Assembly (NCBI GenBank): GCA_011634665.1
Contig: WAEK01000012.1
Span: forward strand, 868,001-932,000
Origin: Mortierella sp. BCC40632
Taxonomy: Eukaryota; Mortierellomycota; Mortierellomycetes; Mortierellales; Mortierellaceae
DNA: 64,000 nt
Reading direction: 5' to 3'
Positions within the stretch are counted from its first letter, which is position 1; each line of letters starts with the position of its first letter. A program made the position numbers and the translations under genes. Of the stretch, positions 1-64,000 are shown in pieces. Below the pieces are notes generated by a model. The model was not told the DNA's origin. It searched no databases and was given only the letters and a program-made list of their open reading frames with translations.

Positions 1-848
1 GTTGAAAAATTGTAGGTATTTTTCAACCCATGCTTCTTCAATGGATAACTGTCGAAGTCTTGTAATACTTACTTTATTGTCAGGACTCTAGGCCATATCT
101 CTATGTTCGATCTTAAGAACACATCGAGTAGCCTTTACGATATCATAGGAGCTACACATTGGGCTTCAGTCACATCTCTGTTATAGAAGACACTAATACC
201 AGAAGATGCGTTCTCACAGCTAGGCTCCTTCGCCATTACTCCGAGTCAAATGTGGTATCACGACGCACAGAACAGTGTCTTGGACTGGCAGGGAAATCGG
301 GATTTCAAGAAGGTCTTGAACCGCCTTCTGTCCTCTGGAAGGAGGCAGACTTTAGTGAGCTTGAAATGGTGAAGCAAGTGATCGACCCATTTCTCAAAAC
401 GTTTCTTTCTAGCGTTCATGGAGTCGTTGGAAAATGGTATGCATAGAGCAAAACCCGGAAGAGAATGGGGCTAAATAGAAATAATTCTGGTGAATATGGC
501 TACTATGTGCTTTAGCTATAGGGATAAGGAGTTCTTGCCGTCACAAGAAGGGAAAAGGAATACTCACGCAAAAGGTAGGAGAAGACGTCCAGATTTCTTC
601 CTGGAGAGCGATCTTCTCGACCTGAAATGTTTTGTGTTTCCGATGGAGGCCAAGAGACAATAGCAGAAGTCGGCCCTGCAGAACGATCTGGAGAAGCTTG
701 GGCTTCTTCTCAAAGATGCCATCGGCACATGGCCAGGCAGTGAGTCGATATTACACGGGTGAAAGTATTCGGTATGTTGGTGGTTGGTGAGATATGGAAG
801 TGTAAGATATCTAACTGTGAAGGTTATTGTGTGAGACGAGATGATTCG

Positions 849-893
<45 letters not shown>

Positions 894-1077
894 ATGGCTT
901 TCTACATTTATTGTAATAGGGGTGGAGGCCGTTCTCTATCCTATGAAATTGGTTGCCAGGGGAATATATGTGATGAAGGCCTACCCTGCGATACATGTCC
1001 CACGATCTCAATTTGACCTGTTTGTGATAGCAGGGACAGTAAATACAATGTTGGATTTGCGAGAAGAACTGATCGCA
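1..1077. other. No defensible gene; 42-nt poly-A tract
   Basis: I see no recognisable gene here. The longest open frame (159-446, +, 95 codons) has no motif I know and no splice context that extends it convincingly. An uninterrupted run of 42 A lies at 849-890 and creates two artificial lysine-rich frames. Confidence 0.5.
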
Positions 1078-1539
1078 CTACTGGAAATTTGTCGGAAGTC
1101 GTTCGTTTTTCATACAAAGTGTCTTTAGCAGGGCTTTAGATGTTTGAGAAACTTGAATACGCTCAATACCAATGATTACTGAAGCCAGCTTGAACACTAG
1201 AGTCATAAAATGAAATATTATTCCAAAGAACTTGCTTTGACCAGAGCTTGTCCCACTGTCCTCAGGAATGGCACCATAACGTACATTGTTCTTGATGGTC
1301 AATTTAATCCCTCCTGTTCCCTCCCTGACAATCGAATCCAGTCTTCGTTTTAAGGTATCCTTGTATGGGATATTGAACAAAAGATTGAGCAGTCCATAAA
1401 TGACCTTGAGGATGTTCGAAGAAACCAACTTGAAGGTTGCTCCTTCAATGGCAATGGGTCTCGATAAAGAAATCTCAAACTCCTCTTGCTCGTGGGGAAG
1501 CGGCTTCATGTTCCTAATGACAACCTCTTCATAAGCCAT
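1078..1539 (-). CDS. Hypothetical protein, possibly a gene fragment
   Basis: An open frame of 153 codons begins MAYEEVVIRNMKPLPHEQEE and contains two hydrophobic stretches, one around KVIYGLLNLLFNIPY and one around FFGIIFHFMTLVFKLASVIIG. I do not recognise the family. The composition looks like a real membrane- or lipid-associated protein rather than a shadow frame, because no better frame overlaps it. It lies next to a decayed transposase, so it may be a fragment of a longer gene. Start and completeness are uncertain, and no function is assigned. Confidence 0.35.
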   Translation of the reverse strand: MAYEEVVIRNMKPLPHEQEEFEISLSRPIAIEGATFKLVSSNILKVIYGLLNLLFNIPYKDTLKRRLDSIVREGTGGIKLTIKNNVRYGAIPEDSGTSSGQSKFFGIIFHFMTLVFKLASVIIGIERIQVSQTSKALLKTLCMKNERLPTNFQ

Positions 1540-1762
1540 TTGGTACTTTGATTTTACGGAGTGGAAGAAATATCATCTTCAGCTAACACTAGCAGCTAGA
1601 TTCTTCGGATCAAATGTTGGTACGCACGGAACAGAGGATGGGCTTCAGAGATGTGATTATCTCGTGATCTGGTGCTGCCAGACTTCTTGAGAATTTTTTC
1701 GCAGATTCCTCCCTTGTCAATTTGAGCCTGGTATTCGAATTCGAGACTCGAGAAAGATCTGA

Positions 1763-3172
1763 AATAATGACCTAGTAAACTGTATGGACTCGACTTACGA
1801 CGTTGTGAAGAGTATAAAGCAGGCAGGCATAGCTTACAGATCGGCATATTTGTTTTCGTTGCTGGTAAAGGATAGAGTCATTCAAAAAGGCATTACAGTA
1901 GCCTTTTTTATCTGCTCTTCCGAGTCACACTATGTCCTTCAGCACTGGCTGCGATGGCTGAAAGATGACTGTGGCCTGAATACAAGCGCATTTATAATGG
2001 ACTGTGCCATCGCTGAGTCTGCTGCCATTGAGAGCATATTTCCCTGTGCTAGAATCTTTTATTGCGATTTCCACGTCGCCCAGCTGTGGGAAAGACATTT
2101 AAAAGAGAAACGCCCGGTGAGTTTTGGTCGTCAGATTGAGTGGCTAATACTTTCTCCTGATGCGCCCCACTTACGTTTTCATCCTCACCCTCTTTTTTTT
2201 ATCAGGTTGAAGAATGCAGGATGATGAGGCCACTATTGAAAAAAGTTCACACAGCTCAGTCACACGAGGATCAGTATTGCCTTTGGACACAATTCAAAGC
2301 ACGCTTTCCCTCCGCAACCACTCTGATCTCATACATTGAGAAAAATTGGCTTAATGAGAATATCGAACGTTGGGCAGTTTAACATCGAATGGTAAGGCAT
2401 CGTAGAGCTCGGCACAAAAGGATGATAGTCAACTAGCCTGACCCATACCTCGTCAATAAGATGACCAGGAGATTACCACCAACAACTGGATCGAATCGTG
2501 GCATAAAACGCTGAAGCAAGTGTATCTAGACCGTAGAAGAAAAACGCGAGCAGACACCCTGCTTCACCTTTTACAAGAAGTCGTCAACACGGACCTCAGC
2601 CTCCAGTATTTCAAGATCAGTACTGGACTAGAGCCACTCCCACCTTCATCCCAAGACAAGTCAAGAAAATCCAAGGCAGACAATTCCATTTAGACGGGCA
2701 TTATCCAGGTGACACTAATGGTGCACGAGAGAAAGGTATGGTTGTCTCTTGAAATGGTTTTAACTCGCAAGAGGATAGGAGACTGCTCACTACGGAGCCG
2801 ATCTCTTTATTATCTAGATTGCCGTCAAGTCTTTTGTGTCTTCACCTGTTGAATACATTGCTCGTTTCAAGCCTACGGACGGGCTAAGAATGAATGAACC
2901 AGAGGGACTCTTCAGGCATGCACATGTTCCGATAGCCAAAGACGCCAGAGACCATGTAAACACACGTACCTTGTTAAGTGGTTGAATGAGTTCATATTAT
3001 TGGCTCCTGACAAATATTCCTCCAAACAAAAAATTAACACCTGTGGAATTGCTGTGTCACAACTGAAGGATGGAGATCCTTGTCGACTGAAGTCAAGTAG
3101 GTCCGTTGGGAAAGGGGATTGCACAGACAGATATACGCAACCCGTCTTACTTTGCCACCCCACTTTGCCCAC
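1763..3172 (+). pseudogene. MULE (Mutator-like) transposase with SWIM zinc finger, decayed
   Basis: Spliced in the forward direction this reads as a MULE-type transposase. The piece at 1784-2116 begins with MDSTYDVV, the first catalytic-Asp block, and carries the second Asp in IMDCAIAES and the CDFHVAQLWERHL block. A GT-AG intron (2117-2205) follows in phase. The next pieces carry ERWAV, then TTNNWIESWHKTLK, then KSFVSSPVEYIARF. A SWIM finger of form CxC..CxH (ACTCSDSQ..RPCKHTYLVKW) lies at 2916-2980. Decay is visible: an in-frame TAA at 2380-2382, a TAG at 2691-2693, and a 2-nt frame jump between EGLFR and ACTC near 2917. Upstream sequence at about 1610-1760 reads like more of the N-terminus but has a TGA. 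Family members bind terminal inverted repeats and move by cut and paste. This copy is probably dead. I could not find its terminal repeats by eye. Confidence 0.75.
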
Positions 3173-3331
3173 CCCTTACCACTATACATACTTTAATAAA
3201 GCAGACTTGCTTGCACTTTCTTGGTTACCTTTTCTGTTGCAATTATCTCCGAAGGGTTGGGCTGTCCGCTTTCGCGGAGCTAGCTTTTGCACACAACAAC
3301 CTAAATGGGATCAAATAAGCCCTTTGAAGAG

Positions 3332-3333
<2 letters not shown>

Positions 3334-3371
<38 letters not shown>
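3334..3371. repeat. Poly-T tract of 38 nt
   Basis: An uninterrupted T run lies just downstream of the MULE remnant. It could be slippage or the poly-A tail of an insertion in reverse orientation. No flanking duplication was recognised. Confidence 0.9.
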
Positions 3372-3372
<1 letters not shown>

Positions 3373-3452
3373 TTTTTTTCACCACTGGTGAGATCTTCAG
3401 CCAAACTCTCATGTGCCTACTTCTCCTATCAATCCCTTGGATCGCATTCTAG

Positions 3453-3979
3453 CCACGTGAAACGCAGAACAAAGGACATCGACAATGCCCATCAACTCCT
3501 GAAGCGTGAACTCCTGAAGCTGGGCCACAACTTCTTGCAACTTTAAATAAGCCCTTTCGAACTCCTTTCAACCTGTCGCCTTTTTTAAGTAGCCATTCAT
3601 CGAAGGGTCACTCTTCCTTTTTCGATCAAAGAGTCACTTTTTTTTTTTTTTTTTTTGATCGCTTGCATCAACCCGACAGCTGACCTGGAGAGTCTCTAGC
3701 CTAGTCATTTTGGCACCAAGTGGTGCACTGTCCCCTGTTGGCTGTAGGATTAATTTTCTTTTTAGGCCTCGTTAGAGGTTTACAAAGGACATGGTCACCG
3801 CTGCTTCTTTAAAGAAAAGAAAACTATCTAAACAAAAAAGGGGAAGAGAGGAGGATGACCCAGAGACGAAAGAGGTAGGAAATAAAAATTCTCTTCCCTC
3901 TTTCTTTTCTCTATTTTTCTTTCCAGCCCAACTGTTTTCCCTTCACCTCACTCTTTCCCTCTCATCGATCATCTAAACC
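3453..3979. other. Spacer between MULE remnant and Fanzor gene; 5' flank of the latter
   Basis: No gene is seen. There is a near-tandem repeat of CTCCTGAAGC near 3495-3521, a poly-T run near 3640-3657, and a pyrimidine-rich leader ending in the context AACCATGG at the Fanzor-gene start. If the MULE and the Fanzor are one composite element, this is internal spacer. Confidence 0.5.
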
Positions 3980-5452
3980 ATGGCCTCTGTAAAGCTAAGA
4001 GGATGCTGGCTCGCGGCTGCTCCACCTCCTCTAGAGTTCTCTCGGGAACAACACCGCTTTGAACAGGCTGCGGCCCATCCCACGGGCTGCAGTGCAAACG
4101 AAAGCTTGGAGAGAACTCTGAAGAACCTACTCCATTTCTGCCTGGTTGTTGACAGATCACCCGATGGGACATCCCTCGCACACTACATAGCAAAAACTCT
4201 TCTCAATGGGCCCGACAGTCGCCGGGACAAGCTTTTCCTCTCCTCAACAAACTCCCAGGATGGGTCAATAATCCTCTCACAAACTACCGTCCCCCTCTCT
4301 CCACGATCCTCCTTTGTCTTGGGGGCTGTCTCTTACCACCTCAAAATCAACATTTATTTATTCTCGACCCGAAAACAATGCCTGTTGTTCGACTATCCAG
4401 AAGAAACACTCCATTCGATCGGATTCTTACACAGAGTCTATTCCTATCGAGGAGCAGGCGAGTTTCTAGGCCTGGTGCTCACCACGCATCCGGTCGAGTC
4501 TCCTCTACCGGTCATTCAAGCTCCAGATCCGAGACCTAGACCTTCCAACACTATCAAGGCTGCTAGCTTTAGGAAGGGAAAGAAACAAAGACCCACATGT
4601 AAAAAGCACGTCAGAATGAATCGTGCACATTGCACTAAGGCTGTCACTCAAACATTGTAAGTTTGGATCATCCTTTTTGTCTCTCAATCTTGACTTGGAC
4701 TGAGAGGTATACTTGATGTCTGATCGATCGATCCTTTGAAATAAATAGGCACGAGCGGCCCCGGGAGAAGATCCTAGCTGCAAGGCCCCAGGACAGCCAG
4801 ACGTGCGTAACGGCGACGGTCAAAGAGTCCTTTTTATCCCAGGACACGCCACGCAATGTCCTTCCCAGGGCATTGGCGCTATTGAGGGACCTCGAGCCGG
4901 GTCTAAGTCCAGACGTCTCGGTCTATGACCTTCCACGAGGCCTTGGACCGGGTAGGTCGCTCAGATCCATTTGGGAGGAGACAGTCCAGAGCCACTTTGA
5001 CACCGAGTGGGAGGCTGCCTCCTCTGCGACCAAAAATCCCGTTGCCACATCCTCTACACCGTCAAAGAGGAAGCGAGGCGAGGATCGAGAGGGCAAGAAC
5101 GTAACTCGAGACCCTGCAGTGACTGAAGGGTCCTTCAAACGAAACGGCCTAGATGACGATCTAGATGACGACCCAGATGACGACCCAGACGATGCCGTAG
5201 ACAATGTCCTTGGAGACTTTGAAAAAATAAGGATATGTCCTACAAACTTCAAGAGAATTGTTCGCCCTGAACTCTTGCCTCACCTCAAAACACTCATTCA
5301 AATTGCAGAAAGTCGCCAGAGCGACATGGCTAGAATCATGGACGAGGTCTCTGTATTGGCGCTAAAAGTCATTTACCTGGTATGTTACCGTGTCTTTAGG
5401 TCTCTTTGGGTGCTTGTGCACCACAGCTTATTTCAATGAATCTCATTTACCT

Positions 5453-5509
<57 letters not shown>

Positions 5510-8500
5510 TAGACTGTAAGAGGTGAACTTTACACGGGCCACAAGGGTGGGGGGCTCAATGCGCTTGAGCTATTCTCTAGCAACTATGGCAACAACAGCA
5601 GCGCCAAGACAATCATCAGTGTTGCACCATTACCGAGAGACTTGCAGGTAGTGTTTCTCATGAGTCGAGTTGAGTTGAGTTGGAGGTCCGACTCAACTCA
5701 ACTCATGCACACATAAGTTGGGAAAAATCTGAACTCAACTCAACTCATGAGTCGAAAAGTCGAACTCATCTCAACTCAGGGCATCTACGCCCTGTAAGCG
5801 AGTCGACTCACTCCAACTCAACTTAACTCAACTCAACTCATGAGTTCATGAGTTGAAAAAAGCTTCAACTCAACTCAACTCATGTTACACGAGTCGGGAG
5901 AAAGTTCGAACTCAACTCAACTCATGAGTTGAGTTGAGTTGAGTCGGTGAGTTGGTGAGTCGAGTTGAAAAACACTACTTGCAGGAAAGGCTAGAGACTG
6001 CATTTGGAAGAGGCCTGAACGTCAACAGGGACCCATTTGCGTCTCTCCTGACTGAACATCACCTTCGGAATCTTTATTCACGGTTTTTGGAATCCCAAGG
6101 ATCCTATGGAGCCAAGAAAGGATCGCAGTCTGAAACATGGATTAAACTTCATGAGCTACTCAAGCACCCTGGAAACGACTACAAAGAAATCAATGTCACG
6201 GGGATCTCGGCTACTATCACACAGCACCTGCGAGAATTGGCAACAAACATTGCCAACCTGTGGGATGGCAAGATTTACTACTAAGCGCTGGATTATCTGC
6301 TCAGGATATTGCTCCGAGTCCATCTCGCACCAGAGAGAGAGAAGCGAGGTCCAAGAAGACACAGACTCGGAGAAGGAAGACGACGAGGCCGAGGGGGAAA
6401 GTGAGCAAGGCAAGAGACTTTGTTTGATTTCATGAGTGTTGTGGATCACAACATTTCTCTCGGCTAAGTCGATAAATAGGAACCTAAATAGAGAGCCAGA
6501 GGAGACGTTTATAGGTCGTCTGCAGCGATAGCTGCAGACAGGGCCATTTTTACTCCCCTGGCTGGCTTCACAGGGCCAGTGTAAATACTGACCCTAGCCC
6601 TTGAATAAACCACACATTCTATCTCACTGACATTTACCTCCAACCTTATCAATGAGACATCTGCAAAGACATAAGAGAAACAACCTACCCGCTGCTAACC
6701 AGACTATCATTTTCTTTTACAGAGCCCTCGCGGTCTCGACTGAAAGGACTGCAAGCAGTCATTAGAATGCTGCTCGAGTCTCCCTTTGTCCGCGAAAAGG
6801 TTACCAAGGACGACATCCAAAGAGCGGCACATGTAGGGACCGAATTTACAGAGAAAGAATGTACAGTTGCAGCACATCTGATAAACCAATTACGACTCTA
6901 TGCCCCGAATCGGGTTGTTATTGAGGGCGAAGGAGAAGATGAGAGCAACATGACAAGACGGTGTAATGTAGTAAATGCGATTAGGTGTCTTCCGGTGGGG
7001 GCCCGTGGGGGCTATATAAGGACCCTCCCCCCACTAAATAAAGGGTAGCTTCTTTCTTCCGAATACATTTGCACTTCGCTTCCAGCGTGCTCTTTTTTCA
7101 GGTACCAGCAAGTCTCCGAGCTTCTACAGGAACCATGCTCCCCCTCTAAACTCTCTCATACTAAGGCCTTTTTTTTCGCATGTCCTGAACAGATCTCATC
7201 ATACCTCTCCTCGATTCCTCACCAGCGTGACGGCAGGAGATAGTTAACAGATCAAAGTAACGACTGCATTTTGGTACGTATGAGACTCGGTTTGGAGGTG
7301 ATTGCATTCAAGAAAGGCTCCCAAACAATGGTCTAAGGACCATCGTTTGGCTCATTGTCCTCCCGGCCATGATGCATGGATTTCACGGACCCATCCCAGT
7401 TTGGTCCGCAAAGGATTATGACCACAAGATCCCAATTTATTGATAGCCACTCCCTATTCTACTGTTCTCTTATTAGTTAGAAAGATTATCAGACCTCCTC
7501 TCTTACTTCTGGACAACCTCCATTCGTCCTGAAGTTATCTTTTTCCTGTTCTCGTAAGTTAGTCCATCCTGCTTGCATCTCTGAGGTCTATTATAGAGAA
7601 GAACAGATATTGATTAGAGTCATGATAATTTAGGCACTATTTTGCAACGGACCAAACCACCTTTCAAGCATTTTGCTATTATGGCTCCCATTGTCATGAT
7701 TGCGAACCAAGTACTAAGGATTGCAGATTATGACAACTACTGCAGGAAGCCGGTGCCCGAGATCTCGGTAGCAGACAGGCACGCACTTCACCTTAACGCT
7801 TCGGGGATCTGTGAGGTCTTTGGAAGCTCTCTTCCCGGCCATTTCGATCCGTACGAAGGCCAGGGCCAGATTATCACAAGTGTTCATCAGATACAAGAGG
7901 GTCGTGACGTCCTATTCAGCAGCCTCTTCAACCTGGACGTGCTACGGAAAGAGTGCCGGGACAGAGGTCTTCTGTTCGGCCATCGGTAAGCATCCCGCAG
8001 AGAGGGGCAATTAGATAATGTCTTTTTTTTTTTCCAAGGTTGACATTTGTTGATCAGTGGCCAGTACACCTCACAGGCGAGGTTATTCCTCATAGTGTCA
8101 ACAGAGCGGGGTATCCAGTGACATACAAGTTTGATGAGGATCGGATACAAAAAGGCAAGACATCACACGCTGGCGGGACATGTGGGGCCATCGACTAGCA
8201 GAGAGTGGAATGACCAATAAAGAAGCAGCAGCTTATGCGGAGCGACTCTCAGATGCAAAGAAGGCCAAAAAAAACCAAAGTCCAGAAAATGCGGAAGACA
8301 GTACGTGCATTGGAGGATACAAGGTCGGAAGTTGCCCAGATTGTGAATGAATCAAGGGTACCCAAAGAAGGGAGAAAAGACCTGCCAAGAGGGGCAACAG
8401 AGCACTTGGCCCTTCGGCAGGCCCGTCAAGAGGTACGAGAGGCAAGAAAAAAGCTAGTACCACAAGAGCAACAACTGGAGGCGCTTCGAAAGGCAGCCTA

Positions 8501-10049
8501 CGGATTCAACAAGCTGGCAAAGGCATCAACAGGCCAAGTGTGTTCGAGTAAGCCAATCCAGACTATGGGTACAAGAGCCACATGGGAGCAACCTGTAGTG
8601 ACCGAGAGAACGGAGAAACTGGACATATCGGGGCTACTAGTCGAGGAACATGAAGGGAGAGCTTGTGCGGTTGTGATGGGAGGCACAGACTATGGGCTGA
8701 TTACCATGAGTGGGACTGTTGGGGTCAGCATTGGGCGGATCAGGGCCCACCTCAAGCTCTTTCAGAAATCAGTAGCCGACTTTAACCCGTTCTCGGTCCT
8801 GATGGTAAGTCTTTTTTTTTTTTTTTTTTTTCTTCTAAAGTGGGATAGAGTTTTTTCTAATCTCCTCTTTTGTCACTCTGTAGGTGATTCTGATACAGTC
8901 AGCCAAGTACAAGAAGCGATGGCAGAAGAAGAGGACGACATGGACACCAGTATGCAGTCGATCCAGCCTGGAGATATTAGCGTGGAGCAGGAAGGATCCT
9001 ATGGTGCAGGAGTGGAGCAGATGAATGTCAGTTCCCAAAGCACAGACCCTGACATGGATACGCTGGAAAAGATGAGGCTACCGAAATCTCACAAGATCAC
9101 CTCCGCGCGGATCAACGACATTTCATTTTCCAAAAAATTCCAACGGAGCCGAGAAAAAAGATTTAGAGCGGATCGAGCTGCACAAAATGCTTTGAGCGAG
9201 ATATCGAAGGAAGAGAACAGCCTGAAGCGGGCGTTGACAGCAGAAGAGATCGAGAAAGCCCAAAGAGTTCGACGCAAACAGAGAGAGCCGCTGCAGAGAT
9301 TCTACCAGTCAAAGCGCGCGCTGAAAGAGCGGCATACGCAAGATTTGCGAACGAGGAGAGGGTGGGCGATTCTTGGGTCAGAAGAGCGACGGTTTGTCAG
9401 TCGTCAGGGTAGAGAGGGACCGATTGTGGCGACTGGGCAAGTGTCGCAGGTGGATGGATACTGCAGCGAGTGTCAAAGATACCACCTTCCGCGAGGCATA
9501 GGAGCAGAGCCATTGGAGCATGTCGCCGAGTGTCCCAAGAGAAAGGTAGTTGTGCTTCCGATTATGCTGACGGGGACAGCGGGGACATGTGTAGGGTCTA
9601 GGATAGGAGGACATGCACGACGTGGAGGCAACAAGTTGCGAAAGGAGCATGGGCGATACTGCCCTGTGTCGATGATGGACGAGTATCAGACGAGCAAGAC
9701 GTGTGTGTATTGCTTTCAACGAATGGAGCTTGCACGGTCGAGGAGGGTAGTGAAGGGTGTGACGAAGATGGTGAGGGTTCATGGGGCGGTAGAGTGTGTT
9801 AACTCAGAGTGTCCATCGTTCAAGGTCGGCTACACGATGAAGGGACGAGACCAGAGTGCGGCGATGGCGATAGCGATATCAGGAGCGTCCATTCTGCTCA
9901 ACCAGAACCCACTCCCACCATTCTCAAGGGCTTCCCAGGACGATGTCCTTTCTGCAATCCAAGAACGCCAGTCAAATACTGGATCGAAACAGCCTCCAAC
10001 ATCTATGCAGATGCAATGGTGGCCCCCGGCAGAGTCGGGACAATGGTGA
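3980..10049 (+). CDS. Fanzor (eukaryotic TnpB-like RNA-guided nuclease) with a very long N-terminal extension, multi-exon
   Basis: Proposed exons are 3980-4656, 4749-5379, 5513-5647, 5985-6267, 6305-6400, 6723-6960, 7102-7226, 7634-7985, 8039-8804 and 8884-10049. The first eight junctions all preserve frame, for example TT|G, CTG|ACT, CAG|GAA, A|AG, CG|G and CG|G. The C-terminal part shows RuvC-I Asp in GTDYGLITMS (8688), the LPKSHKITSARINDISFS block, DEYQTSKTCVYC (9678-9713), a second Cys pair (CVNSEC) and RuvC-III GRDQSAAMAIAI (Asp at 9849). This matches the Fanzor signature of D, then [TS][TS], a C4 finger and RD. The Glu next to the TS motif fits the rearranged catalytic Glu reported for Fanzors. 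TnpB and Fanzor proteins cut DNA guided by an omega-RNA. About 800-900 residues precede the nuclease. They include an acidic EDTDSEKEDDEAEGE stretch and a DDDLDDDPDDD run, with no domain I can name. Exon 9 needs two compensating 1-nt shifts, and intron 9 has a phase conflict. Alternatively the nuclease starts at the ATG at 8235 as its own gene. Confidence 0.8.
5648..5984 (+). other. Intron 3 of the Fanzor gene, created by a MITE insertion
   Basis: The intron is 337 nt, exactly the 329-bp MITE plus one 8-bp target duplication. The donor GT is made from the last G of the left duplication and the first T of the element. The acceptor AG lies in the right duplication (CTTGCAG|G). Removing the intron restores the uninterrupted codons LQER. 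Confidence 0.85.
5649..5977. mobile_element. Non-autonomous hAT-like MITE with 8-bp target duplication
   Basis: The element begins TAGTGTTTCTCA and its other end, reverse-complemented, begins TAGTGTTTTTCA. This gives an 11/12 terminal inverted repeat matching the YARNG end of hAT elements. It is flanked by the perfect 8-bp direct repeat CTTGCAGG (5641-5648 and 5978-5985), the target-duplication size of the hAT superfamily. The interior has no coding capacity. It consists of alternating blocks of the pentamers ACTCA and GAGTT, so the transcript could fold on itself. The superfamily call rests on end sequence and duplication length only. Confidence 0.85.
6268..6304 (+). other. Candidate 37-nt GC-AG intron
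   Basis: The exon ending GGGATG is followed by GCAAGA, a GC-type donor, with a TACTACTAAG branch-like site and the acceptor GCTCAG. Only this choice, not the nearby GT at 6260, keeps the frame into the acidic exon at 6305-6400. Confidence 0.5.
6437..6651. mobile_element. Solo LTR (215 bp) with 5-bp target duplication ATGAG
   Basis: The element starts TGTTGTGGATCACAACA, a short palindrome, and ends TTATCA, so it has the TG..CA termini of LTRs. The flanks carry the direct repeat ATGAG at 6432-6436 and 6652-6656. It contains an AATAAA-like signal (about 6603-6608) and a perfect 9-bp stem with GATA loop (6518-6539, GTCTGCAGC/GCTGCAGAC). It lies inside intron 5 (6401-6722) of the Fanzor gene and leaves both splice sites intact. 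No internal retrotransposon genes remain. Confidence 0.8.
6961..7101 (+). other. Intron 6 of the Fanzor gene with promoter/LTR-like content
   Basis: The 141-nt intron joins CG|G in frame. Its interior has GGCTATATAAGG, then AATAAAGG, between a TG at 6962 and a CA at 7099-7100. This is the order of a tiny LTR (TATA box, then polyadenylation signal). No 5-bp target duplication is present, so the LTR reading is weak. Confidence 0.45.
7227..7633 (+). other. Intron 7 of the Fanzor gene (407 nt)
   Basis: The phase fits C|GC, joining SIPHQ-R to TILQRTKPPFKHF. An alternative donor at 7182 also keeps frame. The intron contains a 40-codon open stretch around 7310-7442 that could be an extra exon. I could not place it with splice sites. 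Confidence 0.4.
8149..8274 (+). other. Segment between two compensating 1-nt frame shifts in A-runs
   Basis: The exon enters in one frame (YPVTYKFDEDRIQ). The protein-like sequence DITRWRDMWGHRLAESGMTN and KEAAAYAERLSDAKKAKK is in another frame. The reading returns to the first frame at KVQKMRKTV. The shifts sit at an A5 run (8149-8153, one A short) and an A8 run (8267-8274, one A extra). The original frame meets TAG at 8196-8198. The cause is either assembly homopolymer errors or real decay. Confidence 0.6.
8640..9950 (+). other. Fanzor RuvC/zinc-ribbon nuclease core
   Basis: In order this holds the RuvC-I strand with its Asp (codon at 8688-8690), an intron (8805-8883), an acidic linker, the LPKSHKIT block, a basic helical stretch rich in Arg/Lys, a CxxC..H..C-containing stretch (GYCSECQRYHLP and HVAECP), the GGHARRGGNKLRKEHGRYCP segment, the DEYQTS block, the C4 ribbon and the RuvC-III RD. 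The Asp-to-TS distance is about 300 residues after removing intron sequence. That is slightly longer than the 125-275 range stated for the family motif. The extra Cys/His residues ahead of the canonical ribbon may form a second zinc site, which is an inference. Confidence 0.8.
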
Positions 10050-10839
10050 GTACAAAAATCTCTTTTGCATGCATTCTTTTCTTCCTCTTGCTGCATGATC
10101 TAATTTTTTAATTTTTTGTTTGCGATAATATTTGAGTAGACCCATTATTGTCGATGTTCGCCAGGTGTGGCCTATTCAGCCATGGTCTCTTTCTCTTTGC
10201 GGACTCTTTGGTGTATCTTGTTCAGAGTGTTCCTCGCAGTCTTACCCGAATTCGGTATTCGTGTCTTCTCCGCCTTACGATTTGTATTCTTTTTTTTCCT
10301 CTTTTTCTCTTTGCTTTTCCCATTCTTTCTCAAGTGATTTTTCCAACACTTCGAAATCATGTTCCAAGTCTTCACGAACAATCCACTTGTTCCCCCCTCT
10401 TCCAACCATCCTCTGTCTAACCCGTCATTTTTCTTTGGGCGTATGTCTCTTGCATCCTCTTTGTGTCCGCCCTGTTCTGCATTGAAAACACCCTTCTCTC
10501 TACCACTTCTTCTCTTTCTCTTTCTCTTTCTCTTTCCTCGTCTTCACTCTCACTCTCTTCTTCGCTCTCTTCCTCTTCCTCGGTTGTGTATGAAGCGTCT
10601 TCGATCGCCTCCAGTCAATCATCTGCCCTGCTCTGCTGCTCCTCTGTCCACCTTAACACCTCCCTCTCAGCTTCCTGTCCACACATCTGCCTCTGGATAG
10701 ATATGCCAAACCAAAAACGGAAATAGGTGCTCAAATACGCGGCGAGCTGAACCCCGGTGACGTAATATCGTTGTGCCCGTCCGGGGTTCGAGTTCACGGA
10801 AAGGGTCGTGTGATTTCATGTCATTCTCTTTTCTGCCCA
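10050..10839. other. 3' flank of the Fanzor gene; candidate guide-RNA region and IMP1 promoter
   Basis: No gene is seen. The stretch is pyrimidine-rich. In characterised Fanzor loci the omega-RNA is encoded at or just past the 3' end of the ORF, so this is where one would look. That is an inference from the family, and no conserved guide scaffold can be recognised by eye. Confidence 0.4.
10749..10789. promoter_or_regulatory. 9-bp inverted repeat enclosing a CRE-like TGACGTAA
   Basis: GAACCCCGG (10749-10757) and CCGGGGTTC (10781-10789) form a perfect stem around a 23-nt loop. The loop starts with TGACGTAA, a site type used by ATF/CREB-family bZIP factors. It lies 51 bp before the IMP1 start codon. 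It could be an IMP1 regulatory element or the end structure of the neighbouring element. Confidence 0.4.
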
Positions 10840-11658
10840 ATGTCATTCTCAAGGCTCCTCAAGGGCTCCGCCTTGGTATTCCAGGTTGCATGTGGTGTAC
10901 AGCTCTTTACTGAGTATGTTGCCGAATTCACATGGGTAATGTTTTCCGAAACCACTGCTTGGCATCTGCCTTTTCACAGAAACGATTTGCTTTCTAGGCT
11001 CTAGTTAATTAACAGGACATGGTATCTCGTCTGCTTGAATTCACAACAGTGCTTCGGACCCTCAATGCTCCCTACACTCAACATGACTGGAGACGTCGTC
11101 GCTTATGAGCACTTGACACAGAGGTTCTCGAAGCTCGGCACTGGCGATCTTGTAGTAGCCGTATCGCCAACAAGCCCATCAAAGCTTGTATGCAAACGTA
11201 TCATTGGCGTCGCTGGCGACAAAGTGTGTATTGATCCACTATCCATGCATCGACAGTATATTACTGTATGGCTTACTCTCTACTTGCGCCATTGGTATTC
11301 CACGTTTTTTTTTCCCTTCAGGTCGAGGATTATAGGTGTTTACTCACTCTGCCTTAATCGTTGCTGCCTTGAACAATCTTTTAGGTTCCTCCAGGTCATT
11401 ACTGGCTAATGGGCGACAACCTGAACAACTCAACAGATTCTCGCGTGTATGGGCCAGTGTCCGGAGGCTTGATTCTAGGACGTGTGTTTGCAAGGGTATG
11501 ATTGATCTCTGTCTTCCTCTTCCTCTCTCCGAGCTGCATTTTATGTGAAAAAAAGGTCAAGGCACTAACCCGATTTGTGTCTCTATCTTTCATAGATGTG
11601 GCCCAACCCCAAATGGCTTGGAAACGGCTTGGAGGAAATTGTAGAGTTCTCGGCGTAG
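10840..11658 (+). CDS. IMP1: Mitochondrial inner membrane protease subunit 1
   Basis: Exons are 10840-10935, 11050-11265, 11385-11495 and 11596-11658, all in phase 0. They give 161 residues, the usual size. This is a signal-peptidase-I-type serine protease (S26 family) of the inner membrane that removes sorting signals facing the intermembrane space. Visible motifs are the nucleophile Ser in CFGPSMLPT, the general-base Lys in [10 protein letters not shown], and the box [17 protein letters not shown]. The N-terminal stretch [20 protein letters not shown] includes the membrane anchor. The ATG at 10840 is chosen because the upstream ATG at 10819 is in another frame. The neighbour upstream is the Fanzor locus, and no functional link is implied. 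Confidence 0.92.
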
Positions 11659-12151
11659 CTGAATGCAAAGATATGTGTTTTCCCTTGAGCATCAGGTTAA
11701 CCTCGGAACGCTTTTTTTTAACGCAAGAAGCGACAGGAACAATATACCCCCTTGATGACTTTCCATCTATTGCCTCTTGACGGGTGTAAAGCTGTAGCTG
11801 CACGCGAGGCCCGTAAGGAAAGGCTCTTGATCTGTGAACCCATAGCCTTGTAGGCTACTGATCGACTGCGTTGCATACTTTAGAGAAACGCCCTCATGCA
11901 TGGGATTTGATCCGTTTAGACCTCGATCCCCAAGGTCACAATGGCTGATGTGACAAGAATAAAAAAAAAGTCTAATGCCTCTTTCCCCCCTCCCCCTCCT
12001 CTCTGACTTTGATCCTCAATTTCCTTTGCCCACAAACCAATCCTGGGATATTTTGCTCTCCTTTATCCTCCCCTGCGCACTTCGTGCACTGACGAAGACA
12101 AGAGGATTCACTCAAGAGAATACTATTTGCTGGTCCGCAGATTAAAGGCAA
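11659..12151. other. Intergenic between IMP1 and the SUN gene
   Basis: No gene is seen. A CT-rich stretch near 11985-12005 and a purine-rich leader precede the SUN-gene start. Confidence 0.5.
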
Positions 12152-14158
12152 ATGACTAAGCTACGACTCCGGAAAAGGACATCGAGACGACAGCCTAGCT
12201 CCGGGAGGGGCAGAAACACAAATACACGAGAAAAGGAGCACACGTCCCCGACAACTGGTTTGCCATCCACACCAGCTCCGACCTCCGATCAGGACGACTA
12301 CCTTGAGGATACAACAGATACCGAGCCGGTACAACTGTCCCATTTTGAAAGTTCGCCAGCGGCTCTGCAAAGTCCCCAGCCCGAAGCATGGCTTGACATC
12401 AGGAGCGTCGAAGATCGTAAATACTTAGAGCTGGAGGTAATGGTTACTCAACTTGAAGACGACGTGATTTGTGGGTGTGAGCAAGACTATGATCGGCTGG
12501 ACGCCACTGGCTTGTGGACAGAGGTCGTTGACCATGGAGAAGAATACCAATATCAAGAGATCGACATCCATCTCTTAGAGCCTCTGAATGATTGGACGGA
12601 GACTGGTCAAAGAAGACACTATTTTTCTTCTCGGTCATTGGAAGAGACAAGCAGCCCCAGGAGAAGGAGTAGACTTCAACTGCACCCAAGGTTGCCCAGT
12701 AGCGAAGGCTCATGTGATAACATCAGTAGCAAAGGGCAGAGTCGTAGAGCTAGAGAGACTCCAGAAGGCATCTTGGACACCTGCAATACGTACGAGTCTA
12801 CGTGGGATCACCAAATACTTGACCTTGTCCATACCGAGATTTCGGCTCGCCAGGTTCATCTTCGTACTCTCCTGTGCGTTGTATCGCTGGTGCTTGTGCT
12901 ATGGATGGTGCGCGCAATGGGGTTAATGGAACTCGGGTACCGTCATGGTAATCCACACGATCATGGCACTTACATAGCTGAAACAACTGGTTTTGTTGAA
13001 CCTACACTCGACCTGACACGACAGGCCCATTGTAACCTCAACCAAAGGAAAACCTCCGAGTGCAGGAAGACAGATGTTGGACCATCAGAGCGGAAGCATA
13101 CTAGTGAAGAGTCCACCATCCCTCCAGAGATGTGGAGCGAGCTAGCCCAGAGGTTTGTAACGATGGAATTACTAAAAACCGAGGTTCGACAGGAGGTAGA
13201 TTCACTGTTGGGAGGAAAACAAGGACCAAAGGCCGTAGAAAGGGCATGCCTATCTACCTCGCGGTGTCTCTACAACATGGCCAAGAAACGTATAGTGAAT
13301 CTTTTGTGGTGTCCCATACGAGAGGAGGCTCAAGAAAGTAACGCGCAATATTTGTCAATGGGTGGACTCTGTATGGACAAGGCTTTGGTCCAAAGCATGA
13401 TTGAAACCGCCCTTGCAAGTCGCACTAATGCGCTGGTGAGCCGCGATTTTGCGCTCCACTCATCAGGCGCTCGGGTCATACGGAAGCTGACCTGGGCCAG
13501 TTATTTCGCTTCTACACTAGCGGATGAGAACAACACGCTTCTGAAAAAAATCTCTTGGCCCATAGTTCGCTCACAGTTGGCGCGGAAAAGGCAGCCTCCA
13601 GAGTTAGCTATCTCTCCCGGAACTCTCCCCGGAGAATGTTGGGCTATGAGAGGCACTCGTGGACAGATTGCGGTCAGACTTGCAAGACGCGTTGTCATTA
13701 CAGGGGTTAGTATCGACCATGCCGATCCGAACACTGTTTTGGACAAGGGTACTGCGCCCAAGGAAATCGAAATCTGGAGTTTGGATTTACCTCGACAGTC
13801 ATGGTCCTCGATTTTACGTTTCCATACACAGGAGAATGACCAAGATGGAAAGACTGCAGACTATTCGCCCTATCCAGGAGCGATTCTCATGAGAACAGTC
13901 CTATTCAGTGTTCCATACGCGACGGGTGTTGACACTCAAGAAGAACCACATCATGATCAAAAGCCTACTCGCCCATGGCCACAGGATGCGACTATTCAAA
14001 CGTTTGACATTCCAGTCTCGATGCAAGGAAGAGCCTCAACAGCGGTGGTTTTTCGTATAAAGTCCAACTGGGGACATCCCCAGTTTACCTGTTTGTATAG
14101 GGTGCAAGTTCATGGCTTTGAGGTGTCCGAAGAAGGAGGACACCACAAGAACGCGTAA
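12152..14158 (+). CDS. SUN-domain protein (Sad1/UNC-84 family)
   Basis: This is a single-exon gene of 668 residues. A low-complexity N-terminus of about 235 residues is followed by one hydrophobic segment (HLRTLLCVVSLVLVLWMVRA, about residues 237-258). A middle region comes next, then a C-terminal SUN domain from about residue 430. That domain includes ALVSRDFALHSSGARVI, the PGECWAMRGTRGQIAVRLAR block, VSIDHAD and the end block CLYRVQVHGFEV. SUN proteins sit in the inner nuclear membrane with the SUN domain in the perinuclear space and pair with KASH proteins to link the nucleus to the cytoskeleton. Topology and domain order fit a canonical SUN protein rather than the SLP/Osteopotentia type, which has a central SUN domain. 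An AATAAA lies just after the stop codon. Confidence 0.88.
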   Translation: MTKLRLRKRTSRRQPSSGRGRNTNTREKEHTSPTTGLPSTPAPTSDQDDYLEDTTDTEPVQLSHFESSPAALQSPQPEAWLDIRSVEDRKYLELEVMVTQLEDDVICGCEQDYDRLDATGLWTEVVDHGEEYQYQEIDIHLLEPLNDWTETGQRRHYFSSRSLEETSSPRRRSRLQLHPRLPSSEGSCDNISSKGQSRRARETPEGILDTCNTYESTWDHQILDLVHTEISARQVHLRTLLCVVSLVLVLWMVRAMGLMELGYRHGNPHDHGTYIAETTGFVEPTLDLTRQAHCNLNQRKTSECRKTDVGPSERKHTSEESTIPPEMWSELAQRFVTMELLKTEVRQEVDSLLGGKQGPKAVERACLSTSRCLYNMAKKRIVNLLWCPIREEAQESNAQYLSMGGLCMDKALVQSMIETALASRTNALVSRDFALHSSGARVIRKLTWASYFASTLADENNTLLKKISWPIVRSQLARKRQPPELAISPGTLPGECWAMRGTRGQIAVRLARRVVITGVSIDHADPNTVLDKGTAPKEIEIWSLDLPRQSWSSILRFHTQENDQDGKTADYSPYPGAILMRTVLFSVPYATGVDTQEEPHHDQKPTRPWPQDATIQTFDIPVSMQGRASTAVVFRIKSNWGHPQFTCLYRVQVHGFEVSEEGGHHKNA

Positions 14159-14163
14159 AATGC

Positions 14164-14169
14164 AATAAA
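14164..14169 (+). terminator. AATAAA polyadenylation signal of the SUN gene
   Basis: A perfect AATAAA starts 6 nt after the TAA stop at 14156-14158. The next gene starts only 168 bp further on, so the 3' UTR must be short. Confidence 0.5.
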
Positions 14170-14336
14170 TGTGGCTTTTTAGGAAGAACTATTGAAGATA
14201 GTTCTCCTCCTGACCTGGTTCATTTGGCCATCCTCACAAAGGCATTCTCCATCACAGGAAATCCCCTCTCCCTCCCCCCAAACGGAAAAGAGAAGAGGGA
14301 TCTGAGAGTCAGGAAAAAAGAAAAAAGAAAAAAAGG

Positions 14337-15793
14337 ATGTCTGCTGGAAGACTAGCGGCGCTCGAGGACGCCTCGCGGCGACTTGCCGCGGTAGATTTTG
14401 CAGCACCTCGTCTTTATACTTCATTGCTCCTCGAGAACCAAGCGATTCCTGTTAGGAATGCGAAACCAGTGGAGCAGAGCCTTATCATGGCGAATGGAGG
14501 TGAATTCATCAGGAAGTAAGCAGAGCAATGGGGCAGGTTTAGATTTAGTTGTTTTTTTTTTTTTTTTTAGAGAATGACCCTTGAGAATCCATCCTTGAAG
14601 CACTGGAAGGAGAAGGAGGACTGGCCGTTTTTTTTTTTTTTTCACTAACTCGGTTGTCTTGTTCACTCTACCTTGGTTCATAGTATCAAAACAAGAGAAG
14701 GAGCTGGTGAATTTGAGGCAACAATGGAGCTAGCCTCGACGTTGAACGAGATCTGGTATTACTCTATTGCTGCTTTGGAGCTGGATGTAGTCAACAAAAT
14801 ATCTCCCTCCCTCCCCCCCCAGCTTCTTACTAAGTACCTTGTTATATTATAGTCAGAGAGAGGATGTTCATTTGAGATTGGACGAGATCGCACAAGCGCA
14901 CACAGATGTTCTCGCTTCTATAGCACGGTTAAGCGCCGAATTAACAGAGGTATTCGCAAAGGAGAGGATAACAATTGGAAAAAATGGATGGGTCAGCTTT
15001 TGAATTCTCAAGTCTTGTTTGTGTTGCCATCATTTACTCTGAATTGTATTTCATTAACAGGGCAATCCTATTTAATACCCCCCTTCTCCTTCCTTCCTTC
15101 CTTTGTACGTCGCTCAAGCTCGAAGAAGCCAATATTTCTAGTGATACTCGGGACACACCACATGAAGAGGATGATGAGATTTCAAAGGATATCCTCCGCG
15201 AGGAAGGCGAGATTTTTGCGTTGGAGCAGCTCCTCTCCGACAGGCGGACACTGGTATGTTTCAGGACACGATCAATTAATCAACCACCTCCCCCAAAGAA
15301 GAAGAAGGAAATGCTGTGGACAAACACCTATCGGACACTCTTATTCAAACTGCCTTGCTCTGGTTCCTAAAAACGCAATAGGTGAATCAAATGGAAAAGG
15401 GGCTCGAGGATTTCATAGACATGTCTGAGAGAAGAAATGCAGACCAGTCTGGTGATAACGAAGATGCTATCATGGAAGAGCCTGACAATGCCTCTGAAGC
15501 AGAGCTCGCTGCCAAGAAACAGGATGTAAGGCAAAAAGAAAAACTCATTATCTACGCTACTCTTTACAGTACCGGTTGGAGGAGCCGAGTCTCACCATTT
15601 TCTTTTCTTTTCTTTTTTTTTTGTCTGGATACCATGTTAGATGGAATATTTGGACCAAAGGATCCGGGATCAAAAGCATGAAGAGTCGGAGCAAAGTATG
15701 GCCCTGAACCCCCCCCTTTCTCCCCCACTTTCTTCAAACGCGCACAGTCTTCAAAACGATCTCGAAAAGACAACGGAGTTTGTCAGTCTAACA

Positions 15794-15826
<33 letters not shown>

Positions 15827-16623
15827 CTAGTACAACTATACCAAAGTCTTCTCCGAGAACGGGACGGGCTTGCTGCGCTTCAAGAAGAGAGTGCTGCCAC
15901 ATCAGATACGCCTAGCTCATGCTTTGAAGAGATCGGTCAACTCTGGGACAGAGCAAGCAGTCAGGTATATGGAATAGAGTCGCCTCTCGCTTCAAAGACA
16001 CCTTTCTATTAGGATTCGAAATCAAGCCCTAACATGTTCGTCTTTCTGGTGATCCCTTGCTTTTCGCTTTATAGGATGGTGAGGCAACTGTGGAACTGTT
16101 AGGCGCCAGTGAAGCCTATCTCAAATTGGAGAGACTATTGGATGGTCTAGAGAGATCTCAAAACCTGATTGTCCTGCTGGATGTAATAGAGTATGTATCT
16201 CTCTCTCTCTCTCTCTCTCTTTCTGGACCCTTCTTTTTTTTTTATCCACATCTCAGAACTATTGTTCTTTTGATTATCTAATACCCTCCCCCTCCCTATT
16301 TTCTCTCCATTTTTTAAAATTTCCTTCACCATAGGCAAATTATCACGACTTTAATCGATAACTGTGCAGACCCTAATGCTCAAGAACTTGACCCTCCTCG
16401 GACAATGACTGTCCGACTTTTGGCGAGAGGATTGCAGCTTATTATTGAAGCTGGCGGTAGAATATCATTAACAGAACTCAAGGACAAGATGGTTCATGAG
16501 GCCGAGGAGCTCGGTGGGCCCTCTGCTTCTTCTTTGGGTCTCCAGGCAGTCTATCGTCTGGTAGCAGGCTTTTTGATTCACATTGACCGAAGCACGAATC
16601 CCAACATTGTGTCGTTTACTTGA
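14337..16623 (+). CDS. Unrecognised coiled-coil protein, nine exons
   Basis: Exons are 14337-14515, 14684-14755, 14853-14949, 15119-15253, 15382-15525, 15641-15695, 15831-15964, 16075-16190 and 16335-16623. All phases match and give 406 residues. The protein starts MSAGRLAALEDASRRLAAVD. It is dominated by heptad-like helices, has an acidic middle part (DTPHEEDDEISKD and EEPDNASEAE), and ends with a more globular region containing LLARGLQLIIEAGGRISLTEL. I do not recognise the family. The first part faintly resembles Mediator subunit 11, and the overall layout resembles small kinetochore or tethering-complex subunits, but neither is strong enough to assign. Consistent splicing through nine exons argues strongly that the gene is real. 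Several introns contain long T or CT runs. Confidence 0.75.
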
Positions 16624-16883
16624 AAGAGTAAAGACCATACTATTAATCTCTCCCTCCATGAGAGAATGGGGCGGACGAAATTACCTCGGCAGGATTTTTT
16701 TTTTTTTTTTTTTTTAAAGACAGAAATGGATGAACTGCTACAGAATCTACACTCTCCGCTCTAATGTATACTATAGCCACAATTTTTTCTTAAGTCGACT
16801 TTATCTAATACATTGCGAGTTCACGATTTTTTCAAGTCCTCAAGGGAGTAGAATTGTGTTGAAAGTGTGTGTGGACTAGTTGC

Positions 16884-17669
16884 CTAGGCTGTTGTCAAGT
16901 TCGAACTTGGCACTGACTCAGTTGAGGTTCCCGATGACTCGGTATGGGTGTCATTCTTTGTATGGATGGATGGTTCTTATGAGGTGACCATTGTTACTAG
17001 AGGTACGGGTTTGCTCAAAGATACAGATGCCTGCGAAAACCTCGTTGTCACAGACAAAGGTGTCGTAGTGAGAACACTTATCCCTGTAGTGGCTGTGCTG
17101 GAAGTGAACATCGGAGCCGTCGGCGCATCAGTGGTATGGGCTGTGCTATTGTCATATTGTAGAGGGCAACAGGGGGATCCAATGTAAACCACGCCCCGAA
17201 ACGTTTCTTCATTGAAATCCGAGCCTAGAGTGGAGATAAAGCTCGTTGAGCCCTCATGAGTGAACCGACGACGGAACCACCATGATGCTCCTCGTTTTTC
17301 TGGCGTAGGATTCTTGACTAGAGTCTGGGTTGCGTTGAAAGACAAACTCGAGTTTTGGTTTGACTCGACAGCAGGTTCACTGATAACAGAATCCCCTTTG
17401 GACATACAAGAATCGATACCGATGGATTCCTCGATACTATAAATGTTCTTGTTTGTTGGGAGAAAGGACCACTCGACTGTGTCGTTCACATTAATGCAGA
17501 CCGCCTTGGGGTAGAATCCCTTGTCGGAGACGACAACTCGAACGATAATGGACGAGTCAAGTTCTGGTGTAGAGAGTATTGGTGTTGGGCTTGGAACTAA
17601 GTCGATCACCGGTACCGCGTATAGCGTGGGCAGAGTGAGTATTAGCTGAAGCACGTTTTTTAAAATCAT
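16884..17669 (-). CDS. Secreted cupredoxin-like protein
   Basis: The start is taken at the Met that begins MILKNVLQLILTLPTLYAVP, a good signal peptide, rather than 12 codons upstream. The mature part contains VRVVVSDKGFYPKAVCINVNDTVEW, typical of the first strands of fungal cupredoxin-like extracellular proteins. Further on are IDSCMS, a variable loop, and TFRGVVYIGSPCCPLQY. The classical copper-ligand set is not obvious, so metal binding is unproven. The frame can stop at 16977. A 60-nt GT-AG intron (16938-16997, phase 0) would instead add a Ser/Thr-rich end (SSGTSTESVPSSNLTT) up to 16884. I prefer the spliced form because the added end matches the mucin-like composition before it. No clear GPI-attachment signal is seen. 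Confidence 0.6.
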
Positions 17670-18354
17670 GATAGATGGATAATACAGCTGTTTTCGTCCT
17701 AACAATGCAATGGGACCAGGAACAAGAGGGGGACTGAGAGTAGGCTTGAAAGATGAAAAGTAAAGAATGAGTGAAGAGGCAAGCTATCTGAAAGGACGAA
17801 GACCTCTGTGATTTATAAATGCTAGGAAGAGTCTAGCGGACAAAATTATTCATTGTGGGAGACAAGTCTTCAAAAGGCTGGAAAAGAAAGATGCCTGCCT
17901 GATTAAAGGATAAATAAAGGATAAAAAAAAAAAAAAAAAAAAAGGGGGGGGAGGCTCCAATCTTGACAAAATGAGGTATTTGCAACAAAGTCATCTGTGT
18001 GGATTTAGAAAAAAAGAGGGTCTTTTTTGATTCTATTGATAAATTAATCGATCTGCTTTGGAAAAGAAAAAAAAGGGGGGGACTACAGACACAGAGTAGA
18101 AACAAGGCTAACCTTTTCAAGTCCACAGCAAAACTTCTTCATTTGGATTCACTTTATGATGCTGTGACAATTAACTACTCTGGGGAATGACTTTTGCGCT
18201 ATGCACTTTGAGGTAAGAAAAAAAAAAAAAAAAAAAAAAAAAATAGTACTAATAGAATTCTGCGCTACTCTTTCAACCTCCCTCGCTACTACAACAGAGA
18301 ACAGTGAAGGAGAGGGGTCGGTATCAATAGTTTCCCTCCCTTCTCTTTATCACA
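17670..18354. other. Intergenic with poly-A and poly-G tracts
   Basis: No gene is seen. There are poly-A runs near 17922-17943 and 18217-18243. The stretch holds the promoter side of the cupredoxin-like gene and the 3' side of the Hsp70-like gene. Confidence 0.5.
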
Positions 18355-21330
18355 TTACTGGAATTGACAAAGAGTAGACACAATCACGCCATTCTGGAAT
18401 TCGGCTTCAGCCTTCAACTCTGTCCTTCCAAAGTACATCTTCAGCGTAAAGATTACAGGTGTGCCAGGAGCTGCACCAGGCATGTGTGGAAGCGGGATGG
18501 TAAAATCACAGAGCTTTTGAACATTGGGCGAATCCACAAAGTCGGGCTGCTCCTCGCCATTATAGACGTACAGTGGCGACGACAATGGCTCGGGGTACTT
18601 GTGGGTGACATACTTCTTGCTGATGCACTCGTCCACAGAGATAGATTGTCCTGGACGGACAAAGACCGAGAAACCGTCCCGGACACGGTACTTTCCATCC
18701 TGCATGTACTTTTTCTCGACAGGGTCCCCTTGCTTGTAAGGACGGGTCGTGTCGACACCGTACCAGCGACGCGCCACACGAGCCTGGACTGGGCGAACCG
18801 AGAGACCGTGGTAGGCAGCACCACGAACAACAGCTAAATCTGGGCGAGGTGGGTAACGGATCAAGGGCACACGACTCTCAAACTCTTGCTGCACACGCTT
18901 GTAAAGATAAGGCGACGATCCGAAACCACCAACCAAGAAGATTGCGGAACAGTGCTGGGACTGGTTCAACTGTCCATCAATCAGACCGAGAACCTGGTTC
19001 ACTACAGGATCAAAGACATGTTCACGCATCTCCTCGGCCGAAATACCAAGCACACCGTCCTCGAGTCGAATGTTCAAATCTACATAGTTGGCAACGGCTG
19101 CAGGCATGGTGATAAACGAATCGTCATCACCATCGAACTGGGGCTTGTGTGAGAACACAAACTCCTCCATGATCTGGGCCCATGCCTTTGGCTGGAGATC
19201 ATACCGTTGCAACTTATGGCGGAGGAGCATTGAAAAGTTTTCATCCAAGAATCCAGAACCACAGCTTGCACCAGAGCCACGAGTGACTTCTTGGAGGCAA
19301 CGGGATCCACTGCTATAGTCAACCTCGAAGACGATCAAATCGACCGTACCACCTAGAATGCAAAACGAATCATTGGTTTCAGCAAATTTCCCTATAGCTG
19401 ATGTATCACATGGGGGCTTGGCAGATAGTAGATGTTAAAGACTAGGAAACTTGGTGCTAGATTGATCTTACCTCCAGCATCGCAAATCATGAAACGATCG
19501 CCATGACGAAGGTTGAACTGCTCGCACTTGCGTTCGCAGTACATGGCAGCAGCCTCAGGTTCCGAGATCAGGATCAAACGGTGGGGAGGATCCTCCTTGG
19601 TAATAAGTCCAGCATCGATGGCTGTCTGTCGCATGACTCCCTTGGCACTATCCGTCCACATGGCAGGAACCGTGAGACAATACTGAATATGCTGCTGACT
19701 GATGACATTGCCGCCGTTGTTATTCATAATCTCGCTGATGGCGTGGATGTGTAGGGCGCGGAGATAGTCCGTGATAGCCGACTGTGGGTTGATGGTTCGA
19801 GGCAAGGGAGGGAGGTAAGGCGCCAGATCATGGTCCAGGAACAGCTTGAACTTTTGCAAAAGGTCGAGGTTGCGGCTCTGGGGCGTCAACATGGCGTGCT
19901 TGGCAGCATAGCCCCATGAATGCATCTTGTCGGTTTCCTTGGAGTAACAGCTGATGGTGGGAACCTTTCCGTAGAGGTTGGCTTGCTGAGGCCTGGAAAC
20001 AGCCAAGGGACAAAGGGGCAAAGAGGAAAGATTTTAGGCCGAGAAATCCAATTGGACCACACAGCGCTGTCTGGGACGCGAATACAATGCGAGCACAATG
20101 ACAAGGGAGGCTTACCAGGTTGTCATTTCGTATACCTCGTTGTTGCTCTTGAAGGCATAGGCTACTCCCGAGAACGTAGTGCCTAGATAGCCAGAAGCAA
20201 AGACAGATGGTCAGAGAGGCAGGCGAAGCGGCCATTGGCCGAGGCTCACTGATGGAGGTACTTTGGGCGAAGAGTAACAACCCCCTTTTCAGTTTGCGCC
20301 CTCTCCCCCCCTTTTCCTGGGCCACACGGTCCAGACAGGGCCAGGGACAGAGGCAAGGGCATGGCCGCGAGTATTTTAGCCGGACATGGCTGTAGATTAA
20401 AAAGGTTGTACTATCGCCTTTTCCCGTATCATCCAGCTGTTGCTATGTTGCTATGCTGCTATGCTGGGGCGATGCAAGCTCCGTTGTCCAGGGGTATTAT
20501 TTCTCATGTCCTGCTGAAGGCCGCATGCAGTCCATGACGGAGCAGGCGCAGAGCCTGATGGTTGATGGTCTTTCCATGAGAGCATTCCTTTTTTTCATTC
20601 CCAGGCCCAAATTTACTGAGCCAATGGCATTCTTATGATGCAACCTACCGAAATCAATGGCCACCAACAGTGGATACTCGCTTCCAGCGCCAGTTGGAGC
20701 TGGGGCGGCAGTTGGCTGAGGCTGCGGCGGTTGCTGTTGCTGTTGTTGGCCAGTCGCGACAGGAGGCTGAGCATAGTTCTGTTGTTGCTGTGGTGATGGC
20801 TGTTCAGGCGCTGGCTGTTGCTGATGTTGATTCATTCCACTCGTCGGGCGAGAATAAGACAAGGGCTGAATTGACACTGTCGCGGGTCCCTGCGATGGCT
20901 GCTGGTATTGCTGCTGGCCCTGCTGATACTGTTGTTGGTAGGGCTGCTGCTGCTGCTGCTGGTAGTGCTGTTGCTGCTGGTAATGCTGTTGCTGTTGCTG
21001 ATAGTATCCACCATATCCTTGCTGCGGATCTACCTGGCCGCCATAGGGGTCAAAGTCAGCCTGGGAGGCAGGAGTAGCACCATGGCCATAGGAGTCGGCA
21101 TGACCAGGGACTGGGCTATGGCCTTGACTCTGGCCCTGACCATAGTAGCCTTGCTGCTGCTGCGGCTGCTGCTGCTGCTGGTAGCCTGGAGGGGCAGGGT
21201 AGTATGGCTGCTGTTGTTGACCATAGCCGCCATAAGCCTGTTGCTGTTGTTGTTGCTGTTGTTGTTGTCCGTTCTGCTTTCCAGCCAGGTACTGTTGGCG
21301 TGCCTGAATGATGTGTGGGGGTTCGGCCAT
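18355..21330 (-). CDS. HSPA12-like Hsp70-family ATPase with glutamine-rich N-terminus
   Basis: Exons on the minus strand are 20649-21330, 20116-20182, 19472-19992 and 18355-19352. All junctions are in phase and give 755 residues. About 220 N-terminal residues are Q/Y/G/P-rich, with long Gln runs. The Hsp70 ATPase fold follows. Phosphate-1 loop AIDFGTTFSGVAYAF spans the first junction, phosphate-2 DAGGGTVDLIVFEV spans the third, and the adenosine motif is FLVGGFGSSPYL. The C-terminus lacks a classical substrate-binding domain with EEVD, as in the HSPA12 group. That group is expanded in early-diverging fungi, and its clients are not known. The Q-rich head resembles prion-like or condensate-forming segments, which is an inference. 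The 467-nt first intron is the longest of the gene. Confidence 0.88.
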
Positions 21331-21599
21331 GATGATATGAGGATGAGGAGAGCTAGGGGGATGAGAGAAAAGAGAGAGAGAGAGAGAGAGAGAGAGGATG
21401 GATGAAATTGGTTACAATGAAGAGAAAAGAGAGTCCAGGAGAGCAGCAGAATGAAGTTCGCTTTTTAGCGGCATATTCAGGTGGGTTGGCTGGGGTGGGT
21501 GGGTTTACCGAGCTATTTATAAGTTAAGCCGTCTGGTAATCAGTTCCAAGTGGATGATGACGGGTGAGATGGACGAGAAAGAGGAATGATGATGATCCA

Positions 21600-21662
<63 letters not shown>

Positions 21663-22465
21663 AAAAAAAATACCTTCTCGATCGAGCACGGGTCCATCAG
21701 CCTTTCCCTCCTCCTCCCCAGTCTTTTTCTTTTTATTATTGTGTGTTTTCGTGTGCGTGCGCGCGTGTTGTGGATTGTGTGCCCTGTTGTTGTCTCAGCT
21801 CTCATCATGCTTTGGATGTTTGGACATCGCCATGAATGAATCACTCCATTAGCCCACTGTCCAAACAGACAGCCCTCTCTGTGTTCACACCTCCCCTGCC
21901 TGCCTCGGATCCGATACCTTCCCAACATCACCTCCCAGGGACTCGCACAGCCAACGGACGGAAATAGCACGCGCCTCTGCTCTGTCAAATAAAAAGCACC
22001 TCCCAGGCCCACACACCCGGCACAACCCAGCACAACCCAGCACAACTACCACCTCTTGGCTGTCATGCGCCAATTACACTGCCCTCAGACTCTGAGCCTG
22101 TGATGGGCCAAGCGTCAAGCAAGCCGAGGTATTACCACTGGTTCCCACCATGCAACCCGTCTCAACGGCCAGCTTTGGCGCTGTTGTCACTTGCTAGATA
22201 TGAGTTTCTCTTCAAGACCTGAACCCGAGCCTGTCCAAGACTCTTGCGCGCGGAACTTCTTCCACCTGTGCGCAAAAAGAGTTTCTGAGCGGCGCCAGCG
22301 GGATGTGACTGTTAATCCAATACATGCCCTTCTCCCTTCGCCGATTACACATCCTTTTCTTTCCTCTTCCCGCCTTCACCACACAACTGCTCACACTACC
22401 ACCTTCCAACCTTCCGATAAAAAAACATCTCTCAAACTCACCTTCCCATAACACTACCTACAACC
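21331..22465. other. Divergent promoter region between the Hsp70-like and Fmp46-like genes
   Basis: No gene is seen. There is a GA repeat at 21371-21396, and a poly-A/GA/poly-A block at about 21600-21671. A pyrimidine-rich leader ends in the context ACAACCATGTC at 22466. Confidence 0.5.
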
Positions 22466-22825
22466 ATGTCGTTCCGACTACCCAGGTTTCCTATGCTGAC
22501 CATCTTTCACAACCCAAAGAGCCCAGTCTCGTCACAAGCGCTCAAACTTTTGGTCCAAGCCTCGACCAAGTACGACTTCAAGGTGGATGTGATTGACAAG
22601 ACAACGCCTGCTCCAACCCATCAACAAGTCTCCAACATGGTCGAGTTTCTTGGCAAAGGCTCAATTGACAAGGGCTGCCATGAGATCTTGAGTGAAGATG
22701 CTCCCAAGGTCTCGACCGTGGCCGAAGTGCAAAAGATCCTGGACGAAAATCCAGGCTACTTGAGAAGACCCTTGATCGTGAACTGGAACAAGGGCAAGGC
22801 GATCGTGGCCGATGTAAGTAGTTAG
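22466..22825 (+). CDS. Fmp46-like mitochondrial thioredoxin-fold redox protein (DUF1687)
   Basis: The frame encodes MSFRLPRFPMLTIFHNPKSP and continues with a thioredoxin-like fold: KYDFKVDVIDKTTPAPTHQQ, then PLIVNWNKGKAIVAD. This matches the DUF1687/Fmp46 family of putative mitochondrial redox proteins. The basic first residues could serve as a targeting signal. No CxxC is present. The only Cys is in KGCHEIL, so a classical dithiol mechanism is unlikely. The frame ends ADVSS at TAG. The sequence GAT|GTAAGT could instead be a splice donor paired with CAATAAG at about 22874, replacing the end by PGKMTS. An AATAAA lies at 23089-23094. Confidence 0.75.
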   Translation: MSFRLPRFPMLTIFHNPKSPVSSQALKLLVQASTKYDFKVDVIDKTTPAPTHQQVSNMVEFLGKGSIDKGCHEILSEDAPKVSTVAEVQKILDENPGYLRRPLIVNWNKGKAIVADVSS

Positions 22826-23226
22826 TGGTTATTTTTTTTTTCCTCCTTCCTTTGGTTCATTGGACCTCAATAAGCCCGGGAAAATGACGTCTTGAAGACC
22901 GACCGTGTGAAAAATTAAGAGGACTAACGTAAAATTGAACAAAAAATACATCGCTGTCCTCTTGGCCCGTCTGAGAAAAGCCTGCGACTAGAGTGAGTGA
23001 GATGGTCAAGGATGTTGGCGAGTAAAATCAAGGAGCGCTTCTCTCCGATGGATCACTGACTGCACCAAGAAATCAAATTTATCAATCCAATAAATACAGA
23101 GTCGGTTTAATCAAACGCGAATAGGATTACTACTACTATTACTACTATTGTGTGAGTGTGCGAATATGCAAAAAAAAAAAAAAAAAAAAACTTCTTTTGG
23201 TTCAGCAGCAAACTACAATTACTCTT
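22826..23226. other. Tail-to-tail spacer between the Fmp46-like and transglutaminase-like genes
   Basis: No gene is seen. There is an AATAAA at 23089-23094, a TACTAC-type short repeat near 23130-23148, and a poly-A run of about 20 nt near 23170. Confidence 0.5.
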
Positions 23227-25431
23227 TTAGACAGCATCAAAGACGGCGGCAAAACTGAAGCCATATTCGGAAGTCATATTCACAATCTTCCACTGTCCAG
23301 GCTCCATCATCTTCTTGATCTCAAATAAACCAGGCTGGACCTGGTCAAGTCGTTCGGGCATACCACCGTCGGGTCCTTGCACAGCAATCGCAGGCGTCGC
23401 ACCCTTTTCAACGTCAAAGACACGAACACGGATCGGCAATACCTCGTTCTTCTTCACTTGGGCCGTGATTGGGCTCAGGACTGAGAAAGAGAATCCCTTG
23501 ACGACATATTGTTGCAACAGTGGCTTGGCGCCCTTGCCTGGTCCTTCGTTCACGACCTTGAAGCTCAAGCATTGAGGTCCGTTCTTGGTCTGATCACCTC
23601 CTGGGGGCCAACCAAAGACGTTCAATTCGCCATTGCCGGGAGTAGGGCACCAGCATTTGATCACCATCCACACGAATCGCTCATCTTCTCGGAGCCATTG
23701 GCAAACCGTGGGCAATGCCTGACCCTTCCAGTGCAGGCGACCAACCACTTTACCAGTCAATCCATCTGAAGGTCGCTTCCTCAGGCGCAGCTCTAACTCG
23801 ATCGAATCATCCTTGGAGCGGATAACCTGACCACGCTGCCGGCCTGCCAGCTTGATACCCAGATCCCAGGATTCGGGCTTCATGCAAGGGAGTTCTCGGA
23901 AAACGTTCTCGGTGATTGGAGGGTCAAGGAACTGCTCCTTGGGGTCATCAGGCCAGTGGGTGTAGATCAACTTGTTGGGTCTGAGCAAGAAGAAGAAAGG
24001 TCGGAACACCTTGCGGAACGAACGCGTCGCGAGGTCACAGACACCTGCACCCCAGGTCGAGTCGATCAACAAGTGCTCACCATTGACCGTCACGGCGTTC
24101 CAAGCGTGTGGGCTACCTAGTCGGTCATCGCCCACCTGGATATCGACACCACGGGCGACACCGATGACCTTCTTCACATCCAGACCCGCAGGCTCTGCCA
24201 AGGCAATGTACAAGTTTGCGTAACCTTCACAGACACCCTTGCGCGAATGGAGCACACCCTCGGGAGACTGATCACCATAACGTCCCGACAAGAAAGCTGG
24301 TACATCGTATGCAATGTTGTTTGCAAGCCAGGTAAAGATGGAGCGCAATTGCGCGACCTGATCGCCTGCAAAGGGGGAGGTCAGGTAGTGAGAGAGAGTA
24401 GGAACAGATGCCTCCATGGACTTGGGGCATGCACGTGCGTGATTGTCCTCACGCGAAAAGTCGAGTTTGTAGGCCTCGAATCGCTTGCCGCTGAACTGGG
24501 GCAGGACCTTGGACTGGCACCTCCTAAAATGTTTCCATTGTGACAAATCATTTTGACCACATGGTCAGGTTAGAGTGTGTTTGCTAATGGCCTGGAAAAG
24601 GAGGAGTGAGGAAGGATCTCGTTCCTTCTTTTCTTTTCTCTTCTCTCTCCTTTTTCCTCCGACGCTTTTTTTTTTTTTTTCCATGGTTTTGCTCCGCTTC
24701 AAATCATCTCATCTCACTAAATATTTGGGTGGCATCTAGACAACCTCGCCGGTAACTTACTTCAGATGGGCAATCGCATCATCTGGCTCTCCAGAAGAAG
24801 AGTGAGACGAAGTCGATTGGTGAACCACTTGACCATTTTGTGTCTTTGTCGTGGTTGTCGAATGATGGTGCTCGACGACAGGTGGTCGGTTCAATGTGGT
24901 GTGCTTCATCTTATCGGCCAATTGATCCAACGGGCTGTCATCGTTGTCATGGCGAATGATTGTCGTAGGGATATGATAAGGCTGTTGCTGGACAGGGGTT
25001 GGCTGTTGAACAGGGACTGGTAGTGGCTTCTGGATGATTTGTGGTTGTGGCGTGGGCGCCTGCTGCTGAGGAGTTGTGGGTCTTTGGGGGAGGATCGATG
25101 GTCTCGAGTTCTTTGAATCATCGTTGCGGAGAACCTTCTTCAGACTAGAAAAGAAACCGCTCTTGCGCTTCTCAGGCTTCTCAGTCTCTTGTTGGATAGG
25201 AACAGGTGCTTGCTGGGGACGACCCTGGGGCAACGGCTGGCCAGGCTGGACAGGAAGTCGTTGATCTTCAGGGCCTGGCTGCTGGCCTGCTGGACGCTTT
25301 GTGGTAGTAGTGGTGATAACACGTGTGGGCTGACCAGGCGCGGTGATCGTCGTGACAGTGGTCGTGACACCGTTGACGGTAGTGGTCTTTGTGGAAGTCT
25401 TTGTACCGGGGATGGGAGTAGGAGTCGACAT
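23227..25431 (-). CDS. Transglutaminase-like (Cyk3/kyphoscoliosis-peptidase-type) protein
   Basis: Exons are 24761-25431 and 23227-24523 on the minus strand. They join AA|G in phase for 655 residues. The first about 225 residues are a Thr/Pro/Gln-rich disordered head with a basic KRKSGFFSSLKKVLR patch. The second exon holds the transglutaminase-like core with Cys in SRKGVCEGYANLYIAL, His in GSPHAWNAV and Asp in LIDSTWGAG, so the Cys-His-Asp triad is intact. A beta-rich C-terminal part follows (TENVFRELPCMKPE onward). Fungal relatives such as Cyk3 act in cytokinesis, and others are of unknown role. No SH3 domain is visible here, so a Cyk3 assignment is not justified. An apparent Met shortly before the second exon is intronic. 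Confidence 0.82.
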
Positions 25432-26908
25432 GTTGGCGGACTTGGTATATGGGCGGAGAGTGGTATATTCGTTGGGCTAAACGGTATGAAGGGCTGTGCA
25501 ACTGGCTGAGCGGGGGATGGAATAGAAAGAAGTGCGTTTGGATGAAGAAGGACAAAAAGAGGTCAGATGCCCATGCTTTTATACTTGTTTGCTTCATGGG
25601 AGGTGACACTCGGGCCAGGGCACTTCTCAATTCTCTCTAAAGACTAAACCACCGAAACGGGGGATATCCTAAATAGCCTCCACCCTCTCTGTCGCCAGGG
25701 TGAGGACCACTACCACCACCACATCAAGCGGCTCTACTCTGCTCTGTTGAGCACTCGTAGAGTTATACTTCTGCATAGATATGACCCATAAGTGAAGGGC
25801 AGAGGCAAGAAGAGGGGGGGAGGGACACGAAGGCGTTATGTTTGGCCCAGAGATGCAGAGCCTTCACGTCAGCTGAACACAGGGTTGGGTTGGTAACGAT
25901 TGGGCTGGGCGAGGACCGTTGAGAGGTTGAGGGCTGGTAGCTCTCGTTGCCCTCTCCGATTCCTAAGCGGAGCAAATTCAAGCAGAAGGGAGACAGGGGT
26001 AGCGGCCTTCGAATGAAGCGGCTCTGTGCTCGGCCCAGGGCCCTGCGGGACAAGACGTTGGAGGGGCTGTGGATGGGCGCGCGCACCCAGGTTTGGGAAG
26101 GGCAAGGACCCCCTTGCACTCATGAAATTCCTCGGCGGTCAAGAAACATGAACGGGGGCATTGAGGAAGCAGACGAGGACTTTGACGCAAATGAAGGCTG
26201 CAGAGGGTAGTGGACGCGGCTGCAGCCGCATGCGCCCATGTCTAGCGCTGCTCTCGCACTCGGCGATATTCTTCGCATGGGTGCGCATAGGGACAAAGGC
26301 GGTAATAAAGAAGAGAGAGGGGACTCGGGAAGAGCGGCCGGTGGAGCAGCTCACGACAAGAAACTTACAGGTGCAGGACGTTGGGATGGGACACAAATGC
26401 GGCCGCTGTGCGTTCGGGGCGGTGGAAAAGCGCAGAAAGAGTAAGCCCAAGGAGGTTTTTCGGGCAAACGAAGGGAAACAGGGGAGGGGGGGCTGAGGTA
26501 TTAGGATTAGACAATAGGAGAAACAAGGGACGCGAACCAGGCACGCGTCGACTTTATATAAAAATGGAAAAAGGGACCCTTGCGAGGTCGTTGCGTGGTG
26601 GTGGTGGTGGAGATGAAGGTGGACCGAGGAGGAATGAAGTCAATCGATGGAATGGCAGGACAGCCGAGCTCAAGGAGCAAATGACAGACAGGATTGTAGG
26701 CGATGCCGGGAAATAAAAGGCAGGAGAAAGAGCGAGTGAAGACGAGAGAGAAAGTAAGAGAGAAAGAGAAAGAGAGAAGGAAAGAGAAGGAAGGAAGGAG
26801 AGCAAAGGAGAGAAAGAGCAGACCAAAAGGGACCGCGGACACGGCTGAATGAAGGATTTGGAATGAGCGAATGAGCGAATTTGCTGTAAACACACATCGT
26901 CCCTTTCG

Positions 26909-26951
<43 letters not shown>

Positions 26952-29900
26952 GACCAGCAGTGTGTGCCACGCTGCAGGCTGGTGTCGCACAGCGGAGGCG
27001 TTCTGTGTTCGGGGTGAGTCTTGGGGCCATGGACCAACCAAAGACTGTCCTTTGCACTACCGCCAGCACTTGTTGCCCATCGTCACCTCCACCTCTCCAC
27101 CTCGGCCGAGCGGAGCGAGTAAACAATCGAAATAGAGTCTCTCTGCAGGGCTAGTGTGCTCTTTGCATACGCTGGCCAGAGGCAATTGAACGAGTACGGT
27201 GGACGGATGTGCGTCGGGGTTGTCGAGAAAGGCAACTGGACAAGGTCAAGACCAAGGGGAAGGGAAGAGGAAGAAGAGAAGGAGAGGGGGAGGGGGAAGG
27301 TCGTAAGACCACAGCTTGCATTCGACCCGCACTGCATTGCAGGTGCCATCCTCCCGGGCAACAACTTTAGCCTAGACGGGCATGGTTGCTCTCGATACCC
27401 ATCGAACAAAAATCCTCAACGAAAAAGAAGTGCGTAGAAGAAGAGAGATAAAAAAGAATCTTCAACGCGCCCTTCGTAACTCTTGGGGTCAAGAACAGAA
27501 CGCAAAGATGAGCGACCCAATTGTGGCTCGCGTGGAATAGAGCTGGGTTTGTCGTGACTAAGGACCAAAGACCAAAAAGATTGAAAAAAAAAAAAAAAAA
27601 AGGGGAGGGGTGCGGGCCATTGAGCAAGCAGACAGACAAGTCGAGCAACATGGCTTGCCGCTCATTTTCTGTACAACATGACTGAATGGAGAGAAGCAAT
27701 TGAGTCTCCCGAGAGAGCCATCATCTTGTCCAAAAGGACCTCTGTCACGGTTCTCAGGGCGAGTCAGTCCTTTGCATGAACAAGCAGACTAGGAGAGATT
27801 CCTCCTTGGTCCTCAGGACCACAACTCTCTCGTTCGCCCGATTGCTCGCTCGTCTGGAGCACGCGGAGGCACAAGGTCAACAATGAGGCACATGTGTCCA
27901 TCTCTGCCGCTTCTAACTCTCCCCTTCATCAGCAAATGACTTCAGTTCGGGAGTACATCGTGTACAAATCGTAGATTATTGTGCATGGATGCTCAGGCTG
28001 GAGGAAATGAAAGGAGAGTCCGTCCCTTCTGCGGCGCTGCTCGTCGGAAACCTAGGATTCCTAATCAAGGGCGAGAGTCGATTTCACAAGACCTGAAAGT
28101 CCTTCAGTCTGCGCCTCTCGGCAAGTCTTGTTCGTAAGCGAAGACTCAAGTCGCACATGTCGTCTTGCGGCCTGCATGTTCGCGCGACTCTCCCGCGTCT
28201 TTCTATGGAACACTTGTCCACCCCAATCCAAGCCTGGTGAAGGGAATAAGGACTTCGTACTTGAGTGAAAATGGGCGCAATGGCCCAATGTGGTGCAGCA
28301 AGGCAATGGTTCCGGACTACTTGATGTGACGGGTCCATGGGGAGGAACGAGAATCACACCGGGTTTCTGTTGCTATTGCTGTTGCTGTTGTTATTTTCTT
28401 TTTTTTTTTTTATGTGGAAGAAATGGCGATTGTGGATAGAAAAGATCTTTCCTGTCCTTCTGTATGTCTGTTCCTCTTTCCTTCCCCCGGACCTCTCTTG
28501 TCGAGCCACCGTGTGAGAGTTGAGCAAGCAGGCGTCGACACAACGTGGACAGCAAAAAGGATTGAGAGCACGTCGGGAAAAAAACAGGGCCAGCGCCAAA
28601 CCCTGGCACAAAGAAAAGAAAAAAGAGTACAGTCCTGTACACTGTAGATACACAGCACGATCCCTGAAGGAGAGGGGCGAGTGAGTAAAAGGTGTTTGCA
28701 ATAGGACAGAGACTTGAAGGTATGTGGTCCCTTTGCCATATCCTCTTTCTGCACTCGTCTCCCTTTCTCTATCACCCCTACTCCTTTGTCCCTGCCGCGC
28801 CTCGTCATCCCAAAAGCCGTGACCATGCGGCAACCCGCAGGGGGTGGAAAAGTGTCTTAGTCGTCATTCTCCCTGGCAGCCGGTCCTTCGTTTTCGGACA
28901 GCCGGTCAGGAAGCATAGCGACCAGACAGACAGCTTGTCTGTGTCTGTGTCTTTGCATGTGTATGTGTGTGAGTATGTGTGTTGTGTATTGTGTGTTGTG
29001 TGAATGTTTTTGTACTCCGTTGCGGACAGAGGACTGAGGACTGTACGACCCATGCAGAACATTCGCAAATCGTCCCCATTCCCGGCCACAATGACAACAA
29101 TCTGCACTGGGCCTGGATCCGATAGAGTTCACCCTGGGCGGGATCATCTGTTCGGATCCCACTCAGCACGGAAACAATCTCACTCTCCCTGCTCTCTTGC
29201 TTCATCCTCACCTTTGCCTCTTTGCCGTCGTAAGAGAAGCTCGTGAGCAAGTCGCGGACGACTTGTCGACTGTGTCCGTGTTTGCCTTTTTGCAAAGGCT
29301 TGTCTCCTGCAGCAAGGGCCTCTTTCTGGACCAAAACAAAGACACAAAGGGTGCGGTGACAGGATGAAGCCAGCCAAGTGAATAGCAAGGCAGCTTACCA
29401 AATCCCTGCTCGATCTGCAGAGAAGTGAGAGAATGAGCTTGATGGAGCAGTAGAGCATCTCAAGGTGGACGAATCAGCTCTCACAGAGGATCCATTCCTC
29501 CATTGTTATCACCATAGTCTGCTAGAGTCAACGGTCATCCGTGAACTTGAAAGCGCTAGACAGGACAATAGAGTGTGTCTAGTAGGCGAAATTGATTTGC
29601 GCAAGGGACGCGTTTTGCTTTCGACAGGTTATCCATCCACAACATCCAAGCTTACACAGACCACTTAGCTTGAGGCGCCTTGGGCGAGGTAACGTTCTCG
29701 TCATTGAGATCACAACTGCCATACTGCTGCAAATGGACACCGTCGCTCTCTGTCAAATCTTGGTCATAGGAAGTAAAAGACGTCCCGAATGGATCATCCA
29801 CCGTAGACAAGCTCCCATCCAAAGCATCCCGGGTTCCCTTTTTCCCATCTCAAGAGTCGAGCTCTCAGACCATACCAATGTTCTGACTACCGTTCTCTGC

Positions 29901-32728
29901 GCACCCCAACTTCAGCTACTGCCTTGTTTGCACATTCTCAAGACAGCCGTGCATTCTCCTTTACCGCCCTTGTTGCACACAGTATTGGAGCATAGTTGGA
30001 TAAAGTAAGGGGGGGGGAAGGTGCCAAGGGCGATGCTTCAGTCCAAACCGCGGATTACAAGCATTATGCAAAAAGGAAATCCCTCACGTACCGCTGCTGG
30101 ACATCACTGAGGTATGTATGTCTTAATGTACTCTTGAATAGCGGTGCCTGGGCTAGCGCCATGACTCTCTTCTTTCCGTCCCTCCTTTACAAAGGCCCTT
30201 CCTTTTGCACCCTTTACGTTGAAAGCATACTCATTGGCATTCATGCATTGTGTCATTCTTGGGAATAAGAGGGGAGATGGTGGTGGTAGCGGAAGAGGCG
30301 AATGGAAAGGTGAGGATTAAAGATATTTGTTCCTGAGCGGACTCTTTGGTTCAATGGAGTCCTTCCCAGTCGTACGTCATGACAAAAGTGGGGTGCTAGT
30401 CCAAAGAAGGTGGATTGGCCCAAGCATGTACCCATGAACAGATCTTTCAGCTATCATAGGCCTGTTCTTATCATGAAGACTAGCGACAGAGTCGCACTTT
30501 CGCGTATTCCGCTTTATGTAGACGGGGTCCTTTGTTGTGAACATGGCTAAGGCTGAAAGGAAAGGGGTGGATACAGTTTTTAGACTCTTATTTTTTTTTC
30601 TCCCCTCAAACCGGAGAATCCAACGGCGTTGGACATGGTCCGAACACTGAGGAAGAAACAACTTCGCCGTGTGTATCGGTATTTCATTCAGTGTTTTTGA
30701 GTAGACACTGATGTTGCTCTCTTCTCCTCTCCCCTCCCTTCCCCTCCTTCTTTTCTTTTGGCCCATGCGTGTGCTCACGGACCAGTTACCTTTTGCCTCG
30801 ATCCGATCCATTCCCCATTTCTCTCGCGCTGTGGCATTTTTGACTCCCCATCCACCCCTGCTTCGACGCCCAGTTTAATCTAAGCCCCTCCTCCACTCAC
30901 CCCCTGTTTACTCGCCTCCATCACATTCTTTCTCTGCTTCTCTGCATACAACTTGTTCATATCTTGTGTGGTTTGTATCGCTCGTGCTTCTTTGAATTTC
31001 TCCTCGGTGCGTAGTCTGAACCATTACAGCATAGGGAGGAGAGAGGAATCTGAAGGGGAGGGGGGGAGGGAAAAGAAGGAGGAGAGGGTAGGAAAAGCTA
31101 TGCGCATGATACAAGGGGCTTCTGCGCCATGGGGCATCAGTAGAGCGCTATAGGCCAATGGCATGCAATATCTGTTCCTTGCACTGGAACTCTTGCCATT
31201 GCTATTATCCAGGTACAGGAAAGGAGACATTCTTGGAGCTCTGTATGTAAAAAAGAGAGAGCAGGTTGCCTGCAGGCTAGAGGAGCTTACACTGCTTGGA
31301 AGCACATCATCTTGATCATTTTCGATTGGTCCCGTATCTACACATGTCATACAGGGGTTAGAGAAGAGAATGCGAGCGAGTGAGTAAACGAGTGCGTGAA
31401 AGAAAAGGGTCAAGGAATGGGGGATGCTGTCGAGAGGTAGACTGATTGTTGCTTTGGGCTACTTCTGTATCAACTTGTCACCCATTTGATAAAAGTCTCG
31501 GATTAAAGTCGGTGGCGTGCAACAACAAGCGGTCTTTTTTTTTTCGAGCCAGACTACCACTGCACTTGACCATCTGTCTACGTAAAAGGCATTGCCAGAG
31601 CATCCAATCCGAGGTTATTGGGCCAAGACTAAAAAGCGCGGGAGATGGGTGAGTCAAGTAGAGATGAGTGATTCTTGAGGACGGATATTCGAGTGCCTCG
31701 GAGTAGCCGAAGAGGTGGCTCAGTTTTTTTTTTGTTCTGATCTGCAGGTTAGTCTGCTCTTGTTGGTCGAATGAAGCGAGCTGTTGTCCTACAGGAACAA
31801 TCCCGATGGCTTGACCGCCTCACCCTACCCCACATCTTTCCATTCCCCACATTTTACATCTTTAAATCTTTCCAAGCCCGGAGAATATCGCGTGGCCGGG
31901 GAGAAAGGCTCCTCCATCCTGTTCCCCGCATTTTGGTATTTCACGCTTTCCGCCGTACCTATCGTTTTTTGTGTTTCCTGCTTAAGTTCGCAAAGGACTT
32001 TTTTTTTTCTTATTTTTTTATGAGCTCAATAATGAGAAGATAGCGATCGCAGCCTACTGTGCACTTTGAAGAGTGCAAACCAGTACAACCTCGGCTAGGA
32101 GCTAGGAGCTAGAGACACAGGGGGAAAGGGAAGGAACAAGTCAGATTGCGCGAAAAAAAAAAAAAAAAAAAAGCGAGAAGGAATAGCCGGACAGGAGCAA
32201 AAAGGCAAAAACCCCCAACCTGTACGACGCCTGTGGAGATTGAACTCAACAAGAACCATACCAAAACGGTCAATATCGTGGGACAAATGATATGGAAGAA
32301 CTGGGGAGTAGACCAGCCTCCTAACTGGTCTCGCTAGGCTGTTAAACTAATGGGGACCAGAGCAGACCTGGCAGTCTGAATAGTCGAGTGGAAGTGGAGG
32401 AGGAGGAGGTTCATGAGAGTTTAGAACATTAAGAGAGAGTGTGTGTGAAGGCGTGTTTCCTGGACGAAAGAAGGTTGTTATCAAATACTCAGCCCGTCAA
32501 TTAAGCTCCTTTTGTCTTGCGCTCTTTCCCATCCTCTTTGAAGGGCCGCCTGCCACTTCCAGGCGGTCGGGCCGGACGACAACGAAAGGAGGAGTGCGCA
32601 ATCGTTTCCATTTCTGTCCAGGACTGCAAATGAAGCGATGACAAAGAGACCATGTGTCTGAAGGTTCCTGTCTCCAATCACATATACCCCGAACACGATT
32701 CAATACTGGGAGGATACTCACTCCTTTG

Positions 32729-32729
<1 letters not shown>

Positions 32730-32817
<88 letters not shown>
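32730..32817. repeat. CT microsatellite, about 88 bp
   Basis: This is an uninterrupted TC dinucleotide array, the longest simple repeat in the window. Confidence 0.95.
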
Positions 32818-32819
<2 letters not shown>

Positions 32820-34982
32820 GTCTCTCAAACCCCGAAGTATCGCCTCGTCGAAACCGGATTTTTGCCAGAGGAAGGTTCATGGATCTAGTCTAGAAGTATC
32901 TCAACACAAGGTGATCCACAGAGAGAGGGAGAGAGAAAGGAACAGAGGCCTGATGGTTGACCAATCAGTCGTCGTTGCTAATTGTCGAGTACTACCGAAG
33001 AATGAGATATGTCTTATGAGATAAAGGCGTCCAGGAGCTCATGTGGGGCGTGAGAGTGAGTGCCGAAGGCCGGAGACAGACACTCCACATGCACTGCAGA
33101 TGGGTGTGTCGTTTGGGCGATTAGGGACACTATGCAGGGTCATGATGGCGGCGAGGCCTATGAGACTGCAACGGTCACTGGAGTGTTCTTACTGGAGCAG
33201 GTGCTGGGCCCGAAAAAAAAAAAAAAAAAAGCAGTGCAGGACCAAGACACTGATGTTGCAGGCCTTCTTTGGGTACCTTAACTGAGCATGAATGACTTAA
33301 AATTTAAAAACATACCATACTTTATCCACAGAGCTACTGTTGTCCGAGAGAAGAGTGGGCTAGATGGCCGGGGAAGGAGCCAGGAAGATGCCAAGGGGAT
33401 AGCCGGAAGGCAATGACAGCCAGCGAGATGGTCAAGGAAAATTGCGTAACGGTGAAGACAGGTGCGGAAGCGGAACTCTCCGGAACTAATCGAGCTGGTC
33501 GAACGAGCAGCTCTCTCTCTTGGTGGCAGGCATGTTTGCTCTCTCTCCTCTCTCTCTGGTTAATAAAGTTTGGATTGCCTCGAGTCGGGTGCGCGCGAGA
33601 CCAGAGTCAGGTCCCTCCGACGAGTTGTACCCTCGAGGGCTCGCGGCCTTTGTACACATGCATTGCTCTGTCCTTCCTATGCTTCCCCAGATTCTTCTAA
33701 ATTAGTGGTCTTGAGACCGTCAAGGTAGGCAAACCGCACAGAGCGGGTTGACCCCAGTTTTTTTTTTTCTTTTCTTTTTCTTCGACGGGTTGTTCAGGCA
33801 CGCTGCTCCTTCATGCACACCCTTTACCTGATCTGCGTTTGGGTCACGACATCATCGCTTTGGCCCAATGGCCTCTTCGTAACCTTGCACTGCGTTGCCT
33901 TCTCCAATACTTTCCTTCCGGGGCATACTTCGCTCTTTGTGACCCTCTCGAAACTCGACACTTACACCCCTGCCTCCAAGGAGCACAAGGCAAAACGGAG
34001 CGGAGTAGCCGTGCAGGCCGAGCCTAGAAGCCAAAAACCTTATCGACGTAACGCTATAGCTGTAAATGAGCAAGAACCTGCGGCCTTTCTCACACTCTGC
34101 TTTTGACTGTTAGGATTATTCTCATCTCTCGGAAGACAAGGCTGCAGCGTTCGCATTCGAATGGCCCAACGAGTTGAGGATAGTAAGGCGGAAAAGAGGA
34201 TGGTACTCGCGCTCTCTGGTTGGATAAATAATCCTACGAATGATACACAACGTGGAATGCGGGGAGGTGGCCGTTAAATGAAGGAGATATGTCTGTAAGA
34301 AGGATGATCCATCTGCAGGCCAACACCTTTTTTTTTTTTTTTTCTGCATTGAGGCGTTGTTGTTGTTATTGCAGCTTCAGATTCCGCCTTTCTCCATGTC
34401 TTCCCCAAGACAATACTTGTTCGCCGAGAGATGCCGCGCCCAGACTAGCAATGTAACCAAGGCGGGCGGGTAGACGAGCGAGGATGGTATGAATGTACGA
34501 GTGTGTGAATTGGTGTTTATGCGAACGATCATTGGGCAAGACTAAGGAGAGATGGACAGGGCCTGACTGGGAGCCGGGATTGGGGGATCTACCGATCGTT
34601 TGCCCTTGCAGCCCGCCCGATACGGACAGCAATGGACTTTTTCTGTCCCTCTCTCTCTCTCAGACATGGGCCAGACCAGAGTCGGCTCAACTCCTTAACG
34701 TCCGCGGCAGTCTCTTAGCCCCGCTCGTCTCTTTCTTTCTCTGTCCAGTTTCTCGACTCTCCTTTCATCCTCTTCTCTCTTCTCTCTGCTTGTTTTTCGT
34801 TCGCTCTTATTTTTTTTTTTTATGCCCCGGCTGTCTTTTCTGGTCACTCGCATCGATCATTGATTTGCATCTCCATCCGTGGGGCCATCTATTCATTCGT
34901 TCATTCATTCATTCATCCCATTCGTCCAGTTCGCTCATCCAATCTCTTATTCCATCTTCTTTTTTCCCATCTCACTCACTCA

Positions 34983-34984
<2 letters not shown>

Positions 34985-35025
<41 letters not shown>
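34985..35025. repeat. CA microsatellite, about 41 bp
   Basis: An uninterrupted CA array lies within a pyrimidine-rich leader about 340 bp before the Zn2Cys6 gene start. Confidence 0.95.
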
Positions 35026-35027
<2 letters not shown>

Positions 35028-35364
35028 TCTCTCTCATCTATTTTTGTTCGCTTCTCCATTCGAACTTCACTCCTCTGGATCCGAGGTTATTTCATCTCCC
35101 CTGTCTCTCCTACCCCTGTCCTCTCTCCACCTTCGGGCGCACACCCCAGTCGCTAGTGCCTGCCTGATCAACCCCTGCCTATCTACTCCTGTCCGGCCCC
35201 TGCGAGACCCCCCTTCTTCCTAGCATCGTCCCTTGCATCACCTGGAGTCATTCTCCAGCCCTGCTTTGCCGTCCATTGAGAAGGTCCTGCGCTTTCTTCA
35301 CCCCTCCACCTCTACCAGCTCTTCCTAGAAAGACCACCCGTTTACTCTTACCCCGCACTTCAAC

Positions 35365-38300
35365 ATGACTTTCTCCGGACTGCCCAGTATCCGCGATCCA
35401 AAGCAGACGCCTAAGGGCATGTCTGCTTCTGCCTCCACTTCCTCCAGTTCCTCCACTACTTCCTCCGTCTCATCCGGCAGCCCTGCTGCCGATTCTCCTT
35501 CACCCACCAAGTCCCCTTCTGCAGACCCACTCCCACATCCCCCGGCACCCCCTTCAGCGTCTTCGGGCCTGGACAGCTCGGCAATACAGACTTCTATCGC
35601 CACCTCAGGGCCAATGCCATCTGCAATGATCGAAAGGTCATTTGAAGATCTGGTCAAGGCCAGTTTTGGCGGGGATGGCCAGAGCCTTGGATCCTTGCAA
35701 CATACCAGTCCGGCTTTCCAGTCTAGCGGCGTAGCCATTGAGGGCCTGTACAACCATGATGACTTTCATGACGGGGCTCAGTCGGGGTCTCTTCACAACG
35801 GTTCGCTATTGCTGTCGTCGACAACGCCCTCGTCGGCATTCGAAATGGTGCAGCTTCAACAGCAACCCTTTGAATTAGACCAGTCGCTTGCACCCGCCCC
35901 TGCCCCTGCTGCACCCACACCAACCAAGAAGAAACCTACGGCTCAGACCGTGAACCCAGCCCATAATTCAGCGTATAGGAAACGATTGAATGTTAACCAA
36001 GGTATGTATAAGGGAGAAAGAGATCCACGGACAATTGGTGCGCCCCGTTTACCCCAGAAAGCAGTGGCCCCACCTAGTTTCTCCTTTTCTCTCGTGCACC
36101 CACGAGGGGCCATCCCTAATCCTGGATTGACGTTGTCGCCCGATCCATGTTCGCAGTCCACGCAGTCTTTACTCCGCCCCACACCACCATGTTCGCCCAG
36201 AAGATTGCTCTCCTCAGATCGTCATTGAGCAGGGACCGATACACAATCTTGCCTGGGAAACAATCTCCGCCTCTTCCTTTCTCTCTTTTCTCCTCCAACT
36301 CCACGATCCGCTATTTCGAGAAATTTGTACCTTGTCTTGGTAACCCTTATGAGTCTACTTTTCAATCTACTCGCCTTTTAGTCTGCGATTGGTGTCGATA
36401 CCGCAAGATCCGGTGTGACCGAGAGTCGCCCTGCAACTCGTGCCAGCACTCGAAGCGAGAATGTATCCGCACACCACCTTCCGTCCTGCTCAATAATTTG
36501 AAGAGCAGTGGAGCAGATGCCGACGAACTTTTTTTGGCCTTTGGCGCAAAGGCAAAGCGCAGCCGTGCTGACAGTTCTATGGAAGGAGAGTCCCGTCGCT
36601 CCTCCAAGTCTTATCGTGGCAGCAGCATCAGTTCCTATCAGAGCTCGTCCCACCCAAGCTCGGATGACGACCACGACGACCTTGGTGATAGCCCTGCAGA
36701 AGTGGATGAGGCAACATCGCTTTCGCCTGTTGTTGACTCTCTCAACCTTGCTGGACTTGCTGTAGAGCTTGGGCTTGGACTCGGTAATGTGCCAGCTCCT
36801 CTTGACTCAACAGATACACGTGGAACCGATCTTCAACTGTGCGCCTTCGCCAATAGCTCTCAGCCACAGGACCCCGAGCATTTAGATCGTCTGGTGAAAA
36901 TCGAGACACTGCTGAGCAGTGTTATCCCCGGCGCCGCCGAGTTCATCACAGGATCCCCTCACTCACAGGCGCCACAATCGCCACTGCAGCAGGACCAACC
37001 CTTGGTCGTTGACACGGAAGAAAAGGATCCTCAGCAACCGTCGATCCTGGACTATGCGAGTCGAATGAAGCGCGTAGAGCTGCTCCTGGGATCTATTCAG
37101 GGTATGCCCCTTGCAAAGGCACTGCTTGCCCAATCGCAAGCGCAAGGGCTCCTGACAGCGGATGACAAGCAAAGGATTGCAAAGGTAAGAGAGTCTGTGG
37201 ATTGGAACGCCTCATCCCTAGTACCGGTTGTCAGGTCTTTTTGACCAAGCGCTGATCGGTTCTTACTTGCCCCTCCCCCCCTCTTTTGCCTAGAAGGAGC
37301 TCAAAAAGTTGACAAAGGCTGTGGCAAAGAAAAAGAACCAGATGGTAAATAGTAGTGGCCAGGTTATAAAGCGACCCCACGTGGCCGCTGGGTTTGCGGG
37401 CCAAAAACCTCCTCCAAAGCTCCCACAGGCTCTCGCGGAGGCCGCTAGCAAGAAGCAAGCAAATCGCAGGAAACGGGGTCGTGCTGCTGCCGCTGCCGCT
37501 GCCGTAACGACCACATCAGCTTCGACACCAGATTCTTCCAACGCAAATACCCCAGGCGACTCTAACACCGTGTCGACATCTGACTTTGCATCCACAGGTG
37601 CAAGCGAGGCAACTTTGCTGATGGCGGGGCACCAAGATTTTGCTCAGCAACAGGGGCCGTTGGGTGGTGGTATGGCAACCTATGGTGGCCGATCCATGAG
37701 CATTTCATCGAGTGCATCGCTTCACATCCCGGCGGCGATCGATAACGAGAACACCATGTCTGTTGCACCAGAGACAGTGGTCCAGCAGCACTACCCACAG
37801 TCAACAGTAGCTTTAGCAAGCCAACACCCACAGTTGTACATGGGCCAAGATCCCCGAAGCTCGTTCTCGTTCACTCCCGAGCATTCCATGCCTTCTACTC
37901 CTGCGTTTGAGGGATATCCCCATGAACTTCATCACCACTATCAACACCAACAGCAACAACAGCAACAGCACCAGCAGATGCCTCACCATCTCCAGCAACC
38001 ATTTCAGCAACGTCCTCACCAGCTACCTTCATCATCACAAGAGTTTGGCATGTCCAGGGTCAACTCAATGACTATTTCAATGTCTGATTCGATTGCTTCA
38101 TATGGGTCCTTGGTCGTTCCAGCTTCCTCTACGTGCTCCTCCAACGCTTCTTCACCCAGGACATCCAACGCAGAGACTCAGGGAACGGATCAGCAAGGTC
38201 AGGATGGAGATGCTGAAGGCCTGCACCTGGCTTCAAATGTTGGATCGTTTGCGGAGAAAATTCAGGCTCCAACAACACCACTGTCGATGGATCACATGCT

Positions 38301-39441
38301 CTTTACCCACTCTACACCCAACTCACAGCAACAAAATCAGCAACAAAATCAGCATCTGCAGCAGTTGATTGCCTTCTCCCAACCTTCGATCCAATTCGCA
38401 GGTACTTCGACCTCGAGTGCAATGCATGTCCCCACAGGCTCGGCTATGGATTTTTCATCTCTGAGCCCACTTCATCAACAGCAACAACAGCAGCCTCAAC
38501 AACAGCAGCCTCAGACAACTTCGTCGTACTTGGCTACTGAGGATCCTTCGAGACAATACCAACAGGGCTCTCATGCACTCCATTCATCCTTCCGGCCCGG
38601 TCAACATGGCTTTGCATTGGGCGCGACTGGCCTCCCTGAGTTTGGACTGGGCATGTCTGAATCTTTGGAAAGTCTTATGAACAAGAACGTCGGTACTCTC
38701 GAACTCGTACCAACCTCGGTCCAAGGTTTTCTCCAGGGTACCCCCGTATCAGTGTCTGTCTCGGCCGCGTACGAGACGCCCTCGGTATACGGCTCTCCCA
38801 GCCAAACAGAAGGCTTTCCACAAGGATTTCCTCAACATTCACTCCAAGGATCCTACCAGAGCCAACAACAGCAACAGTCATCACTACCACATCCACCCCA
38901 ACCTCAACCACAGTCTGGATTCCCAATCCCAGATATGTCTCGCTCGATGTGGATTCCCCATCACCAGAGTACTCCTGGAGGTTCTATCTCAATGACCATG
39001 GTTGTACCACCCCCAGCCCAGCAACAGCAACAGCCTCCATTTGTTTGGGCCCGTCAGCCAAGCATCAACATTCGAGCCAATTCAGATGACTCTCCTCAAG
39101 AGGAGATATCTATGGGAATGGGTATCGGTCTCGGAAACCAAAGAGAGGCTCAGCACCAGCAGCAACTGAACGCTCAAACATTATTCCAACAACAACGTCA
39201 ATTGGAGCAGCAACAACAACTGCTCCGAAAGAACTCGTTGGCTCTTCAACAGCCTTCACATCCGGTGCCTCCTGTACTCCAGCATCGTACTTCTGTCCAG
39301 CACCAACACCAACAGACATTCTATATCCCCCAGATGCAAGACGATGACGATGACGATGATGTTGCTCACAAGGGTGGGCTAATCCGTCAGGGCGGGGAGG
39401 CAACAACGGCTCCTCTAGGGGCACTGGTTCCTGAGGCCTAA
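35365..39441 (+). CDS. Zn2Cys6 transcription factor with long Q/S-rich regions
   Basis: Exons are 35365-36001, 36382-37184 and 37294-39441. Joins G|TC and AAG|AAG keep frame and give 1195 residues. A Ser/Pro-rich head of about 210 residues precedes the binuclear cluster VCDWCRYRKIRCDRESPCN followed by SCQHSKREC, which is CX2CX6CX5CX2CX6C and complete. Acidic/Ser-rich and polyQ segments follow (several Gln runs of 4-6, plus a DDDDDDD run near the end). The basic stretch QANRRKRGRAAA could be a nuclear signal. No fungal-specific middle homology domain is obvious. The cluster starts right after the first intron (380 nt), so retaining that intron would give a protein without a DNA-binding domain. 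Targets are unknown. Confidence 0.88.
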
Positions 39442-39879
39442 ATCTAGATAAGCTCTCGTGCTAGTGTTTCTAGGTCTCAAAGAGCATTGCGACCTTTTAT
39501 CCATTTGTATACTCTCCTGCCTCTTTTCTTCTCTCTCTCGCAATGAGCTAGATGATCTGTTTTTTTTTTTTTTTTTCCCAAGTCCCTTCCTGTTGTTTCC
39601 ACCATCTGTCATTTTCATCTCCTGTCTTTTTACTATTTTTTTTTTCTTGTATCATACCAAGACCACCGATATTGTACAGATTCTCTTGCTCTCTTTCAAG
39701 ATACTAATCCCTCCCCTCAATCCAACAATAACAAAAAAATTAATAATAATAAAACAAAAAACCCAAAAAAAAATGTCAACTCGTGCGTTGCGTATGTGAA
39801 TATGCCCTTTTTTTATCTCTGCAACTAAAAGAGGCTCCTCCATTCTCTTTCTCTCTCATATTTCATTCATTCATTCTTC
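39442..39879. other. Tail-to-tail spacer between the Zn2Cys6 and acetyl-CoA synthetase genes
   Basis: No gene is seen. T-rich and A-rich tracts and an AATAATAATAAAA stretch near 39741-39753 could serve polyadenylation on the plus strand. Confidence 0.5.
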
Positions 39880-42527
39880 TCAGGAACGGCTTACTCGATC
39901 AATCAAGACTTCAACAACACTTGGATCCGCCAATGTCGAGATATCTCCCAAGGAATCTGTCTCACCCGCAACAATCTTGCGCAAAATCCGTCGCATCAAC
40001 TTGCCAGATCGAGTCTTGGGCAAATCTTCTACACAATATACCTTCTTGGGCGCAGCAAAAGGTCCAATCACCTTCCGTACCTGTGTCGCAAGTTCCTTCG
40101 CAATATCGTTCGAATGCACATGGATACCGGGCTTGAGACACACAAACGCATGGATACACTGACCCGTCACATCGTCATGCGCTCCAATCACGGCCGCCTC
40201 AGCAACCGAATGATGAAGAATGAGGGCTGATTCAATCTCGGACGTCGAAAGTCGGTGGCCCGACACATTAATCACATCATCCACTCGACCTCGGATCCAA
40301 ATATATCCATCCTTGTCCCTCGTCGCTCCATCACCCGTGAAATAGTATCCAGTGTAGGGCTTGAGATAGGTCTCAAAGAACCGATAATGATTGCCATAGA
40401 TCGTTCGTGCAATCGAGGGCCAAGGCCGCTTGATCGCCAATACACCCGTCACATCGTTCGCGGTCAACTCATGGCCTGTGGCTGGGTCTAGGATCGCAAC
40501 CTCAATTCCAAAAAACGGGACCGTGGCTGAGCCAGGCTTGGTGGCAATGGCTCCTGGGAGCGGTGTGATCACATGAGAACCTGTCTCTGTCTGCCAGTAC
40601 GTATCTACGACCGCACATTGATTCCGTCCTACTTTCTCGTTGTACCAGTTCCAGGCCTCGGGGTTGATAGGTTCGCCCACCGAGCCAATCACCCTCAGCG
40701 ATGACAAGTCATGACCATCAACCCATTCGTCTCCCAGTCGCCTCAAGGCCCGGATTGCTGTCGGTGCTGTGTAGAACTGGGTAACTTTGTGCTTCTCGAT
40801 CAACTCCCAGTACCGAGAGGGAGTCGGGTATGTCGGGATGGACTCGAACACGACTGTGGTCGCACCAAGCATCAAAGGTCCATAGACGATATATGTATGT
40901 CCTGTGATCCAGCCCACGTCTGCCATACAAGCAAAGATATCGCCTGGATGGTAATCAAAGACATATTTAAGCGTCATGGCTGCACCCAATAGGTATCCTG
41001 CTGTCGTATGCATCACTCCCTTGGGTGCACCTGTCGATCCAGATGTGTAGAGAAGGAACAGAGGGTCCTCGGCATTCATTGTCTCTGGAGGACAGTAGCT
41101 TGGGTGCCTCATACACTCATCCCCCCACCAAACATCTCGACCTGCAGTCATGGGCACGACTGCACCTGTCCGTTGACAGACAATGACAGTCTCCACTGCA
41201 GGACAACCCTTCAGGGCTTCATCTACGATCCGTTTTGTGTCAATGGTCTTGCCACCCCGTCGACCTTGATCTGCTGTCAACACAACGCGTGAAGACGCGT
41301 CCCGGACACGATCCCGTAAAGCCTCGGCCGAGAATCCTGCAAAGACGACCGAATGCAATGCACCAATCCGAGCACAAGCCAACAGAGCAACCAAGGCCTC
41401 GGGAATCATGGGCATATAGATCGCAACTGTGTCACCCTTCCGAATACCGCGAGCCCGCAACGCACTCGCAAGTTGGCAGACCCTACGCAAGAGCTCTGCA
41501 TATGTGATATGCTCTGCGTTGTTGGGTTCGTCAGCTTCATAAATGATGGCAATCTATATTTTTTTTTTTTTTATAGGTGAAGAAGAAGGAAAAATTCCGT
41601 AAGTGATGCGTTACAAAAAAAAAAAGAAGGGGACGGTTCAATGAGCTCTTGTGTGTAGCCCCTCCAATGAAGCTGATTCAGCCATTGTTGTTGCTCTTGT
41701 TGTGGTTGTGCCGCGTGTTCAATTGAGTCAAGAAAAAAACTTTTTTTTTTTCCTTTTTCCTTTTTTCCTGAGCAAGGAACCAATGACATACCTTGTCCGG
41801 GGTTACCAGTGCATGACGGTCGACACAGTTGTAGCAGGCATTGAGTTGACCTTCCAAGAACCAAGCAACGTCGCCGTGTAAAAGGCCTCCATGTCGCACT
41901 GTGTGAAATGGTCGTGACCACGAGAGCATGTCCATCGCCATCTATCGAATCAACAAAAAAAAAAAAAAAAAAGAATGACAATAGAGGTTAGATGATCCAG
42001 CTGGGGAACAAGGTGAAAAGGGGAGGCGCTGGGCCCGGGGGAGAAAGGGGGGGGGGGTGTGAGGAGGAGAAAGTAGTAGCTATTCTACTCTTCCCTCTTT
42101 CGGATCTTCTTTCCCGTTTTCTTTCTCTTTCGGCTCTTTTCAGCTCTCTAGCTCTCTGGCGGATGTATTATGCATGGCTGTCCAAGGTCCGGTCTGTTTC
42201 ATTGTCCTTTAGATATTTTTTTTTTCCAGCTCCACCTTCCTCCCGCTATTGTTGGGGGGATGCCTCTTTATCTGTGAAGAATATCCATGGAATAGTCACA
42301 TCTTTCCACCTTTCCCGTTTGTCATTGTCTTGGTCTATTTTTTTTTTCACACATCTACTTTTCTTACCTTGCCAAAAGAATTCGTCAGGTTGTTCGATGC
42401 TCTGACGGTACATGTCCTGATATTGTTTCAAGGACGAGATATGAGGCTTGGGACATTGCTTATTGTCCAAAAGTCGCGAAGGGACGGGGTAAATAGGATC
42501 GTCCGGATGTTCGCTCATGGTTGTCAA
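39880..42527 (-). CDS. Acetyl-CoA synthetase (AMP-forming)
   Basis: Exons on the minus strand are about 42368-42527, 41792-41941 and 39880-41553, for about 660 residues, the family's usual size. The enzyme makes acetyl-CoA from acetate, ATP and CoA through acetyl-AMP. Motifs seen are [15 protein letters not shown] [21 protein letters not shown], the ATP loop [21 protein letters not shown], the hinge region [18 protein letters not shown] with [14 protein letters not shown], and the C-terminal [14 protein letters not shown] holding the Lys that is acetylated in homologues. Exons 2 and 3 join in phase 0. Exon 1 ends in phase 1 (CAAG|GTAAG) while exon 2 opens at an ATG in phase 0. Either a microexon is missed in the 426-nt first intron or a second transcript starts at MAMDMLSW. 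Confidence 0.92.
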
Positions 42528-44130
42528 AGCTTCTTCTTCCTGATGGTGGTGGTGGTGCTGTTCCCGAGGATGTCTCCGTATCAGCCTCCGTAATAGTAAC
42601 TGAAGCCGTCGATGGTGATAAGTAATTCTTCCTCTGCTTCTGCTTGCCAGCGTGTTTCTTGGTTGCTTCCTTTGTTAAAAAAAAAAGAAAAGAAAAGAAA
42701 GAAAGAAAGAGGGAGAGAAAGAAAGAAAAGGAATGGCCTATGCGATCGCGTTGCTTCAGTCTCTTGAGCTATTGCTGAGGAGTGGTAAAAAAAAAAAACA
42801 TTAAAGAACACGCGAGTTAGTGAGTAGTTGGACCAGAAGACCCGAGGTATTTAAGGTTGTGGAGAGGGTGAGGGCACAAACGTTCTATTCTTTGTTATTA
42901 TTTTATGTTTTGTATTCGAGGGCTCCACACCAAGCAGCAGAAGTAGGGGCAGAGAGGGAAAGGAACATGAACTATGCATGCTTACATGAAATGCGTTCGC
43001 AATGAGAGAATTCGTTACAAAGACTCGGAATGGGTGGCGAATGTTTCAATCTGGGGGAGGAAGAGGGGAAGAAGGGGTTGAATGAGACAAAGTGAGAGAG
43101 AAAGAGAGCTTGCAAGTGAGTGAGAGAAGAGAGAGAGAGTGTGTGTGTGTGCGTGTGAGTGAGAGAAAGAAAGAGAGAGGGAAGAGAAGAAGAGAGAGAG
43201 AGAAGAAGAAGAGATCAGCGACAGTGATGCGCCTTTTTAGCCTCTTAGTGGCTCCGAGGCGAGGACAGAGGAGGGGTCAAGTGACCCCACATCCAACCAG
43301 GTCTCCTCCAGGAATGGTCAGGATAGATGTCGACGCGTGCACGAGCACTCGGGGAGAAGAATAAAGAAAATCCTGTCCGATGATCCTTCTCCAAAAAAGC
43401 GCATTCGAGAGAGACAGACGCACACAACAGCCGCGTCTCTCCTTCTTTCTTTCTCACTCTTTATCTCTCTCCCTTTCTCGACAACAACAACAGCAGTAAC
43501 AAAAACAAACTTCAACCTAGACTCCAAACTCTCGGCTGCATTCATATACATCCAAACTCGTACATCTCTGGAAAAAAGAACAAAAGAGCTAGCTGTTTAC
43601 CCCGATTGTGTGTGTTTATGGACTTTGTGTGTCCGTGGGCTCGGAAAAAAAAAAGAGAGAGAGAGAACAACACCATGAGCCTTCCATGCCCCTCTTTCTA
43701 TCTTCTTGGCTTTTTTTAACCACAAAATCTGTTTCACATCTTTTCACATAAACTCCTCAGAATTATAATATTTGGAATCGAGTCTATTACGAGGGTTTTG
43801 CAAAAAAGGTGCAAAGTATTAAAAAGGGGATAGTCTGGGGAGGAGCGAGAGGAAGCAAGCAAAGAGGAAACTTCTATAAACAGACGGCAAGAGGAGAGGG
43901 GACTATACAGATAAGCAAAAGGAAATAAAAGAAAAAGATGCCAGCAACAAAGCAATAAAAAAAAGAAAAGAGTAAGAAAAAAAGAAAAAAAAAAGAAATA
44001 TACTACGGGACAACAGGGAGGACTATGGCTGCAAAAAAAGGATCTCCAAGAATTGTTCATATTATATAAAAGAAGAACAATAAAAAGTAAAGAGATGAGG
44101 AACTACAGCCATTAATTGGAAAGGGGAAGC
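42528..44130. other. Intergenic upstream of the acetyl-CoA synthetase gene and 3' of the C2H2 gene
   Basis: No gene is seen. The stretch is GA-rich, with GT/GA repeats at about 43086-43212. A-rich tracts near 43960-44000 lie on the 3' side of the C2H2 gene. Confidence 0.5.
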
Positions 44131-46620
44131 TTATGCGGCTTGAGACTGGCGAAACGCGTACCCTTGCTTGGTTGGCAACTTGGACATCATAGTGGCTGCA
44201 GGCAGGACGCAGACGATGAACAGGGGAAAAGGGATGGAGGGGGGGCAAGTCAGCCCTTTGGACGGAATATCGCAAACAACAGGAGAGAAGAGTTCCATCG
44301 ATTGAGTTTACTTACTCCGTGTGGGCGACGAGGTCGAGTACAGGGACTCATTCAAGTCTGGAGCAGGAGACGATGAGGTCAAGGAGGACATCATCGGATG
44401 AGGTGGCAGGGCGGCAGAATTCATCGAGTACGACGATTGGTGGTACGGCTGAGGATGGTGCAGATGAGAGGATGACATCTCATCCGTCAGGGGAGGCGAG
44501 GGCGAGCTCTGACCGCTGCTTCCACCGCCGGCGGGTCCCGCACCGCCATTGGCCCCTTGCATCAGAGGAAGGCTCTTTAGATCATTGCTACCATCTGAGT
44601 TGTTGTACCCATGATGGGGATGGAACGACTCAATACTCGAACCATGGTGTGGGTGATGATGCGATTGACCATGGCTCGAGTGAGAAGTATCACTGTTTGA
44701 GCCATTGAACCCCGAGGGCATCACAGGCATAAAGTGAGACGAGATCGATGAAGGAAAGGAAAAGTTCTCGTACTGGGGCATGGGCGAAGATCGCGGAGAC
44801 TCGCCATTGGGGTTCGAGAGCATCATATCTGAGGGGGCGGTCGATGTTGGATGATGCGACGAATGCGACTGCTGAGGAGAGGCTTCATCATCATATTGCT
44901 TATGGATTTCATTTGGCGCGACAGACTTGAGGTCAAGACGGATCGTATCGAACCTTGGTACCATACTGTTCAGCTGGTCCAAGTGGTCCAACGGATACAT
45001 CGAGTTGCTAAAACCATAAGTCGAGTGACTCATCATGTCGAACGAGTCGTCATCATTCATGGACGAGGACGTGCCCAAGGCCGAGGATGATCGCGCAATG
45101 GGGGTGCCTCCAGGAGACAGAGGAGGCGAAAAATCGCGACCATACTCGGAACCATCCTGGTTCACAGAACTGTAGCTGTTCGACAGATGGAACGAAGGAT
45201 GAGGCAAGAATCCGCCCATGCCACTAGAGAGGTGTTGGTCCTGAGATCCGCTTGCGGACGAAACAGGGGCGGATAGGGAAGGGTCCTGGCCCTCTTGCTT
45301 CGTCATGGGTCCAGAACCTGCGCCTGTGAGAGCGCCGTTCGTCCCAGCCTCCAATCCGCGGCTCTCGAACCGACGATGAGCATGGGCCTTCTTGGAGTGT
45401 GTCCGCTGATGAGCCGAAAAGTTGTCCGAGCGGCTGAACGACTTGTTACAGCCCGCAAATTCACACTGGAAAGGACGCTCCTTCGTGTGAACCAACATAT
45501 GTCTCTTCAAATGTTCAAAACGTTTGAAGCTCCACTCACAGGTTGGGTACTTGCAAGGGTGCTTGTTGTTCGAGCCACTTCCCGTCGAAGAGATACTGGT
45601 CGTGGAGCAGATCGAGTTGTTTCGCTTGACCTTGGCGCTGTTGCTTCGGATTGCTCCTGTAGTCGAATGGTGATGATGACTGTTGCTTGACGGTGCAGAA
45701 TGACCATTGGTCATCATGCCAGGACCCGATGGAATAAAGCCATCAGCCATGGGCGATGGGTTACCCGAGGAGGGCATCACCTGGTTCAAGGCATGCTGTT
45801 GCAGCTGCAACTGTTGCTGCTGTTGTAGCGCGTGCTGTTGCGAAAACTGCGTTCGGTAGTAATGCATGGTCGCAGGGTCGATCTGTGCTGCATCCAAGTG
45901 ATGGAGCACAGGAGGTGGAACCCCGACACCACCCATCATCGCCGAGGGAGGAGGAGAAATTGAAGACCAGGAGCCTTGACGATGCAAGTGTTTCTCCTCA
46001 GAGACCTTGCGTTTGTGCTCTGCTTGGTCAACGCTCAGGATTGGGACCGAGTTTCGGCGGAAGGGTTCGTACAGGCTCGAGTTGTGGCCATGCATGGCCA
46101 TGAAGGACGAGGGGCCATTGGAGCTCGGCAGTGTCGTCGAGGGGAAGGAGGGCGAGTTAGGAGCGGACAGGGGGCCGACGCCCATACCAGAGAACATTGT
46201 TCCTGCGTGGTGGCCGTTGGTTGAGGTCGTGAATCCTGCAGAGGAAGGAGGAGTGGTGTACATGGTATTACTCTGAAAGTGATGAAGGGAGCTATGTCCT
46301 GGGGATGACATGGCAAGTGGATGGGGAGTGGTGACGGACCGAAGCATGCTGCTGCTCTTGCTGCCTTTGAGGGACCTCTGTTTTGGACCTATCGCCGTGG
46401 GCGGCGGGAAGGCTGAGGTGGGATCCTCTTGCTTCATGATATCTTCCATGGGCGACGGCGGCTGTACGGTCTTTTGCTCGGCCAGGCTGTGGTTCTGGGC
46501 AGCCAAGTCGGCAGTGGTCTCCAAAGGAGTGCTGCACTCGACGACTGAAGATAAAGAGTGTGTGTGAGAAGGAGGGAGAGAAAGCAAGAGAGAGAGAAAA
46601 AAAAGACGGGGGGGGGACAA
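44131..46620 (-). CDS. C2H2 zinc-finger transcription factor
   Basis: The main exon runs from 44316 up to about 46548 or 46620. The last exon, 44131-44195, joins A|CC in frame and adds [20 protein letters not shown]. Two adjacent fingers lie at about residues 352-408: [19 protein letters not shown] and the following LVH, then [19 protein letters not shown] and QRTH. The TKERPFQC linker is the type found in fungal developmental and stress regulators such as BrlA-like and Com2-like proteins. The rest is Ser/His/Gln-rich and disordered. The start is uncertain: the frame's first 28 residues ([20 protein letters not shown]) look like a polypyrimidine tract ending in TCTTCAG, i.e. an intron end. 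The true start is then in an upstream exon, or at the Met of [10 protein letters not shown]. Confidence 0.85.
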
Positions 46621-49600
46621 AGACGGGAAGGATGGGAGGGTTTGTCCTTTTAGTGAAATGCAATGTATGACAATCTGCTAGGCCGTGAAAGATCTCTCAT
46701 GAAGAGAAAAAAAGAGAAGAGAGAAAGAGAGAGAAAGAGAGAAAAAAAAAAAAAAATAGACCCCTTTTCCGGCCTTTCTAAAAATTGACCGCTTTTTCAA
46801 GTACCTGTACTCTCTACCATATTCTTAGGCGGTCTTGTTCTCAGGGGCAGTGTTGTCACAGCGGGAAGAATGTACAGGCGCAGGTCCCCGGATGCTGTCT
46901 GGGCTTTGCAATAGGGTCGTGGAAGAGTGTTGCGAGGAATGTGGGCTCTGGCTAGCAAAGAAAGAAAGCGGGGGCAGCAGCGGGATCATGCGAGGTATTT
47001 TGTCGTTAACACTTGTCATTTCTGGCTCTGCCTGTGGCAAACAGAATCTGCGGACCAGAGGATCGTCTCCAAGGGCTGAGCTACCAACAGCTTGGGACAG
47101 CCCCATTTGTGGTCCAAGGAGGAAGCAGAAAAAAAAATATATCATCGGAAAGAGTGGGGGTAAGGATGGAATAGGGGTGGAGCACAACCCCCGCGGAAAG
47201 TGATATCGAAGAAAGACCACAGCCTCACGGAGTGGTCTGAGTCCTGCCCAAAAGAGTAGGGCGCAGGGGCCGCAAAATGGGCTGGACTAACAAAGCTGCA
47301 GAATGCGCTATTGCCCTGTGATTCCTGGGGACCATTCCACAGACACAAGGTTTCTTCTTTTCCTTGGGAGCTCAGGCTGGCAGGGTGTTACACAGGGAAG
47401 GGAAAAGCCAAGTCGTACCACGGATGTCTGGCAGGAAAGAGTTTTTTCTGCGAAATGGACCCGCTGAGAGGATCGGCGACGCACAAGAAAGAGAGAAGGG
47501 AGGAATCGAGCAGAGTGTGTTTATGCGCACGTAAATTAATACGTATGTGTGCGGGTGTGAATGTGTATGTGTGTGTGCGTGTATGTGTGTGTAGAAAAGT
47601 GGATGCTGACCCAAGTCTTGGGACAGGAGTGTACAATGATAGACGGGAAGGAGGTGAGCGGCGAAGGGACCGAGGAATGGAAACGTTGAGGTCAAGGGAG
47701 TGTTGATCAGGGTTATGAACCGTCCAAGGTGGAAGGATAGGGAGCGCTGGCCGAAGGAGAGATGGGGATGCAGGCAAAGGGTCGAGGGCGAGGGCAAGAG
47801 AAGAGAGAGATAGAGAGAGAGATAGAGAGAAATAGAGAGAGAGAGAGAGGTTGAGAGAGAAAAGAAAAGAAAAGAGAAAACAAGAGGGTATGGGAGCTGT
47901 GGATTTTATGGGGTCCAGCGCTGTGCCACCTAAGTCCTCCTGCCTGTCGTTGCTTCTAGTCGTAAGGGGAAAGGGTACGGTGCGGTGGTGGGCCTGTGGC
48001 GCTCTGGATTGCAGCGGGTCATCGGCACGAAAGAATAGGCGCATGGGGCACGACTCGAAACAGTGGAATATGGTGAAAACAGGCGACGGCGACTGGTCGG
48101 AGGGAGCCTCAGACGCAGAATAGAATCAGAGCCAGCTCATGTAATGCAATGGACCAGTTTGGTCCCTTGCAAGAGCACTTTTCATTGTCCTTACATTGAA
48201 AGAAGAGATGGGGATATGTCAAATCCTGTACACGGGGCCGTCGCGGCCTGATCTGTCAGAGGTTGGTTCCGCAAGATGAGAGGACAACCAGCTGGAACGG
48301 ATGAGCAAGTTCAAAGGAAGGGGAGGGGGGTGAGGCAAGAAGAGTGTGAGTGGGAGAGCGTGAGCGGACGAGAGTGGGCAGCAGGGGGAAGCGAGCGGTG
48401 AAGGGACTGAAGGAAGGGGAGGAAAGCGGCAGAAGGAGTCAGCGCAGGGTAGTCGTGGATCGGGGAAGAGTGAAAGATGGCAATGGCGGCCAGTGGAGAG
48501 AGGATGAGCAATTATATGACAACAGGTGCTTTCTTGTCGACAACGACGGGGCAATGGAGATGAGCAGTGCACGGCCAGGTCTGCTTGGCTGCCCTGCTTC
48601 CTGCTGCAGCGCTTTCTATTTATGTGCCAGGGAAGGAGATGGACCCGAGACGAGGTGACAGGACCGGACCCTCTGCCCCCACCCCACCCCACCCCCTCCT
48701 CATGGCCTGCCCTCGACCGCGCTCTTGGGCAGTTTACCATTCCAGCCAACACCGCACCGGGAGGATACTCCGAGGCTAGATTTCTCTTTTGTCGAGTGTT
48801 TCTGGCTCCTTCCTCGTGCATCGGCCAAGCCAAGGCGAGCATGCTTCACAGGACGCGGATGGGACTATTGACGAAGGAAACTCAGGGGCTAAGAAAGAAA
48901 CCCGCGCATACATTGGCCCAGTGCAAAGCGACAGAGAATCAAATGACAAGGCCGTGTCCGCGTCGGAGTGGATTGAAATGCAATCTGAGCGAGCATACAC
49001 AGTTTGGCCCTTTCCTTCTGCCTTCACGACCACGTCCACCCTCTTCTGCCCGCCTCTTTGCCCGTCTGCGTGCAGGATCCCCCTCTCCTCAATCCTGCAA
49101 TATGTAACGTGCCGTCGTCATCGAACATTACATTCTCTTTTGAAAGAGTAATTCGCTGCTTATCATATCTCCAGCTCTTGCTAATGGTGCTAGCAGGACT
49201 ACGGCCATGGCGAACAAAGGCGTCCATCAAAAACCCTTCGAAACGGTCTCTCGATGGACATTGTCATTGTCGCTCGAAAAAAGTATCCTTCATGGAGTCG
49301 GAAGCACATCTCAAGGAAGCGACCCGTCCGGCTCAACAAACACTGGACACAACTTTAAGCAAATGGTTGATTGAAAACAGACCAACCAAAAGAAAGGGGT
49401 GTGGATGGAAACACACAAAGCTTGAATAGCCTTGCAGCATGCAGCTTACTTGCGTTTGCTCCTTTGTCTATACTGGCAGGTCTATCTCGTCTCTGTCTCT
49501 TTCTTTCTTTCCGAGCTGCATTGCACAAGTCCTTTTGTGGACAGGGAACACAATTCTGTCGTCTACATGGACTGTGCTTCACTCATTATGCAAAAAAAGA

Positions 49601-50590
49601 CAATCCTATCTCTGGTGAACAAGTGCAAAGCCGTGCATCAATGTTGTTGCATGTGTCCTTTTTGATGCGCGCGCATTCAAGCACACTATTGATACACTTT
49701 GGCCTCTGGGCCTGATGTTGCCGTCTCTCCGTTCCCTCCCCCTCCCCCAAAACCCCGCCTCTTCCCTCGCTTTAAAGCAGCGGCGCTTGAGGAGGATACA
49801 GCAAACCCATTGTTTTGGTCAGAAGGCTCAGTCGGTCGCAGTCGGCTATCATTTGGAGGCAAGCACTCATCCACCCACCCACACATACAAAAGAGATGGT
49901 CCAGCCGAATAAGGAGATGGAAGAGGAGGGGAGAGAGCTCAAAGGCCTCTTAACTCCCCCCAAGCATCCATTGCTAAACTGGACAGTAACACTTCAGGCG
50001 CGGGAACAGCTTTCCCCGAGGCGAGACGTAAATCATTCAGGTACGGCGTCAGGTCCTGCCCTGTTGTGTGTCGTACAAGGTGAAGGGATAGGTATTTCTG
50101 CCGAACAGGGGTGCGCGATGACGAGTAACCCTCACTCGTTATACTGTTCGATACTCAAAAAGAAGATAGCTATCGTGATCTACCTCCATACATAATCACT
50201 TTTAGGATTACCATCCGTGGCCGCTCTTCAGCGAAACGAGCACAAGCATGCAACCTGAAAAAAAGGGAGGTTTAGATATGACAAAAGACCAAAGAACACG
50301 GTTCAAATATCTCCGCCGCTTCTCTCGGGCCAATCTCTATGCAAATCAATGTTACCATGGGGCTTTACGCGCCATTGTCATCATCGATCGTAAACACGGT
50401 TTATTGGGCGCACGGCTATCCCTAGTCCACAATAGCTCACTTCTTTTGCCTTTTTGTCTTCCTTCTTGCTCCTATCCCGGACCAATCTGGTAAGCGACGG
50501 CAGAAACGGACCAGAGATTTGTGCCTATTTTTCTTTTCCGTAACTGGATCAAAAAAAGAGAAAAAGAGAGGGAGGGAGGCATTACCCGCT

Positions 50591-50596
<6 letters not shown>

Positions 50597-50646
<50 letters not shown>

Positions 50647-50655
50647 TTTTTTTTT
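50597..50655. repeat. CT microsatellite followed by poly-T
   Basis: A TC array of about 40 nt runs directly into a T tract of about 17 nt. Confidence 0.9.
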
Positions 50656-53600
50656 CTCTCTTTCTATCTCTCTCTCTCTCTCCCAGAAAGAACTGTGGCC
50701 TAGCGCTCCCACTCTTTCCAGCCCCCGTCCAACAACGTGGAGTTTTCCTTTGCCTTGTCGGAACACCAATGTACACCGGAACGATTGAAAATGTCATAGC
50801 CTAGAACCTTCAAAGGACAAAGCCAGCGAGTTAGAGAGAAAGAGTGAGGAACAGAGAGAAACAACAGTCTCAGTGTAACAGACGTTCAAAAAAAAAAAAA
50901 AAAAAACAAGGGGAAGGGGATACACAGACGGAGAGGGGGGTGGGGGGACTAGGATAGAACAAAGAACGAGAGAAAAGAGAAAGAGGAAAAAGAGAGATAG
51001 AGAGATAGAGAGAGAGAGAGAACTGAATCTGTGGAGCAAAGACGAGAAGGGGTGAGGGCAATAGGGAGCTAAAATGTCGCAGCATGAGCCTTTAGGATGT
51101 GCAGTCAAGCACCGGCCCAAAATGGGCCTGCATGGAGACCGGAGCGTTGCAAACCCACCATCGAAACCCACACACCGTCTTTTGCTCTTTTGAGCCCTGA
51201 TACCACAAGCCAAACGCTCCCCCAAGTCCTAATTGTCGTGCTTCTGTATTTCTCATCAGAGGAGGCGTATGTCGTATGTTTTGTGTCCCTCAGAAAAAAA
51301 GAAAAGAAAAGAAAAGAAAAAAAAGAAAAGAAAGAAAAAAGTCCACCATGCAGCAAGACGTAAAAAAGTGATGAGCACAATGTCATTTGGGCTGCATGTT
51401 CCCTCCCGGTCCAGAGTTTCCCTGGAGACCCAGTCATCCGTCTTCTCTCTCTCTCTCTCCTCTCTCTTTTTTACAAAGTAGCTCAAAATGTCCACTGCGC
51501 CCCTTTTCGCCCCCCCTCCACACGGATATTCTGGCCCGCATTCCTTTTGTCTGGTACCTGAGGAAGCATACCAACTCTATATGGATTTGAGTTAATGGGG
51601 GGGGGAGTGTGAGGGACGCAGCCTTTTTGTGAGATTTTTTCTTTTTTCTTCCATATTCTGCGCGATAGCAGATGATGGCTTCCCGCTGGCTAAAGACAGT
51701 GTGTTAGCTAAGTATAGACGAAGGCTAGAGCGCGCCTTTTTTTTTTTTTTCTTCTTTCTTTCTTTCTTTCTTTTTTTTTCGCTGGGATGGGAAAATGAAC
51801 AAAAAAAAAAAGGCAGCCTTGGACCTCTTTCGACCTCGCGACATTCCCTTCGGCTTCCCCTTTGCCCTCCTCCCCTCATGCACGTTCCTCTTGTGCGTGT
51901 GTGTGTGTGTGTATGTGTGAATATTGTGTTGATATTGTGTGTATGTTGCGTGTGCGCGCGCGTGCGTGCGTGTGTTTTTTACCAAAAGGGAGAGTTTGTT
52001 CGTATGCACGAAGCTGACGAAAACTGAAAAAAAAAAAAACTATGAGCGAGCGAATAAGCCTCCTCTTTCTCTGTCTCTGTCTCTCTATCACTCTCGCTCA
52101 CTCCCCCTCGCCGATGCGAAGAAGGGTGAGAAAAGGAGAGGGTGAACAAAGTACCGGCAAGAGAAAAAGAGAAAGTTACAGATAGAGATGTGGCGATCCA
52201 AATGCATTTCCTCTTCTGAGGCTCGCCCGAGTTACACAGAAAAAGCAAATCCATTTTTTTAGATGCTTGCATCTGAACATAGAGTTCGCATGCGTATGTT
52301 AAGGAGACAGGCAGCAAAGGCGATGGGCGAAAAAGGGGGTGGGGTGGGGGAGAGAGACGAAATGGCAAAGAGCACGGTATGCAGGATACATCATATCGTC
52401 TCCCACCTTCTACCAGACTGGCTGTGGGAGAGAGAGTGAAGGATGAAGAAGCTGCAGTTGACGGGTCCTGTAGAACGATTGAAAAGACCAATCATCACCA
52501 ACAAGTGGTCATATTTTACTTCTGACCCGGAGAGTAAGCGACCGTCGACAAAGTCTATAATTAAGAGGGGGAAAAAAAGTAGGCGAAGGCGAAGGCGAAA
52601 AAAAAAAAAAAAAAGGAGGACTTTGTAGAGGTTCAAGGTCTACTCCTTTGAGGCTATCTTCCATACTTCGGCAACTTCTGTCACCCGCAGCTGAACGCGG
52701 CAATATCATGCATGAATGCCATCCAATGCGGAGCAAAACAGGGAAAGTACGGCATTCCTTGGAGTACAGAGCGGCGCACACAAGATCCCGCGCTAGTGGT
52801 CCTCCATGGCTTGATGCTTCTCATGCACAAGGCAAAGAGAGTTAGGGAGGGACCGGTCGGCAGGGTACATGGCGACATTCTTCTCCAAGTGGTTTTGAGT
52901 GTTTACATTCCGTTGCCATCCTTGCCCGAGTCCATGGCCTGCGTCGTGTGCACAAAAAAAAAAAAAAAAGAAGTCAATGGAGGCCATTTGCCCAACAAGG
53001 TCCTCTGGATTGGAGAAGGGGGTGGGGGAGGGGTTCGCGACCGTTTGTGTACGTACTGTACCATCTGCCTTCACACGCGAACCACAAAAAAAAAACGAGG
53101 TCAGTGGCCAAAAATAAGCATTGAGAGAAAGGAACTTGGGACTCGAGAGGATTTGGTCCCCGTATACGCTTTGCTTGTAAAGCGACAACGATGGTCAATT
53201 GATATCAGTAACCCCCACATTTGCTCCAATCTTGTCCTCTCTTGCATGAACATAAACTCAATGCCGGGTCATTGAGCCAACGCTTTCACCCTCTTTGCAC
53301 GGCCCTACAACCACAGGCCTCCACTCAGATCTGTTTCCAGCTGTCTGCCTTTGGACAGTCACCCATGTATCCAGCAGAGGCTTTGTCCTGCTGTGAGACA
53401 CAAATGGAAAACGCGTCCGATTGTTGATTCGCTCTCGTTACACGACAGATAGTAAGCAGAGGTCTGCAACATTACAAATAGACCAGAACACCCTTTTCCC
53501 CTCGCTCTCCATCCTCACATTAGAGTATACCTCTCTCTCGGCTCCAGCATCAAACACTCTCTGTTTGTAGAGACAATTTGCTCTGCCCATTGCTCATGTG

Positions 53601-54394
53601 CCTGTTGTACTCTGCCACCATCTCATCGTGCTATATCTATCGGACATGTCCATACAAGGTCCCACACAACAGACTTCCGGATGCTGAGAAGTGCATGACC
53701 TCCTCCAAATGTGGATGAATTTTACATCTCGCTCGTTGCTTGAATAAACCAATTGGCACAGCTAGGCGTCAAGTCAAAGAGCACGCGGCGAGTGACTGTT
53801 TGGTATCCTCTACCCTGCTCCCTTCTCGGTAGATTCCCAGACCCTTGAATTCAGAGAACCTTCGGGCAGCTATTGAGAGCGATGTACAAGTCATGAATAC
53901 CTCAGCTCAAGGAAAGCCTAGAAAACGAGAGAGAGAGAGAAAGAGAGAGAGAAGAAAAAGGAAAAAGAAAAAAGAGAGGAAAGAGGGGGGGGGGAGCCAG
54001 CGAACACACGAAATAATAAAGGGGCCCAAGCTGAATAAAAGCGGAGGCAGAATAGGGTCCCCTCTTCAGTCTACACACCACAACAGGCCAAGCCGTGATT
54101 AAGGTTTTCACCAAGAGGTACGGGTACCTTTGAACCCAAAACGCTGGCCAGGCAGAGCCCGGCGAATATAGCATTTTAGGTGCGGTGAACATGGGCCGAA
54201 CACACAGGACGGCTGTTTCCAATATGAAAATTTTAGATATCCGAACCTGTCTTGTGAGTGGCGTGTGTGCACCTTGTTCTCTCGCCAGACTAGCGAGAAA
54301 ACAATCAAAAGAAAGTTTTGGTAAAAAAGAAGTGAAGGGTGAGCAAAAAAGAAAAATAAAAAAAGATGCCTTTCAGTCAAGTCATCCTTTCTCA

Positions 54395-54395
<1 letters not shown>

Positions 54396-54434
<39 letters not shown>
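54396..54434. repeat. GA microsatellite, about 39 bp
   Basis: An uninterrupted AG dinucleotide array. Confidence 0.95.
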
Positions 54435-54435
<1 letters not shown>

Positions 54436-55858
54436 CTCGAGCTGTCATCATGACCCGAGAGAGTAGCGGATATCCCATCTTTGCAAGTGGTCTGAGTGAG
54501 GTGTGTGCAAGTTCCAGGTAAGAGCCTATGTGACTGATGGGTTATTGTGTGGAGAGAGGAGTCCCCTTCCTTCTACTCGCAGACCGTTGGACCAGTGCGC
54601 ATCGAGAGCGATAGAACGGGAGGATGAGAGCGGGCGCAAAGAGCAGGCACTGTTTACCGATAGCCAAACTTACTAGTGACCAGGGGTTGGGCAGTTCATG
54701 ACCAAGAAGTTTTGAACACAAAGCACCGTTGGTTCGAGTTGAACATTTAGACAGCAGAGAGGCGATAGGCAACGCCCGATATCGATGTCCGTGGCTGCGG
54801 CTGCACATGCCGATGGAGGAGAGTGGATCGAGCCAGAGAGAAAGAGAGAGAGAGAGCAAACGAAATGAAGGACACGAGAAAGAGAGGAGAGAGTAAGAGA
54901 GCGCACACACTGCATAAAATAACGCTGTTGCTGCAACAGCAACAACAGCAGACCTCCTCTTTGGTACTTCGTGCGGGTACCACAGGCGGCCCTCTGCTAA
55001 CCAAAACCCTCTGCAAGAAAGAGATTCGAGCCCAACGGCTAGGAGACAGCACCAAGACAGGGAAAGGGACATGGTTAGTCGCAGCCACGGTCTGTCACCA
55101 TCCCCACGACCCATGGTTCGCATCGCCGCTTTCTCCATCTTCATCTCCATTTCTCTCTCATTCATCCTGCATACAACCTTCGCCCTGCCCTGCTGATCCG
55201 CCCACTCTCTCTCTCTTTCTACCTTCGCCCTGAAACTCGCCCTATTCGGATCCGCCTTTCCCTCGCTCTGCCACTCCTCTCTTTCCCACCCTTTCTCACT
55301 TACTCACTCACTCACTCTCTCTCACTCTCTCTCTCTCTCTCTCTTTCTCACCTTCACCCACTCCCCTGGTTACTCGATCACTCGATCCCCCTTACTCGCC
55401 ATTCCTCGACTCCATTGACTTCCTCGACTCTGTTTTTTTTTTACTATTCTCTTGATCACCTTGGTTCACCATTAGCACCTGGGCTCGTGTGTCCTACGCC
55501 CACACGGTCCTCCCCTTCCCTTGTCACACGGTCCCCTTGCCCAGCATCACCCTTGTTCCCGTAATCTGCCTACCACATACCCCTACCCCACCTCACCCCC
55601 TCCGGTCCTCCCCCTGCACCCTTGTACATCTCTTCAGGGTTCGACAAGGAGGTACCCATTGCTCGGCCCCGACCCTGTGTGTCTCCTGCGCACCTGCGCA
55701 CCCCATTGAACTCTCCCGACTGAATTGACCAAGGAAAGCGACTCTCTCTCCTCCCTCGCTCCCGCTGCACCTTTGCGCCCCCTTCAGCCTTCACCGAGCA
55801 ACACCGTGACTAAACAACCCCAACCCGCACGCCATACCCACGATCCTGCTCTGCCGGG

Positions 55859-58800
55859 ATGAACAACACATATGGCGATAATGATTCTTTCGGAAACGAC
55901 ACCTTCCCTGGCAACGAAACCTTCCCTGATCGGGATAGATGGAGAGACAGGTTCCCCCCAGGTGGACGTGGACGGCCTGGGTGGGATTGGGCCCGGATGG
56001 TGATGCCCGATACGAGTTATCTCGTCGCAACTTGCTATCTCTCGTTCCTCTGCATCGTGGCCGTGATTATGTGCCTCCGGTCCAAGACGCGCCTTCGCAT
56101 CTACGCCTGTCTTCTCACTTACCTCGGCCTCTCCATCGCCATCTTGGGCCTGCTCCAAGCCAAGTTCATAGTTTCGGCTAACTGGTTTTGGGCATGGAAC
56201 TTTGCAGCAGAAGGCGTGGCAGTTGTCATCTTGGCGCTGACTATTGTATCTGTTGGCTCGGGGTTCTACCCAATGGCAGGAAGCAAGAATATATACTGGC
56301 GCATGTCAATTAGTATCATTGTACTCTATGGTACCTTCTCCTTCGCCAACTTTGTCTACTATACATACACCAAACTCATCTCTCATCCCATCTCACCTGA
56401 GGAAGTCCAGAATCTCCGGTCCAAGATTATTGATGCTGGTATTTTTACTGAGGCAGACCTCAGAGCTCAACGGTACTTTGCGCGCCGGCGGGGGAATATT
56501 CCTCCAGGCGATGCTGCCATTACCGGAGTTGACAGCTGGCGGCAGTTGACCTGGGCTGAGAAAGACATGTATGCGCGACCCTTGACGCCGTTCTACTTGG
56601 GTCATCAACTGCTCATGCTGGCGACTTGCATGTGGGTCGTAATGTATCTTTTTATACCCCTTGTTCGGCATCACCGCCATGGGCCCGTTGGCCGGCCCAT
56701 TGACAGTGACATGATGGCGGTTGGTGTCTGGTATCTATCAAGCTTAATGACGCTTGCCTTTGTAAGTCCAACATGACCACCCTTCCCGCTTTTTGTCCGT
56801 TTTTGAAAAACGACTCTTGCTCGTCAGAAATGGAAAAAACAACAACAACAGGGTATCGGTGATGACTAATACTTCTTCCACTGCTTCCAACTCACTCTCT
56901 CTCTCTCTCTTAAGGCCTATGCTGTTCTCAACATTGTGTTTTGCATCAACCAAGAATTTATCTTTGAGCAGCAGGCCCAGGCATTTGATCTCTGCCTCCG
57001 CATCACAATTGGGCCCATTTTCTTCCTTCCAGCCCCAGCTTTCCTAATCAGGTTCTACCGTAACCACTTTCAAAAGTTTAAGGGCAACAGCAGCGGGGGA
57101 CGAAATAAAGGTAGTGGTGGCCGAACATGGGGTTCTGGTAACAGACACGGAGTCAATGGCTCCTTTACCAACTCAGAGATCCCCGGTGGGTTCAACGGGA
57201 GCCACTCCATCTCGCCTGAGGGGACGCGTGTTGGCAGTCGACTTGATACTGCCAGTGCAACCCGTGGTTCTCTCGATCAGGGCATGGATGGCATGCCAAA
57301 CAAGCTCTTGAACCCCGTCAGTCCCACGAGTTCCTATGGAAAACTCAAGTTCTTCCCGACCAGGGATCGCGGTCATTCCGTCGAAAGCAGTCGTGGTTTG
57401 AACAGGGACTTTGAATGCGAGTCATCCCTATCCCATAATCTTTCCGACGCAAGCCATATCGAGTCGAGTCCTTCTTTCAGCCATCACCTGGATGGCCATC
57501 GTAGTACACCCCTTCGGAACTCAGTAGTCATTTCATACGATTTTGATGAAAAGTTTCCCGAGGTTGTGAGGGCCTCCAGTAGTCTGAGCCATCCACTCCA
57601 GGAGGACGAGTCTCGGCCCTACCCAGTCGATACGCCACAACAGCCTAAGCCAGCATTGACTCCAGAGAACTTGAAGTTGGCAGCTGAGAACAGAGGCAAG
57701 AATGGCTACCTCGCCATTACGTCTCTTTCAGATTCACCAAGAAGGAGCCCCACAGGGGATTCTGACCGCACATTGATTCGTTCTCATGATATTCATGGTA
57801 AGATAACCCCCTCCCCTTCAACGTCCTTTGCATTCATCAAAGAGCACGCACTTTATCTCTTAACAGTGGCTAACATAATCGTGGCCGCTTTACGAATCCA
57901 GATTGCGCGTCTTCCTCTGGAGACCCACTCACGGTCGAGCTGATCACTGGCTCTACAGGATGGGAAGTTGGAGGGTACGAAGCAAAATTGCCAGACGAGA
58001 GCAAGGATCAGGCTGTGGCCCCAACGGACACTGCGCCAACAAGTGCGATATTGCCCAGTACCACCTACCTTGATTTAGATGGACTCACTGGTCTACAGAA
58101 GCAGCTCGCTGAACATCGATCTACATTACTTCCTCAAGCCATCGCTTATAAGGCCAACTTTGAGGAGCGGAACAGCGATGAGATTTATGACCGATCCCAC
58201 AAACCTCCAGCAGAACATGTGCCAACAACAGACTATTCGCATGCTGGAGGAAGCGAAATGGTCTCTCGCGAGCTCTATCCCATGACAGCAATTACTTCCG
58301 AACCGCCTAGCAGCGGAGCGAATAGGGCCTACTCACGAAGCAGGGATACTGATTTTGATACATATACCCACCCTGCGTCGCATGTGGTTGACCCCATCCA
58401 CTGGAATATGACCTCGTCTTCATCCTCGTCCAAGAATAAGGCGGATTTCTCTGGAGGATACCACCATCAGGACGAGACCCCACCCAGTCACCACCACTAT
58501 TCAAAGGACAGTAAACCCAAAGATCGCATCATTTCCACATTCTCAAAGGTCATCAGCCATAAGCCAGGTCACGCCAAATCTTCATCTCATCATAGCTCTC
58601 ATCACCGATCCCAGCAGGACCAGAGGGACCGTGTCCATGATCATCATGGTGACAGTCATGCTGATGCCTCCACCAAGGGACAGGTCGTCGCTACGGTAGA
58701 GGAGCTTACCATGGACTCTGTTCGTCGATACCAAGAGTTGGATGAGCATTATACCAAGGGCGCCGACACCTATAATTATTCGGATCCATATGACAGTCAA

Positions 58801-60261
58801 GGGGGATTCAAGTCCAAGTCGACTACGAGTGTGGTTCGACCACCTAGCAGCAATAGTGCCAGTAGCCGCAAAGAGGCTCGTCGGTCAACCTCACCTTCAG
58901 CGTTGCCATCGTTGCCCTCTTCGTACCCATCTCACCGAAGCATGAGTGCAGGAGGTAATGGGGTGTGTGCCCCAAGTATTGCCTCGGCCACCTCCCGTGA
59001 TAGTCTTGCGAGTAGCAAAAAATCTGCAGGATCCAAGGATCCCATGCCGACGAGTGCGAGCGCAAGACCCACCTCTCCAATTCCTTCCAAAAAATCCAGC
59101 TCACGACTTTCTTCGAGGACTACCCGGTCCAAATCAGATTCAAGCAGTTTCCATGAAGCAATTGACGCAAGGGCACAATCTCCACCGACTGAAAAGCTAC
59201 CTGCTTCACCATCACACATTTCTTCGCCCACATTGCCCTCGTTCGGTTCATCCAGCACTGCAGAGGTTCCTACTGTCTCGTCTCCACCTCCTGTCAAGAC
59301 TTCACTTTTGCCTCCACCTCGACAGAGTTGGAACCGTACTCCTAAATCATCCAAAGGAGGCAACCATTCTGGACAGATTCCTGTCACGGCTATCGATACT
59401 AAACTAGCGAACGAAGGCCTCACGGGTTCGACGTCCTATTTGTTTGATGCTACAGGAAGTGGCCCAAGTCCAGGTCCTGGCTCTGCAGGCGGTCCACCAA
59501 CATCCTCGTCTAGTATTGCCAACTTGTCCTTTTCCTCCTCGTCTAGTTCTCCCAGAGCAGGTAGTCCCGACTTTTTGTCGCGCGAACTGCCTCAGTCTCC
59601 CATGTCTCATTCGACAACCCGGGATTTTTCTCGAACAAGTCGTGAACGGGCTCGTTCGCCTAGACTGGAAACCAGTTATCATCAACGGTCGATGGATAAT
59701 CTTAGTGCCGCGTATTCTGCAGGGAAACGAGCAGATCTTGGTCAACACAGTTCTTCTGCGTACTCGTCCTACAACTCGATCCAGATCCCTTCAACCACAC
59801 ACCATGGTAGTAAACTGGGTATCACAGTGCCATCGTCGCTCATGTCGAGCTCACCACCTTCACCTCATGTGAAGAATTCATCCAGCAATGTAGTAGGTCA
59901 TTCATATCTGAATCACTCTACGACAATGGATGGAGCAAGTCCAGGAGACCGCGAGTCGAGCTATTCTGTCGATCCCTATTATTCCTCTTATGACAGTGGT
60001 CGGAGAGGGATGATGGGCGGAGCTCCTTCTTCTGTGGATAGGAATGGTGGCCGATCCAGCAGTCTAACAACTGAGCGGACCAAAAACCTGTTGGGTGACG
60101 ATCCCTGGACACAGGCGCTCGTGAACCGGGCCCAGGCTCAGACAACTCGATCTACAGGAAACGCTCAGTATGGCTCGAGATATGAAGGAGATCCAATCAA
60201 CAGTGGTGGTGATCAAGAACAAAGCGGGCGACCGGCTGTTGCACGGACAGCCTCGGAATAA
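55859..60261 (+). CDS. Seven-TM receptor-like protein with very long Ser-rich cytoplasmic tail
   Basis: Exons are 55859-56761, 56915-57797 and 57902-60261. Joins TTT|GCC and G|AT keep frame and give 1381 residues. The N-terminus has several N-glycosylation sites (NNT, NDS, NDT, NET) and no signal peptide, which is usual for a receptor with the N-terminus outside. Seven hydrophobic segments can be drawn: YLVATCYLSFLCIVAVIMCL, IYACLLTYLGLSIAILGLL, the WFWAWNFAAEGVAVVILAL segment, ISIIVLYGTFSFANFVYY, HQLLMLATCMWVVMYLFIPL, YLSSLMTLAFAYAVLNIVF (spanning the first junction) and TIGPIFFLPAPAFLIRFY. About 960 residues of Ser/His/Pro-rich tail follow, with many S/T-P sites. I do not recognise a named GPCR class. 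The topology suggests a sensor with a phosphorylated tail, which is an inference. Confidence 0.8.
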
Positions 60262-61350
60262 CCAGAAATATGTGAATCGGATTAAAGAAAGGGAGGACGG
60301 GAAAGGGGGGAAGGGGGATAATCAAGTATTACAAGAGTAAAGCTTGTCGCCGTCGTCGTCGTCGTTTTTTTTTTTTTTTTTTCTTTCTTTCTTTTTTTCT
60401 GCTAGCGCAGATTGTAACTTAGTTCTCTCTCTCTTCTTTTTTCATTCTCCTTCAGTCTCTCAGGAGTGGACAATGATTACTCCAAAACAGTGGTTGAAGG
60501 GGATAAAAAAAAGTGTATTACCACAAAAAAAAAAAAGGACCTTAATAAAGCTTGCACCAATAATATTCACATTAACGAGTACTAAAAGGCATATTGATGC
60601 ATGCATTGAGTATTGATAGCATGCTAAAAAAAAAAAAAAAAGCAATAGTAGTACTAACAGTTATAGTTTGCGATTGAGCCTCCTGAATTTTGTTCCGCAC
60701 TCGGAAAATCGGAGGAAAAACTCTTAAGGTAGTCTCGTTAATAGACTTTGTAAACTTGGATCCATTCCAATAATCATTGAGTTAACTACAAAAAAAAAAA
60801 AAAAAGCAAATGCAAATGCAAAGCAAAACTTTCGGGTCCTGAAAAGGAATTTACTTGCCCACGAAAAACCATGAAGACTAGATTCACTAGTCCAGAAGCC
60901 AACCTAGTCACAATGACTGCCCCCTTTCCCCTCTCCTTCCTCCATAACTGTACACGTGGGACCCTTGTTGTGCTCTTTCCATTGGTTTGAAGGGTCTCTT
61001 TGTACTTTGTACTTTGTAACAAAAGCACCAGAGACGATTGAGTTGAACATCATGATCCAATGGCGTCCAATGCCCAAGGAAGCCTCAACCATAGAATAGG
61101 AGCAAATGATACAGATCGAAAAAAAAAAAAAAAAAAACTCGAGGTCCTTTTTTTTTTTGTTTATCTGCTAATGAGTTTGTGAAACTCGAATAACGTTACG
61201 TTATTGACACTCTTGGAGAAAGCTAGCTTTCGTAGCGCTCGATCCCCTCCTTCCCTTCATCCTTTAAAGATATTTTGTGAACACGAGTCGAGTACAAAAC
61301 ACGGACCACAGCAACGATGACCTGCTTGTTTCATTTTGGAACTTGTCAGG

Positions 61351-61387
<37 letters not shown>

Positions 61388-62834
61388 TAATGAGACTTTT
61401 GACGGATAAAAAATACACTTGGTAGGTCCATCCTGAGGGAGTGGATGAGGAAAGGGGGTGGGGGGTGGGGAGGCTTCATGCTGCTTCAGTGCTCATGTCA
61501 CAAAAGAGATGTGCCTGACTTGATAGTTGTTCATTTAGTCTGTTTTTTTTTTCGACACACAAATAAAACAGAAACTTTGGATCTAGAGAGTTATTGATCG
61601 GCCGCTTTCGCTCCCTGATTAGCAGTTAAAACTCAAAGGCAGTCTTTTACATATATAAAAGTATATATCTCTAGATCCATTCGTTGGTAATATGTTAGTG
61701 TACCTTCCTGGTAGCGCTCTCTCTACTTACCTGCCATCTAGAGAAGGCCGGTTTGCTTGAATGTCAACGACTGTTTTGACCGTTTCGCCGCACTGGGGGA
61801 GGGGAGGGGGATGATCTACGGTCCTTTGTTCTGATGCATTGCCATGTTATGGATCTTTTGCACAAGAAGCAAGTTGAAGGGGGGAAAGGGGAGGGGGAGG
61901 AAGAGGCCTGGGACAATCACTTTTTTTCAAGTGTTTGTCTGACTCTCTTGACAAGGGGCGGTGAGATCGTTGTGAAACAACGTAGTACGAGAAGGGTCTT
62001 GCGGCGGTCTTAACGTTTGCATATAGTGTATTTTTTCGAGTCTCGGAACAGGTGTTACTGGGACATTACACTGCAGTCATGATGAATGTGAAGACTGTTT
62101 GGCGCAAGGGCAAAGACAGTCTCATATTGAATATGGCATGCCTATCGAGGACATCGGCTGTAGCATGAGGGATCAACCGGACAGGTTATGCAAACCCTTA
62201 CCAAGGATTGCCTTGAACAAAAGTAGTGTTTGAGGGGAGAGGGGGGAGGAAGAGGAAGGTAGGATAGGAAAGAAACAGAGTGGAGTATTAGAAAAGGGCT
62301 AGGATAGAGAAAACATGGAATTCGAGAAAGAGTTGTGCATTAGCCGGGGGGAAAGAAGGGACCATGGTCTTTCAGGAGAGAATTTCAGGTGTCAGTCATA
62401 AGCAAAAGCATAGGTTGACTCTGTTTTCGATAAAGCGTACGATCACGATAGGTCTTGGAGCACCCAGCAAACATCCTTTGTCTACTTAGAGGTCTCTGGT
62501 CCTTATTGTACAAGACCAAGATGCAGGCGAGAGAGAGGGAGAGAAATCGCCAAAGGTGCTGTGGAGACGAGGCACTGAGGAAGAAGGAAGCGGACAAAAT
62601 ACAGTGGGTGAAAAAACAAAAGGTAAAATCTGGAAAATGTGGAGCTAGGCTTTCCTCCCCCTGCGTGCATATTTCGTGTCAATCTTATTAATCTTCAAAA
62701 AGACCTGGTAAAGATAATAGGAGGACTGTGTGTGATCAGTTGCTCCAAATATCATACATCGGGGATTGCTACTCATCGTCTCTCCGCTTATCTCCTTTCG
62801 CTATTCCTCGTTGAACCTCATGATACTCACAAAA

Positions 62835-62865
<31 letters not shown>

Positions 62866-63019
62866 CACACACGTTTAGTTGAATATATTATGTTTTCTCT
62901 CTTTCTTTTTTATATATCTGGGTCGCTGTTGCAATAGTAGTGATAGTGGTTGCTGACGGGATCGGGGTGTCTATATAATGGGGGAGTGCATTTCTTTTTC
63001 TTTTTCTCTTTTTCCTTGT
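60262..63019. other. Intergenic, 2.8 kb, rich in A/T homopolymers
   Basis: No gene is seen. Poly-T lies near 60366-60382. Poly-A tracts lie near 60791-60805, 61120-61138 and 61351-61384 (34 nt). A combined poly-A/(CA)n block lies near 62831-62871. Confidence 0.5.
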
Positions 63020-63959
63020 TTACTTTTGCATAATGTTGATCAGCCTAGATAAACAAGAGTAAAAATGGGTCGATTACTTGATTAGTCAATCAGGCATTTC
63101 TTATGGAACTGTACTGCAATGGAAGTGAGAACGTGGCAGCAGCACAGAGAGGAAAGAAATACATACCAGTCTAGACCCTCTGTGAGGCCCTCTCCCTTGA
63201 CAGCGCTTGTTTTGTAGATACTCCATTGACGGTTCTTGAGGGTGCTCAGTCCAAGCGCCTCCGAAACCTCAGCGGCGCTCATTGCTCCGGACATGTCCTG
63301 CTTGTTGGCAAAGACCAGCAACGATGCATCCTTGAGCTCATCCTCTTCCAGCATTGCCATCAGTTCCTCCTTTGCAGTCGAGACACGATCCCGATCAACC
63401 GAGTCGACGACATAGATGACAGCGTCTGTGTTGGCATAGTAGCATCTCCAGTAGGGCCGGATCGACGTCTGACCGCCTAGATCCCATACTTGGAACTTTA
63501 TATTCTTATATTGCAGTGTCTCCATGTTGAATCCGATGGCTGCAAAAAAAAAAAAAAATAAATTTCAAACATTGATTAGTCAACATGAAAAAGCACCAAT
63601 GCCAAGAGACCACAAAAAGCACTGTGCAGAAGGCTGTAAGATGTACAAGTGCAGCCAAAAGAGATAAAAAAAAAAAAAAAAGATCACTTGGACAAAGAGC
63701 CTCTCTCTCTCTTTCGATCCCTCTACATGGAATCTTCTGAACAAGCTGGACAAAAAGTGTCCAGAGAGCAAAGAGGCAAAAGAACCGATTGTCAAGAAGA
63801 AAAGAAACAAGAGAATCATACTTGGGATGGTTGTTACGACTTCGCCCATTTGAAGCCTGTACAATATCGTCGTCTTTCCTGCTCCGTCCAGACCAAGAAT
63901 AAGGATCCGGACTTCTTTATCTCCTATGAGCCTGCCAAGAATGCGAGAGAAGATGGAGC
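63020..63959 (-). CDS. ARL1: ARL1-type small GTPase, 5' end beyond the window
   Basis: Exons on the minus strand are 63822-63959, 63167-63539 and 63020-63044, joining A|CC and TG|G in phase. The exon coding for the initial Met-Gly lies past position 64000. This Arf-like GTPase acts at the trans-Golgi, where it recruits GRIP-domain golgins. Motifs seen are the P-loop [17 protein letters not shown], switch-I region [13 protein letters not shown], switch-[23 protein letters not shown] and the TSAVKGEGL loop. The match to Arl1 over Arf1 rests on GSIFSRIL at the start and [20 protein letters not shown]. The last exon is only 25 nt and ends LINIMQK. Confidence 0.92.
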
Positions 63960-64000
63960 CTATTTTTTGTTACAAAAAAAAAAAAAAAGAAAGGCGAATG

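Follow-up and report, generated by a model that had tools for sequence, protein, structure and literature searches.

SpuFz1, the Fanzor of the Spu-1 element of Spizellomyces punctatus, is a proven nuclease whose metals are coordinated by E541, D383, N385, and D606, according to the available part of its description. Spu-1 is an inverted-repeat element without a known transposase, and the accessible text on it describes a 3′-end RNA and a 75-nt region at the right inverted repeat. PpFz1 is the Fanzor1 of Parasitella parasitica. MCi-2, a Fanzor1 of Mucor circinelloides, has near-constant 3′ and variable 5′ regions and no recognizable inverted repeats in the portion of the report at hand (Bao and Jurka 2013, PMC3627910). 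The general RuvC and zinc-ribbon layout extends to IS607 TnpB/Fanzor2, including TnpB-like L79 (9b0l).

The locus compared here lies in a stretch of 64,000 nucleotides of Mortierella sp. BCC40632 DNA, hereafter the window. Its family shares with SpuFz1 the rearranged Glu by the zinc ribbon, a CxNxxC second zinc knuckle, and the RuvC-III Asp, and its element would resemble Spu-1 in being a putative inverted-repeat element without a known transposase and with a 3′-end RNA, which here is a candidate. It differs in length, the family being approximately twice as long as SpuFz1, whose chain ends at about residue 638 by alignment offset, and in having GTDYG in RuvC-I, a multi-intron gene, and a candidate terminal intron. 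Moreover, the candidate scaffold is inside the coding 3′ end, whereas the 75-nt region of Spu-1 is at the right inverted repeat. PpFz1, the second-best PDB match, has the identical knuckle pattern; unlike it, the window family has a long N-terminal part for which the searches made found no relative beyond Mortierellaceae. The near-constant 3′ and variable 5′ regions of MCi-2 recur here, but both ends of one copy, C24, carry inverted repeats, and internal deletions at poly-T runs account for several of the 5′ differences. In PDB searches, L79 came first for another family of this genome and not for the window's.

The best explanation, which we consider probable, is that the window holds a DNA transposon with inverted repeats, now dead, that carried a single gene, a very large Fanzor1-like gene (relatives, 1322–1346 aa) whose product would be omega-RNA-guided in living relatives. 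Homology, the residue match to SpuFz1, the right end, the breakage, past purifying selection, and a covarying 3′ structure were all computed. From these sequences, we infer a protein that would act in living relatives as an omega-RNA-guided DNA nuclease, cutting by the RuvC Asp, the rearranged Glu, and the Asp, with a C4 zinc ribbon. The guide RNA would derive from the 3′ end of the gene's own transcript, with the last ~50 coding nucleotides as the omega-RNA scaffold and the DNA next to the element's right end as guide.

The element, its gene, and its decay

The element belongs to subfamily A and was delimited as follows.

3001..10144, + strand: entire element of subfamily A, bounded by putative inverted repeats and carrying later inserts; right end from 12 of 12 other A copies, left end from similarity to C24, C6a, and C6b
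3001..3038, + strand: left inverted repeat, degraded; 28 of 38 positions identical to the right one
10107..10144, − strand: right inverted repeat, by copy comparison
2997..3000, no strand: TTAT, possible target duplication on the left, window only
10145..10148, no strand: TTAT, possible target duplication on the right, window only

The right ends of all 12 other A copies fell at 10141–10157. The TTAT duplication is tentative because it was not seen by eye in C24, C6a, or C6b; no empty site was found for the element. Protein searches returned at least 120 matches to the Fanzor-like gene. The pattern GATAATATTTGAGTAGACCC, with up to two mismatches, occurred at 13 places (backward control, 0), two of them inverted relative to a Fanzor gene kilobases away. 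One of these is at the left end of C24, whose two ends agree over their first 17 bases and nearly agree beyond.

Constant 3′ and variable 5′ ends had suggested LINE-like 5′-truncated copies. This was rejected: C7, C13, C4a, C6a, and C6b retain left parts of the element, fused to the right part, frequently at poly-T runs, so that these copies reflect internal deletions rather than 5′ truncation. No left part was seen within the 1.5 kb examined in C5, C10, C17, C4b, C30, and C6c. An antisense retrocopy ending in poly-A was likewise discarded, no duplicated target being visible by eye.

Several neighbors of these elements were recorded. Directly left of the window element, at 1763–2994, is a transposase-like gene, by eye resembling a MULE with a SWIM finger; in its other genome copies, three of four matches end at the same place and one ends 7 bases earlier. 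The A copy C4a adjoins a relative of this gene. At L070:3575–4665 there are open frames antisense to the Fanzor gene in the left 1.5 kb, which is common to C24, C7, and, in part, C13; these frames left of C24 gave no Pfam match over cut-off. At 11005–11480 of the window, frames resemble by eye a mitochondrial inner membrane signal peptidase (GPSMLPTL).

The initial annotation began the gene at 7634, a position that falls inside a solo LTR ending at 7646. The predicted gene is much longer and begins upstream at the ATG at 3980. Its parts are listed below.

3977..4656, + strand: first exon, ATG at 3980; open frame matching the N-terminus of P0010, E 4e-9
4657 (GT)..4748 (AG), + strand: intron after the first exon; joins 4749 in frame
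4749..5379, + strand: second exon with a predicted end; aligned to P0006 84–151
5979..6350, + strand: exon region with a stop at 6282, by alignment to relatives
6722..6961, + strand: exon region upstream of the LTR, by alignment to relatives
7647..7985, + strand: exon downstream of the LTR, followed by an intron at 7986–8038, by alignment to relatives
8039..10049, + strand: C-terminal part of the coding region, which includes RuvC and the zinc ribbon; stop at 10047–10049
8688..8690, + strand: RuvC-I Asp of GTDYG, by sequence and conservation in relatives
9681..9683, + strand: RuvC-II Glu in the rearranged position, by sequence, 12-piece alignment, and SpuFz1 alignment
9849..9851, + strand: RuvC-III Asp, by sequence, 12-piece alignment, and SpuFz1 alignment

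P0006 (Mortierella sp. GBA43, 1080 aa, partial) could be aligned piecewise from 4813 to 9470 of the window, and the P0001 alignment extended to 9929. The start of P0010 (M. alpina, 1346 aa) matched the exon at 3977–4656 (33.6% over 107 positions). Based on these alignments and the match to the P0010 N-terminus, the gene would run from approximately 3980 to 10049. P0010 and P0009 (1322 aa) are full-length relatives from other Mortierella. No Pfam family was found at E up to 1 for the N-terminal pieces of the gene. The frame at 8214–10049, with 611 codons free of stops, contains GTDYG, DEYQTSK, the C4 ribbon (Cys codons at 9702, 9711, 9795, and 9810), and GRD, so the motifs first noted in this DNA are present. 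Within it, a 79-nt GT..AG stretch at 8805–8883 is intron-like, and its excision would shift the frame.

The suggestion that this copy might encode a working or recently working nuclease was not supported: a solo LTR and other inserts interrupt the copy, which also carries frameshifts.

6962..7646, no strand: solo LTR, 685 bp, TG..CA, with ACGG on each side; the sister copy C24 has the uninterrupted site
5649..5977, no strand: inserted repeat, ~329 bp, many genome copies; absent from C24
6437..6648, no strand: insert, ~212 bp; missing in C24, ~7 bp overlap

The LTR repeat has many copies in the genome, and the junction of the repeat at 5649–5977 shows an overlap of ~9 bp relative to C24. The latter repeat is rich in GAGTTGAGTT and has dozens of genome copies. 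The frameshifts at ~8170–8280 are private to the window, none of the four copies compared sharing them. With the LTR, the other inserts, and these frameshifts, the window copy is therefore dead and unable to make the full protein.

Coding sequences of subfamily A copies gave dN/dS values of 0.18–0.50 in 68 of 78 pairs, which indicates that past selection was mostly purifying and that ancestral copies were functional. Eight of the ten remaining pairs are C30 pairs or C6a–C6b; C5–C4b and the rest gave 0.51–0.52. Values above 1 occurred in 4 of the 12 pairs with C30, and C6a–C6b gave 0.87. Divergence in the last 200 bp is the lowest, or among the lowest, of any part of the older copies C6a, C6b, C6c, and C4b.

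The 3′ structure and the candidate terminal intron

Two candidate features mark the 3′ end of the gene.

9993..10039, + strand: candidate omega-RNA scaffold with a nested two-stem fold followed by a hairpin; cross-subfamily structure and covariation
10046..10139, + strand: candidate terminal intron, GTGAGT to TTTGAG (10136) or TAG (10139); donor- and acceptor-like edges

The scaffold is laid out as stem 1, AA, stem 2, loop, stem 2′, C[ACG]AT, stem 1′, and hairpin, and this three-stem layout recurs in the last ~50 nt of the gene in subfamilies A, B, D, and E. Across 12 rows, 93.5% of the 108 cells of the two nested stems were paired, as compared to at most 51.9% in slid controls, and changes on both sides were found in five of nine pairs. 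Since loop length varies in the terminal hairpin, this part was compared by eye. The motif is read in different frames (A, ATG CAA TGG; B, GAT GCA ATG; E, GGA TGC GAT) and its conservation is thus not explained by the protein.

A scan of the DNA examined yielded 15 distinct matches and none in the reversed control; 13 of the 15 had a TNB-like motif within the 420 bases upstream. The exact core pattern occurred at 54 places in the genome (control, 0). With a covariance model built from 12 of these sequences, 49 sources yielded 40 matches at E up to 10, two of them weak (E ~3). In L033, which was outside the training set, a match of 22.7 bits (E 0.014) lies immediately downstream of the gene. 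No Rfam family matched 9800–10300 at E up to 1. For subfamilies C and F, the folds were assessed by eye: in C, model R1 was not significant, its strong match at L022 being a neighboring A copy, and in F it gave only 11.4 bits (L038, E ~3). Single-sequence folding of 73 nt against plain shuffles gave z values of −1.5 for A, +1.3 for C, −2.1 for B, −3.4 for E, and −2.8 for D, for which the folding window was cut inside the hairpin. Given this range, energy alone is insufficient for the scaffold claim. We infer the role of omega-RNA scaffold from the conservation and covariation of the fold.

Two B-type scaffolds, at L071:1295 and L002:1086 (both + strand), have no TNB-like motif in the upstream 420 bases. 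These are possibly guide RNA loci without a protein, akin to the ghost loci of Spu-1.

A candidate splice donor was present within 10 nt past the last hairpin in five of seven subfamilies (A, C, D, F, and G). The sequence after the hairpin reads ACAATG/GTGAGT in 12 of 13 copies of A (GTGGGT in C4b), ATTATG/GTAAGA at 3/3 loci of C, TACACAAAG/GTGAGC at 5/5 loci of D, CGTACTT/GTAAGT at 4/6 of F (GTAAGC in L038, none in L031), and TATCTTTAG/GTATGT at the single locus of G (L033). In D, the donor was present at 10 of 11 genome sites, the search pattern itself including the donor. The window contains 0.0016 donor-like hexamers per position, and a donor so placed in five of seven subfamilies is therefore far above chance, an estimate for which the hexamer set was picked after viewing the ends and the scaffold in C and F was judged by eye.

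An acceptor-like AG lies 0–8 nt from the right end in all four donor subfamilies with a mapped right end (A, C, D, and F). The right end is at TTTGAG/TAG/ACCCA in A, at TTGAG/TAG/AACCA in C (3/3), at AACAG/CTGTA in D (5/5), and at GATACAG in F (three of four same-type copies, in which the acceptor coincides with the right end; L029 is without the G). Subfamily B has no intron, its right end being 13–14 nt past the hairpin (14 ends, 9 different flanks); E, with one locus, looks like B. With the stretch removed, the hairpin is 7–14 nt from the right end in the five subfamilies with a mapped right end (A, B, C, D, and F), the end in C being placed to within a few nt; with the stretch retained, it is ~100–150 nt away in A, C, D, and F. 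Subfamily D has its stop codon within the hairpin, and there the stretch beyond it thus cannot serve the protein.

With a donor after the scaffold and an acceptor at the right end, host DNA from the flank would become attached to the scaffold through splicing. On this arrangement we base a tentative and rather doubtful proposal: that the guide RNAs of these Fanzors may be assembled by the spliceosome, the scaffold being spliced to flanking DNA as guide. In a literature search conducted largely outside subscription papers and preprints, no title on spliced Fanzor guides was found. In the Fanzor papers PMC10711439, PMC10432273, and PMC11423790, the word "intron" is absent; "splic" is present in two of the three, once and twice, in passages that are not on guides.

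The chances are about even that the stretch from scaffold to right end in A is instead part of a longer, unspliced omega-RNA running through the inverted repeat. Indeed, the accessible portions of the respective reports have the Spu-1 RNA spanning the right inverted repeat and an ascovirus Fanzor1 RNA containing inverted-repeat bases. However, an unspliced RNA sits poorly with the resemblance of the edges to a donor and an acceptor in A, C, D, and F and with inner sequences that look unrelated among A, D, and F; the inverted repeat accounts for the acceptor side in A, but not for the donor in A, nor for D and F.

It is less probable, and in our view unlikely, that the 3′ structure is a transposon DNA end signal, a Helitron-like terminal hairpin, rather than a guide RNA scaffold. 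Helitron 3′ ends follow the rule of a hairpin, CTAG, and then T, as do most of the 14 listed ends of subfamily B. Nevertheless, the structure in A and D is set back from the right end by ~100–150 bp within the element, and the conserved part takes in the two-stem fold upstream of the hairpin. B elements also precede subfamily F genes, with the same junction in L024, L025, and L029, as if co-amplified.

Kinship with Fanzor and the putative catalytic residues

The assignment of the gene to a Fanzor/TnpB type in a fungal genome stood up. A profile of 12 C-terminal zinc-ribbon (TNB) pieces, all from the window's genome, was searched against PDB; the top two of 177,635 were SpuFz1 (E 0.025) and PpFz1 (E 0.66), the third of the three matches at E up to 10 being a ubiquitin ligase (E 0.70). 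Broader profiles again placed SpuFz1 first (E 0.12 and 0.34); with a longer, noisier profile, unrelated chains followed close behind it. The alignment put the family Glu on residue 935 and the last Asp on residue 1000 of the SpuFz1 chain, corresponding to E541 and D606 of SpuFz1 numbering plus 394. Both are invariant in the 12 aligned pieces. The Glu sits six residues ahead of the first zinc Cys, the rearranged Fanzor position, and the second knuckle, CxNxxC, is shared with SpuFz1 and PpFz1. G[TS]DYG was present in the window and in all eight database relatives covering RuvC-I (P0003 and P0008 lack this coverage). With such conservation, the motifs are not chance occurrences. Eight of the ten relatives are named, as Mortierella, Benniella, or Modicella. 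The putative catalytic Glu and last Asp are thus backed by the SpuFz1 profile alignment, and the first Asp by conservation alone.

The family profile ranked Fanzors first, and single-sequence searches with the window found no match over curated cut-off among Pfam and NCBIfam models. Specifically, the window piece matched PF07282 at E 0.045 (14.4 bits; curated cut-off, 26.3). Nine of the 12 members matched this model, the best at E 0.0024 (~18.6 bits by conversion), all under cut-off. In a profile–profile comparison, the family also matched (probability 90, E 1.5e-6) a second family of this genome, which is PF07282-positive and TnpB/Fanzor2-like (L001–L008 and 48 genome places). The RuvC-I of this second family reads GIDLGQ or GLDLGQ, and its closest PDB entry is L79.

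A near-exclusive Fanzor fingerprint, per the available text, is DPG in RuvC-I, and a family with G[TS]DYG therefore lacks it. The TnpB/Fanzor pattern excerpted from Bao and Jurka (PMC3627910) is D-X(125,275)-[TS][TS]-X-X-C4-X(5,50)-RD. The Asp-to-TS spacing was within range in 5/5 relatives (262, 249, 212, 252, and 246 in P0001, P0002, P0004, P0009, and P0010, respectively); the window has all parts of the pattern in order, but its spacing of ~307–333 exceeds 125–275. Judged on sequence, this is a highly divergent Fanzor1-like family and not a canonical Fanzor1. No giant-virus relatives were found, nor was a paper joining Fanzor and Mortierella in the same literature search, again largely outside subscription papers and preprints.

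A TnpB/Fanzor descendant that lost its nuclease function and took another role in the element, such as that of a DNA- or RNA-binding regulator, is improbable. The RuvC-I that deviates from DPG, the long N-terminal part without a Pfam match over cut-off, and the residue before the Glu, which differs between subfamilies, would fit such a protein. They are set against retention of the Glu and last Asp in 12/12 pieces and of the first Asp in 8/8 relatives, mostly purifying selection, and the metal coordination by E541, D383, N385, and D606 in SpuFz1, whose available description establishes it as a nuclease. That this is an ordinary zinc-ribbon protein merely resembling Fanzor is very improbable: the curated models give no call, but the top PDB matches are Fanzors, with agreement at the residue level, and the profile matches a PF07282 family.

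Implications for a probable Mortierellaceae Fanzor branch

The Fanzor1-like reading of this locus points to a branch in Mortierellaceae that is uncalled by Pfam and NCBIfam models, is approximately twice as large as SpuFz1, and lacks the DPG mark. Specialist attention is best directed at the 3′ structure and the candidate terminal intron. The scaffold structure provides a handle for guide RNA searches from sequence alone. Use of the terminal intron would make these elements reliant on splicing to form their guides, and a transposon could then keep the ends needed by its transposase while leaving none of them between scaffold and guide.
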